Positions 1 to 45,244 of a stretch of 45,244 nucleotides of DNA are shown piece after piece. The stretch spans positions 1 through 45,244 of the forward strand of contig CANGIY010000026.1 in assembly GCA_947454235.1 (NCBI GenBank), read 5' to 3'. The position numbers were made by a program, and so were the translations under genes. Source of the stretch: Chitinophagaceae bacterium. Its GTDB lineage: Bacteria > Bacteroidota > Bacteroidia > Chitinophagales > Chitinophagaceae. Position 1 is the first letter of the stretch. Each line of letters starts with the position of its first letter. The notes under the pieces are model-generated. The model searched no databases. It was not told the origin of the DNA and saw only the letters and a list, made by a program, of their open reading frames with translations.

Positions 1-141
1 TCTCCAGCAGAGCCCACTTCCGTTTCGTTTGATACAACAAAGATAAAAAAGGGCAAAAGCTCCCAAAAATCAAAGAAAAAAAACAGCCTGAATTTTGTCC
101 ACTTCAACACATCGTCTCAAAAACAGCCTGAATTTTGTCCA
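1..141 (+). mobile_element. Probable end of an IS21-like insertion sequence (cut by window start)
   Basis: Two copies of a 21-nt sequence (aaacagcctgaattttgtcc plus a) lie at 81-101 and 121-141, both in the same orientation. The outer one ends in CA exactly where similarity to a receiver domain begins on the other strand. A lysine/serine-rich frame is open from base 1 to a stop at 157-159, which could be the tail of a transposase gene. IS21-family elements are known to carry repeated transposase-binding sites near their ends and to terminate in CA, which fits. The transposase itself is outside the window, so the family assignment is tentative. Confidence 0.4.
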
Positions 142-142
142 T

Positions 143-362
143 TACTCCGAGAATTATAAAATCTGGTTTAGTTTCGGGCGTAAAATCTTGCAACATCTGA
201 ATCGCTTGAGAGCCACGGTCAGCTTGACTTACAGAATGATACCCCCCCCCCGATATTTTCATCTGCTAAAAATCTCTTAACATACTCTTTCTCGCCCTCC
301 AAAAAATCTTTCAATTCATTGGCAAGTATATGTTCGTCTTCTACAAAAAAAACTCTAGCCAT
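143..362 (-). pseudogene. Response-regulator receiver domain remnant, frameshifted and interrupted
   Basis: The minus strand from an ATG at 362 encodes MARVFFVEDEHILANELKDF, the typical first strand and acidic pocket (EDE) of a CheY-like receiver. The frame runs into a run of ten G (complement of 242-251) and stops soon after. With nine G the reading continues as a frame containing QAIQMLQDF and then KPDFIILGV, which resembles receiver helix 2 and strand 3. The phosphoacceptor Asp expected after IIL is Gly here. Similarity ends at about 143, where the putative IS end begins. No output domain remains. This is a dead gene, unless the homopolymer length varies and the IS insertion is recent. Confidence 0.5.
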
Positions 363-902
363 AAAGTACACCCCTTCTAAATTACTGGCAGAATGTACCA
401 CAATGTTATTTTTATTCAAGTGGTTTTCGGGTGGGGTGCGGTAGCCAAAAGGCAAGTATGGGGAATGAACTGAATGGATCGCAGTTACGCTATGGAATGA
501 AACGGCCTTGCTTCGCATGTGCATAGGTTTGAGCACAGGCAAGCGAAGTGGGCGGTGTAATGAAATCGTGGGCGGGGAGTTCCATGAAGGGAATGAGCTA
601 TTCTTGCCGAGCGGAGTGCTGAACGGGGGCTGAAATGAATGGAGCGAAATTGTAGTGAAGTGAAACGCAACGGAAATGCAGCACAATGAATGAAGCTGCC
701 GTTGCACGGGGCAATGCGGGTGGGCGGTGCGAAGCTTAATTGGGTTGAAGAAGTGCAGGACGGAAGAAGACCCAGCGATAGCGGGTTCCTGTAGGACGAA
801 ACGACTGAAACGACATTAAGCGGCTTTGTGCGCAGGTAAAGACAAAAAGTATAAAGAGGTGTAAGGCTTTTTCTGCCTTTCTCCTCTTACCGTTTTTATA
901 AA
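363..902. other. Non-coding G-rich stretch, no gene recognised
   Basis: About 540 nt without a convincing gene. The plus strand is visibly richer in G than the neighbouring island and keeps repeating short words such as gaatg, gaaatg and gggcggtg. The long minus-strand open frames here are low-complexity (Ser/His/Phe-rich) and look like by-products of this composition. Near the right end, aaggc-tttttct-gcctt at about 866-883 can form a small hairpin. It could be decayed mobile DNA or an unrecognised structured RNA; I cannot decide. Confidence 0.4.
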
Positions 903-932
903 ATGTACTACATTTGGGCAAATTATAATTTT

Positions 933-1157
933 ATGCGCTACTCAGTAAAATGCAGATTACGTTATGGAGTTAATGTTGTTGATGTAGATATTGAATGTGT
1001 AGAGTTTATTCCTACAGTTGGAATTCCAGATTATTACTATCATAATCTTGAACAGTATGGAATACAATTAGTATACAGTCCCGTTTATGGTGATTTATGG
1101 GCTACTCAAGGGTACAAAGTGGTTGGCAATTTATTAGTTGAGTCTTGTCAGAATTAG
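933..1157 (+). CDS. Small hypothetical protein
   Basis: A 74-aa frame beginning MRYSVKCRLRYGVNVVDVD; an upstream in-frame ATG at 903 would add ten residues. The composition is protein-like (aromatic-rich, alternating hydrophobic pattern suggesting beta strands) but I do not recognise a family. It has no signal peptide or membrane segment. It stands alone between the G-rich stretch and a structured element, with similar aaggcttttt hairpin arms on both sides (about 866 and 1172). It could be cargo of a small repeated element or a chance frame. Confidence 0.35.
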   Translation: MRYSVKCRLRYGVNVVDVDIECVEFIPTVGIPDYYYHNLEQYGIQLVYSPVYGDLWATQGYKVVGNLLVESCQN

Positions 1158-1167
1158 TGGGTTGAGT

Positions 1168-1295
1168 ATCGGTACAAGGCTTTTTAGCCTTCATTGGCAT
1201 TAGAAACCCGTAAGGGATAGCAACGGATACCCCGCAAATGATAGTGCGGAGTAGAAGTGTATAGCCCGACCTAAAAGGTTACGGTACGAAAATAG
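1168..1295 (+). repeat. Structured intergenic element with three hairpins
   Basis: The plus strand can form several consecutive hairpins: aaggct-tttt-agcctt, ccc-gtaa-ggg, ccgca-aatgatag-tgcgg and acct-aaaa-ggt. Between them lie the phrases gggatagcaacggatacccc and gtatagcccgacc. From memory, similarly worded elements recur between genes in Bacteroidota genomes, but I cannot verify that here. It sits between the small ORF at 933-1157 and the 3' end of the nuclease gene at 1315. Confidence 0.4.
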
Positions 1296-1314
1296 AATTT
1301 CATGAAATATCTGC

Positions 1315-2754
1315 CTAAACAATTGGGCGCAAGAAAAAATTATCCAACGTTTCTTTCAACTTTTTATCATTCAATTCTTTTGCCTTGTTCCTTAAAGCAA
1401 CAGAGTCAAAATAGGAAACCTTGTAACTTGAATCGGATGCTATCTGCTTATCAAGCAAAGACTTAGCGTTTTCAGTGAATCCACTCGTTGACCAATATTC
1501 AAATTCTACTTTTTTTCCTTTAAGAGTTTCTTGTGATAGAAGCCACTTTCTAAATGCCGGGATTTTTGTATTGAGCCATTTAAGAATCATTCCCTCATCA
1601 ACCTGACCTTTAATCGCTTTGCACTCAGCAATAACAATTTTGTTACCATAGATAGCCAAAACATCCATTTCATGCCGAGCATTATTCATAATAATTTCCC
1701 GACCCAGATCAATACTGTTGCATTCTTTACTGTGAATGTGACCAACTGCAAATTCGAAAAGGGTTCCACGAATATTGTTCAATAATCCCTCGTTGTATTT
1801 TTTCAATTCGGCAATTAGATCCAGGTATTTTTCAGGATTCGATTTTAAACTTGCCCCGGCATTACTTAAAATTGATATCAATTCCCTAAGTGCTTTGGCG
1901 TATTTTTCGCCAAATAAGTCTTTTACAAATCCAACAATAACACCTTTTTCTTTTAATGCCCTTAGTCCCTCTTTATCCAAATCGTCTACGATGAGAAATG
2001 GCAAAAGTCTGGAAGCACCTTTAAAGCTCTGAAGAAGCTGGATTTTTTCTATAAAAAATAGAATATCATTTTTATAAAACGGCTTGCCAATAAGAATATC
2101 GGCGAGAAGAAAACCCGGTTTGTTGTTGTGTTTTAAACCAAGTACGTAAGAAGCACCCTTAAATCCCCATCGTAATTTTCCGAATTCGCCAAATAACTCA
2201 CCGGAATCATATGAAATAAGCCCAGTGTTTCTGCATAGACTGTGGAAACTTTCTAATGTGGTATCCTTTATCAGTTCTATAGTTTTGTGAATCAGCGGAT
2301 TCGTAATTAAGGAGCTAAACTTTGGGGAATAAATGTAATCCTCGTTGTTAAATACAAGTATTTCTTCCGCAATAAAACTCTGCATTATTTCCTTGAAGGG
2401 ACGATGCTTTTTTAAAGGTAAAACAGGGTAATTGGTATAACATTCAAGGTACTTGTTACTGATTACACCGTCATGCATTTTTAATGCATTGAAAGTGAAC
2501 CAGTATTTTCTGCCACTTTCATACATTGCTTTTGATACAATCTTAAGTAAATCAGGATCGTCTAAATGTTTTGGCAAATAACAAAGTGATTGATTGCTCT
2601 TAAAGAAACCTTTTATTTGAATTATTTCCCTGTCTCTAGATACTCGCTGGCTGGCAGAATTAAGTGTGATATTGCCTGTTTCAGACATTGTTCTCACCAG
2701 CTCGCTTGACATAAGCGGGCCTTTCTCCTCAAGAATTGATTTAATAGTTGTCAT
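1315..2754 (-). CDS. Winged-helix protein with C-terminal PD-(D/E)XK nuclease domain
   Basis: 479 aa. Residues 1-60 look like a winged helix (SELVRTMSETGNITLNSASQ, then a basic segment). The C-terminal part carries a restriction-endonuclease-like core: Glu334 in TLFEFAVG, Asp364 in HEMDVLA, and Glu377-x-Lys379 in IVIAECKA, the spacing expected of PD-(D/E)XK enzymes. It likely cuts DNA, with the N-terminal domain binding it. It is the last gene of the minus-strand island, 189 nt after hsdR, so it may have its own promoter or be read through. No methyltransferase of its own is adjacent. The family name is not recognised; the nuclease fold is well supported by motif order. Confidence 0.7.
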   Translation of the reverse strand: MTTIKSILEEKGPLMSSELVRTMSETGNITLNSASQRVSRDREIIQIKGFFKSNQSLCYLPKHLDDPDLLKIVSKAMYESGRKYWFTFNALKMHDGVISNKYLECYTNYPVLPLKKHRPFKEIMQSFIAEEILVFNNEDYIYSPKFSSLITNPLIHKTIELIKDTTLESFHSLCRNTGLISYDSGELFGEFGKLRWGFKGASYVLGLKHNNKPGFLLADILIGKPFYKNDILFFIEKIQLLQSFKGASRLLPFLIVDDLDKEGLRALKEKGVIVGFVKDLFGEKYAKALRELISILSNAGASLKSNPEKYLDLIAELKKYNEGLLNNIRGTLFEFAVGHIHSKECNSIDLGREIIMNNARHEMDVLAIYGNKIVIAECKAIKGQVDEGMILKWLNTKIPAFRKWLLSQETLKGKKVEFEYWSTSGFTENAKSLLDKQIASDSSYKVSYFDSVALRNKAKELNDKKLKETLDNFFLRPIV

Positions 2755-2943
2755 ATGACTCTATATATAAACAACTCGTTAGAGTTGATATAAGAAAGCA
2801 ATTTTGAAATTTGCAAGCTAACTAACAGTAATAGCACGATTTTACTCCACTTTTCAACCCATATTATGGAAAATTGCCTGTCATAGCTGTGATTTAAGAC
2901 CAAGAAAAACAACATAATCTTAGCCTTAAAATCTTGCCAAAAT

Positions 2944-5900
2944 TTATGCCACATTCCTATTCTCAATAGCCTGTTGATAAAAGTGCTGATAAATATTTTC
3001 ACATTTGGTGCTGTATAACGGTCGGTCATAGGTATCTGGTAAATAGGCATCTAAAACGGTTTTAATAGCGTCCTGCACCTGAATTCGTGTTTGGGTGTCC
3101 TTATGCCAGTCGTTGATGAGAACGGTCGGTTTTTCCTCTTTTAAACGCTTTAAAAGATTCTTGGCTGAAAGTTTCACTTTCTGCTCTTCATCCTTCGTCA
3201 GGTTTTCTTTCTTTAAAAGGTCAAAAATTTCAAGCTCACTTTCAGTTAATCCTTCACGGGCGGCTCGCTGTTCTTCATCCTTCATTTTTTCCATGAAAGA
3301 CATTAAATCTTCAAAGTAATTTTCTGTAGTTGCCCCGCCTGAGTTATAACGGTCTATAAGCTCCTGCAATTTTTGTGCAAAACTAATTCTGGTAACATTT
3401 CGTTCCATCATCTGCTTAAGCTTTTCAGAAATGAATGCCCGTAAATCTGCTATCTCAATATTCTTATGAGGTGCACATTTGTATTCTTCTTTCAGCTTGT
3501 CAACATCGAGCTTGCTAAGGTCAATTTCTCTCCAGGGCTTAATGTAATAAGCACCATTTTCTGCAACAATAGACGCATCATGATGCTGAGTTGATTTGTT
3601 TGCATCCTCATGAGCAATGATACTATCATCTAAAAGCTGGCTAATCCGGCGTTTTGCGCTTTCTAAATCTGCACGGTCTGCTCGTCCGTCTATAACTTCA
3701 CGGAGGTAATGTATAATAGCAGCAATTGGGAACTCCTTTCTTCTACCAAGTATATCAGGTTTACATGCTTCATAAAGGGCGTCAACCATATTGTCATAAA
3801 CGACAAACTGCTTTTTCCTTTCGTCACTGGCAAGAATGGTATCGGCATATTCATCAAACAAAGCCAATTTGTTGAAAACAATACCTGAATCAACAATTCT
3901 TTGCAAATCCACATCAAAGCCTTGGCAATATTCTACACATTCGCTGATTGCATCTTTAAGTAATACAAAAAGTTGATCTTTTTCCTGTACTGGCGAATCT
4001 TCACCAGCCCCCTCACCACCAATAACAGAGCCGCCACCATAAGAAGCAAAAGCCTTTTTAAGATTTCGGAAAACATTGTAGTAGTCAACAATCAAACCAT
4101 TTTTCTTGGGCTTATTATTTATCAAATGGTCGGTTACCCTGTTTGCCCTTGCAATGGTTTGCATCAGGGAGTGGTCTTTCATTGGCTTGTCTAAATATAG
4201 CGTAGATATGGTTGGAGCATCAAAACCTGTCAGCCACATACTACATACAAAAACCAATTGTAGGGGATCTTTCGGGTCTTTGAATTTATCCTCGAGCTCC
4301 TGCCCGTTTTCATCGGCAGTCAACATTCGTTTTCTATGGGTTTTAATATCCAAACCCTGCTTTAAGAATTTCTCCTCTTCTCCCGCTTCTTCGCTTACTA
4401 TTACAGCCATGTCTGCCCTTCGCATCCACTCAAGAATGTACTTCAATTCTGCTTTGTCAGAAGGGAGTTTTGTCTCGTTGATCTGTGTTTGCAGCTTTCT
4501 CTTTTCTTCTTCCCATAAGCGTTTCACCTTGTCATACATTCTGACTGCAGTAAACTTATCAATGGTTACCACCATTCCCTTGCCTAAATAACCTCGCCTT
4601 GGAAAGTGATAAACAATATCTGAGGCAATTTTTTCTAAACGGTCATCCCTGGTAATGATACCAAATTCGGTGGCAAATTCACGTTCAAGTTTCTGCTGGT
4701 TAACTTCATCAATATTTTCATCTGCTAGAATTTCAGCAAGGTCTTCGTTAATATCATCGTTTTGAAGCAAAACTTCGGGAACACGCTTATGATAGAACAA
4801 TGGAACTGTTGCACCGTCTTCGATACTTTGCTTAAAATTATATTCTGAAATTGTTTTGCCAAACCAATTATTGGTTAATTCCTTATTGCCGAACAAAGGA
4901 GTTCCTGTAAAAGCAATATATTGGGCATTAGGTAAGCCCGTGCGTAAATTTTCAGCAAGGTCTTTATATTGGCTTCTGTGCGCTTCATCAATAATAACTA
5001 CTATATCATTTCTGTCTGAAAGGAGCGGGTATTGTTTGCCCTTATCATAACGGAACTGCTGAATAAGCGAAAAAATATAGCGGGTGTTGGTTTGCAACAT
5101 TTTGCGCAAATCTTCACTGTTTTTTGGCAGACATTTAGTTTCCTTTGAAAATGCTCCTGCCCCTAAGAAGTTGCGATAAATCTGGCTATCAAGATCAAGC
5201 CTATCAGTCACTATTAGGAAAGTATAATTGCCCGTGAAATTTCTAAATATCTTACGGGTAAAGAAAATCATACTATAGCTTTTACCACTGCCTTGGGTGT
5301 GCCAGAATACCCCCAGCTTGCCTTTATTCCCTGAATCTGAGCCTTCCTTATCATGTTTTAATCGAAGTTCAAAATTTTGAATGGCATTATTTACCCCCAA
5401 AAACTGGTGGTTTTTAGCAATGATTTTAGCAACATCATTGTAATAAATAATGAAATTATCGAAATAGTCTAACAGGCGGTTTTTCTGACAAATACCAATT
5501 ACAGCGTAGTCAAGACTGACGCCGAATTCCTTAATTCGCTTTTTATCTGGAACTTGCTTTTCACTTTCAGGACGAAGCCACGGAAAAAAGTGCCCATAAC
5601 CAGAATTGAAACTACCTACTTTTGTTTCCAAACCATTACTCAACATGCAGATTGCGTTATATTGGAACAGTTGTGGAATATTTTTTCGGTATCTGGTTAG
5701 GTTGTCATCATAAGCATTGCGAATAGCGATGTTGCTATTTTTAAGCTCTATGAATATCAGCGGTAAGCCGTTTATGAAAACTATTAGATCGGGGCGCACC
5801 CTATATTCTTTACCTTGTATCCAAAGCTGAGATACAACCAGATAATCATTTTTTGTTTCGTCTTCAAAATCAAGAACCTTAACAGTAACTTTTTCCTGCC

Positions 5901-6216
5901 TGTCCTTATCATTGTTTACTGTAACATCAATTCCGTTTTTTATCAGGCCGTAAACTTCCTTGTTGGCAAAGTATTCGCTCTTATCCAGGTGAGACGTGTA
6001 TAATTGCTCTGCAGCAGCTTCAATTAAGTTTGCAGGTATTGAGGGATTTAGCTCTTTTAGTTTTTTTAATAACAGCGGCTTAATAACTACTTCCGATTCA
6101 TTGGCTCGACCCGTTACATCTGAATGCAGGCAGTTTAAATGCCTATATTTCAGGTTATGTACAAACACGTCAATAATGGCTTGTTCTATCTGGTCTTCGG
6201 ATATAAAGTTCTGCAT
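2944..6216 (-). CDS. hsdR: Type I restriction enzyme, endonuclease/translocase subunit R
   Basis: 1090 aa, the normal length for HsdR. The N-terminal nuclease has RPDLIVF (Pro142-Asp143) and FIELKN (Glu157-x-Lys159). The SF2 motor has Walker A TQGSGKS around 307-313 and a DEAH box at 410-413 (VVIIDEAHRSQ), followed by helicase motifs such as VCSMWLTGFDAP and QTIARANR. The C-terminal helical region ends naturally, so the subunit appears intact. With HsdM and HsdS it should translocate on and cleave unmodified DNA. It starts 5 nt after the 426-aa gene, so those two are probably co-translated, but it is separated from hsdS by the caspase gene and the 426-aa gene, which is unusual. Confidence 0.95.
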   Translation of the reverse strand: MQNFISEDQIEQAIIDVFVHNLKYRHLNCLHSDVTGRANESEVVIKPLLLKKLKELNPSIPANLIEAAAEQLYTSHLDKSEYFANKEVYGLIKNGIDVTVNNDKDRQEKVTVKVLDFEDETKNDYLVVSQLWIQGKEYRVRPDLIVFINGLPLIFIELKNSNIAIRNAYDDNLTRYRKNIPQLFQYNAICMLSNGLETKVGSFNSGYGHFFPWLRPESEKQVPDKKRIKEFGVSLDYAVIGICQKNRLLDYFDNFIIYYNDVAKIIAKNHQFLGVNNAIQNFELRLKHDKEGSDSGNKGKLGVFWHTQGSGKSYSMIFFTRKIFRNFTGNYTFLIVTDRLDLDSQIYRNFLGAGAFSKETKCLPKNSEDLRKMLQTNTRYIFSLIQQFRYDKGKQYPLLSDRNDIVVIIDEAHRSQYKDLAENLRTGLPNAQYIAFTGTPLFGNKELTNNWFGKTISEYNFKQSIEDGATVPLFYHKRVPEVLLQNDDINEDLAEILADENIDEVNQQKLEREFATEFGIITRDDRLEKIASDIVYHFPRRGYLGKGMVVTIDKFTAVRMYDKVKRLWEEEKRKLQTQINETKLPSDKAELKYILEWMRRADMAVIVSEEAGEEEKFLKQGLDIKTHRKRMLTADENGQELEDKFKDPKDPLQLVFVCSMWLTGFDAPTISTLYLDKPMKDHSLMQTIARANRVTDHLINNKPKKNGLIVDYYNVFRNLKKAFASYGGGSVIGGEGAGEDSPVQEKDQLFVLLKDAISECVEYCQGFDVDLQRIVDSGIVFNKLALFDEYADTILASDERKKQFVVYDNMVDALYEACKPDILGRRKEFPIAAIIHYLREVIDGRADRADLESAKRRISQLLDDSIIAHEDANKSTQHHDASIVAENGAYYIKPWREIDLSKLDVDKLKEEYKCAPHKNIEIADLRAFISEKLKQMMERNVTRISFAQKLQELIDRYNSGGATTENYFEDLMSFMEKMKDEEQRAAREGLTESELEIFDLLKKENLTKDEEQKVKLSAKNLLKRLKEEKPTVLINDWHKDTQTRIQVQDAIKTVLDAYLPDTYDRPLYSTKCENIYQHFYQQAIENRNVA

Positions 6217-6221
6217 AAAGT

Positions 6222-7502
6222 TTATTTTTTCAAAAACTTATTACCATTCCAATGAATGACCGACAAGCCCTCATTAATTTTCTCAATCAATAGTTGCCCT
6301 AATTTTCCTGATTTATCAAGTAATTCTGCATCTTTTCCAGAAATTGTAAATCGAATTCCAAAGCCGGGACAAACATTTAAGGTTGAATACTTTTTAGAGT
6401 ATATTTTTTCATTCATGTTTTTTTGAGCCTTTGCATCATAAGTGATTATACCATTACTTTCCAGCTGCTTAACCAATTCAGGAATGTGTTCTATGCCATG
6501 CTGATAAATTTCGTTTTTGTTTTTTTTCCAGTAATCTATGAATTTGTTTGCATCCGTCGAATTAAACCAAACTAAATTTGTGTTCATAAATGAAAAATGG
6601 AAATTAGGTGAAATCCACCATTCCTTCGAAGATAAATGATCAATGCTCGGATTTGAATTGTAAAACTCCCATGCTTGATTTTGCGTATCACTAAATATCA
6701 ACTGAAGTTGAAGCTCCCAATCCTCATTAACGCGTTCATAAATAAGACCAATTTTCCTTATTGAGTTATAAGGAACTGATATGTAATATCCCCAGCTTCT
6801 GTGGTACGAAACCCTATCAGGGTTCTGAACAATTTCAAGAAGTAGATTGTTAATCCTTCTATAGATTAGCGTTTCATTGCCTTTACACAAACTGAAATTG
6901 TCATAGGGATTTAAAGTTGGGAAAATTGCATCAACAAAAGACAGGAAATCTTCGATAATCATTTTCTCGTAACCGGAAACAGTTTGCAGATTTAATAAAC
7001 TATTCAGATGTTTGATTATTTCTTTCCACTCAAGCACCACTGGATTGCAATATATTTTTGACTCCTTGTCTAAATTCTCGTTTGAGGGGTTTAACTGGTC
7101 AAACCAAACATTGTAACTGGCAGGCTTGTTTTCGATAATCATTGTCAAATTCCTGCCGAAAGTGATAATGCCATCATATCGGGCATTTCTTTGAACCGCC
7201 TTTATTTGCTTAGTGGTATGCAAATTGGAGTCTGTTATCAGGATGCTCATAACCCAATTAGTTTCTATTATTGGGTTTGCTCTCTGTGTATCCAGTTCCC
7301 AACACTCTTCAGAGAGTTCGATCAATGAAAATGCCTTTTCATCCTTTTCAGGCAGTACGACATGCTTGTTTTTGCAATATTCAAAAAAAGTTGAAAATGC
7401 GTGAAATGAATGCTTCAATACAACAAGATAAGCCCGTGTTAGTTGGTCTTCATGGCTTTCGCTTTTTGAACTGTATGGGTTGAAGTAATTAAGCCTGTTC
7501 AT
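6222..7502 (-). CDS. Unrecognised protein with PD-(D/E)XK-like N-terminus, in the hsd locus
   Basis: 426 aa. Residues 17-24 (HEDQLTRA) with Asp110 (RYDGIITFG) and Glu124-x-Lys126 (MIIENKPA) match the Glu...Asp...ExK arrangement of PD-(D/E)XK nucleases. The middle and C-terminal parts are unfamiliar; the middle contains several Trp-rich stretches (SKEWWISPNFHFSF) and the tail has PGFGIRFTIS. There is no signal peptide or membrane segment. It lies between the caspase fusion and hsdR, 5 nt before hsdR, so it probably works with the restriction system, either as an extra nuclease or as a sensor with a degenerate nuclease fold. No functional name can be given. Confidence 0.6.
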   Translation of the reverse strand: MNRLNYFNPYSSKSESHEDQLTRAYLVVLKHSFHAFSTFFEYCKNKHVVLPEKDEKAFSLIELSEECWELDTQRANPIIETNWVMSILITDSNLHTTKQIKAVQRNARYDGIITFGRNLTMIIENKPASYNVWFDQLNPSNENLDKESKIYCNPVVLEWKEIIKHLNSLLNLQTVSGYEKMIIEDFLSFVDAIFPTLNPYDNFSLCKGNETLIYRRINNLLLEIVQNPDRVSYHRSWGYYISVPYNSIRKIGLIYERVNEDWELQLQLIFSDTQNQAWEFYNSNPSIDHLSSKEWWISPNFHFSFMNTNLVWFNSTDANKFIDYWKKNKNEIYQHGIEHIPELVKQLESNGIITYDAKAQKNMNEKIYSKKYSTLNVCPGFGIRFTISGKDAELLDKSGKLGQLLIEKINEGLSVIHWNGNKFLKK

Positions 7503-7525
7503 ATTTTATATATTTAATAAATAAT

Positions 7526-7586
7526 CCCCGCCGCAAGCAGCGGGGTATTTCGGGCGATAACTCTTTTTTACTCGCAGCAAGCTGCG
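7526..7586. repeat. Pair of GC-rich hairpins in the gap within the hsd locus
   Basis: The 121-nt gap between the caspase gene and the 426-aa gene holds two similar palindromes: CCCCGC-loop-GCGGGG at 7526-7545 and CGCAGC-AA-GCTGCG at 7573-7586, both containing the core gcaagc. Neither is followed by a T-run on the minus strand, so they are not textbook terminators. They could attenuate transcription, protect an mRNA 3' end, or be REP-like repeats. They split the island transcript into hsdM-hsdS-caspase and 426aa-hsdR parts. Confidence 0.55.
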
Positions 7587-7623
7587 GGGAATTCAACCCG
7601 AAAGGTGATTAAATAGATCTCAA

Positions 7624-9027
7624 TTATACAAGCATAATTCTCTGGAAGCGTTCATTTCTTTTAATTAATAAACCAACTTCTTTTTTTAACATATCCTCAT
7701 CATGCATTTTAAGAATTATCAAAGGTTTTTTTGCTTCTGTTGCGTGAATTAGATACCCCAACATTCTGTACGAAATGCTTAATGCAATGTTAGACATGGA
7801 GATATCAACCACAATTTCATCGCATTCCAATTCGAAATTGTAATTCTTTAAGTGTTCCGCTTTCACTAAACTCATTTCTCTAATTTTTATATTGCATGGA
7901 TTAATAGCCTGAAAAATTGACTCCAATTCGTCAAATGAAAATATATACTTATTCGGTGGCCCGGCAACAAATTCCATTTGACACACAGCGTCATATTTTT
8001 CAATAAAGAGTTTATATACTTTAAGCCCCTGTCCTCCGTCCCTTGATGCAGCTTCAAACGTATTGAAAGTAGAGTTCGAATAGTCAGTAATAATTAATTG
8101 GTTATCAGACATTTCCAGAAAAACGCTATTTGCGTAATTATGATGAAATAAATTTAAAACAATTTCTGTGACGAACTGAATGAGATCTCTTCTTAAATTA
8201 TTTTCAAGTTTTAAGCTCTCATTCATAAAAAAAGCCACAACATCCTCGTCGCTCTCCGACTTCAACTTAATATTACATTGATGAATATCAGGCTTTTTTT
8301 CAAAAAATGCAAAGGGATAGTAACCGCTTAACTGCGTTTGAATGAATGGGGTCTGTTTATAATCACCGTTGTAAAGGATCTTAATCAAAGCATATTCATG
8401 AATATTAAATAACGATAAACAATTTGTTTCAGAATTATACAACTTATTATTGTCAATTGCGTCCAACAAATATTTTGTGAACAATCCATTTTTATATTTT
8501 GGAATTGCTGCCGATCTTTCATCGGCTTTACACGAACATAAAAAGAAAACTCCGTCTGAATCTGCAATATATCGCTGGCTATAATACTCGTTCATTCCAG
8601 ATAACTCAGCTCTATTTTTAAATTCGATATCCATTCCAGAATGACAAGCATCAAGAATGAAAATTTTATGAAAAGTGCCAAGCGAATTAATGTCAGTGAA
8701 GATGTCCTGCATCTTCACCTTTATTTCATGAAATTCCAGGTAAGTTTCGTCCAGATATTTACCATGTCCCGAAAAATAAAACAGCACACAGTCCGTTTCA
8801 TCATTTATTGACGGCTTGAGTTTTTCTAGTTCATCTTTGTATTTCTCTAAGACATTAACAGGTGCGTTTTCCGTGCTAATTATCACCTTGATATTATCGT
8901 CAAGAAAATTACAATTGGAAATAAGACGTTTTTTTAACTGCAAAACATCATTATCGCAATAGTGCAATTCATCGGGAGCCTTGTAATCATTAATTCCAAC
9001 CAATATGGCGTATCTAATTTTGCTCAT
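7624..9027 (-). CDS. Caspase-family protease fused to a GHKL-type ATPase and STAS-like tail
   Basis: 467 aa. Residues 1-240 are a peptidase C14 (caspase/metacaspase-like) domain starting RYAILVGINDY, with the catalytic dyad His88 (FYFSGHGKY) and Cys128 (LDACHSG). Residues 276-366 resemble a GHKL/HATPase_c domain of the anti-sigma-kinase sort: an N-box Glu288-x3-Asn292-x3-His296 (EIVLNLFHH), a weak G1 box (ITDYSN) and a G2 box GGQGLK at 331-336. The last ~70 residues have the alternating pattern of STAS-like/DUF4325 tails found next to such ATPases. The ATG at 9027 lies 14 nt inside the hsdS stop, so the gene is translationally coupled to hsdS. It is probably an abortive-infection protease gated by ATP binding or a protein partner. 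Its targets are unknown. Confidence 0.8.
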   Translation of the reverse strand: MSKIRYAILVGINDYKAPDELHYCDNDVLQLKKRLISNCNFLDDNIKVIISTENAPVNVLEKYKDELEKLKPSINDETDCVLFYFSGHGKYLDETYLEFHEIKVKMQDIFTDINSLGTFHKIFILDACHSGMDIEFKNRAELSGMNEYYSQRYIADSDGVFFLCSCKADERSAAIPKYKNGLFTKYLLDAIDNNKLYNSETNCLSLFNIHEYALIKILYNGDYKQTPFIQTQLSGYYPFAFFEKKPDIHQCNIKLKSESDEDVVAFFMNESLKLENNLRRDLIQFVTEIVLNLFHHNYANSVFLEMSDNQLIITDYSNSTFNTFEAASRDGGQGLKVYKLFIEKYDAVCQMEFVAGPPNKYIFSFDELESIFQAINPCNIKIREMSLVKAEHLKNYNFELECDEIVVDISMSNIALSISYRMLGYLIHATEAKKPLIILKMHDEDMLKKEVGLLIKRNERFQRIMLV

Positions 9028-10234
9028 GGACTTTGTCTGTTTTTTTTACCTTCAATTTTCCACTAATCAACCTTGGCAAAAACCTGTCTCGGATTTGACG
9101 CAATTGGTCATTTTCACTTTTTAGAATTTCAATTTGTTCAAAAAATGGTTTTACAACAACTGAATATTTTTCTTGAAGGTCAATGTCTGCAACAAGGACT
9201 TCTTTTGAAATTAACTCCCCCCAATGCCGCTTATACTCAGTTGTTTCGACTAAACTTTCGATTAAAAAAAACAGATAATATATTGGCATGTTTTTTTTAG
9301 ATGAAAATGGAATAACATTTTCTGCCAGTGAAAATGGCTCTATCATAACTCGCATCTTACATGTGTGATCGCCAAATATAATCATTGGTGTTTCGGAAGT
9401 AGCCGTATGATCTGGCAGATTATTGTGATATCCGACCAAGTCCTCACTTGACTGACCAATCACAACTATCTTTCCATTTATCAGCAACTCATGTGGTTTA
9501 TAAGTTCTACCGAATTTCTTTCTGTCAACCAAATCTTTCACTTTGAGAACTTCCCAATTTATGGGAGCACCCTTAAGAAACTTTATATTTTGAAAGTCAG
9601 GAAATCTTTTTCTAACAAACCACTCTTTATATATCTCTCTTGCGGATTCTTCCAACAAATTAATCCTGTGATTATTTAGCTCAATAAAGTCATCATAGCA
9701 ATTCAGTAAAGATGCTATGATTTCCTGCTCCCTACTGTCAGGTAGGCTAAATAGTTTATAGTTCGAAAATTTAGTCCATTGAAAACGTGCCACACCCGTA
9801 TGTTGAGTATGAAACATGTATGAAATCCTGGCTTCGTATAAAAAGCGTAAATACCAGTAAATAAATGATGGCACTGCTTTATTAACATCAATTCTGATAA
9901 ATCTGCTAAAACTGGCACATGTAAATTCGTATTTGCCATTCTGTGAAATGAATTTTTCCGAAATGAATACCACTCTGCCAGTTGGCATGTCTTCTGTTCC
10001 ACCTGCTGTCTCTATCAGAATATCATTGGCTTGAAGTTTTTTTCTCCCTGCGATTGCTTTGGGGATATATCGTTTGGGTATACCCTCAATACTGCCTGAT
10101 TTTAGCTTTTCAAAGGCAGTTCCCCTTATTACAAGCATCTCTGTATGGTTAGGAAGAGGTTCTCCCTTGCCCCATTCACCGTCCTTACTTTCCTCAATCA
10201 AAGTGGAAAGACATATTGGCTCAATTTTGTTCAT
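9014..10234 (-). CDS. hsdS: Type I restriction enzyme, specificity subunit S
   Basis: 406 aa with the usual two target-recognition domains, each followed by a conserved helix: REQEIIASLLNCYDDFIELN near residue 170 and a second helical spacer near 360-395 ending RDRFLPRLISGKL. It determines which split DNA sequence the enzyme methylates or cuts. It overlaps the end of hsdM by 14 nt and itself is overlapped by the caspase gene by 14 nt, so hsdM, hsdS and the protease look like one translation unit. Both recognition halves seem present, so the subunit is probably functional. The DNA target cannot be read from sequence. Confidence 0.92.
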   Translation of the reverse strand: MNKIEPICLSTLIEESKDGEWGKGEPLPNHTEMLVIRGTAFEKLKSGSIEGIPKRYIPKAIAGRKKLQANDILIETAGGTEDMPTGRVVFISEKFISQNGKYEFTCASFSRFIRIDVNKAVPSFIYWYLRFLYEARISYMFHTQHTGVARFQWTKFSNYKLFSLPDSREQEIIASLLNCYDDFIELNNHRINLLEESAREIYKEWFVRKRFPDFQNIKFLKGAPINWEVLKVKDLVDRKKFGRTYKPHELLINGKIVVIGQSSEDLVGYHNNLPDHTATSETPMIIFGDHTCKMRVMIEPFSLAENVIPFSSKKNMPIYYLFFLIESLVETTEYKRHWGELISKEVLVADIDLQEKYSVVVKPFFEQIEILKSENDQLRQIRDRFLPRLISGKLKVKKTDKVHEQN

Positions 10235-12053
10235 AAGTGATTGATAGTAGGTTTTTATTTATTAGCTTTTCTAAATCTACCGCTTTTGAGTTCAGCTCAT
10301 TCAGCTTACTATGCCGTTCTTTCATTTCTGACAAAAACTCGTCTTCGGTTAACCCGTCTTCTTCAATTACAACACCCACATACCTTCCAGGGTTCAAACT
10401 GTAATCGTGTTCCTCCAATTCCGCCATTGATGCGGCTTTGCAAAGCCCAATTACATCTTCATATCCACCGTTAGGGAAGCGTTCATTCAACCAACTAATC
10501 TGATATTGAAAATAGGTTGCTTTATCTTGAAGTTCTTTATGCTTTTTGGTGGCCTCATCCAATGACTTTTCCCATTTTTTTAATTCCTTATCATTGTCAG
10601 GCTTCGCTTTTTGAATCTTTTCTACTTCCTTAGCTTGAGCTTCAGCCTTGTTTGTGTATTCGGCTACCTTGGCCGCATATTTTGCTAATAACTCAGTTAA
10701 CCTTTCATTTTCGCCGCGGTAAAGGCGCACTATGGTTGCAATGTTCTGAATATGCTCCGGCGTAAACTCGCGCAAAGCACGGGTTACCTGTTTAAAGATA
10801 TTACGAGCATCTATAAACAGAACTTTATGTTCTGTTCCCTGCCTTGCTTTATCAAAAAACCATAGGGTAGCAGGTAGCGTAACTGTGTAGAACATATTTT
10901 TTGGCAGGGTGAGCATACAATCAATAACACCGCTTTTAATAAGGTTCTTGCGTATGTCCGCCTCGCTGTTTCTTGCATCACTGGCACTGTTTGCCATTAC
11001 AAGCGCAGCCTTGCCTTTATCGTTTAAAGAAGTGGCAAATAGGTTTATCCAAAGGTAATTACCGTTGGGCACTGTGTTGGTATCCTTTTCTTTATTTCCA
11101 CTGCTTTTAGTTTTGTTCTGTGGAATGCCATATTCGTTGAACCGAGGCTGCCCCTTAACCTTATCGAGGTTCACATCATCCACATTGAAGGGTGGATTGG
11201 CCATTACATAATCAAACCTTCCGTAACTGTTAAACGGATCTTCATAATAGCTATTGGCGGGCATTATTTCGCCACGCAAGCCATTTACTGCAAGATTCAT
11301 TCTCGCCAGCTTCACGGTTTCAGGCGTTCGCTCTGCACCATAGACCATAAGGTCTTTAGTGTCTGTATCATGTAACTCTTCTCGTCTGCGATCAACAAAG
11401 TAAGAGCTTTGCACAAACATACCTGCGCTGCCACAGGCAGGGTCAAAAATGGTTCCTTTGTAAGGCTCAATGATTTCTACCATCAGCTTCACAACGCTGG
11501 TAGGTGTGAAGAACTCTCCACCTCCTTGTCCTTCAGCAAGTGCAAATTCTGCCAAGAAATACTCATAGACCTTGCCAAAAATATCACCGCTTGCACTTTC
11601 AGGAATATCAGCAAATATTTTGAGCAAGCTTTTAGGTAAGCCTCTGTCATCCTTTGAATAGAGTTTGAAATATTCATCTTTCGGCAAACTGTTCTGCAAT
11701 TCAGGCTTATGAAGTTCTATAAGCTCCATCGCATGCTTTATTGCCTTGGCAATATCTTCCTTTTCAGGAAGGTTTAGCAAGTATTCAAATTGCGCCTCTG
11801 GTGGCAGGTAAAAGCCACATTCTATTATTGCAAGTTCAATTTCGGTTTGTTGCTTTCTCTGATTAGCCTGAGCCGCAATTATTGCGTCAATCTTTGGCTT
11901 TATCTTGTTGTAACGAATTGAAGCAAAGCGCAGGAATATCAGCCCTAAAATAGGCGTAGCATATTCACTAGCTTTCAAGCCACTATCTACCCTTAATTTA
12001 TCAGCCGCTTGCCAAAGTCGTGATTCAAGTTCTTTTAGTTCTTCCTGGGTCAT
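10221..12053 (-). CDS. hsdM: Type I restriction enzyme, N6-adenine methyltransferase subunit M
   Basis: 610 aa. It has the N-terminal HsdM helical domain, the GGGEFFTP turn around 177-184, SAM-binding motif I DPACGSAG at 204-211 and catalytic motif NPPF at 286-289 (gamma-class N6 adenine methyltransferase). The C-terminal part includes a charged coiled coil (roughly 455-515), longer than in the shortest HsdMs, and ends with a segment that contacts HsdS. It lies 43 nt downstream of the ABC-3C ATPase and overlaps hsdS. It should methylate host sites and form the M2S core with HsdS. Confidence 0.95.
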   Translation of the reverse strand: MTQEELKELESRLWQAADKLRVDSGLKASEYATPILGLIFLRFASIRYNKIKPKIDAIIAAQANQRKQQTEIELAIIECGFYLPPEAQFEYLLNLPEKEDIAKAIKHAMELIELHKPELQNSLPKDEYFKLYSKDDRGLPKSLLKIFADIPESASGDIFGKVYEYFLAEFALAEGQGGGEFFTPTSVVKLMVEIIEPYKGTIFDPACGSAGMFVQSSYFVDRRREELHDTDTKDLMVYGAERTPETVKLARMNLAVNGLRGEIMPANSYYEDPFNSYGRFDYVMANPPFNVDDVNLDKVKGQPRFNEYGIPQNKTKSSGNKEKDTNTVPNGNYLWINLFATSLNDKGKAALVMANSASDARNSEADIRKNLIKSGVIDCMLTLPKNMFYTVTLPATLWFFDKARQGTEHKVLFIDARNIFKQVTRALREFTPEHIQNIATIVRLYRGENERLTELLAKYAAKVAEYTNKAEAQAKEVEKIQKAKPDNDKELKKWEKSLDEATKKHKELQDKATYFQYQISWLNERFPNGGYEDVIGLCKAASMAELEEHDYSLNPGRYVGVVIEEDGLTEDEFLSEMKERHSKLNELNSKAVDLEKLINKNLLSITYEQN

Positions 12054-12096
12054 GTTTTATTGTAAGTATGAATTGTTTTTAAATGATTGATTTCCG

Positions 12097-14079
12097 TTAC
12101 AAATACCAAGCTTCGGGTATTAGTTTTTTGCCGTCACGCCATACGTCAACCTCGTAAACTCCTTCGATCCCTCCATAGATCGTGTCATCAGCATGGTCAA
12201 GAATAATACTTTGCCATCCTCCCTTTGTTGCATTAATCGAATTGGCAATTGTTCTAAAAATATTTTTCACTGCATCGACATCTTCATCGTTAAATTTCTG
12301 GTCAACACTGGTGCCATCACTGACCTTTTTTAATTTAGGGAAATATACCTGACTTGGTTGGTCAAAGATTACGAACGAAGGAACGCAAGAATTTGACTGC
12401 TCTAAAAAATACTCCTGCATTGAGCACATCAATCCAATGTGAAATGAAACCCAATTTGATGCACTACCAACTTCTGCAAGAAAATGCCAATTATTATCAT
12501 TACTTAAAACGGAAATATTTAAGTCCTTTATGTCAAATCTTGGTGCAATTTTTCGATATTTCTCCTCAACATCCAAAGTTTTTAAATGATTCAAAATCCC
12601 TTGAGATATCTTGGCTGTGGCACTATAAACTCTTTTTTGCACACCGTTTAAATCGACAATTTTTGACAGTCTATCAAATTCCTCTTGTAGAGATTCAATT
12701 TCAATTTGGTATGTACCACCATCTACAAGGCTTTCAAATGTTTCTGTCGATGCTTTAAGATGCCCAATAAAAAGAAACATGTTTTTGCGCATCTGAAATT
12801 CTTCCTGAGCACCTTTATCTCGTGAGATTAGCAAGTCATATCTGCTTTGCAGTTCTTTTTTATTCTCTAATAGTTTTTCAAGCTCAGATTGCAATCTATC
12901 CTCTTCCCTTGAAAATGAAGTTGGCACCTCTGCGACACCTTGAGCTTCAGCTTCGCATTTCTCAAAAGCCACAATAATCTTATCTATTTCAGCCTTGCTA
13001 TTTGGATGGTTATTGCTTCCACAAGCGATACAAACTTCAGATTCGGTCGCAACCTCTCTAAACCATTTCGATATATGGAGTCTTTCAACTCTCTTTTTAA
13101 CAGAATTTCCATAATCAGTAAACCCACTCTTGAGATTCTTTAAATCATTGAGGCGCTTTTTTACTATACTTATTTGGTTGCTGAGAACATTTTCTTCTGC
13201 GTCCAGAGTGGAAATCTCCTTGCTAGCATGCTCGATATTTTCCAAACTTGATTTGGAATACTCAGGTATATTCGCAACGACTTCTTTTGCAATTGCCAAC
13301 AGCTCATTTGAAGAAGTAGAAATATCCACATTTTGGTTAACGAGTCCATATTCTTTTGCAATCTTAATTTGGCCAAGCATGTTCGCAAGCCAAGATGTTG
13401 AAATCGCTTTTGCTTTGTCAAATTCTCTTTTCAATTGGTTGAGCTTTTTCTCGATTTCTTGAATTCTTTGACGTGCGGTCAATATTTCAATAGTTTCAGC
13501 ACCTAAAATATAGGGAAACCAGTTACGCAGGCGCTCACGATGCTCGTGTGCATGAGTCTTGTAAAATAAAATGTTTTGATTTGCTACAATGTCTTGGTTT
13601 TGAAATATTAATGCAACCAAGTCTCTGAAGCCAAGTCGTGCCTGGTATGCCTTTCTATTTTCGTCACTATCCAGGCTTATATAAGGAACTGACGATATTG
13701 CATTGAGAATATTTTTAATTCCTTCAAGACTTTCATTCTCATTAATTATTTTTGGAGGAATACTAATCTTAGAGCCTCTTAAACAATAAAACTTATTTGA
13801 AACCTTATTCCCATTTGGAACCTCTCTGCATATCAGCAATTGATCAATTTCAGTTTGGAATACTACGCCATACCAAGTTGCGTGATCCCTAATCGTGTCA
13901 ATAGGAATGAAGCAATCACTTGAAGCCAAACAGTAGTCAATGATTGGTATAATAGCTGACTTTCCAGTACGCGATGCACCAGTAATAACATTTAGTTTAC
14001 CTGCTTGAAATTCGACCTCTCTTGGGGCAAACTGCTCAGATTTAGGCCAAATAACTAACTTCAGAATCTGGAATTTCAT
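12097..14079 (-). CDS. SMC/Rad50-like ABC ATPase of an ABC-3C system (DUF3732-type)
   Basis: 660 aa. Walker A is GASRTGKS at 34-41, a Q-loop-like segment (FQNQD) lies at 159-163, long coiled coils span about 200-340 and 365-500 with a zinc-hook-like CIAC at 350-353 between them, a signature-like segment lies around 537-550, Walker B/D-loop is FVIFDQPSQ at 569-577, and a His-containing ILDHAD follows at 626-631. Walker B reads D-Q where many ABC ATPases have D-E. This organisation matches the DUF3732 ATPases of ABC-three-component conflict systems. It starts at the stop codon of the middle component (TAATG, 1-nt overlap). It likely senses or clamps DNA ends and controls the partner effector. 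Confidence 0.8.
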   Translation of the reverse strand: MKFQILKLVIWPKSEQFAPREVEFQAGKLNVITGASRTGKSAIIPIIDYCLASSDCFIPIDTIRDHATWYGVVFQTEIDQLLICREVPNGNKVSNKFYCLRGSKISIPPKIINENESLEGIKNILNAISSVPYISLDSDENRKAYQARLGFRDLVALIFQNQDIVANQNILFYKTHAHEHRERLRNWFPYILGAETIEILTARQRIQEIEKKLNQLKREFDKAKAISTSWLANMLGQIKIAKEYGLVNQNVDISTSSNELLAIAKEVVANIPEYSKSSLENIEHASKEISTLDAEENVLSNQISIVKKRLNDLKNLKSGFTDYGNSVKKRVERLHISKWFREVATESEVCIACGSNNHPNSKAEIDKIIVAFEKCEAEAQGVAEVPTSFSREEDRLQSELEKLLENKKELQSRYDLLISRDKGAQEEFQMRKNMFLFIGHLKASTETFESLVDGGTYQIEIESLQEEFDRLSKIVDLNGVQKRVYSATAKISQGILNHLKTLDVEEKYRKIAPRFDIKDLNISVLSNDNNWHFLAEVGSASNWVSFHIGLMCSMQEYFLEQSNSCVPSFVIFDQPSQVYFPKLKKVSDGTSVDQKFNDEDVDAVKNIFRTIANSINATKGGWQSIILDHADDTIYGGIEGVYEVDVWRDGKKLIPEAWYL

Positions 14080-14582
14080 TAGAATACCACTTTTAAATAT
14101 GATGCAATAGTTGATAAATTATGTTGTGAAAACCACATCCCCAAAATTTCAGCCTTTTTTCCTTCACCAAGTTGAGCCTCATTTGGCTTGTTACTTTTAG
14201 ATGGAATCTTTGCAATTTCTTTAGCATATATTTTTCCTGTATCAGTATCCCAAACTATTAGCCCATCTGCAACAGCTATATCCAAGGCTTCGAAAATGTA
14301 TTTTCTTTTCGCCTTTATTCTCGTCTGAATAGAAAGTAATATATCCGAATCCTTATTTTCTTCGAAACTTCGGATATAAGATTGAAGGTCTTTTCTGCGG
14401 TTTGTTATATGTTTAGACAGTCGTTCATTTGTTAAAATTGATAGTGCAATGAAATGTAACAAACCTATCGGAGCATCGCCACTCGGGTGGTTCTTACAAT
14501 AACCTTGCGTAAACTTCCAAAGAAGAAATGCTCCTATAACCGGAGTATTCCAAATTTTAACTTCTTCAACCAAATTTCCCAT
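14079..14582 (-). CDS. ABC-3C system middle component
   Basis: 167 aa, mostly helical. It begins with VKIWNTPVIGAFLLWKFTQG and looks like a small winged-helix/adaptor protein, with GLLHFIALSILTNERLSKHI near residues 40-60. Proteins of this size and style sit between the third component and the ATPase in ABC-three-component systems and are called middle components. It starts 3 nt after the 382-aa gene and its stop overlaps the ATPase start, so the three are made together. It has no catalytic motif. The assignment rests on gene order plus sequence style. Confidence 0.65.
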   Translation of the reverse strand: MGNLVEEVKIWNTPVIGAFLLWKFTQGYCKNHPSGDAPIGLLHFIALSILTNERLSKHITNRRKDLQSYIRSFEENKDSDILLSIQTRIKAKRKYIFEALDIAVADGLIVWDTDTGKIYAKEIAKIPSKSNKPNEAQLGEGKKAEILGMWFSQHNLSTIASYLKVVF

Positions 14583-14585
14583 AGA

Positions 14586-15734
14586 TTATTTTTTAAAAGA
14601 TTGTTCCCATTTAGGATGCCATCCAAGTAATGGTTCATCAGCCAGGGCTTGATAAGTGCCAGAAATTGTTTTTGCGGGTGGGTCCATGTCCCTTATTTTT
14701 TCTATTCTCATTTTACATTGCGTATATAGCAATTGCCCGAATTCTGCATCACCCAAGTTTTTATTAGTTATCCTAAGTTCTCGCCTTTTATTATTCCAAA
14801 AGTCAGTCAATTTTGTCTCAAAATCCTGAGCAACAGTTTCGTCAATAATATCAGCTTCAATCCACTTGCCTCTATTGACTTTTGCTCTCATGTAATCCGT
14901 TACAGCTTCAATTATTTCGTCCTCGTTCTCTAATTCTATTTCAATGAGTTGTTTTAAATATAATGGCTGTTGCTTAATCTGTTTATGGACATCAGAAGAA
15001 TTGGGAGGGTTTTGCAAAGCAAAATCTACAAGTTCTAATGTACGAGATCGGTCAAATAGAACCATAAATTCTTTATCGAACTCTTCCCAAGAAATAATGG
15101 CATTTTGCTTTTGCGAAATTTTATTGATTACCACTTTTTGTAGCCAACCGCTAATATTTCGAAGCGAAAATTCAATTTGACTCTCAGGGATATGTTTTTC
15201 ACGAATTTTCTTCTTTATTGATTCATACCCGTAATCCTCCTTTATTTCCAACTCAAATTTTTTAATAATCTGAGCAAAAACATTACCATGTTTATTAACT
15301 ACGTTGTCATAATAAACCCAAATATCATGTTTGTCAGTTATGTCGGATAGTTCAGCCTTACAATCATCAATAGCTTGGTTTACATCTCCATCTGTTTTGG
15401 CATTATGGAATTTATCTATAATTCCCTGCCGTCCCTTTTTGTTTGTAAATAAAACAAACTGCGTTTTTTCTATTGTCAGATTTTTATTTTCAATAGCGTC
15501 AATCCAGTTAGAAAAAGTTTTCCATAAATCTGTAGATCTATCTGTTAATGGATTTCCTACAATTGAAGACTTGTCTTCTTCTGTGATCGCATTGCCACTA
15601 GCCAATAACAAAGCAACATCTCCTAAATACTCAATGCAAACGCAGTCACCCTGCCCCATACTCAATAGGTGAAATAAAGCACGCGGAAATTGAATCACAT
15701 ATCCTAAAAGTTGACCTGGGGCGTTCGAACTCAT
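14586..15734 (-). CDS. ABC-3C system third component, N-terminal nuclease-like domain
   Basis: 382 aa. The N-terminal 80 residues (PGQLLGYVIQFPRALFHLL, CIEYLGDVALL, TEEDKSSI, then DLWKTFSNWI) follow the pattern of restriction-fold domains in ABC-3C proteins. Asp39 and Glu53-x-Lys55 could serve as a PD-(D/E)XK-type active site. The remaining ~300 residues are helical and end with LADEPLLGWHPKWEQSF, likely the domain that binds the other components. It is the first of the three ABC-3C genes and follows the 81-aa gene by 71 nt. It is probably the DNA-attacking or effector part of the trio. Whether the nuclease site is active is uncertain. Confidence 0.65.
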   Translation of the reverse strand: MSSNAPGQLLGYVIQFPRALFHLLSMGQGDCVCIEYLGDVALLLASGNAITEEDKSSIVGNPLTDRSTDLWKTFSNWIDAIENKNLTIEKTQFVLFTNKKGRQGIIDKFHNAKTDGDVNQAIDDCKAELSDITDKHDIWVYYDNVVNKHGNVFAQIIKKFELEIKEDYGYESIKKKIREKHIPESQIEFSLRNISGWLQKVVINKISQKQNAIISWEEFDKEFMVLFDRSRTLELVDFALQNPPNSSDVHKQIKQQPLYLKQLIEIELENEDEIIEAVTDYMRAKVNRGKWIEADIIDETVAQDFETKLTDFWNNKRRELRITNKNLGDAEFGQLLYTQCKMRIEKIRDMDPPAKTISGTYQALADEPLLGWHPKWEQSFKK

Positions 15735-15805
15735 TTGTAAAACTGATTGAATTTAAATACTAAAACTGTACTATAACAATTCAGAAGTGCAATAGTTTTA
15801 TAAAA

Positions 15806-16051
15806 CTATCTTTCCTTACTCTTATTCTTTGTAGGCTCAACTGAAGGTGTGTTTTTTCGAGACATCCCTTTAAGTCGTCCCTTTACCTTCTCCATCTCAT
15901 ATTCCTGTTTGCCAGAAATGAGGCCGTCCAAGTAGTCATTACCTTCATTGGTATTACCAGAGGCTAACTTCTTAGAAAGTTCCGGCTCATGCTTCGCAAT
16001 GAGGTAGCCATTGTTGAAGCCTTCCGTATATAGTTTTTCGTTCTTTTCCAT
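15806..16051 (-). CDS. Small charged hypothetical protein
   Basis: 81 aa, strongly charged, starting MEKNEKLYTEGFNNGYLIAK and ending in a Lys/Arg/Ser tail. It begins 1 nt after the stop of the HTH gene, so it is co-translated with it. No family recognised beyond a vague likeness to small proteins that accompany HTH genes in Bacteroidota islands. It has no membrane segment. Possible roles are an antitoxin-like partner or an island maintenance protein; neither is supported directly. Confidence 0.6.
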   Translation of the reverse strand: MEKNEKLYTEGFNNGYLIAKHEPELSKKLASGNTNEGNDYLDGLISGKQEYEMEKVKGRLKGMSRKNTPSVEPTKNKSKER

Positions 16052-16052
16052 A

Positions 16053-16322
16053 TTAAAAGGTCTCGTTTACATGTTTACCTAAATACTCATTGATTGAGTC
16101 GTTATCGTACAGAATAATTTTCTTCTCTGGTTGAGAGAAACGAAGTTTACCCTCATCCCTGAGTTTCTGAAGCGTGGTTTTACTTGAAATTCTTAGGATT
16201 TTCATAGCTTCTTCCCCTGAAATCCACCTATCCTGCTTCACGCCCTGTTTTTCTTTTATGCGTGCGACAACCTTTTCAATTAGGGCATAAAAGGCTTCGT
16301 CTTGTAAGCAAATTACTTCCAT
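16053..16322 (-). CDS. Helix-turn-helix (excisionase/MerR-like) DNA-binding protein
   Basis: 89 aa. After a helical N-terminus, residues 31-80 form a typical excisionase-like wHTH: WISGEEAMKILRISSKTTLQ, then KLRDEGKLRFSQPEKKIILY, and a helix (DSINEYLGK). Such genes in Bacteroidota islands act as excisionase/directionality factors or local regulators. It is the first gene of the minus-strand island and faces the tRNA-Met gene, the usual place for an integrase/excisionase module. No integrase is visible in the window. Confidence 0.75.
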   Translation of the reverse strand: MEVICLQDEAFYALIEKVVARIKEKQGVKQDRWISGEEAMKILRISSKTTLQKLRDEGKLRFSQPEKKIILYDNDSINEYLGKHVNETF

Positions 16323-16545
16323 ATTATCAATAAGATTTTTTGTTTTTGGGTAATATTTTTCATAAGAGAAAATAAATCCCGAAAGGTAACCATTAACAAT
16401 AAACTGTACAACGGGGAAAACACCCGTTTTAGGGCATTTTGAAAATATATTTCAACTATATGTGGATGGGGTATCTGCCTTTTAGTTTAGCCTAAAGTTG
16501 TTTAACCCAGCAAATGTTTTACCTATGTTTTACCTGAAAAGAAAA
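16323..16545. other. Island boundary: promoter, hairpin and tandem repeat
   Basis: No gene. Besides the promoter-like pair, there is a hairpin AACGGG-loop-CCCGTT at 16410-16428 and a perfect tandem of the 11-mer ATGTTTTACCT at 16514-16535. These lie between the tRNA terminator and the island, where an attachment site might be expected. I saw no second copy of the tRNA 3' end at the far side of the island. Confidence 0.4.
16381..16412 (-). promoter_or_regulatory. Possible promoter of the defence island
   Basis: On the minus strand TTG (16409-16411) is followed after 20 nt by TACCTTTC (16381-16388), one mismatch from the Bacteroidota -7 element TAnnTTTG. It lies about 60 nt upstream of the HTH gene start. 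It is the only promoter-like pair seen ahead of the island's first gene. Confidence 0.4.
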
Positions 16546-16573
16546 AAGCAGCTAGGTTTTCACCTAACTGCTT
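16546..16573 (-). terminator. Rho-independent terminator of tRNA-Met
   Basis: On the minus strand AAGCAGTTAGGT-GAAA-ACCTAGCTGCTT forms a 12-bp stem with one mismatch, followed by a run of T. It starts 12 nt beyond the tRNA 3' end. Confidence 0.8.
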
Positions 16574-16584
16574 GATTTTCAATG

Positions 16585-16658
16585 TAGCGAGAACGGGATT
16601 TGAACCCGTGACCTCAGGGTTATGAATCCTGCGCTCTAACCAACTGAGCTATCTCGCC
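16585..16658 (-). tRNA. tRNA-Met (anticodon CAT)
   Basis: A 74-nt cloverleaf on the minus strand: acceptor GGCGAGA/TCTCGCT with a G-U first pair, D-arm GCTC/GAGC, anticodon arm CAGGA-TTCATAA-CCCTG, T-arm ACGGG-TTCAAAT-CCCGT, discriminator A, CCA not encoded. The anticodon is CAT. Because it lacks initiator features (it has no run of three G-C pairs in the anticodon stem) it is probably elongator Met; a lysidine-modified Ile tRNA cannot be excluded. The pair closing the anticodon loop (31-39) is A-C, a mismatch. Confidence 0.93.
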
Positions 16659-16672
16659 AAAAATTCGGACTG

Positions 16673-16702
16673 CAAAGGTAGTAAAAATTCCGATTTTACA
16701 AA
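16673..16702 (-). promoter_or_regulatory. Bacteroidota-type promoter of tRNA-Met
   Basis: The minus strand reads TTTG (16699-16702), an 18-nt spacer, then TACCTTTG (16673-16680), matching the Bacteroidota -33/-7 consensus exactly. The tRNA begins 14 nt downstream of the -7 element. Confidence 0.75.
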
Positions 16703-16795
16703 AACTTGGTTCCAAAAAATCTAAAAACTTTTTGGCTTTCTCCATTCAATGCAACACCGCATAATTGTTTAATTTGCATGCTTAAATCATATATC

Positions 16796-17146
16796 ATGGA
16801 AACAGGAAGGGTTTATAAAATAATTTTCGGCAGCGTTTACCCGCACTACCTTAAAAAGACTGAAACCAAAGGGCGTACAAAAGAAGAACTTGATACCATT
16901 ATATGTTGGCTTACCGGCTATTCAATGGAACAACTACAGTCGCAAATGGATAAAAGGGTAGACCTCGAAACCTTTTACAATGAAGCACCTGACTTTCACC
17001 CCAATGCATCTAAAATTACTGGCGTTGTGTGTGGCGTGAGGGTAGAGAACATAGAAGATAGAATCATTCAGCGTATGAGATACCTCGATAAACTTATCGA
17101 TGAACTTGCGAAAGGCAGACCCATGGAAAAAATCCTCCGTCAATAA
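16796..17146 (+). CDS. DUF2200 family protein
   Basis: 116 aa from the ATG at 16796; the frame is open further upstream but METGRVYKIIFGSVYPHYLK is the normal family start. The segments ELDTIICWLTGY, FYNEAPDFHPNASKITGVVC and the end helix RMRYLDKLIDELAKG are typical of DUF2200 proteins, which are about 115-120 aa and of unknown function. It is a single-gene unit, divergent from the tRNA and followed by a strong terminator. Confidence 0.8.
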   Translation: METGRVYKIIFGSVYPHYLKKTETKGRTKEELDTIICWLTGYSMEQLQSQMDKRVDLETFYNEAPDFHPNASKITGVVCGVRVENIEDRIIQRMRYLDKLIDELAKGRPMEKILRQ

Positions 17147-17172
17147 ACTCAGTTGTATAACGTCATTTTGAA

Positions 17173-17207
17173 AAATCTTTCGCACCCAGCGAAGGATTTT
17201 TTTTGTC
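17173..17207 (+). terminator. Rho-independent terminator after the DUF2200 gene
   Basis: AAATCTTTCGC-accca-GCGAAGGATTT makes an 11-bp stem (one G-U pair) followed by a T-run, 26 nt after the DUF2200 stop codon. Confidence 0.85.
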
Positions 17208-17236
17208 ACAACGTCAAAATGAGTAATTGATTTTAT

Positions 17237-18094
17237 ATGAAACGCGTTATTCTATTATTGAGTCTGGGACTGGGACTCACAACATACGGTCAAACAATTC
17301 CAAATGCAGGTTTTGAAACCTGGGATACCACAGCCCATGGCGTCGTGCCTAACTCATGGAGTATCACTCCGGGTGTGCGTCAATCAGTTCCGGGACATTC
17401 GGGTGCGTATTCCATCATGTGTATGGTTGATACTGCAACTAATCCGCGAACTTCAACATTGGATACGGTTGTTGGTATGGCTTACAGTGGCGCATCGCTA
17501 ATGGGGCCTCCGGCTCCAGGCTCAAACCTGCCGGGTTTTCCTTGTTCCGGTCGTCCCGATAGCCTTGTTGGCGTCTCGCATTTTAGGGGTATGGGCATGC
17601 ACGATACCGGGCTTATAATTGTAACACTCAGCAAGTGGGATACAACTGGTGGTGCAAGAGTTACAGTAGCACAAGCTGTTTTTACAAATTCTGTCAGCGA
17701 TTCAGTATTCCAGCGTTTTAGTGTGCCATTGAGCTACAGTTCGTCGTTTAACCCCGATACCTGTGTTATTCAAATTATGGCTGGAAATCCGAATGCCCCA
17801 AAAACAATGGGTACTAGTATCTGGGCTGATGATCTGGCATTTGTAAGCCGCACTACGGGTATTGAAGGTATTACCTCGGGCAACAATGAAGTAACTATTT
17901 ACCCTAACCCTGTCACCAATGTGCTAAGGGTTAACAATGCAGTTTCATTCGTAGTGTACAATTTGCAGGGTCAGGTTGTAGCAACTTCTGCGGGCGAAAC
18001 GGTAAATACCAGCAACTGGATTCCGGGCATGTACATTATTAAGTACAACAGCAAAGGCGGAGAAACAGGCTCGTCCATCATTTCAAAACAATAA
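17237..18094 (+). CDS. Secreted protein with type IX secretion sorting domain (type A)
   Basis: 285 aa. There is an N-terminal signal peptide (MKRVILLLSLGLGLTTYGQ). The body starts PNAGFETWD and PNSW, a pattern common in outer-surface carbohydrate-binding-like modules of Bacteroidota. The last ~75 residues are a type A T9SS sorting domain: VTIYPNPVTNVLRV, VVYNLQGQVV and GMYIIKYN. It should be exported through the outer membrane by the Por/T9SS machinery. No catalytic motif is visible, so binding or structural roles are likely. It is a monocistronic unit flanked by terminators. Confidence 0.8.
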   Translation: MKRVILLLSLGLGLTTYGQTIPNAGFETWDTTAHGVVPNSWSITPGVRQSVPGHSGAYSIMCMVDTATNPRTSTLDTVVGMAYSGASLMGPPAPGSNLPGFPCSGRPDSLVGVSHFRGMGMHDTGLIIVTLSKWDTTGGARVTVAQAVFTNSVSDSVFQRFSVPLSYSSSFNPDTCVIQIMAGNPNAPKTMGTSIWADDLAFVSRTTGIEGITSGNNEVTIYPNPVTNVLRVNNAVSFVVYNLQGQVVATSAGETVNTSNWIPGMYIIKYNSKGGETGSSIISKQ

Positions 18095-18124
18095 GTTTGT
18101 ATATTGGTTGATATTGATTTTTTG

Positions 18125-18155
18125 CCCTGGCTGCTAAATACGATCAGGGTTTTTT
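18125..18155 (+). terminator. Rho-independent terminator after the T9SS-sorted protein
   Basis: CCCTG at 18125-18129 pairs with CAGGG at 18145-18149 and is followed by six T, 30 nt after the stop codon at 18094. Confidence 0.7.
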
Positions 18156-18181
18156 AATGCATTTATTGTTTGCCTAAAACA

Positions 18182-18209
18182 AGTACGCCGGGCTGCAGCC
18201 CGGCGTACT
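18182..18209. repeat. 28-bp perfect palindrome between convergent genes
   Basis: AGTACGCCGGGCTG followed by its exact reverse complement CAGCCCGGCGTACT. It lies between the convergent T9SS-sorted protein and C1 peptidase genes. It may act as a bidirectional terminator or be a REP-like element; GC content is far above its surroundings. Confidence 0.75.
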
Positions 18210-18236
18210 AATAAAATATAATTAAGAAGATTCCGA

Positions 18237-19430
18237 TTAATCTTGTTCTCTGTTCAATTGCAATTTTTTGCGCAATTCTTCAGGAATACCGTTTTTGTGC
18301 AACAAAATTCCTGTTGTTTTGTATTTCACATAACCACGTGTAACGTAGATGTAACCTTTTTTATCATTCTTCTCACCCCATGAGTTTTTCACGATGTAGT
18401 ATTTTTTTCCGTTTTGATCTTTAGCGACACCTACAATGTGCATACCATGGTCGTCAGTTGTTTCGTAATTATCGAAAGCATTCTGCCTCATTTCAGGCGT
18501 AATGTGGCGTTCATCTTTTGGTCCGTCGAACATGTGCGCTTTTTCTGAATCGTCCATGTTGTCGTATTCTTTTTCAGGAATGTAAGCCACGCCATTTTTC
18601 CAACTGAATGATTTTTCACTCACATCGGCTGCCCATGCAACAGTGTATCCGCTGTTCAATGCATTGTCAATAATGTCAGTAAGGTCATCCATTTTTACAT
18701 TGTACACTTTGTCGAAACTCCAGTTGTCCGGCACCATCAAAATGGTTTTTTTGTAGTAAGGCGCATAGGTAAATGAACTCAATTCTACATAATCTTCAGG
18801 GTGAATACCTACCACTTCACGAGCAAACGATTGCGGAGTGTATTTCTTGTGCTCCCACGTAAAGGTTTCAGGAACAGGGCCTAAATAATTATCCAATACT
18901 GCATTGTAAGTTGGCTTCCACGATGGAGTCAGTTTACCGTTGTGGTTAGCAACTACCGCATCAAGCATTGATTTCAAAATGCCCTGGAATTCACCAAATT
19001 TGTTTTTGTCGGTTCCATAATGCAAACCTGTATACACACTCTGTGGCACAGCACCGTATTTGGCGTACATATTAATAACGTCATGGCACTCACCGCCATC
19101 GCCCCATGCAAGCGAACCGTGCAGGCGCACATAATTAACCGCTTTTTCTTCATATACGCGGCGTGCGCTGTACAATTGCGAAAGTTCAACCGGAGTCTTA
19201 CCCATGCGCATCATTTCACTCTCCAGGAACGAATTGGTAGAATAGCTCCAGCAGGTACCCGAGCTTGCCTGATTTTTTACACTCGTAACATCAAGTTTAA
19301 TAACGGTAGTAAAATCAAACTTTTTAGAAGCATTTTCACTTTTATTCGCTTCCAGTTTCACAATCAGGTTGTCTTGTGCCATCGCAAAAACCGGCATTAG
19401 CAAGCCTGCAATGAGTGATGTTTTTTTCAT
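18237..19430 (-). CDS. Secreted C1-family (bleomycin hydrolase-like) cysteine peptidase
   Basis: 397 aa with a signal peptide (MKKTSLIAGLLMPVFAMAQ). The papain-like catalytic set is present: Gln54 and Cys60 in KNQASSGTCWSYS, His331 in DHGMHIVGVA and Asn349 in IVKNSWGEK. Length and the order of segments fit the C1B aminopeptidase/bleomycin hydrolase branch found as exported enzymes in Bacteroidota. It likely trims peptides in the periplasm. Monocistronic, divergent from the next gene. Confidence 0.85.
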   Translation of the reverse strand: MKKTSLIAGLLMPVFAMAQDNLIVKLEANKSENASKKFDFTTVIKLDVTSVKNQASSGTCWSYSTNSFLESEMMRMGKTPVELSQLYSARRVYEEKAVNYVRLHGSLAWGDGGECHDVINMYAKYGAVPQSVYTGLHYGTDKNKFGEFQGILKSMLDAVVANHNGKLTPSWKPTYNAVLDNYLGPVPETFTWEHKKYTPQSFAREVVGIHPEDYVELSSFTYAPYYKKTILMVPDNWSFDKVYNVKMDDLTDIIDNALNSGYTVAWAADVSEKSFSWKNGVAYIPEKEYDNMDDSEKAHMFDGPKDERHITPEMRQNAFDNYETTDDHGMHIVGVAKDQNGKKYYIVKNSWGEKNDKKGYIYVTRGYVKYKTTGILLHKNGIPEELRKKLQLNREQD

Positions 19431-19539
19431 TTATACAGAAATTTGTTTTTTAATCGTTGTACAACGGGTAAAGATAGCAATTTTCAATTTTTAAGGGTTT
19501 AGTTTTTTGCATGTCATTTTACAGTATAAAAAACCGTTG

Positions 19540-19547
19540 TATCTTTC
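19540..19547 (+). promoter_or_regulatory. -7-like element five bases before a start codon
   Basis: TATCTTTC, one mismatch from TAnnTTTG, ends 5 nt before the ATG at 19553. No good -33 TTTG is seen at standard distance. If real, transcription would begin at or next to the start codon. Confidence 0.35.
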
Positions 19548-19552
19548 GGGCA

Positions 19553-21454
19553 ATGCGCCTGAATAGTATCACAATACTGTTGCTTACAATGCTTTTTACT
19601 ACGGTTCACGCCCAGGGAAACCGAAGGTCCAAAAAGTACTTCAACCGATCTGTTACAGATTGGGTGAATTACCATAAGTCGGCAGCGTATGAGGAAATGG
19701 AAAAGGCGATTAAAAAAGACCCACACAACGCAGTTGCCTATTCAACATTGGGTGAATGGTATTTTCATCAGGGTAGATTCAAGGAAGCCGCCGACGTTTT
19801 TTTGCGCGCATGTAAAATGTGCAATGGCAAAATCAATAAGTTTGATTATTCCTTGGCTAAAAGCCTATTGTACAACGAACAACCAGACTCAGCACTTACG
19901 GTAATTGCACCACATATCACCGGCTGGAACCCTGGGCGCTGGCACGACTTGCAGGAACAAGCACTCTTTGTAAAAAAACAACTATTTCAGGGTTATAACT
20001 TACCGCTGCCAAAACCGCTCGATGGTTATGTGAATAGCAAGTACCCTGACATGTTCCCGTGCATGTCGTCTGATTCTTCAATATTACTATTCACCCGTAA
20101 GGTTAAAAATGTAGATGAAGATTTTTATTCGTCTTCTTTTGACACAGTGTGTAAAGAATGGTTTTCAGGCACCAATCTGGGTTATCCGCCCAATTCTATT
20201 GATAACGACTGTGCGCAGTACATCTCAGCCGATGGGCACTATCTGTTTTTCTCCAAAAGCGATAACCGAAGCGATAATGGCTGGGCTGAAGGTGGTACCG
20301 ATTTATTCATGACCTACCGGGTAAGTAAAGACAGCCCATGGTATGCCCCACAAATATTTGGCGCAACAATAAATACCCCCGATTATGAGGGTATGCCGAG
20401 CCTTTCACCGGATAATAAGGAGCTATATTTCGCCAGTGACCGCCCGGGCGGTTTTGGAGGTATGGATATTTGGTTTTCGAAATTTGAAAACAACCTTTGG
20501 CAAAACCCAGTAAACGCAGGCCCTGGTGTCAACTCAGCAGGAGACGAGATTGCGCCATTTATTGCTGAAGACAACCGGACTTTGTTTTTTTCGAGCAATG
20601 GCAGGGTTGGTATGGGTGGTGCCGATTTGTTTGTGTCAACTCGTTTAGGTGATACCGCATGGTCAACAGCAAAAAATCTCGGGTATCCAATCAATACATC
20701 ACATAATGAAGTGAGCCAATGGATTTTACCGAATGGTAGAACTATGTTTTTCGCAACCGACAGAAAAGGGCCAATGGGTAATTTTGATTTGTACTCAGTC
20801 GAGTTACCTAAGTTTTCCCAGCCTCAACCTGTAACCGAACTGAGTGGGGTAGTCATGGACAGTATCTCAAAGTCTGACCTTACCTATGCAGCTATGTATT
20901 TAGTGAACGCTATTTCGGGCGATACTGTATATCGATTCAGGAGTAACAAGGGCGATGGTTCATTTTTATTGCCCGTTCCTTCAAATAAAAAGTACGCTCT
21001 TCATACCGCGATGCTGGGCTTTACCGATCAGCTAGATACTTTCGAAATCAATGAAGAAAGGCAATTTAAGCACAATGTTGTGATGCTGCCTTACGACTAC
21101 AAGGAGCCTATTCACGATAGTATGATTGCTATTATTCACTTCAATATCAACAAGGTAGAGCTGACACCTGAAGATAATGATGTATTGGGTAAGGCTATCC
21201 AACCGTTCATTTTAGACAAGGGGGTTACCATTTATGTTAATGGCTTTACCGACAATACAGGCACCCCAATTTTGAATGAAGAACTATCAACAAAACGCGC
21301 CAATTTGGTAGCAGAGGCACTTGTGAAAATGGGGGTTGATGATCTTTCTGTTATACCAAAAGGGTGGGGCGAAGCCAAGATGATTGCCCCTAATGACACC
21401 GAAGAAAACCAGCGCAAAAACCGAAGGGTGGAAGTGTTTTTAAGACGAGACTAA
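19553..21454 (+). CDS. PorE-like TPR / beta-propeller / OmpA-C envelope protein
   Basis: 633 aa from the ATG at 19553, which gives a proper signal peptide (MRLNSITILLLTMLFTTVHA); an upstream ATG at 19511 would spoil it. Order of domains: TPR helices (~35-120), five PD40/WD40-like blades (for example SLSPDNKELYFASDRPGG and DLFVSTRLG), a carboxypeptidase-regulatory-like beta domain (LSGVVMDSIS), and an OmpA C-terminal peptidoglycan-binding domain (YVNGFTDNTGT, NRRVEVFLR). This is the architecture of PorE, the peptidoglycan anchor of the type IX secretion machine. Unlike PorE it shows no lipobox, and Bacteroidota carry several paralogues, so the exact identity is open. Confidence 0.75.
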   Translation: MRLNSITILLLTMLFTTVHAQGNRRSKKYFNRSVTDWVNYHKSAAYEEMEKAIKKDPHNAVAYSTLGEWYFHQGRFKEAADVFLRACKMCNGKINKFDYSLAKSLLYNEQPDSALTVIAPHITGWNPGRWHDLQEQALFVKKQLFQGYNLPLPKPLDGYVNSKYPDMFPCMSSDSSILLFTRKVKNVDEDFYSSSFDTVCKEWFSGTNLGYPPNSIDNDCAQYISADGHYLFFSKSDNRSDNGWAEGGTDLFMTYRVSKDSPWYAPQIFGATINTPDYEGMPSLSPDNKELYFASDRPGGFGGMDIWFSKFENNLWQNPVNAGPGVNSAGDEIAPFIAEDNRTLFFSSNGRVGMGGADLFVSTRLGDTAWSTAKNLGYPINTSHNEVSQWILPNGRTMFFATDRKGPMGNFDLYSVELPKFSQPQPVTELSGVVMDSISKSDLTYAAMYLVNAISGDTVYRFRSNKGDGSFLLPVPSNKKYALHTAMLGFTDQLDTFEINEERQFKHNVVMLPYDYKEPIHDSMIAIIHFNINKVELTPEDNDVLGKAIQPFILDKGVTIYVNGFTDNTGTPILNEELSTKRANLVAEALVKMGVDDLSVIPKGWGEAKMIAPNDTEENQRKNRRVEVFLRRD

Positions 21455-21502
21455 TCTGGTAGAAATACCAAATGTAATTGTCGGCACATTTAGGCATAAA
21501 AA

Positions 21503-21531
21503 ATCCCGACGAAATCATGTTCCGCCGGGAT
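21503..21531. terminator. Bidirectional terminator
   Basis: ATCCCGaCG pairs with CGcCGGGAT between the convergent PorE-like and DUF1573 genes. An A-run precedes it (T-run for the minus strand), which favours termination of the DUF1573 transcript as well. Confidence 0.7.
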
Positions 21532-21551
21532 GAATATTTCAAGTTTTACAA

Positions 21552-22031
21552 CTATTTCTTTTCAGCTTTTTTGTCGCCTTCAATAGCTGTTCCCTTAATA
21601 TGCAGGGTGTAGCGGCTATCAGGGCCATTGTTCGCAGCATTTGACCTGATGTACACTTCTTTTTGGAATACACCGTGTTGTTCGGCTGTTCTCAAGCCTA
21701 CTTTAATGGTGCCTTTCTTACCCGGTTTAATAGGTTCTTTAGGTGTCCATTCTACATTGGTACAGCCACAAGAAGGATTGACGTCGGCAATTACAAGCGG
21801 GTCGCTACCGGTATTGGTGAATTCAAAAGTATGATACACAATCGGTCCTTTTTCTACCGAACCGAAGTCATGTGTATCGCCACCTTTAATGGCAATGCTT
21901 GCACCTTTTACTTTCTTGGTTGCCTCAGTAGTCGCCGGTTTTGTTTTGCCGTTTGGCTTTTTCTTTTGCGCAAATGCTGCAGTGCTGAACATTGTTCCGG
22001 CACACAATGCAAAAACGATTAATTTTTTCAT
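21552..22031 (-). CDS. DUF1573 secreted protein, paralogue 1
   Basis: 159 aa with a signal peptide (MKKLIVFALCAGTMFSTAAF). The DUF1573 (ASH/MSP-like Ig fold) core shows GDTHDFGSVEKGPIVYHTFE, FTNTGSDPLVI and DVNPSCGCTNVEW. DUF1573 proteins are abundant periplasmic proteins of Bacteroidota with no agreed function. It follows the shorter paralogue by 34 nt; a linker rich in Lys/Thr/Pro separates signal and domain. Confidence 0.85.
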   Translation of the reverse strand: MKKLIVFALCAGTMFSTAAFAQKKKPNGKTKPATTEATKKVKGASIAIKGGDTHDFGSVEKGPIVYHTFEFTNTGSDPLVIADVNPSCGCTNVEWTPKEPIKPGKKGTIKVGLRTAEQHGVFQKEVYIRSNAANNGPDSRYTLHIKGTAIEGDKKAEKK

Positions 22032-22065
22032 CCTTGATTCGGTTTGTTATTTTGTGTTTGCAAAA

Positions 22066-22461
22066 TTATTCAACAGCTTCACCTTTCAGGTAAATAGTGT
22101 AACGTTTTTCACCGTTTGGTGTAATTGCATTCGATTGAATGTAAACACCTTTATTAAATACACCTGAAAGTTCTGATGTTTTCACACCCAAAGTGATTTT
22201 ACCTTTTTTACCGGGAGCAATAGGTTGTTTGTCCCAGTCAACATTTGTGCAACTGCAAGACGGTTTCACGTCAACGATAACTAACGGGGTTGATCCTACA
22301 TTTTCAAACTCAAATGAATGGTTTGCAACAGGTCCTTTTTTAATTTTTCCAAAGTCGTGAGTTTCACCATTCAGAAATTTAAATTTCGCACCAGCCTGTG
22401 CAAATGAATGAGTAGTAAAGCCCATAAAGGCAATAAACATGAAAAGAATTGAGTACTTCAT
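22066..22461 (-). CDS. DUF1573 secreted protein, paralogue 2
   Basis: 131 aa with a signal peptide (MKYSILFMFIAFMGFTTHSF) and a DUF1573 domain: GETHDFGKIKKGPVANHSFE and DVKPSCSCTNVDW. It is clearly a duplicate of the downstream gene, sharing the same order of motifs without the Lys-rich linker. The pair are probably one transcript. Function unknown; possibly structural proteins of the envelope. Confidence 0.85.
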   Translation of the reverse strand: MKYSILFMFIAFMGFTTHSFAQAGAKFKFLNGETHDFGKIKKGPVANHSFEFENVGSTPLVIVDVKPSCSCTNVDWDKQPIAPGKKGKITLGVKTSELSGVFNKGVYIQSNAITPNGEKRYTIYLKGEAVE

Positions 22462-22574
22462 TTGATAAAATTTTTGTTGCGTGAAATTAGAACTCGTTTT
22501 TAAAAGTTTTTGTTAATTAGGTATTCGCGTTGTCGCTTATCTATTAACAACCTTACAAATGTTGTGCCAAACCT

Positions 22575-23357
22575 TTAAAACAAGGGCTTAATTCTATTGT
22601 TCGTAAACTCAATTTTCTTTAAAATGCCTTCCGGATAGTTGACTTCTTCAAGGTACAAACCCGAGCCGGGTACATCAAAGTAGGCGTTTTTGCAATCATT
22701 TGATTCAATGATTTTCCTAAAACCTGCGACATCATATTTCCCTCGGGCTACCATAAGTTGAGTCCCTACCAGCCCGCGAACCATTCCCCGCAAAAATCTG
22801 TTGCCTTTAACTATATAATGCAGTTCTTCTCCGTTCATTTCCCAATGGCTATCTAATATGTCGCACAAAAAAGTTTTCACCTGCATATTTCGTTTTGCAA
22901 ATGTTTCAAAATGCTTGTATTGAGGTATTATGGAGGCAGTTTCTTTAAGTAATTCCAGATTGCTTTTGAAAGGAAAGTAATAAGCCCTGTTCACCAAAAA
23001 CGGATTTTTAGTGAAGTGTATCTTGTATCGGTACTTCCTGCTAACAGCATCAAAGCGTGCATTAAATTCACCTGGTACTTCGTAAATGGCTTTGATGGAA
23101 ATGTGTTCGTTGAGTATTGCGTTTGATTTGTAGAACAAATCGAAATCTATGGGCGCATCAATGTCGAAGTGATAAAAATTAGACATTGCATGTACACCCT
23201 CATCGGTTCGGCTGGCACCAAAGGTGTCCATTTCTTTTCTAAACAATGTTTTCAAAACATTGTTTACAGCAAGTTGCACAGTAGCTTGCTCGCCCTGAAC
23301 CTGCGAACCGTGGAACTGGGTGCCGTCGTACATTACTTCAACAACATACCGGGGCAT
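22575..23357 (-). CDS. truA: tRNA pseudouridine(38-40) synthase
   Basis: 260 aa. The catalytic Asp52 sits in GASRTDEGVHA, preceded by YDGTQFHGSQ, both TruA hallmarks. The length is normal. It isomerises uridines 38-40 in the anticodon stem-loop of many tRNAs. It lies downstream of rpsT in the same direction but behind a terminator, so it likely has its own promoter. Confidence 0.93.
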   Translation of the reverse strand: MPRYVVEVMYDGTQFHGSQVQGEQATVQLAVNNVLKTLFRKEMDTFGASRTDEGVHAMSNFYHFDIDAPIDFDLFYKSNAILNEHISIKAIYEVPGEFNARFDAVSRKYRYKIHFTKNPFLVNRAYYFPFKSNLELLKETASIIPQYKHFETFAKRNMQVKTFLCDILDSHWEMNGEELHYIVKGNRFLRGMVRGLVGTQLMVARGKYDVAGFRKIIESNDCKNAYFDVPGSGLYLEEVNYPEGILKKIEFTNNRIKPLF

Positions 23358-23380
23358 AATAAATTGTTAACTTAGGTACA

Positions 23381-23408
23381 AAAAAATAACCCCGCAACCG
23401 GGCGGGGT
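23381..23408 (-). terminator. Rho-independent terminator of rpsT
   Basis: On the minus strand ACCCCGC-loop-GCGGGGT is followed by T-rich sequence, 25 nt after the rpsT stop. Confidence 0.85.
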
Positions 23409-23433
23409 AAATATGTTCATGAAACAACCTTAA

Positions 23434-23688
23434 TTAGGCCATTGCATTCACTCTCTTTGTCAAACCTGATTTCAGGTTAGATGCTTTATTTTTGTGGATA
23501 ACGTTGCGTTTTGCAAGTTTATCAATCATTGAGGTAACTTTACCCAGGCCTTCAACAGCAGAAGCCTTTGTATCGCTTGCTAAAAGAGCACGGATAGCAT
23601 TACGGGTAGTTTTACCATAATAACGGTTACGCTCACGACGTTTTTCGTTTTGACGGACGTCTTTCTTCGTTGCTTTGTGATTTGCCAT
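23434..23688 (-). CDS. rpsT: 30S ribosomal protein S20
   Basis: 84 aa, very basic and helical: MANHKATKKDVRQNEKRRER at the start and KGNVIHK-like NVIHKNKASNLKSGLTKRVN near the end, the S20 pattern. It binds 16S rRNA in the small subunit body. Monocistronic, with a consensus promoter upstream and a terminator downstream. Confidence 0.93.
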   Translation of the reverse strand: MANHKATKKDVRQNEKRRERNRYYGKTTRNAIRALLASDTKASAVEGLGKVTSMIDKLAKRNVIHKNKASNLKSGLTKRVNAMA

Positions 23689-23717
23689 TTATTGAACAGT
23701 ACTTTTAAAAAGGACTG

Positions 23718-23749
23718 CAAATGTACAAGCATTCTCTAGAAAAAACAAA
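23718..23749 (-). promoter_or_regulatory. Promoter of rpsT
   Basis: Minus strand TTTG (23746-23749), 20-nt spacer, TACATTTG (23718-23725): a match to the Bacteroidota -33/-7 consensus, giving a short leader of about 25 nt before rpsT. Confidence 0.7.
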
Positions 23750-23934
23750 AAATAAATTCGATAAAAATTTATCTTTCTACAGATTATCTCTGTAATCGCT
23801 GATTTTGCCCCAAAAATAGTGGGTTATCCACATTTTGTGGATTTAATCATCCTAATTGGTGCCGTATTACTTAATTTAAATAGGGTAGTGATGTTTTTTA
23901 ATATTTTGTTCACTACTGGTACTATCTCTTTTAT

Positions 23935-23942
23935 TACCTTTG
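23935..23942 (+). promoter_or_regulatory. -7 element upstream of citrate synthase
   Basis: TACCTTTG, a perfect TAnnTTTG, about 48 nt before the citrate synthase start. The nearest upstream TTTG (23905-23908) is 26 nt away, longer than usual, so the -33 contact may be weak. The rest of the 302-nt gap from rpsT is AT-rich with no gene. Confidence 0.5.
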
Positions 23943-23990
23943 AAGCAAGAATCGCGAATTCAGCGAAAAAATTAAATTCATTCTAAATAT

Positions 23991-25295
23991 ATGGGCTACG
24001 TTAAAGACCTTTTCAAAGCGAAAGGCGATGAACAAAACAAAGAGATTAAGTCATTAATTGAGCAGTTCGGAAATAAGAAAGTAGAAGATGTTACACTTGC
24101 TCAAGTGTATCAGGGTATGAGGGGTATTACCGGGCTTGTTACTGAAACATCATTATTAGATTCAAATGAGGGTATCAGGTTCAGAGGATTTTCAATTCCT
24201 GAATTGAGAGAAAAACTTCCTAAAGTAGAAGGTGGCAGCGAACCACTTCCTGAAGGTTTGTTCTACCTGATGCTTACCGGCGAAATGCCAAACGACGAGA
24301 TTGCTGATCACATTTGTTCAACATGGGCACGCCGCTCACATGTTCCGAACCATGTATTTGCAGTTATCGAATCGTTCCCTGTTGCGGCCCACCCAATGAC
24401 GCAGTTCACTGCTGCAATTCTTGCGCTACAAACTGAATCAAAGTTTGCTAAAGCTTACTCTGAGGGGATCAACAAAAAAGAATACTGGAGCTATGTATAC
24501 GAAGATGCAATGACATTAATTGCTCGTTTGCCACGTATCGCAGCTTACATCTATAGGCGTAAATACAAAAACGGAGATCATATTCAACCTGATGGTATGC
24601 TTGACTGGAGTGGAAACTTCGCTCACATGCTCGGTTTTGAAGATGAAGGTTTCAAAGAGTTAATGCGTTTATACATGGTTATCCATGCCGACCACGAAGG
24701 TGGTAACGTATCTGCGCATGCTACCCATCTGGTAGGTAGCGCACTCAGCGATCCTTATTTATCTTTCGCTGCAGGTATGACAGGTCTTGCCGGTCCATTG
24801 CATGGTCTTGCAAATCAGGAAGTAATTCGTTGGATCGAAGAAATGTGTAAAGAACTCAATTCTGAACAACCAACTAAAGAACAAATCGCTGATTACATCC
24901 ACAAAACTTTGAAAGAAGGAAAAGTGGTTCCGGGTTATGGTCACGCTGTTTTGCGTAAAACAGACCCTAGGTTTGTTGCACAAATGGAGTTCGCGAAAAA
25001 ACATTGCCCTGATAATCCAACAGTTCAAACTGTTTGGAATGTTTACGAAGTGGCACCACCAATTCTCGAAGCTACAGGTAAAATCAAAAATCCATGGCCT
25101 AACGTTGATGCGCATTCAGGTTCATTGTTGAAACATTATGGATTAGTGGAAGAAGATTTCTACACAGTATTATTTGGTGTTTCTCGCGCATTGGGTGTAC
25201 TTGCAAGCCTTTGCTGGGATCGCGTACTCGGTTTGCCAATCGAGCGTCCAAAATCAATTACTACCGATTGGGTTAAGGAGTTTGTTAAGAAATAA
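23991..25295 (+). CDS. gltA: Citrate synthase (eukaryotic-like Si type)
   Basis: 434 aa. The catalytic residues are in place: His271 (GPLHGLANQ), His318 (PGYGHAVLRKTDPR) and Asp373 (NVDAHSGSLL), numbering close to the mitochondrial enzyme. The sequence style (RFRGFSIPEL, HADHEGGNVSAHATHLVGSA) is that of the eukaryotic-type citrate synthases found in many Bacteroidota. It condenses oxaloacetate and acetyl-CoA to citrate, the entry step of the TCA cycle. Own promoter and terminator. Confidence 0.93.
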   Translation: MGYVKDLFKAKGDEQNKEIKSLIEQFGNKKVEDVTLAQVYQGMRGITGLVTETSLLDSNEGIRFRGFSIPELREKLPKVEGGSEPLPEGLFYLMLTGEMPNDEIADHICSTWARRSHVPNHVFAVIESFPVAAHPMTQFTAAILALQTESKFAKAYSEGINKKEYWSYVYEDAMTLIARLPRIAAYIYRRKYKNGDHIQPDGMLDWSGNFAHMLGFEDEGFKELMRLYMVIHADHEGGNVSAHATHLVGSALSDPYLSFAAGMTGLAGPLHGLANQEVIRWIEEMCKELNSEQPTKEQIADYIHKTLKEGKVVPGYGHAVLRKTDPRFVAQMEFAKKHCPDNPTVQTVWNVYEVAPPILEATGKIKNPWPNVDAHSGSLLKHYGLVEEDFYTVLFGVSRALGVLASLCWDRVLGLPIERPKSITTDWVKEFVKK

Positions 25296-25316
25296 CCTAA
25301 CTAAATATTTTATCGG

Positions 25317-25348
25317 AAGCCGTCTGTTCATCCAGGCGGCTTTTTTAT
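25317..25348 (+). terminator. Rho-independent terminator of citrate synthase
   Basis: AAGCCGTCTG-ttcatc-CAGGCGGCTT with one G-U pair and a T-run, 22 nt after the stop codon. Confidence 0.85.
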
Positions 25349-25417
25349 TGCTGGTAATTCATGGAAATAAAGCTAACCTGAGTGATTTCAATTAAATTGC
25401 AGTCAGTAAATTCATCA

Positions 25418-26095
25418 ATGGCTTTTCGCGATAGTTTTTTTCATAGATACATCAAGTTCGTCAGAATGCACATTCCGATAGCTGAGTCGCTGAGGCATTT
25501 GCTTTTTGTTGCTCCTTATGCATTATATGGATTTGTCGGAATCAGAAATGCACCAAAAAATCTGCCTTTAAAAATTGTTCCGGGTGCAAGTGGCGTGTTT
25601 TCAAAAGGGTGGTATCCGCTAGAGTATCCTTTTTTTAATCTTTTGAAAATGAGTTCGTGGCAAAAATGGCTGGGTGCTAAAAAAGCAAAAGCTATTTTAA
25701 TGGAGCATGTACTCGAACATTTCGAAGAACAGGCAATTTTCGAGATTCTGGTAAACTGCAAACAATTCCTTGATTCGGGTGGGGTAGTGAGAATTGCAGT
25801 ACCTGACGGCTACAACCCTTCGAAGGAATATATAGAATACGTGAAGCCTGGCGGCTTTGGCATAGGCAGTGAATCGCATGAAGTATTGCTCACTTACAAA
25901 ACCATCAAGTCAATTATTGAGCGTGCAGGGTTAGAGTGTAGCCTTATTGAATACTATGACGAACACGGGCAGTTTACAAAAAATACCTGCGATGCCAAAT
26001 ATGGAAAAATAAAGCGCGACTCCTTAGCCAAACACCACATGAAACTCCCTGAAAACTATACATCCTTAATTGTTGACGCAATTAGAAAGGATTAA
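25418..26095 (+). CDS. Predicted class I SAM-dependent methyltransferase-like protein
   Basis: 225 aa from the ATG at 25418; an in-frame ATG at 25382 would add 12 residues. The stretch AILMEHVLEHFEEQ followed by FLDSGGVVRIAVPDGYNP matches motifs II-IV of methyltransferases that act on small molecules or glycans (type 11). The glycine-rich SAM loop is not obvious, replaced by LKIVPGASGVFSKGWYPLEY, which is common in the short glycan-cluster subfamily. The substrate is unknown. Followed 11 nt later by a lipoprotein gene. Confidence 0.6.
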   Translation: MAFRDSFFHRYIKFVRMHIPIAESLRHLLFVAPYALYGFVGIRNAPKNLPLKIVPGASGVFSKGWYPLEYPFFNLLKMSSWQKWLGAKKAKAILMEHVLEHFEEQAIFEILVNCKQFLDSGGVVRIAVPDGYNPSKEYIEYVKPGGFGIGSESHEVLLTYKTIKSIIERAGLECSLIEYYDEHGQFTKNTCDAKYGKIKRDSLAKHHMKLPENYTSLIVDAIRKD

Positions 26096-26106
26096 AAATT
26101 TAAACC

Positions 26107-27201
26107 ATGAAGACTCAACACCAAGTTTCTTTAATTGCCCTAGCTATATTGGTTGTAATTGTTGGGTGTAAAAACGCATCAACGCAGAAATCAGCCAACG
26201 AAAGAAAAAATCTGGTTCAGGCGACAAAAAAATCAAGTGTTTTACCTGATGATTTACCCGAGGTCAGGAAAATTGAAACTTTCAAATACACTAAGTTCGT
26301 ATTAACGGGTGCCGATTCATTGTCAACCACATTGAACACAATCTATTCACCCACATTTTTGGCGGCATGGAATGAACTTACAAAGGCGATAGGTACAACT
26401 GATGGCGCCGACCCTTTATTACATAAACTTGATGTCGAGGGTGCAAACCAAGCGGTGGTAAATGCTACAAGTTCCAACCTGTTTGTAAAAACAATAAAAA
26501 TTGAACGATTAAAAATTAAAATGCAAGTTAAGTTGACTGCAGCTTTTTCGTTTGCGTATCCAATGGATACAAACATCGAGAAGTTTACCTTCAATAAGGT
26601 ATCCGTAAAGGCTTTTGGAATGCCTCGGTACAGAGAACCAATCGCCGATGAAATACAAATTCTGTACTATAAAAATGATTCAAAATTCATCATACAATTA
26701 ATTCCCAAAGACGGTACTCAAAATGTGATTTTGGCAATGGGTTTCAATAATATCAACGGATTTGGAAAACTAGTTGATGAAGTACAAGCTTCAATAATAG
26801 CTGGTTCTAAAGAAATGAATACCCATAAAAATCGCCTAAAATACAACCTGTTAGATGAAGATATAGTTTTGATTCCAAAATTGAGTTTCAATATAAAATG
26901 CGACTCACTTCCAGTTTCAGGTAAAATGGGGCAATTTAAAAATGGCAAATTTTTTATAGAAAAGGCAAGCCAGCAAATAGGTTGTATTTTAAACGAAAGG
27001 GGGGCGAAAGTAGAATCTACAGCTGATATCGCCGTGGCAGCAGCAGCTGCAGTAACGCTTTCTCCAACTGAAGAAAAACCTCACCCCAAACACTTCGTTT
27101 TTGACAAACCTTTCTTTGTTATGTTCCGGGAAGATGGGCAAGTTCACCCATATTTTGCCATATCAATTCAAAACGCTGAATTGATGCAGAAAGCAGACTA
27201 A
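26107..27201 (+). CDS. Hypothetical lipoprotein
   Basis: 364 aa. A signal sequence with lipobox VVIVGC (Cys at about 21) marks it as an exported lipoprotein. The remainder is a mixed alpha/beta protein with no family I recognise; a short alanine run (VAAAAAVT) sits near residue 310, and the C-terminus has KHFVFDKPFFVMFREDGQ, which resembles the final strands of serpin proteins (the hinge-like alanine stretch followed by FVFDRPFLFLI). A serpin-like identity is therefore possible but the reactive loop cannot be confirmed by eye. Confidence 0.55.
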   Translation: MKTQHQVSLIALAILVVIVGCKNASTQKSANERKNLVQATKKSSVLPDDLPEVRKIETFKYTKFVLTGADSLSTTLNTIYSPTFLAAWNELTKAIGTTDGADPLLHKLDVEGANQAVVNATSSNLFVKTIKIERLKIKMQVKLTAAFSFAYPMDTNIEKFTFNKVSVKAFGMPRYREPIADEIQILYYKNDSKFIIQLIPKDGTQNVILAMGFNNINGFGKLVDEVQASIIAGSKEMNTHKNRLKYNLLDEDIVLIPKLSFNIKCDSLPVSGKMGQFKNGKFFIEKASQQIGCILNERGAKVESTADIAVAAAAAVTLSPTEEKPHPKHFVFDKPFFVMFREDGQVHPYFAISIQNAELMQKAD

Positions 27202-27233
27202 TCGCTTTTTGCACCACAAAGTGCGCCCAGCCT

Positions 27234-27250
27234 TTACCTGAATCAGGTAA
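27234..27250. repeat. Short perfect palindrome before a small ORF
   Basis: TTACCTGA-A-TCAGGTAA, 4 nt before the ATG at 27255. It could be an operator or a small hairpin. Just upstream, caccacaaagtgcgccc resembles caccacaaagtggcgcgcc near 27434, so the small ORF is bracketed by a rough direct repeat. Confidence 0.4.
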
Positions 27251-27254
27251 TTTA

Positions 27255-27467
27255 ATGGGGGCACTTGGTGTTGTGATGAAGGCAGATATCGAAATGTCTG
27301 CGACAAGTGATTCAGAAAAACAAGCTATCGTTTCAAAAGTACAACAGATACAAACTATTGGTGACGCGAAAGCATATGCCAGTGATGTACTTTCAAAAAT
27401 TGTTGCACAGAGTGCTACAAAAACTACTGCTCCACCACAAAGTGGCGCGCCAAACGGAAAGTCTTAA
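27255..27467 (+). CDS. Small hypothetical protein
   Basis: 70 aa, starting MGALGVVMKADIEMSATSDS, with an amphipathic helix (KQAIVSKVQQIQTIGDAKAY) and a Pro/Ser/Gly-rich tail. The frame stays open upstream into the end of the lipoprotein gene, so the true start is uncertain. No family recognised. A strong terminator follows 8 nt after the stop, which supports it being the last gene of a transcript. Confidence 0.4.
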   Translation: MGALGVVMKADIEMSATSDSEKQAIVSKVQQIQTIGDAKAYASDVLSKIVAQSATKTTAPPQSGAPNGKS

Positions 27468-27475
27468 TAGAAACT

Positions 27476-27511
27476 GGGGCGGTCAACGTTTTGACCGCCC
27501 CAATTATTTTT
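27476..27511 (+). terminator. Rho-independent terminator
   Basis: GGGGCGGTCAA-cgtt-TTGACCGCCCC, an 11-bp perfect stem followed by AT-rich sequence with T-runs. Confidence 0.85.
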
Positions 27512-27535
27512 ATAGCTCTTTTTTTTAATTTTCTG

Positions 27536-29695
27536 TTACTTCTTTTTCGCTGCCGAAATGAACTTAGGTTTTCCCGCAGCAGGTTTCATACCAGGAGCTG
27601 AAGGTGGAGGAGGTGGTGGCGCTCCCTGCCTTAGAATATTAATAGCTGCCTGCATACCTGCCTGGGCTTCTTTATAGTCAGGTTTTAACCTCAATGTTAC
27701 CTGCCAGGCCTTAATGGCCTCTTCAAATTGTTTGTTAGAATAGTATGCGCCGCCGATATTATACCACAGATCTACATTGCTGGAATCGAGTCCAATTCCT
27801 TTTTGGAACTCAGCTATTGCTTCAGGGTACATCTTGAATTTACCGTATCTGCTCCAGCCAATTTTCATATAGTGGTCGGCAATCAAGGCGCTCAATACCT
27901 TTAGAGTAGGGTAATTAGGGTAGTTAGCTTTAACGCTATCCATGCATATCTTGGTGGAATCCATTTCACCCAATTTGAAATGAGCAATGCCTTTGTTCAT
28001 AAAGCCTGCAACAAACCCGGGGTGCAAATCAATAGCATGATTCAGCATTTTGATTGCTTCTCTCAAATAGCCAACTCTTTTCACAGAATCTTTTTCAAAG
28101 TCTGATGCCGAAACATTCGCCGCCGCAACATTACCCAACATCAATACACTATTCGGTGAGTATTGAATGTCGTGGGTAAACAAAGTCTTATCGTTTTTCC
28201 AGTCTAAGTTGCGGGTTGTGGTTTTAAATCCACACAGTACAATCAGCAAGCCCATGAGTCCGAAAACTGCAGTTTTTGCCTTAGCAACCGGCGTTATTTT
28301 CTCGTACAACTGATAGATAAGGTATGCCACAATTATTGAAAAGCCCACCGAAGAATGGAACGCCAGACGCTCGCCTAGTGTAGCACCTACATTAAAAATC
28401 CAGTTGTTGACCAACAAAATATGAATGAGGTAAAAGGCAAGTGCAAAGCCAATGAACTTCAGGTTTTTCTTGAAAAACGAGAAAAAGAATATACCGCCAA
28501 CTATTGCGCCATGAACTAAAATGGATACAATAAACTGCCAGTCGGAAAATGATTTGTATGGAATTGAGTTATACGAATAGTCAGCAGAGAGAGGGTGCGG
28601 GAACAACAATAACTTGATATAGTAAAGCGGCGTCGAAACCTTGGTCGCCAACCTCTGTGGATCTGTTGCGTAGTAATATGGGTTATTCAGAATCTCTTTC
28701 TCTGAGTTACTATTAGAAGAACTCATCTTGCCAAGCAGATCTACAAATGAACCGCCTTCGCTGGTTGAGTCTTCACCTGCTGCCACCTTAACCCTCATGA
28801 AAAAGTAAATTCCAATCACCACTGCATATGGTAAAAATGTGATTATAGACTTAGGAATGGAGTAGTTTCTAAAAAGGAAGAATGACATCGGTAACAGTAC
28901 AACCAAAGAAATAGCATATTCTTTTGATAGGAAAGCCAATAAAAAACTCAACATACCCATACCCAGCATCCACGGCTTGCGCTCTTCCTGGTGTTTAAAA
29001 GCAAAAACGAAAGTGAGGCAAATGAACAGCAAAGACATAATCTCATCCCTACTTTTTACATTGGCAACCACCTCGGTATGTATAGGATGAATTGTAAAAA
29101 TTATAGCAGCCAGAAACGCCAGTAGCGCATTGTCTTTGAATACCACCAACCGGAGGAAATAAAGTAATGCCACAACACTTGCCATGTACCACAGTACGTT
29201 GAAAAAGTGCCTGTAGTGCATGTTTTTGATCAATTTGGCTTCAGCGGGCCCATGTACGCCATAGGTACTGGTCATTTTTAGTACGCTATCCACCTTATCA
29301 ACCGGAGTAGGACCGAAAAATTGCTGTTCAACTGCAAATGATGCAATAGACAATGGCCTGAAACGACCACCCGATAATTGGTTGACTGTATTTAATTGCC
29401 TGTAATAACTGCTGTAAGCATCCTTTGTAAAAATGCCTTCTAGCCCAGCAAAGCCTTCTTGCACAAATTCGTTTTTTACGATTACAATACCATCATCGTG
29501 AGCATACTCGTTTACAACGGTATTGATGTAAAATAGGAATGCCAGCAGTGCAACAAAAAACGCCTGAAACTTAATATCGAGGTAATCGAACTTCTTAATT
29601 GATTCAAGCAACGGAGTGGAAGGAGCCGGCGCAATAGTAGGCTGCGCTTCTGCTTTGACTGATGCTTCGGGTTTTTGTTTCGTTGGTTTCGCCAT
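27536..29695 (-). CDS. TMTC-like GT-C membrane glycosyltransferase with TPR repeats
   Basis: 719 aa. After a charged, Pro-rich N-terminus there are about ten membrane segments (from ~43). The first extracytoplasmic loop has NEYAHDDGIVIVKN, the acidic pair typical of GT-C enzymes, and around residue 205 IFTIHPIHTEVVANVKSRDE, a motif seen in TMTC-type proteins. Residues ~530-690 are TPR repeats (YYSNKQFEEAIKAWQVTLRL). The tail holds a run of seven prolines and a basic end. TMTC proteins are O-mannosyltransferases in animals; a protein-glycosylation role here is an inference. It follows gmk on the same strand by 54 nt. Confidence 0.7.
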   Translation of the reverse strand: MAKPTKQKPEASVKAEAQPTIAPAPSTPLLESIKKFDYLDIKFQAFFVALLAFLFYINTVVNEYAHDDGIVIVKNEFVQEGFAGLEGIFTKDAYSSYYRQLNTVNQLSGGRFRPLSIASFAVEQQFFGPTPVDKVDSVLKMTSTYGVHGPAEAKLIKNMHYRHFFNVLWYMASVVALLYFLRLVVFKDNALLAFLAAIIFTIHPIHTEVVANVKSRDEIMSLLFICLTFVFAFKHQEERKPWMLGMGMLSFLLAFLSKEYAISLVVLLPMSFFLFRNYSIPKSIITFLPYAVVIGIYFFMRVKVAAGEDSTSEGGSFVDLLGKMSSSNSNSEKEILNNPYYYATDPQRLATKVSTPLYYIKLLLFPHPLSADYSYNSIPYKSFSDWQFIVSILVHGAIVGGIFFFSFFKKNLKFIGFALAFYLIHILLVNNWIFNVGATLGERLAFHSSVGFSIIVAYLIYQLYEKITPVAKAKTAVFGLMGLLIVLCGFKTTTRNLDWKNDKTLFTHDIQYSPNSVLMLGNVAAANVSASDFEKDSVKRVGYLREAIKMLNHAIDLHPGFVAGFMNKGIAHFKLGEMDSTKICMDSVKANYPNYPTLKVLSALIADHYMKIGWSRYGKFKMYPEAIAEFQKGIGLDSSNVDLWYNIGGAYYSNKQFEEAIKAWQVTLRLKPDYKEAQAGMQAAINILRQGAPPPPPPSAPGMKPAAGKPKFISAAKKK

Positions 29696-29749
29696 AAATT
29701 GTACAGGTAATATGGCAAAAGTAATATTTACAAATCACAAAACCATTTG

Positions 29750-30319
29750 TTACGATTCCACAAACGATTTCACAGTTTCTATCAATGTTTTGGTCGCTTT
29801 TTCAAGGTCGTCGTTAATGAGTATTGCATCAAAATCTGGCGCAAAACTGAGCTCATATTCTGCTTTTTCAATGCGCTCTTTAAGTGTTGCTTCGGTCTCT
29901 GTACCTCTTTTTAACAATCGGTTTCTTAATTCTTCAATCGAAGGCGCTTCAATAAAAATAGATTTTGAAATACCGGGAAACTTCTGTTGCACAGCAAGCG
30001 CACCTTTCACATCGATATCAACAAGTGGCGTTTTACCGGCACTCCAAATTCGCTCAAGTTCTGTTTCTAATGTACCGTAGTACTTACCCGTGTACACCAT
30101 CTCCCACTCAATAAATGCGTCTTGATCAATGAGCTTTTTAAATTCTTCTTCTGAGTAAAAATAGTAGTCCTTTCCGTGTACTTCTCCGGGGCGAGGCTGG
30201 CGAGTGCAAGCCGAAATGGAGAAAGAAATATAGTCACACTCTTGCAACAGCCTTTTTACTAAGGTCGTTTTCCCTGAACCCGAAGGGGCTGTAACGATGA
30301 TTATTTTTCCCTGTGCCAA
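29750..30319 (-). CDS. gmk: Guanylate kinase
   Basis: 189 aa. P-loop APSGSGKTTL at 11-20, then ISACTRQPRPGEVHGKDYYF and the substrate-binding FIEWEMVYTGKYYGT region, all characteristic. It phosphorylates GMP to GDP with ATP. It lies 33 nt after rsmI in a run of same-strand genes. Confidence 0.95.
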   Translation of the reverse strand: MAQGKIIIVTAPSGSGKTTLVKRLLQECDYISFSISACTRQPRPGEVHGKDYYFYSEEEFKKLIDQDAFIEWEMVYTGKYYGTLETELERIWSAGKTPLVDIDVKGALAVQQKFPGISKSIFIEAPSIEELRNRLLKRGTETEATLKERIEKAEYELSFAPDFDAILINDDLEKATKTLIETVKSFVES

Positions 30320-30352
30320 TTGAATCTGATTTTTTAATTTGTTGGAGCTTAC

Positions 30353-31021
30353 CTACACACAACCTTCTACCACCACCACAATTTCACCTTTCGGTGGCGT
30401 TTTTTCATAGTGCGCAGCAAGCTCTGTCAGGGTGCCTTTTCTGTTTTCTTCAAACATTTTAGTGAGCTCCCTGCACACAACTGCCTGCCTGTCAGCACCA
30501 AAATAAATAGCCATCTCAGCCAGAGTTTTAACCAGCCTGTGCGGCGATTCGTAAAAAATAATGGTCCTTTCTTCCTTACAAAGTTGTTCGAAAAGGGTTT
30601 TCCGCCCTTTTTTCAGCGGCAGAAAACCTTCAAAAATGAACCGGTTACCCGGAATGCCAGATTGTACCAAGGCTGGTACAAATGCAGTTGCACCCGGTAA
30701 ACATTCAACCTTTATGCCTTCACGTACACACTCCCGAGCAAGCAAAAAGCCGGGGTCTGATATACCGGGGGTTCCGGCATCGGTGAGCAAAGCAAATTTT
30801 TTGCCTTCTTTGATTTGCTGAACTATTGAAGCTACAATTTTGTGCTCGTTGTGCTGGTGATAAGGCGAAAGCGGCTTGTGTATTTGATAGTGCTTCAATA
30901 ACACCGAACTGGTTCGGGTGTCTTCACACAAAATCACATCGGCATTGCGCAAAGCCTCAACTGCCCTGAAGGTCATATCTCCAAGGTTACCAATGGGGGA
31001 AGGAACCAGAACTAGCAACAT
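30353..31021 (-). CDS. rsmI: 16S rRNA 2'-O-methyltransferase (C1402)
   Basis: 222 aa. The N-terminus LVPSPIGNLGDMTFRAVEAL, followed by CEDTRTSSVLLKHY, and LLTDAGTPGISDPG are hallmarks of the RsmI tetrapyrrole-methylase-fold enzyme. It methylates the ribose of cytidine 1402 in the decoding centre. It is slightly short at the C-terminus compared with ~280-aa relatives, ending at GEIVVVVEGCV, the form that lacks the extra C-terminal domain. Confidence 0.92.
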   Translation of the reverse strand: MLLVLVPSPIGNLGDMTFRAVEALRNADVILCEDTRTSSVLLKHYQIHKPLSPYHQHNEHKIVASIVQQIKEGKKFALLTDAGTPGISDPGFLLARECVREGIKVECLPGATAFVPALVQSGIPGNRFIFEGFLPLKKGRKTLFEQLCKEERTIIFYESPHRLVKTLAEMAIYFGADRQAVVCRELTKMFEENRKGTLTELAAHYEKTPPKGEIVVVVEGCV

Positions 31022-31030
31022 GGCGGGTTT

Positions 31031-31282
31031 TTACCCTTCGGTAATAGTGAATTCGAAGCCTTCCATTACCTGGTTAGCCAATAATTTTTTACAAGCTGTT
31101 TCTGCCATTGTTTTAGCTTCATCTGCATTGTGTGCATCCAGTTTCAAAACAATGTGTTTGCCTATACGCACATCTTGAACTTGTCCGAGTCCAAGGTTAT
31201 GTAAGCTGTTGTTTACCGCTTTACCTTGAGGGTCAAGAAGTTCTTTAAGCGGCATTACGTTGATATGAGCAGTGAATTTCAT
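31031..31282 (-). CDS. purS: Phosphoribosylformylglycinamidine synthase, PurS subunit
   Basis: 83 aa from the ATG at 31282; the frame extends upstream but MKFTAHINVMPLKELLDPQG is the standard start. LGLGQVQDVRIGKHIVL and the C-terminal EFTITEG fit PurS. It supports the ammonia-channelling complex with PurQ and PurL, in purine synthesis. PurQ and PurL are not in the window. It lies 10 nt after pssA and 9 nt before rsmI. Confidence 0.88.
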   Translation of the reverse strand: MKFTAHINVMPLKELLDPQGKAVNNSLHNLGLGQVQDVRIGKHIVLKLDAHNADEAKTMAETACKKLLANQVMEGFEFTITEG

Positions 31283-31292
31283 TTTATATGAA

Positions 31293-32084
31293 TTATTGTT
31301 TGTTGGTCTCAGTTTTTGTTTCAGGGTATTTATATACAAGGCTTAGCAAAACATACAATACAAAAGCGACCAAAATAGCAGCCGATTTGATAAAGATCAT
31401 AGAGCCCAGCGTGCCAATGATAATGACAATTTGTGGCCAGAATGTTTGCATTGAAATTTTTGGAGGTAAAAACTTAATGAACTTAATTTTAGAAACCATG
31501 AAGAAACACATGAGTCCTATAATTGCATAAAGCATCCATTTGTTTTGAAGTAATTTGGTGATATACAGAGAGTTATTCCAAATAAATAAAGGGAAGGTTC
31601 CGATGAATAATCCAACTGCAGGAATGGGCATGCCAATGAAATATGCTTTTTGCTCATTCGATGTAATATTGAATCTGGCAAGTCTAAGTGCTCCAAAACA
31701 AGCAATCAAAAATGCCGGAGCAAGTGTCAGCATATTCACATCAAGGGCATTTACTTCATGCATCGCTGCATCCCAAAGGCATTTGAACATCACCATTGAA
31801 GGGGCAACACCAAATGAAACTACATCGGCCAAAGAATCTAAATCTTTACCAATAGGCGAGTGAACATTGAGCGCACGTGCAGCAAAACCATCGAGCATGT
31901 CGAAAATAGCGGCAAGAGTAATAAATATTGTGCCGAAATAGATTTGTTCTGTCCCCATCACCCACCTGAATGAACCATCCGCATAATTGTGGAATAAGTA
32001 TGGTTGCGACGTAAGGAGGTATGCGATTGCAAGGCAGCCGCAGAACAAATTCCCAAGCGTAAGTATATTGGGTAAGTGCTTCAT
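31293..32084 (-). CDS. pssA: CDP-diacylglycerol-serine O-phosphatidyltransferase
   Basis: 263 aa membrane protein. The CDP-alcohol phosphotransferase motif is complete: DMLDGFAARA, then SPIGKDLDSLADVVSFG. Multiple hydrophobic helices follow. It makes phosphatidylserine, the precursor of phosphatidylethanolamine. A consensus promoter lies immediately upstream, so pssA probably begins the pssA-purS-rsmI-gmk transcript. Confidence 0.93.
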   Translation of the reverse strand: MKHLPNILTLGNLFCGCLAIAYLLTSQPYLFHNYADGSFRWVMGTEQIYFGTIFITLAAIFDMLDGFAARALNVHSPIGKDLDSLADVVSFGVAPSMVMFKCLWDAAMHEVNALDVNMLTLAPAFLIACFGALRLARFNITSNEQKAYFIGMPIPAVGLFIGTFPLFIWNNSLYITKLLQNKWMLYAIIGLMCFFMVSKIKFIKFLPPKISMQTFWPQIVIIIGTLGSMIFIKSAAILVAFVLYVLLSLVYKYPETKTETNKQ

Positions 32085-32092
32085 TTTCGATT

Positions 32093-32124
32093 CAAAAGTA
32101 ACTCAAAACGGTTAAAACCTCAAA
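32093..32124 (-). promoter_or_regulatory. Promoter of pssA
   Basis: Minus strand TTTG (32121-32124), 20-nt spacer, TACTTTTG (32093-32100): fits the Bacteroidota consensus. The -7 element ends only 8 nt before the pssA ATG, leaving almost no leader. Confidence 0.65.
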
Positions 32125-32149
32125 AAGATTGCCCACGGGTGTGGGAAAC

Positions 32150-32977
32150 CTATCTAGGTTGCCTTGATACATAAAGGTCTCGTTGCAATTCTGCACCCGG
32201 AGTAACTGCATATTTTGCAAAGTCGTGGACACCTGCCAACATGAGCAGATCTTCATCAAGCCAACATTTACCAGTGTATAGTATTGTAGATTGACCCAAT
32301 ATAAATGCGGCAGCATCGGCAATAATTGCTGGTGTTCTGCTTGCTAATGCCATTTGTTCACCGCCTAAAAGATTCTTAACAGCAGCCGTTGCAATAGTTG
32401 TTACTGGCCATAGTGCATTCGATGCTATTTTATCTTTTTTAAACTCAACCGACCAGCCCATTGCCATCATACTCATATTGAACTTACTCAAAGAATAAGC
32501 ACAAAATGGTGCAATCCAATGCGGACTAATATCAAGGGGAGGAGAGAGCGTTAAAATGTGCGCACCACTACTTTGTCTGAGGTATGGCAAACAGTGTTTT
32601 GTTACCAGAAAAGTGCCACGAACATTGATATCATGCATTAAATCAAAGCGTTTACTTTCTGTTTTTTCAGTGTCAGTAAGGCTAATTGCCGATGCATTGT
32701 TGATAACAAAATCAATTCCTCCGAATTTTTCAACTGTTTGGGCAACCGCAGCAATAATCTGTTGTTCGTCGCGTATGTCACATTGAATGGGCAGAGCATT
32801 TCCACCAGCAGCGTTTATTTTTTCAGCAACCGAATGGATTGTTCCACCCAGCCTCGGATCTTCTTCAACCGACTTGGCTACAACGGCAACATTGACACCT
32901 AAGGAGGCAAGTTTAATGGCAATAGCCGCTCCAATACCTCTGCTTGCACCTGTAATAAACGCGGTTTTACCTTGCAT
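32150..32977 (-). CDS. Short-chain dehydrogenase/reductase
   Basis: 275 aa. NAD(P)-binding GASRGIGAAIA near residue 10, NNAS around 91 and the active-site Tyr-x3-Lys in YSLSKFN. The long insertion EEDPRLGGTIHSVAEKINAA after the second strand is typical of the hydroxysteroid-dehydrogenase-like-2 branch of SDRs. The usual active-site Ser position reads TLSPPLDISP. The substrate is unknown, possibly a lipid. It lies 84 nt after the LUD gene. Confidence 0.8.
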   Translation of the reverse strand: MQGKTAFITGASRGIGAAIAIKLASLGVNVAVVAKSVEEDPRLGGTIHSVAEKINAAGGNALPIQCDIRDEQQIIAAVAQTVEKFGGIDFVINNASAISLTDTEKTESKRFDLMHDINVRGTFLVTKHCLPYLRQSSGAHILTLSPPLDISPHWIAPFCAYSLSKFNMSMMAMGWSVEFKKDKIASNALWPVTTIATAAVKNLLGGEQMALASRTPAIIADAAAFILGQSTILYTGKCWLDEDLLMLAGVHDFAKYAVTPGAELQRDLYVSRQPR

Positions 32978-33061
32978 TGCAATTGTGTTTTTGGTAAATT
33001 TACTAATTATGTCAATCCGATCGCATCAGTTTTCAATTCGTTAAAACAAACCAATCAACAG

Positions 33062-33739
33062 TTAAAGCGAAATAGCATCATCTAAACTTGCTATTACGAA
33101 ACAATACACTTCGCCCGGACCGTGAACACCAACAACCAATGTCTTTTCAATATCAGCAGTACGACTTGGACCAGTATTTAAATTAATCATTGAAGGTAAA
33201 TCGTTACCGTATTTTTTCTTTAAAATGTCGAATGCGTCTTCGATATCGGGAACAATTTGATCGATATATGCAACTATGATATGCGTAGGGTAGAACACGG
33301 TTGCGGTTCGTCCAATATTCTGATTACTTGTCAGTAACACCGAACCTGTGCGGGCTACCAACATTTCGCAGCCTGTAATACAAGCTAGTGCCGACTCAGT
33401 AAATGGGTCGGCAGTTAGCACAAAATCAACGCCCCTGGCTTCAGCGTATCTGAGCAAGCTATTGTTGGAGCACAATACATAATCCCAACCCTTTGCATCA
33501 CGCAAATCACTGAGGTTTTGCAGCAGTTCAGTAGCTGAGTCACAAAAAACAAACTTTCCGCCAAGGTTGATGAATGATTCTGCAAACACTTCTTCAACAG
33601 CACTTCGGTCATTATTAAACACTTCGGTGCCTTCACGTTCAGCTTCGGGAAACGGGATTGGTAACTTAGTATCGCTTAAGCCCTTCCTGATTTTACTGAG
33701 AATATTTTCTCTCGATTTTGAAGTCACGAATGTTTGCAT
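33062..33739 (-). CDS. lutC: LUD-domain protein (LutC/YkgG-like)
   Basis: 225 aa. LUD-domain signatures: CITGCEMLVARTGSVLLTSN and the end segment GPSRTADIEKTLVVGVHGPG. LutC is one of three subunits of the iron-sulfur lactate utilisation complex LutABC. LutA and LutB are not next to it here, so its partner genes must be elsewhere or it has another role. It is the first gene of a minus-strand run divergent from era. Confidence 0.8.
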   Translation of the reverse strand: MQTFVTSKSRENILSKIRKGLSDTKLPIPFPEAEREGTEVFNNDRSAVEEVFAESFINLGGKFVFCDSATELLQNLSDLRDAKGWDYVLCSNNSLLRYAEARGVDFVLTADPFTESALACITGCEMLVARTGSVLLTSNQNIGRTATVFYPTHIIVAYIDQIVPDIEDAFDILKKKYGNDLPSMINLNTGPSRTADIEKTLVVGVHGPGEVYCFVIASLDDAISL

Positions 33740-34003
33740 AACGCAAATTTAATTGACTTAATCAAATAGCCTCACCAACAGTTTTTCAGGTATGTTGATT
33801 ATGCCCAAAGTCATTCGTAAACCCCTAAGGTAGGGGCGGAAGATTTTCTGCCCTTACAATATCCGGCACATCTGGTTGAAGGATTTCCTTCGACAGCACA
33901 TTCAGGACGCATGTGCTTCCAGAGCGCTCAGTTCTGGAAATTCTAATTCTACAACCTTGTAAAATCCTCTTTGTAAAATTCCGATTCTCAAATTCATAGT
34001 TGT

Positions 34004-34011
34004 TACCTTTG
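34004..34011 (+). promoter_or_regulatory. -7 element five bases before the era start codon
   Basis: TACCTTTG, a perfect TAnnTTTG, ends 5 nt before the era ATG at 34017. No TTTG lies at the usual -33 distance. With this spacing the transcript would start at or within a few bases of the ATG (leaderless). The rest of the 277-nt gap to lutC carries no gene; CCCCTA-agg-TAGGGG near 33819-33835 could form a small hairpin. Confidence 0.5.
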
Positions 34012-34016
34012 CAGTA

Positions 34017-34901
34017 ATGGAAGGAAAATTTCAATCGGGATTTGTAAATATTTTTGGAGCGCCCAATGCCGGTAAGTCAACTTTGCTGAATGCATTGTTG
34101 GGTGAAAATCTGGTGATCACATCACATAAGGTACAAACAACACGCCACCGTATTTTGGGTATACTCACCGAAGACCAATACCAGATTGTTTTTTCCGATA
34201 CGCCCGGTATCATTGATGCAAAGTACAAGCTGCATGAAAAAATGATGAGTCATGTGAAAAGTGCCCTTGAAGATGCTGATATCGCAATTCTAGTACATGA
34301 CATCAACTTACCTGCTGAAGAACTGCATTCGCTGGCTGAAAAGCTGAAACTGAAAGTACCTGTGATATTACTACTTAATAAAGTAGATAAATATAAAGGT
34401 GAAGCACCCCTGGAGAGTGTAATTGCAGAATTTGCAGCGAAATACCCTAAGTGGCAGGTACTTGGAATATCAGCAAAGGCGAAGACGAACGTGCAGCAAA
34501 TAGTGCCTTTTATCTTGAAACACCTACCTGAAGCGCCTCCATATTATCCTGACGACAGCCTTTCAGACAGGAATGAACGCTTTTTTGTAAGTGAACTCGT
34601 GCGCGAACAAATTTATAATTTGTACGACGAAGAGATTCCTTATCATACGGCAGTGCTTGTACAGGCATTCCAAGATAAAGCGACGTTAACCGTTATTAAG
34701 GCTGATATCATCGTTACACGCGAAACACAGAAAATGATTATCTTGGGTAAAGGTGGTAGTTCTATCAAAAAGCTGGGTATCAATTCCCGTGAAAAAATGG
34801 AAGAATTCCTGCAACGTAAAGTGCACCTGGAACTATTTGTGAAAGTAAGAGACAAATGGCGCGATAACGAGAACCATTTGAAAGAATATGGATACCATTA
34901 A
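34017..34901 (+). CDS. era: GTPase Era, ribosome maturation factor
   Basis: 294 aa. G1 GAPNAGKST at 14-22, G3 DTPGI, G4 NKVDK, and the C-terminal KH domain with GKGGSSIKKLG. Length normal. Era binds the 3' end of 16S rRNA during 30S assembly. The MEGKFQSGFVNI start fits the family exactly. It overlaps the next gene by 14 nt. Confidence 0.95.
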   Translation: MEGKFQSGFVNIFGAPNAGKSTLLNALLGENLVITSHKVQTTRHRILGILTEDQYQIVFSDTPGIIDAKYKLHEKMMSHVKSALEDADIAILVHDINLPAEELHSLAEKLKLKVPVILLLNKVDKYKGEAPLESVIAEFAAKYPKWQVLGISAKAKTNVQQIVPFILKHLPEAPPYYPDDSLSDRNERFFVSELVREQIYNLYDEEIPYHTAVLVQAFQDKATLTVIKADIIVTRETQKMIILGKGGSSIKKLGINSREKMEEFLQRKVHLELFVKVRDKWRDNENHLKEYGYH

Positions 34902-35787
34902 TGAGTCTGCGATAACCATTCAGCCCCTCAACCCTGGGTGGTATTCAGGCAGGGTAGCGGGTATAGATATGTTGCGGCTTGACGAGTTGCACCCTATTAT
35001 TTCAGGCAACAAATGGTACAAACTAAAGCTCAACATCAAGTACGCCGAAGAACAAGGATTTAAAACCATTGTCACGTTTGGCGGTGGCTATTCCAACCAC
35101 CTAGCTGCCACTTCTTATGCCTGTAAACTGCACAATATCAATAGTGTAGCCATCATCAGAGGTAATTACCCTGTACTTACACCTACTTTAAAGAGGTGTG
35201 TCGAAGACGGCATGAAACTCATTTTCGTGACGAAGGAAGATTACGACCGACAAGGCGAACCTGAGTGGGAACAGCAGCTTGTAAAGGACTTTGACAAAAC
35301 ATTCATAATTCCTGAAGGTGGAGCAAACGAGTGGGGGAGAAAGGGAGTCGAACTAATTAGCTATTATATAAAAAATACGTACACCCATGTATGTGTTTCG
35401 GTGGGTAGTGGTACTACTTTAATTGGTTTGAGAAACGCACTTCCACAACTCCAGAGTGTATTAGGGTACGTACCTATGAAGGGCGGCAGTTACCTAAGAC
35501 CACACATTGAAGAACACCTGAATGGCGACAAAAAGGGGCATTTTTCGTTGTTTGACGATTATCATTTTGGTGGCTTCGCCAAGTGTAATCAATCACTTAT
35601 TGATTTCATGAACGACTTTTATCAGCAAAATCAAGTGCCGCTCGATAGGGTATATACTGCAAAAATGATGTCCGGAATATCCAGTCAACTGGAACACGGA
35701 TTTTACCCCGAGTACTCTAAAATACTGGCAATTCACACCGGAGGGTTACAAGGCAATGAAGCAATCCAAGATCAACTCGTGTGGTAA
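34888..35787 (+). CDS. PLP-dependent ACC deaminase / D-cysteine desulfhydrase family protein
   Basis: 299 aa. PLP-binding Lys42 in SGNKWYKLK, and the GGGYSNHLAA motif near 65-74 match the 1-aminocyclopropane-1-carboxylate deaminase/D-cysteine desulfhydrase family. The C-terminal nucleotide-phosphate loop VSVGSGTTLIGL is present. Which substrate it uses cannot be read from motifs; in non-plant-associated bacteria a D-amino acid desulfhydrase role is more likely. Overlaps era by 14 nt and the next frame by 32 nt. Confidence 0.82.
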   Translation: MDTINESAITIQPLNPGWYSGRVAGIDMLRLDELHPIISGNKWYKLKLNIKYAEEQGFKTIVTFGGGYSNHLAATSYACKLHNINSVAIIRGNYPVLTPTLKRCVEDGMKLIFVTKEDYDRQGEPEWEQQLVKDFDKTFIIPEGGANEWGRKGVELISYYIKNTYTHVCVSVGSGTTLIGLRNALPQLQSVLGYVPMKGGSYLRPHIEEHLNGDKKGHFSLFDDYHFGGFAKCNQSLIDFMNDFYQQNQVPLDRVYTAKMMSGISSQLEHGFYPEYSKILAIHTGGLQGNEAIQDQLVW

Positions 35788-35833
35788 CAACAAAGAGTAT
35801 ATATTTACGTTCTATCTGAAGCCAATCGTTCGC

Positions 35834-36586
35834 ATGAATCTCAGTTTTTTGCTCCCTGAAAAAAAAGGTATTCCTGTGCTCATGTATCACAAAGTGAGCA
35901 ATGCGCCCGGCGATGCCCTCAATATTCCTATGGCGCAATTCAGGCAACAAATAGAATGGTTAATTGCTGGCGGTTATAGGTTTTTGAGTTTGTCTGATTA
36001 TCATGAAGCGATTAAAAAGCCCCTGCCAACTAATTCAAAATCGGTACTGCTCACATTTGATGATGGGTACAAAAACAACCTGGAGCATGTGTATCCTATT
36101 CTGAAGTCGTTCAATATTTGCGCTACAATATTTATTGTAGGTAATACTTTAAATAATTCGGGGCAAGGCTATGAAAATGAAGGTGATGGCTTAAAAATGA
36201 CCTTGACTGAACTTAAATCCCTTGACCCTGCCGTGTTTCAAATTGCATTACATGGATACGACCATTTGAGTTTTTCTAAATTAGACGCTGCCCAAATAAA
36301 ACAAGAGTTGGAAAAAACGATAGATTCTTTCAATTCATCGGGACTGGAATACATTAAATCGTTTGCCTACCCATATGGCGCAAGACCTAAAGATGCCGCG
36401 ACAAAGCAAGCCATGTTTAATTCAATGAAGGAACTAGGTATTAATGCCGCCTTTCGTATAGGCAACTCAATAGACCCACTGCCTGTATCGAACAATTATG
36501 AAATCAACAGGATAGACATCACTGGCTTCGATACAATCGAAACTTTTAAAACAAAACTGAAAAAAGGGAAACTTAAACCTTTCTGA
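35834..36586 (+). CDS. Polysaccharide deacetylase (NodB/CE4 family)
   Basis: 250 aa from the ATG at 35834 (an upstream in-frame ATG at 35756 would overlap the previous gene). PVLMYHKVSN at the start, the metal-binding LLTFDDGYKNN and HGYDHLSFSKL (His-x3-His) are the CE4 motifs 1 and 2, and AYPYGARPKD is motif 3. It removes acetyl or formyl groups from cell-surface polysaccharide. No clear signal peptide, so it may be cytoplasmic-side or exported by another route. Confidence 0.85.
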   Translation: MNLSFLLPEKKGIPVLMYHKVSNAPGDALNIPMAQFRQQIEWLIAGGYRFLSLSDYHEAIKKPLPTNSKSVLLTFDDGYKNNLEHVYPILKSFNICATIFIVGNTLNNSGQGYENEGDGLKMTLTELKSLDPAVFQIALHGYDHLSFSKLDAAQIKQELEKTIDSFNSSGLEYIKSFAYPYGARPKDAATKQAMFNSMKELGINAAFRIGNSIDPLPVSNNYEINRIDITGFDTIETFKTKLKKGKLKPF

Positions 36587-36596
36587 ACCTTATGAA

Positions 36597-37793
36597 TTAC
36601 TTCAAAATCTCGTGACCTAATTTGTCGCGCTTAGTTTGTAGGTAAAATTCATTGTGTGGATTAGGGCAAATCTCGATAGGCACGTTTTCAACAATCTCTA
36701 AACCATAGCCTTTTAAACCGGCGCGTTTACGTGGGTTGTTGGTCATTAATTTAATTTTTGAAACACCCAAATGTCTCAAAATTTGTGCACCTATACCATA
36801 GTCGCGTTGGTCGTTTTTAAAACCAAGAGCTAGGTTTGCTTCTACTGTGTCCTTGCCTTGTTCCTGAAGTTTATAAGCCTTGAGTTTGTTGAACAAACCA
36901 ATGCCCCTGCCTTCCTGATTCATGTAAAGAACAACTCCTTGTCCGTTGCGCTCCACCATTTCCATCGCAGCAACAAGCTGATCGCCACAGTCGCAACGCA
37001 AAGAATGGAGAATATCGCCAGTAAAGCAGCTACTATGGACACGCACCAAAACAGGATCTTCAGGCTTCCAAGTGCCTTTTACCAGTGCTAAGTGAGTTTC
37101 ACCAGTATTAGTTTGGCGGAAAGCGTATAACTGGAAATTACCATGTTTAGTAGGCATTTGCACATTTACTTCTTCCTTAATCAGCGTTTCTTTGGCCAGA
37201 CGGTAAGAAATCAAGTCTTTAATAGAAATGATTTTAAGATCAAATTTCTTCGCAATCTCCATCAACTCCGGTAGACGTGCCATGGTCCCATCATCGTTCA
37301 TGATTTCTACCAATACACCCGCAGGTTCAAAACCGGCAAGACGAGCTAAGTCAACTGTAGCTTCTGTGTGCCCAGTGCGGCGAAGAACGCCATCTTTCCT
37401 CGCCCTCAGTGGGAAAATATGCCCGGGACGTCCAAGGTCTTTTGGTTTTGTTGCAGGGTCAATCAGGGCTTGAACTGTAGCTGCACGATCGTGTGCTGAA
37501 ATTCCTGTAGTACATCCATTTCCAATCAAATCGACCGAAACGGTGAATGGAGTTTGGTGTAACACTGTGTTGTTTTCGACCATCAAAGTCAGGCGTAACT
37601 CTTCGCAACGCTCTTCAGTAAGTGGTGCGCAGATGAGTCCGCGACCATACTTCGACATGAAATTGATGATTTCAGGGGTAACGTTTCTGGCAGCAGTTAC
37701 GAAGTCGCCTTCGTTTTCGCGGTCTTCATCATCAACCACTATCAAAAGTTTGCCTGCTCTAAGGTCTTCCAGTGCTTCTTCTATTGTATTCAG
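36597..37793 (-). CDS. ribBA: Bifunctional DHBP synthase / GTP cyclohydrolase II
   Basis: 398 aa from the ATG at 37793; an extra upstream ATG at 37826 gives a non-family start. The N-terminal half is DHBP synthase ([25 protein letters not shown]). The C-terminal half is GTP cyclohydrolase II with zinc ligands in [19 protein letters not shown] and the NQEGRGIGL loop. Together they make two precursors of riboflavin. Convergent with the deacetylase gene, with only 10 nt between stops. Confidence 0.95.
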
Positions 37794-37952
37794 CATAACG
37801 ATTAAAATGCGGAGCAAATTTAGCATTTTAAAACAACGCCCTCTCTCTATTTTCTTTTAATTCCTGAATTTGAAAAGAATGTTGCCGAAGTGGTGAATAT
37901 CACCGCTTTTTTCGTTGAAAAATCTTAGAAATGGCTGTCCAATGCACTTATG

Positions 37953-40900
37953 TCATCGTATTAGGGTGAAATTGCCCTTGAATATTTGTGTTTCGCCGTT
38001 AGCGTGCTCTACTTTAATGAGATAATGGTACACACCTACATCCTGCGGTTCTCCATGATATTTGCCATTCCAGCCTTCGCTAATGCTAGTCGTCATAAAT
38101 ACTTCTTCACCCCAACGGTTATACAATTTCATAAATACCAGCTTGTCAAATCGTAGGTGCAGAATTTTGAAAAAGTCATTCAAACCATCGTCATTCGGAG
38201 TAAACCCGGTTGGTACAAAGTCTGAATCTACAAAATTCACAAATACAGTTACAAAAGCTGAATCGAAACAACCTTTGTCATTGAAAGAAATTACCTCATA
38301 GGTTGTGGTAACACTTGGAGTCGCTATTGGGTTGTTGATGGTAGGATTATCAAGTGAGCCGTTAGCCGGTGTCCAGGCATAAGTGATGCCACCCTCAGCA
38401 TTGAGTTGCGTACTGCCACCATAATTGATGGTAACATTTGGAGATACATTTACCAACTGGAAATCAGGCGTTGGGTCAGGAATCAACGTCAATACTTTCG
38501 TGATAGAATCAGGATAGCAAACAGTATTGTATGCCACCAACTGAACATTGTAGTCGGTTGCAGCGCTGGCAGCAGGGTAAATATGTGTCGGATTTACGTC
38601 GGTCGTATCCCTCGTCCCGTCGCCAAAAGTCCAAACATATCTATATGAATAGCTAGAAAGATTGGCAAAGGTTACAGTATCAAAAGTACAGCCATACCTA
38701 ATTTCGAAATTGAAATCAGCAATCGCATTGGGCTGAACAGTGACAGTTATTGTTGCTCGTGGACTTTCACAACCCGCGACCGTTTGTGTTACATAATAGG
38801 TAGTAGTGCCAACCGCAGCCGTTGACGGAATAGGAGTTGCAGTGGTAGACCCTCCGGTAATGGCAGTTGAATACCATATATGGTTCACGCCAGTTGCACT
38901 AAGCGAAGTAGCGGTTTCACCAAGACAATATTTAATAGGTGTTACAACTGTAGGTGCAGCTGGTATCGGGTTTACAGTTACCCTCACTGTTGTTTGACCT
39001 ACACAACCGTAAATATCTGTTCCGGTTATTGAATAAACAGTAGTTACGGTTGGAGTCGCAGTTACTGATGTACCTACAGATGTACTCAAAGTGGCTGCCG
39101 GTGTCCACGAATATGTACTTGCGCCGGCAGCGGTTAAAGTTGCAGAACTTCCATCACAAATTGTTTGGTTCGCAACTGTAATAACAGGGATAGGATGCAC
39201 CACCACCATTCTCGAAGCAGTGTCGAAGCATCCATTTGTTCCATAACCAGTAACTATGTATAAAGTCGATGTTGTTGGGTGGGCAATTACATTACTACCG
39301 GCAGTACTTGAAAGTCCGGTTCCAGGTGTCCAAGTGTACCGTGTTCCACCTGATGCAGTAAGAGAGGCACTATCTCCGGCACAATACGAAACGGTTGATG
39401 GTGTAATAGATATTGTAGGTAGCGCTAAAACATCTACACTATGACTTGTGTACGCTGTTCCGCAAACGTTGGTAAATGCGTAGCTAATTAGCACCGAGCC
39501 AGCAGATACACCTCGTACAACTCCACTGGTGGTTACTGTTGCTATGGCAGTATTAGCACTGCTCCAAACACCTCCTGAAACTGTTTCGGTCAAGGTTATT
39601 GTGGCATTTACACATACCTGCGTTGGACCTGAAATAGCACCTGCGTTGGGGAGTGGATTGATTGTAACATAGTAATTGGTTGTTGCTACACCGCAGTTAT
39701 TTGTGTTTATGTACTTAATGGTATCAATGCCAGCGGTAACTCCGGTCACGCGACCTGAAGAATCAACCGTCGCATTTGAATTGGTCGCAATCCAACGCCC
39801 TGTAGTTAATGTCGAAGTCAGTGAAATTGAACTACCGACACAAACACTGGTTGGTCCCGAAATAACGGCGGCAAGTGGCAACGGATTTACGAGAATAGAT
39901 TTAGTTCTGATACAACCTGTTGCCACAAACCCGTAAGAAATAGTAGTTGTACCCGCAGCAACCCCGGTAACAATGCCCGTCGTAGCACCTACAGTTGCTA
40001 CAGATGATGTGGAGCTATACCATGTGCCACCGGAAACAGAATTTGCGAGCGTAATGGTACTACCAGCGCAAACACTGTCAGGACCGCGAATTACAGAAGG
40101 CACAGGATTTACTGTAAACACTTGTGTTACATAACAACCAGTTGGTAAAGTATAAGAAAGAGTTGTTGTTCCCGCTGTTCTTCCCCAAATGTCACCAAGA
40201 GAATCGATTGTCGCCACAGCCGGTGTAGAACTACTCCATGTTCCTCCGGCAGTGCCATCCCAAACATAGGTGCTATCACCGGCGCAAATTGCGTATGTAC
40301 CTATTATTGCACTAGGAATTGGGTTAACGGTGATATCGTAAGTAACAAAACACCCTCCGGGAAGCGTATACGTTATAGTAACTGTTCCACTAGAATTTCC
40401 GGTAAGTATCCCGGTGATATCATTAATTGACGCGATAGATGTAATGCCCGAAGTCCAAATACCACCTGAAATACTATCACTTAATGTAATGGAACTGCCT
40501 TCACAAACCTCTGTTGGACCTGTAATCGCCGATGGAACTGGGCTAACAGTTACTGTAAAAATGGTATAGCAACTGGTTGGTAATGTGTATGTTATTACGG
40601 CTGTACCTGCTGATAGACCGCTTACAATTCCGCCACTTGTCACCCTTGCTACCGACATATTGCCCGATGACCATGTACCACCGGTTGAAGTTTCAACCAA
40701 GGTGATGGTGCTTCCAACACAAACATTTGTTGGGCCTGTAATAGCAGCAGGCAAAGGATAAACTGTGAAACTTATTACCCTTTGGCAACCGGTTGGTAGC
40801 GTATAAGTAATATCAACTGCGCCTGGGCTTACCCCCGTAACAACGCCTGTAGATGCATTGACGGTAGCGATTGAAGTAGATGAAGAACTCCATGTGCCGC

Positions 40901-42458
40901 CAGAAGGAGATGAACTTAATGTAGTTGTGCTGCCCACACAAACAGCTGTATAACCTGATATTGAAGAAGGGAGCGGATTAACCGTGACTCTCACCGTGTC
41001 GGCCGCAACGCAACCGGCAGACGATGTTCCCGTCACTGAATATAATGTTGTTGATGATGGTGATGCTATTGCTGAAGCACACGCTACACAAGATAAACCA
41101 GTCGATGGAGACCATACATAAGTTGAAGCCCCAATTGCCGTTAACGTAGTATTTGAGCCTGCGCAAATAGAAACATTAGCACCTGCATCAACCGATGGGG
41201 TAGGATTTATGACGATGTAAATAGGTACATTTCTTATGCCATACAATGGGCAAGCATTGTCTTTATAAGTAACAGTAAATACATAAGTGCCCGGTGCAAC
41301 TCCTGTCGTATTCCATCTGAAAGTTGAAACAGGGTGATTGGTAGAGTCGTTGACGGTTGTGAACGTTGCACCGGTTGGCAGGCTACCTGTGATAGAAACG
41401 AAAATTTTATTCGTAGTATCAGCTTCGCTGGCAGCAATTGAAAGTGAAAAAGTACCTGAATTCTGACAAATGCTGTAGTGCGTGCTATCTGTTGCAGAAC
41501 CACTACCTGACGAGCCCACTATACCACCTGAAGGTGGAGTGCCTGTACAACTCAATACCAAAAACGTCATTTCTCGCTGGCTGCTGCCTATAAATGTGTC
41601 ATTTCTGTATTCATCAACATTATAAACAACGAGGGCTCTTTGTGTGGTATTGGGTGTGAAATTGATTTGTCCTGTATTGTTATTGAACGTTAATGAACCA
41701 GTAGCAACAACAAGTGGGTTTACAGCAGTACGGCCTCCCGTATACACTACATTGGTGCCCGGTGTTGTGCAATCGTTAGACCCTGCACGTCCTGTCACCA
41801 ACGAAAAGTTTAAACTATCATGGTCTGCATCAATTGCACCGGGGTTATAACTATCCGGTTCATTCAGGCAAAAGAATGGTGTAGGTACTATTGTTAGTGC
41901 CGGACTTGAATTATTGTGATAAGTGTTGTCTAATTTTGCGGTAAGTTCAATATCTGTGCCTGATGCAATGTTGGTAATAGCAGCAGCCCTTCCTGCAAAT
42001 GAAGTTCCCCCCATTGAACCAGTAAATGAGAATTTCCAGTTGTGGGAGGTTCCTGAAAGTGTATAGGTAGCCGAATAACTGAATTTTTTAATGCCGGGTA
42101 TCGTGTAACTGGTGTTTGTGCATTGTGTACGGTTAGTATCCGAAGGGCAAACAGGAGTTATCTCCCGTCCGTTTGAAGGCGAGTCTACAGAAAGGTTGAT
42201 GCTTGTAATGTAAGTAGACCCATTATAAATACAAATGAGAGGCGTTGCCGTGCGCAGCAGTGAAAAAGAAGTGGCACTTGCCGGACCGCAGTCGCCATAG
42301 GCAACAAATGTAATTTTATAGGTATTCCCGGAAACATAAGTATAGAAAAGGTCAGCTCCTACGATATGCGATGCATGAGCCATGGGTGAAAGGAACAAAA
42401 AAAATCCAATCGCCAAAGCGAACACGTATCTGAACAGAGGGTTTAGTTGCTTGAGCAT
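37953..42458 (-). CDS. Large adhesin-like protein with Ig-like repeats and type B T9SS sorting domain
   Basis: 1501 aa from the ATG at 42458, which gives a signal peptide ending at about AHA. The N-terminal domain begins SHIVGADLFYTYVSG. After about residue 430 come four SprB-like repeats of one type (YVWSPSTGLS, YTWTPGTGLS, YSWTPAATLS, YAWTPANGSL) and, between the first two, seven ~72-residue BIG_2-like repeats (GGTWSSSS..., GTxxITYTLPTGC). A PKD-like domain (YVWTFGDGTRD) precedes the last. The end is a CHU_C/type B sorting domain (FTPNDDGLNDFF, NRWGEEVF). It is exported and probably attached to the surface, as an adhesin or gliding-associated protein. Confidence 0.85.
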   Translation of the reverse strand: MLKQLNPLFRYVFALAIGFFLFLSPMAHASHIVGADLFYTYVSGNTYKITFVAYGDCGPASATSFSLLRTATPLICIYNGSTYITSINLSVDSPSNGREITPVCPSDTNRTQCTNTSYTIPGIKKFSYSATYTLSGTSHNWKFSFTGSMGGTSFAGRAAAITNIASGTDIELTAKLDNTYHNNSSPALTIVPTPFFCLNEPDSYNPGAIDADHDSLNFSLVTGRAGSNDCTTPGTNVVYTGGRTAVNPLVVATGSLTFNNNTGQINFTPNTTQRALVVYNVDEYRNDTFIGSSQREMTFLVLSCTGTPPSGGIVGSSGSGSATDSTHYSICQNSGTFSLSIAASEADTTNKIFVSITGSLPTGATFTTVNDSTNHPVSTFRWNTTGVAPGTYVFTVTYKDNACPLYGIRNVPIYIVINPTPSVDAGANVSICAGSNTTLTAIGASTYVWSPSTGLSCVACASAIASPSSTTLYSVTGTSSAGCVAADTVRVTVNPLPSSISGYTAVCVGSTTTLSSSPSGGTWSSSSTSIATVNASTGVVTGVSPGAVDITYTLPTGCQRVISFTVYPLPAAITGPTNVCVGSTITLVETSTGGTWSSGNMSVARVTSGGIVSGLSAGTAVITYTLPTSCYTIFTVTVSPVPSAITGPTEVCEGSSITLSDSISGGIWTSGITSIASINDITGILTGNSSGTVTITYTLPGGCFVTYDITVNPIPSAIIGTYAICAGDSTYVWDGTAGGTWSSSTPAVATIDSLGDIWGRTAGTTTLSYTLPTGCYVTQVFTVNPVPSVIRGPDSVCAGSTITLANSVSGGTWYSSTSSVATVGATTGIVTGVAAGTTTISYGFVATGCIRTKSILVNPLPLAAVISGPTSVCVGSSISLTSTLTTGRWIATNSNATVDSSGRVTGVTAGIDTIKYINTNNCGVATTNYYVTINPLPNAGAISGPTQVCVNATITLTETVSGGVWSSANTAIATVTTSGVVRGVSAGSVLISYAFTNVCGTAYTSHSVDVLALPTISITPSTVSYCAGDSASLTASGGTRYTWTPGTGLSSTAGSNVIAHPTTSTLYIVTGYGTNGCFDTASRMVVVHPIPVITVANQTICDGSSATLTAAGASTYSWTPAATLSTSVGTSVTATPTVTTVYSITGTDIYGCVGQTTVRVTVNPIPAAPTVVTPIKYCLGETATSLSATGVNHIWYSTAITGGSTTATPIPSTAAVGTTTYYVTQTVAGCESPRATITVTVQPNAIADFNFEIRYGCTFDTVTFANLSSYSYRYVWTFGDGTRDTTDVNPTHIYPAASAATDYNVQLVAYNTVCYPDSITKVLTLIPDPTPDFQLVNVSPNVTINYGGSTQLNAEGGITYAWTPANGSLDNPTINNPIATPSVTTTYEVISFNDKGCFDSAFVTVFVNFVDSDFVPTGFTPNDDGLNDFFKILHLRFDKLVFMKLYNRWGEEVFMTTSISEGWNGKYHGEPQDVGVYHYLIKVEHANGETQIFKGNFTLIR
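39420..40975 (-). repeat. Seven tandem Ig-like (BIG_2) coding repeats
   Basis: Seven consecutive ~215-nt units in the large adhesin gene, each coding a segment of the form ITGPT-VCVGSTITL-GGTWSS-IATV-G-VTG-SAGT-ITYTLPTGC-VNPLP. Units differ enough at DNA level that they are old duplications, yet recombination between them could change copy number. Confidence 0.75.
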
Positions 42459-42574
42459 TTTTGCTTTGATTATATGTTTCCGGCGAAGTTTAAACCCCCA
42501 CCTTAACAAAGACCATTTAATAAACTCATTCAGTTGGTTCTAAAGTACTAATTCTTCTTCTTTTTACAATACCA

Positions 42575-43942
42575 TTAGAATAGCTCATGTTCTGAAACCA
42601 GATAAATGAGCTGCGCCAATGCTACCGCACCAAGTTTGAGTTCTCTGTGATTGACGTTCTCAAACACGTCGGCGTTAGTATGATGGTAGTCAAAATATCG
42701 TTGAGACTCAGGCAACAACCCAGCAGCGGGTACATTGAGGTTTTTATGCAACGGGCTTATGTCAGCACCACCTTCGTCCTTTTCGAAATCATAAACCCCG
42801 TAATCGAGGAAAAGTTTACGATAAGCTTTGATTTTTTCAACCTGATATTCACCCATTTCGAAGCCAATACCACGTGGTGCAAATCCACCAGCGTCAGTCT
42901 CAATAGCTAAAACATGGTGTTCGTTTTTCGATTTTGCAGAATCAGCATACGCACTACCGCCCTTCAAGCCATTCTCTTCGTTCATGAACAAAACCGCCCT
43001 AATGGTGTATTTAGGCCTGATTCCAAGTGCTTTCATCGTGCGCAAAACCTCGATTGATTGTACACAGCCAGCGCCGTCATCATGAGCGCCTTCACCTACG
43101 TCCCAACTATCAAGGTGTCCGCCAACTGTTATTATCCGGTCGGGGTATTGGCTACCTTTTATTTCTCCTATTACATTATAGGAAGGGCGTAAATCTTCAT
43201 ACAAATGACATTCTGACTGCATGGTTGCTGTTACTGTGCCTTTCTTGCACCATTTTTCCAATGAATCGGCCGAATAGTTACCAATCGCCATTTCTGGAAT
43301 TTTAGCAAACGAGTCGTTATAATGCATTGACCCTGTATGTGGGAAATCATCTTCTCCGGTTGACATAGACCTAATGATTACGCCTTTGGCACCACGTTTC
43401 GCTGCAACACTAGGGCTAGCCCAACGGTATTTAACAGCGTCACCATATCCTTGAAACGTAAAGACGAAATCTTGACGAAACCTGTAGTTGAAATATACTA
43501 TTTTGCCCTTAATCTGTTCATCTGGCAGACTCGCTAATTCTTCAAAGCCTGAAACCATAAGCACTTTTGCGCTCATCGGTTTTCCACCAGTACCTTCGCT
43601 ATTGCCTAAAGAAAGTGCATTGAGTTTTATTGTTTTGCCCCCCGAAGTCGTTAGACTAAGTTGTTCTTTACCACGTTTCCAGTAAGGCACATTCACGGGT
43701 TGTAACCAAACTTTGTCGCAACCAGTTTCCTTCATGGCTTTCTCCCCCCACACTACTGCTTTTTCAGCAGCCTTACTACCTGCAAGCCTGTGCCCTACGT
43801 TTTTGCAAAGCACCCTTAAGTTGTTGTAGCAAGTGCCGTGCATCATCACCTCGTCCGAGATTTTTCTGAACATGGCAGAATCCTGCGCAAATGCATTTGG
43901 AGCCATTAGAATGGCTGCGAACACTCCAATCTTAAATTTCAT
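42575..43942 (-). CDS. Secreted M28-family zinc aminopeptidase
   Basis: 455 aa from the ATG at 43942, giving a signal peptide (MKFKIGVFAAILMAPNAFAQ). Zinc ligands and catalytic residues of M28 are present: HLDSWD, GAHDDGAG, MNEENGLKGG, ETDAGG and HHTNADVF. A PA-type insert domain spans roughly 110-230. Related to glutamate carboxypeptidase-like exported enzymes. It should cleave amino-terminal or dipeptide substrates in the periplasm or outside the cell. Confidence 0.9.
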   Translation of the reverse strand: MKFKIGVFAAILMAPNAFAQDSAMFRKISDEVMMHGTCYNNLRVLCKNVGHRLAGSKAAEKAVVWGEKAMKETGCDKVWLQPVNVPYWKRGKEQLSLTTSGGKTIKLNALSLGNSEGTGGKPMSAKVLMVSGFEELASLPDEQIKGKIVYFNYRFRQDFVFTFQGYGDAVKYRWASPSVAAKRGAKGVIIRSMSTGEDDFPHTGSMHYNDSFAKIPEMAIGNYSADSLEKWCKKGTVTATMQSECHLYEDLRPSYNVIGEIKGSQYPDRIITVGGHLDSWDVGEGAHDDGAGCVQSIEVLRTMKALGIRPKYTIRAVLFMNEENGLKGGSAYADSAKSKNEHHVLAIETDAGGFAPRGIGFEMGEYQVEKIKAYRKLFLDYGVYDFEKDEGGADISPLHKNLNVPAAGLLPESQRYFDYHHTNADVFENVNHRELKLGAVALAQLIYLVSEHELF

Positions 43943-43946
43943 ACCA

Positions 43947-43976
43947 TAAATATAATACCCGCAATTGTAATTCAAA
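43947..43976 (-). promoter_or_regulatory. Promoter of the M28 peptidase gene, leaderless spacing
   Basis: Minus strand TTTG (43973-43976), 18-nt spacer, TATATTTA (43947-43954), then 4 nt and the ATG at 43942. Both elements fit, apart from the last base of the -7 box, so transcription would begin at or within the start codon. Confidence 0.55.
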
Positions 43977-44006
43977 CATAGGGGGCTAAAATCACACCGT
44001 AAATGC

Positions 44007-44014
44007 TATATTTG
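44007..44014 (+). promoter_or_regulatory. -7 element upstream of the cytochrome c gene
   Basis: TATATTTG, a perfect TAnnTTTG, 19 nt before the ATG at 44034. No TTTG is seen at the -33 position. Confidence 0.4.
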
Positions 44015-44033
44015 TTGCACATTTAATTCATGA

Positions 44034-44330
44034 TTGATGAAAAGAACAATTATTCTCTTAGCGATTGGTGCCTTTGTTGCTACAGGATGTTTTACGAAAA
44101 ATGCCCCTAAAACTACCGTTGCTTCAACTAAAAATTACACAGAAGCTGAACTTGAAAAAGGACATACGATATTTACTGGAAGCTGTAACAAATGCCACAA
44201 ATACAAAGAACCAGCACAGTACTCAAAACAAAAATGGACTAAAGTTTTGCCTTCTATGATTAAGAAAGCAAAATTAAGTGCTGAAGACGGCGAAGTGCTT
44301 ACCGCGTGGGTAATGGCACACGCTAAATAA
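44034..44330 (+). CDS. Small lipoprotein-like c-type cytochrome
   Basis: 98 aa. A hydrophobic signal with lipobox-like VATGC at residues 15-19 precedes a single heme-binding CNKCH near residue 51. Downstream KLSAEDGEVLTAWVMAHAK is the usual C-terminal helix of a class I cytochrome c; a Met in VLPSMIKKAK may be the distal ligand. It is probably an electron carrier anchored to the membrane. Monocistronic. Confidence 0.75.
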   Translation: MMKRTIILLAIGAFVATGCFTKNAPKTTVASTKNYTEAELEKGHTIFTGSCNKCHKYKEPAQYSKQKWTKVLPSMIKKAKLSAEDGEVLTAWVMAHAK

Positions 44331-44471
44331 TGTAGAGCTATCTATTAAATACCATTCTTTCTATTTAATTCAATTTTGCACTGCTCCTGTCTTTCGCTCA
44401 AAAACGAAGGACATGATGTGTTAACCCAGATTCCGCAATAGAATACATAGGAGTAACTTAGTCTTCAAATC

Positions 44472-44488
44472 CTAATGCGTTGCATTAG
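44472..44488. repeat. Inverted repeat before the IS1380 transposase
   Basis: CTAATGC-gtt-GCATTAG, 12 nt before the transposase start. Probably part of the untranslated leader or subterminal region of the insertion element. The rest of 44331-44500 holds no gene. Confidence 0.5.
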
Positions 44489-44500
44489 AGAAAATGAGCG

Positions 44501-44938
44501 ATGGAATTTGATATAAGCTATACCAGTAAAGAGATTACACCGTGGGGTGGAGTGGTTTTTTTGAATCAAATGTTGCAGAAAATGGATTTTCGCAAGCTTA
44601 TTGACCTCAACCCACATTTGCCACTACCTGGGTCTAATCGTGGATATAAAACGTCAACAATCATAGAGGGCTTTATTGCTAGTATCTGGTGCGGGGCAAA
44701 TCGATTTTTACATACCGAAGTCACTCGTCACGACACAGCACTTGGTAAAATATTTGGGTGGCAGCGCACGCCTGGACAGGATACGTATAAACGTTTCTTT
44801 GGCAAGTTTACCCAGTCCACAAATTTAGCTGTGAGTGACTATTTTTATTCGTGGATATTTGATAATGTGAAGTTTGACCACTTCACATTGGATATTGACT
44901 CATCTGTAATGACTCGTAGCGGGGTAGTGCATTGTTAG
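44501..44938 (+). pseudogene. IS1380-family transposase, N-terminal fragment
   Basis: The first ~137 of about 430 residues of an IS1380 DDE transposase: MEFDISYTSKEITPWGG, NRGYKTSTIIEG, TEVTRHDTALGKIFGW, and the first catalytic Asp in FTLDIDSSVMTR. After TR the family motif Tyr-Gly is replaced by Ser-Gly and a stop follows, so the element is broken off at about 44920-44930. The remaining two thirds is missing and foreign sequence follows. Confidence 0.85.
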
Positions 44939-45142
44939 CCCACGGCATATTGAGGTGCAACACCTCCATGAGTTGCTGGCTGGTATAGTTGCTGAAAACA
45001 CTTTTGAGCTCTTCCGATTTTTCGAGTAATTGTTTCATGGTTATCGCAGGGTTGGCAGTTCTCACCGACCAGTCGAACCCCTGAACATCACCAACCGAAA
45101 TGAACGCCAGCCAAAACGGATCAGGAACAAAACCTGTGGGTC
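44924..45142 (-). pseudogene. Unidentified gene fragment between two insertion sequences
   Basis: On the minus strand an open frame of about 70 codons reads FVPDPFWLAFISVGDVQG, then FDWSVRTANPAITMKQLLEK and LHLNMPWANNA. It is protein-like but has no good start, and both ends meet insertion sequences, so it is most likely the middle piece of a destroyed gene. I do not recognise the family. Confidence 0.4.
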
Positions 45143-45244
45143 AGAACAAATAGTTGTTGTAAATTAGTGTCATGCATTCTTCCTTCACAACTGTATTAGA
45201 CATTATTTTCCCATCTGCATTCAAGGACTATTTTGAACTTACAA
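45137..45244 (+). mobile_element. Start of an ISAon1-type insertion sequence (cut by window end)
   Basis: Sequence gggtcagaacaaatagttgt at about 45138 could be the element's end. An ATG at 45172 opens MHSSFTTVLDIIFPSAFKDY, resembling the conserved N-terminal region of ISAon1-family transposases (short first ORF, hydrophobic then Phe-Pro then DYFELT). Only the first 24 codons are in the window, so the assignment is tentative. Confidence 0.45.

Follow-up and report, generated by a model that had tools for sequence, protein, structure and literature searches.

Introduction

PrrC, the effector carried by the EcoprrI locus, is an anticodon nuclease, and we know of no domain that it shares with the protein described here. 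In the available part of its description (PMC12707154), the effector gene is an extra one embedded in a type I hsd locus, which is also the arrangement considered here. The accessible portions of two further reports describe defence genes that occupy the stretch separating hsdS from hsdR or sit inside the hsd operon: the hsdS–hsdR interval is presented as a slot for DarTG2, in the DarTG2–RptR island (PMC12255303), and this interval or the hsd operon as a slot for TgvAB and RloF (PMC11411939). As characterized in those portions, DarTG2 is a toxin–antitoxin pair and TgvAB a GmrSD-like type IV restriction pair, and neither includes a protease effector.

In VapKSC and CapK/CapS (PMC13373217), a GHKL kinase-type domain and a STAS partner are tied to an effector or repressor in a defence context. 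The parts are encoded by separate genes; VapC is an RNase-type toxin, and CapK has the order HTH–STAS–GHKL. The wHTH–GHKL–DUF4325 proteins combine a head domain, GHKL and a STAS-type tail in one chain, and some are encoded beside hsdR. Caspase relatives have been described in still other settings. In the EACC1–caspase conflict system (PMC7159879, System 4), an N-terminal caspase is joined to a different C-terminal domain and the EACC1 gene lies upstream; neither "GHKL" nor "HATPase" appears in the main text of that paper. In TIR–caspase immunity (type IV Thoeris), a caspase-family protease is the suspected killer, as far as the available part of the source goes.

The window, the whole 45,244-nucleotide stretch of Chitinophagaceae DNA that was analysed, encodes a 467-aa protein in which a caspase-family domain appears to be followed by GHKL and STAS-like parts. 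Unlike VapKSC and CapK/CapS, it would hold all three parts in one chain, encoded by one gene, with a caspase-family protease where VapKSC has an RNase-type toxin, with the order caspase–GHKL–STAS, and with a GHKL domain that looks histidine-kinase-like and has a degenerate G1 box. Its head is a protease, whereas that of the wHTH–GHKL–DUF4325 proteins is of helix-turn-helix type, and it has no significant sequence match to those proteins. In contrast to the EACC1–caspase system, hsdS lies directly upstream, and, unlike type IV Thoeris, the locus gave no TIR match at E 0.1 among the ten operon proteins scanned with Pfam. We favor the reading, with a probability of roughly 0.4, that this protein is a caspase-family protease effector, carried as hsdS–hsdR cargo, with its own GHKL and STAS-like switch in cis.

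Results

Organization of the locus

The features are as follows; all lie on the minus strand.

16053..16322, minus: small HTH_17 protein, encoded first in the gene run (PF12728, 2.4e-7)
12097..15734, minus: Lamassu/ABC-3C trio, preceding hsdM on the same strand
14586-15734, minus: LmuA/CTD7 gene of the trio
14079-14582, minus: LmuC/MC3 gene of the trio
12097-14079, minus: LmuB-like DUF3732 gene of the trio
10221..12053, minus: hsdM (Pfam N6_Mtase, 4.6e-81)
9014..10234, minus: hsdS (Pfam Methylase_S, 1.8e-14)
7624..9027, minus: 467-aa caspase–GHKL–STAS-like protein (ORF, Pfam C14, GHKL profile, tail fold)
8332..9015, minus: caspase-family peptidase domain, residues 5-232, dyad H88/C128 (PF00656, 2e-22)
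7942..8250, minus: GHKL ATPase-like domain, residues 260-362 (kinase profile; an independent kinase profile was negative)
7627..7926, minus: STAS-like tail, residues 368-467 (tail fold)
7503..7623, minus: 121-nt spacer 3' of the caspase gene, which contains two hairpin units as well as a terminator-like stem-loop (7545-7526)
6222..7502, minus: 426-aa protein in the interval between the caspase gene and hsdR, with a PD-(D/E)XK-like motif seen by eye only
2944..6216, minus: hsdR (HSDR_N, 9.9e-43; SWI2_SNF2, 1.5e-66)
1315..2754, minus: 479-aa protein with a C-terminal Card1/CARF–PD-(D/E)XK-like region (weak matches: Pfam 0.0056, PADLOC 1.3e-5)

The run descends from 16322 to 1315 in the order HTH_17, an 81-aa ORF, LmuA/CTD7, LmuC/MC3, LmuB/DUF3732, hsdM, hsdS, the 467-aa gene, the 426-aa gene, hsdR and the 479-aa gene, with successive intergenic gaps of 1, 71, 3, -1, 43, -14, -14, 121, 5 and 189 nt. 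The sequence-only reading had described hsdM, hsdS and a third gene overlapping by 14 nt at each junction; the ORF calls reproduce its coordinates and lengths exactly (hsdM/hsdS, 10221-10234; hsdS/caspase gene, 9014-9027), and the Pfam matches bear out both hsd identities, with hsdR downstream. The two overlap 14-mers are identical at 11 of 14 positions. The GC content of the 467-aa gene is low (0.328), as is that of the surrounding run.

No Pfam family lies above cut-off for the 426-aa protein, which has a relative (20% identity, E 4e-6) encoded directly upstream of hsdM in another locus (L099). For the 479-aa protein, L165 has a relative (36% identity) in the vicinity of a caspase gene. A scan of 6900-9100 with Rfam returned a single match, E 0.22, below the gathering threshold. 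For the tRNA-Met, further copies of at least 12 nt were sought in the rest of the window and none was found.

The caspase-family domain

The N-terminal domain falls in the caspase family (C14) by its PF00656 match and its His–Cys dyad. When the protein is aligned to ten other caspases of bacteria, all 11 sequences share His88, Asp126, Cys128 and Gly131; the dyad that had been proposed, His88 and Cys128, is thus upheld, and the protease looks catalytically intact, to judge from its residues. The best PDB sequence match is plant metacaspase-9 (1.1e-7). A full-length single-sequence AF2 model has a pLDDT of 36 and its GHKL part is not usable; metacaspases head its Foldseek list (best E 2.3e-3), but the model is too poor for this to carry weight. 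Identity with SNaCT9 (PF22715) was considered and rejected: the match (0.00015, 22.6 bits) is under the cut-off of 27 and was treated as chance, and among 296 phylum genomes, 11 (the source genome included) have SNaCT9 matches at E 0.01, none of which reaches cut-off.

The GHKL domain and the tail

The region following the caspase domain contains an N-box, E288-N292-H296, and a G2 box, GGQGLK, at 331-336. The N-box E, N and H are shared with VapK-type genes and are invariant across eight of them. The G1 box DxGxG is degenerate: residues 315-319 read DYSNS, with D315 kept and the glycines lost. Curated Pfam HATPase models gave no match to the protein up to E 10, and Pfam found neither a HisKA nor a HisKA_3 phosphoacceptor domain, as would be expected of a two-component histidine kinase.

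Profile comparisons were divided. Against 395 phylum genomes the C-terminal half has 13 matches outside its own genome. Eight of these were scanned; seven contain HATPase_c (one, L017, below the curated cut-off) and one is an ABC transporter. A profile of the seven kinases finds residues 260-362 with a sequence E of 1.6e-13 and a domain E of 4.3e-13 against 2645 background ORFs and aligns both the N-box and the G2 box in register; the E-values are inflated because the query itself had picked those kinases. A profile of seven other kinases, chosen independently of the query, missed the protein (rank 105, E 43), and it does pick up wHTH–GHKL proteins, with E down to about 7e-6. Alignment by hhalign with 30 VapK-type and wHTH–GHKL domains put the N-box in register and gave P 0.01, but the hhalign probability was just 4%. 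Of 400 background segments, 9 reach an equal score, the top six being members of that family itself, and none of 200 shuffles does (best shuffle, 19.3 versus 20.1). On balance we accept residues 260-362 as a probable, diverged GHKL domain: the N-box, the GGQGLK box and the query-picked profile argue for the assignment that had been made from sequence, against the results with Pfam HATPase, the independent profile and the G1 box.

The assignment of the tail is more qualified. A STAS fold is moderately supported for residues 368-467, and S417 would be the second residue of the second predicted helix (α2). Sequence comparisons do not add to this part of the earlier proposal. Pfam finds no STAS or DUF4325 match in the tail; hhalign against STAS and DUF4325 is equalled by 135 of 400 background segments; and a profile of 18 full-length GHKL–DUF4325 proteins places the window protein at rank 95 (1.1 bits, E 22). 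A profile of 16 classical STAS proteins ranks it sixth (E 1.5), a match that lends no support to a STAS tail because it is aligned onto the GHKL region.

Genes for GHKL–DUF4325 proteins with a helix-turn-helix-like head (the head judged by eye) occur in 17 of 247 phylum genomes and in 23 IMG/VR loci. Among the 18 loci inspected, five have such a gene next to or near hsdR: it is divergent beside hsdR in L095, L096, L097 and L098, and in L272 a single ORF separates the two. This association may represent one lineage, because four of the five loci were reached by way of HsdR matches and a single genus (g130) accounts for all five genomes. In other genomes the DUF4325 gene often lies 3' of a GHKL gene, and in three loci (L292, L298 and L300) the third ORF is PIN-domain-like by eye, as in VapKSC.

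Distribution of the slot and of the fusion

HsdR relatives at E 1e-100 or better are present in 32 of 296 phylum genomes, the source genome included. Outside that genome, 29 of 34 such places were fetched; four (L083, L095, L096 and L098) were left out of the count for want of an identifiable hsdS or hsdR. The hsdS–hsdR interval holds an ORF of at least 150 aa, on either strand, in 21 of 25 loci; in two of the 21 (L081 and L082) the case is marginal, the gaps being 379 and 809 nt. Among 30 proteins of hsd loci scanned with Pfam, the matches include GmrSD, McrBC, Fic, RhuM-Fic, an IrrE-type peptidase, an OLD-type AAA_15 protein, a deaminase with AAA_21, a protein kinase with a TPR protein, a helicase and a D12 methylase; four have no match at 0.01, and none is a caspase. 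The domain order, the intact dyad and the placement in a type I hsd operon are all sustained, and the 467-aa gene is a new kind of occupant in a known slot.

The sequence-only reading would have taken recurrence of the C14 and HATPase pairing, in unrelated genomes and at the same hsdS–hsdR position, as support. No further example of the fusion turned up in 99 relatives, 395 phylum and 395 class genomes (two draws that overlap), plasmids, phages or 115 caspase loci. Among the 99 relatives, 18 genomes match the full-length query, the source genome included; the others match its caspase region, the furthest reaching residue 279 in a frame with stops. The C-terminal half matches four of the 395 class genomes, again including its own, and the other three matches span 94-114 residues. 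Plasmid matches to the protein (23 records) do not extend beyond residue 246, and the C-terminal half drew no plasmid or phage match.

The 115 caspase loci, fetched by motif, comprise 35 in viral contigs and the best 80 of 205 relatives in a species-genome collection; among their 5071 ORFs nothing matches the C-terminal half at E 1. HsdM or HsdR relatives lie near the caspase in two of them: in L140 the caspase follows hsdR, and in L166 it precedes hsdM by about 5 kb, so neither lies between hsdS and hsdR. Arrangement of the three parts as neighboring genes was considered and set aside. GHKL genes near caspases in L137, L144, L148, L150 and L153 were read as sensor kinases, four of the five adjoining a response-regulator gene, as judged by eye. 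Such recurrence is not borne out; the searches are at their strongest among close relatives, and on their evidence the fusion is an orphan known from a single example. In the literature searched, which takes in neither bioRxiv nor most subscription papers, no report of a caspase–GHKL protein, or of a caspase in an hsd operon, was found.

Discussion

Both the slot and the domains are known, and it is their combination, in one example, that is new. We infer toxicity, trigger and phosphorylation as follows. In resting cells the GHKL–STAS pair would keep the caspase off. A stress signal (DNA damage, single-stranded DNA, or an altered nucleotide state while infection or restriction is under way) would bring about an ATP-dependent rearrangement or phosphorylation, with S417 as a candidate phosphoacceptor, and the freed protease would cut host proteins, leading to growth arrest or death of the infected cell. 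The protein might then be regarded as VapKSC compressed to one polypeptide, with a protease replacing the RNase. It is conceivable, though doubtful, that the switch is more specifically a partner-switching toxin in one chain, in which the GHKL kinase would set the caspase-family protease free by phosphorylating the STAS tail of the same chain. The protease would then be under stressosome-type control, and its place in the hsdS–hsdR slot would let it fire on DNA damage from restriction or phage replication. To our knowledge no such one-chain caspase toxin has been described.

The sequence-only reading proposed a guard in the manner of PrrC, in which HsdM, HsdS, HsdR or their complex keeps the caspase latent until a phage anti-restriction protein frees it to kill the cell. 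Embedding in the operon, with a 14-nt overlap with hsdS, fits this proposal, and PrrC is itself "embedded within" ecoprrI and fires when T4 Stp inhibits the enzyme, according to the accessible part of PMC12707154. The analogy is one of location, however, and location does not by itself imply guarding, because the cargo of the slot is very varied and embedded TgvAB protects without HsdR nuclease activity, as stated in the available part of PMC11411939. Nor did we notice any feature of the protein suggestive of Hsd binding. A GHKL domain paired with STAS suggests kinase/STAS control, on the model of CapK/CapS and VapKSC (PMC13373217), more directly than it does a PrrC-like guard. A guard role of this kind is a tentative proposal, of low probability.

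It is unlikely that the roles are reversed, with the caspase as activator and GHKL–STAS as an effector freed by autoproteolysis. Such release has been proposed for EACC1–caspase proteins, in which a constant N-terminal caspase is joined to diverse C-terminal domains (PMC7159879, section 33), and the caspase_w_EACC1 model does match here at 6.5e-17. That match scores 61.7 bits against a cut-off of 140, however; the upstream gene is hsdS, the most hydrophobic stretch of the protein has a mean of only 1.24, and GHKL and STAS are regulatory in the described cases.

The protease might instead serve the operon, trimming or degrading HsdR or other operon products and so controlling restriction during establishment or stress. 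The overlap with hsdS and the terminator-like hairpin before the hsdR segment suggest that expression of the caspase gene is tied to that of M and S, and ClpXP control of HsdR offers a precedent in the accessible part of PMC12255303. Yet the operon does not need the 467-aa gene, because related hsd loci hold other cargo or none at this position, and we consider such a role rather improbable. Least probable is a fast-diverging hitchhiker or decayed gene lacking a working GHKL or STAS part, as the orphan fusion, the degenerate G1 box and the GC content of 0.328 in a low-GC run might suggest, against which stand the full-length open frame, the overlapping start and the intact dyad and N-box.

If our preferred reading of a protease effector with a switch in cis is correct, this protein would bring together embedded cargo of restriction operons, kinase/STAS release of toxins, and caspase-like proteases, three strands of bacterial immunity so far described separately. 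Residues H88, C128, E288, N292, H296, G332, G334, S417 and S419 would then provide direct handles on how a bacterial caspase could be kept off. The hsdS–hsdR interval of this hsd family would be a productive place to look for new effectors. Joined in one 467-aa protein to an ATP-binding domain of kinase type and, probably, to a STAS domain, this caspase relative could act against phages as an emergency switch complete in itself.

Gene junctions and the spacer

The caspase gene lies between hsdS and hsdR, and the two gene junctions upstream of it are overlaps. The two overlaps, at 9014-9027 and 10221-10234, span 14 nt each and are near copies, identical at 11 of 14 positions. The C-termini of HsdM and HsdS share the sequence EQN, and the proteins that start in the overlaps begin with MNKI (HsdS) and MSKI (the caspase protein). 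Judged from the sequences, the similar overlaps could mark a recombination joint.

Features of the gene run and its upstream border
16584-16658, minus strand: tRNA-Met gene, directly upstream of the gene run
7574-7589 and 7530-7545, minus strand: a pair of hairpin units, each a match to CCCCGCNGCTTGCNGC
6222-7502, minus strand: 426-aa protein in which a PD-(D/E)XK-like motif can be picked out by eye
1315-2754, minus strand: 479-aa nuclease-like protein, with a relative at L165:11736-13178

The spacer that follows the caspase gene holds the only two exact matches to CCCCGCNGCTTGCNGC in the 4.17-Mb genome; one further copy of the hairpin unit occurs in a different genome, at locus L283. The spacer folds better than 200 of 200 shuffles (z −3.16), and a terminator-like stem-loop stands at its end. 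The hairpin spacer may be the mark of an imported segment, or may act as an attenuator ahead of the hsdR part.

Neighboring proteins and their relatives

A relative of the 426-aa protein in another genome (L099:4254-5639; 20% identity, E 4e-6) is encoded directly upstream of hsdM. The relative of the 479-aa protein, from Faecalibacter, is 36% identical to it and lies near a caspase gene and TIR-like ORFs (TIR by eye); by this sequence comparison the 479-aa protein may therefore be one that repeatedly accompanies caspase loci. In Evansella tamaricis (L140:2538-10966), a caspase gene and a TIR-like ORF (by eye) are found slightly downstream of an hsdM-hsdR set.

The lower GC content of the gene run 1315-16322 (0.367 versus 0.415 in 16660-45244), together with the adjoining tRNA-Met, gives it the appearance of an island at a tRNA. 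Because the contig begins at base 1 of the window, the far end of such an island is out of view; a repeat of the tRNA-Met end was sought within the window and none was found.

GHKL-DUF4325 genes

Three-gene runs of GHKL, DUF4325 (a STAS-type family), and a PIN-like ORF (by eye), at loci L292, L298, and L300 of same-class genomes, resemble VapKSC, a toxin–antitoxin operon with separate kinase, STAS, and effector genes. In the literature searched, only two papers name DUF4325. The GHKL-DUF4325 family is present in 23 IMG/VR contigs as well. At five loci from other genomes (L095, L096, L097, L098, and L272), GHKL-DUF4325 genes are oriented divergently from hsdR and are candidates for a regulatory role in type I restriction operons.
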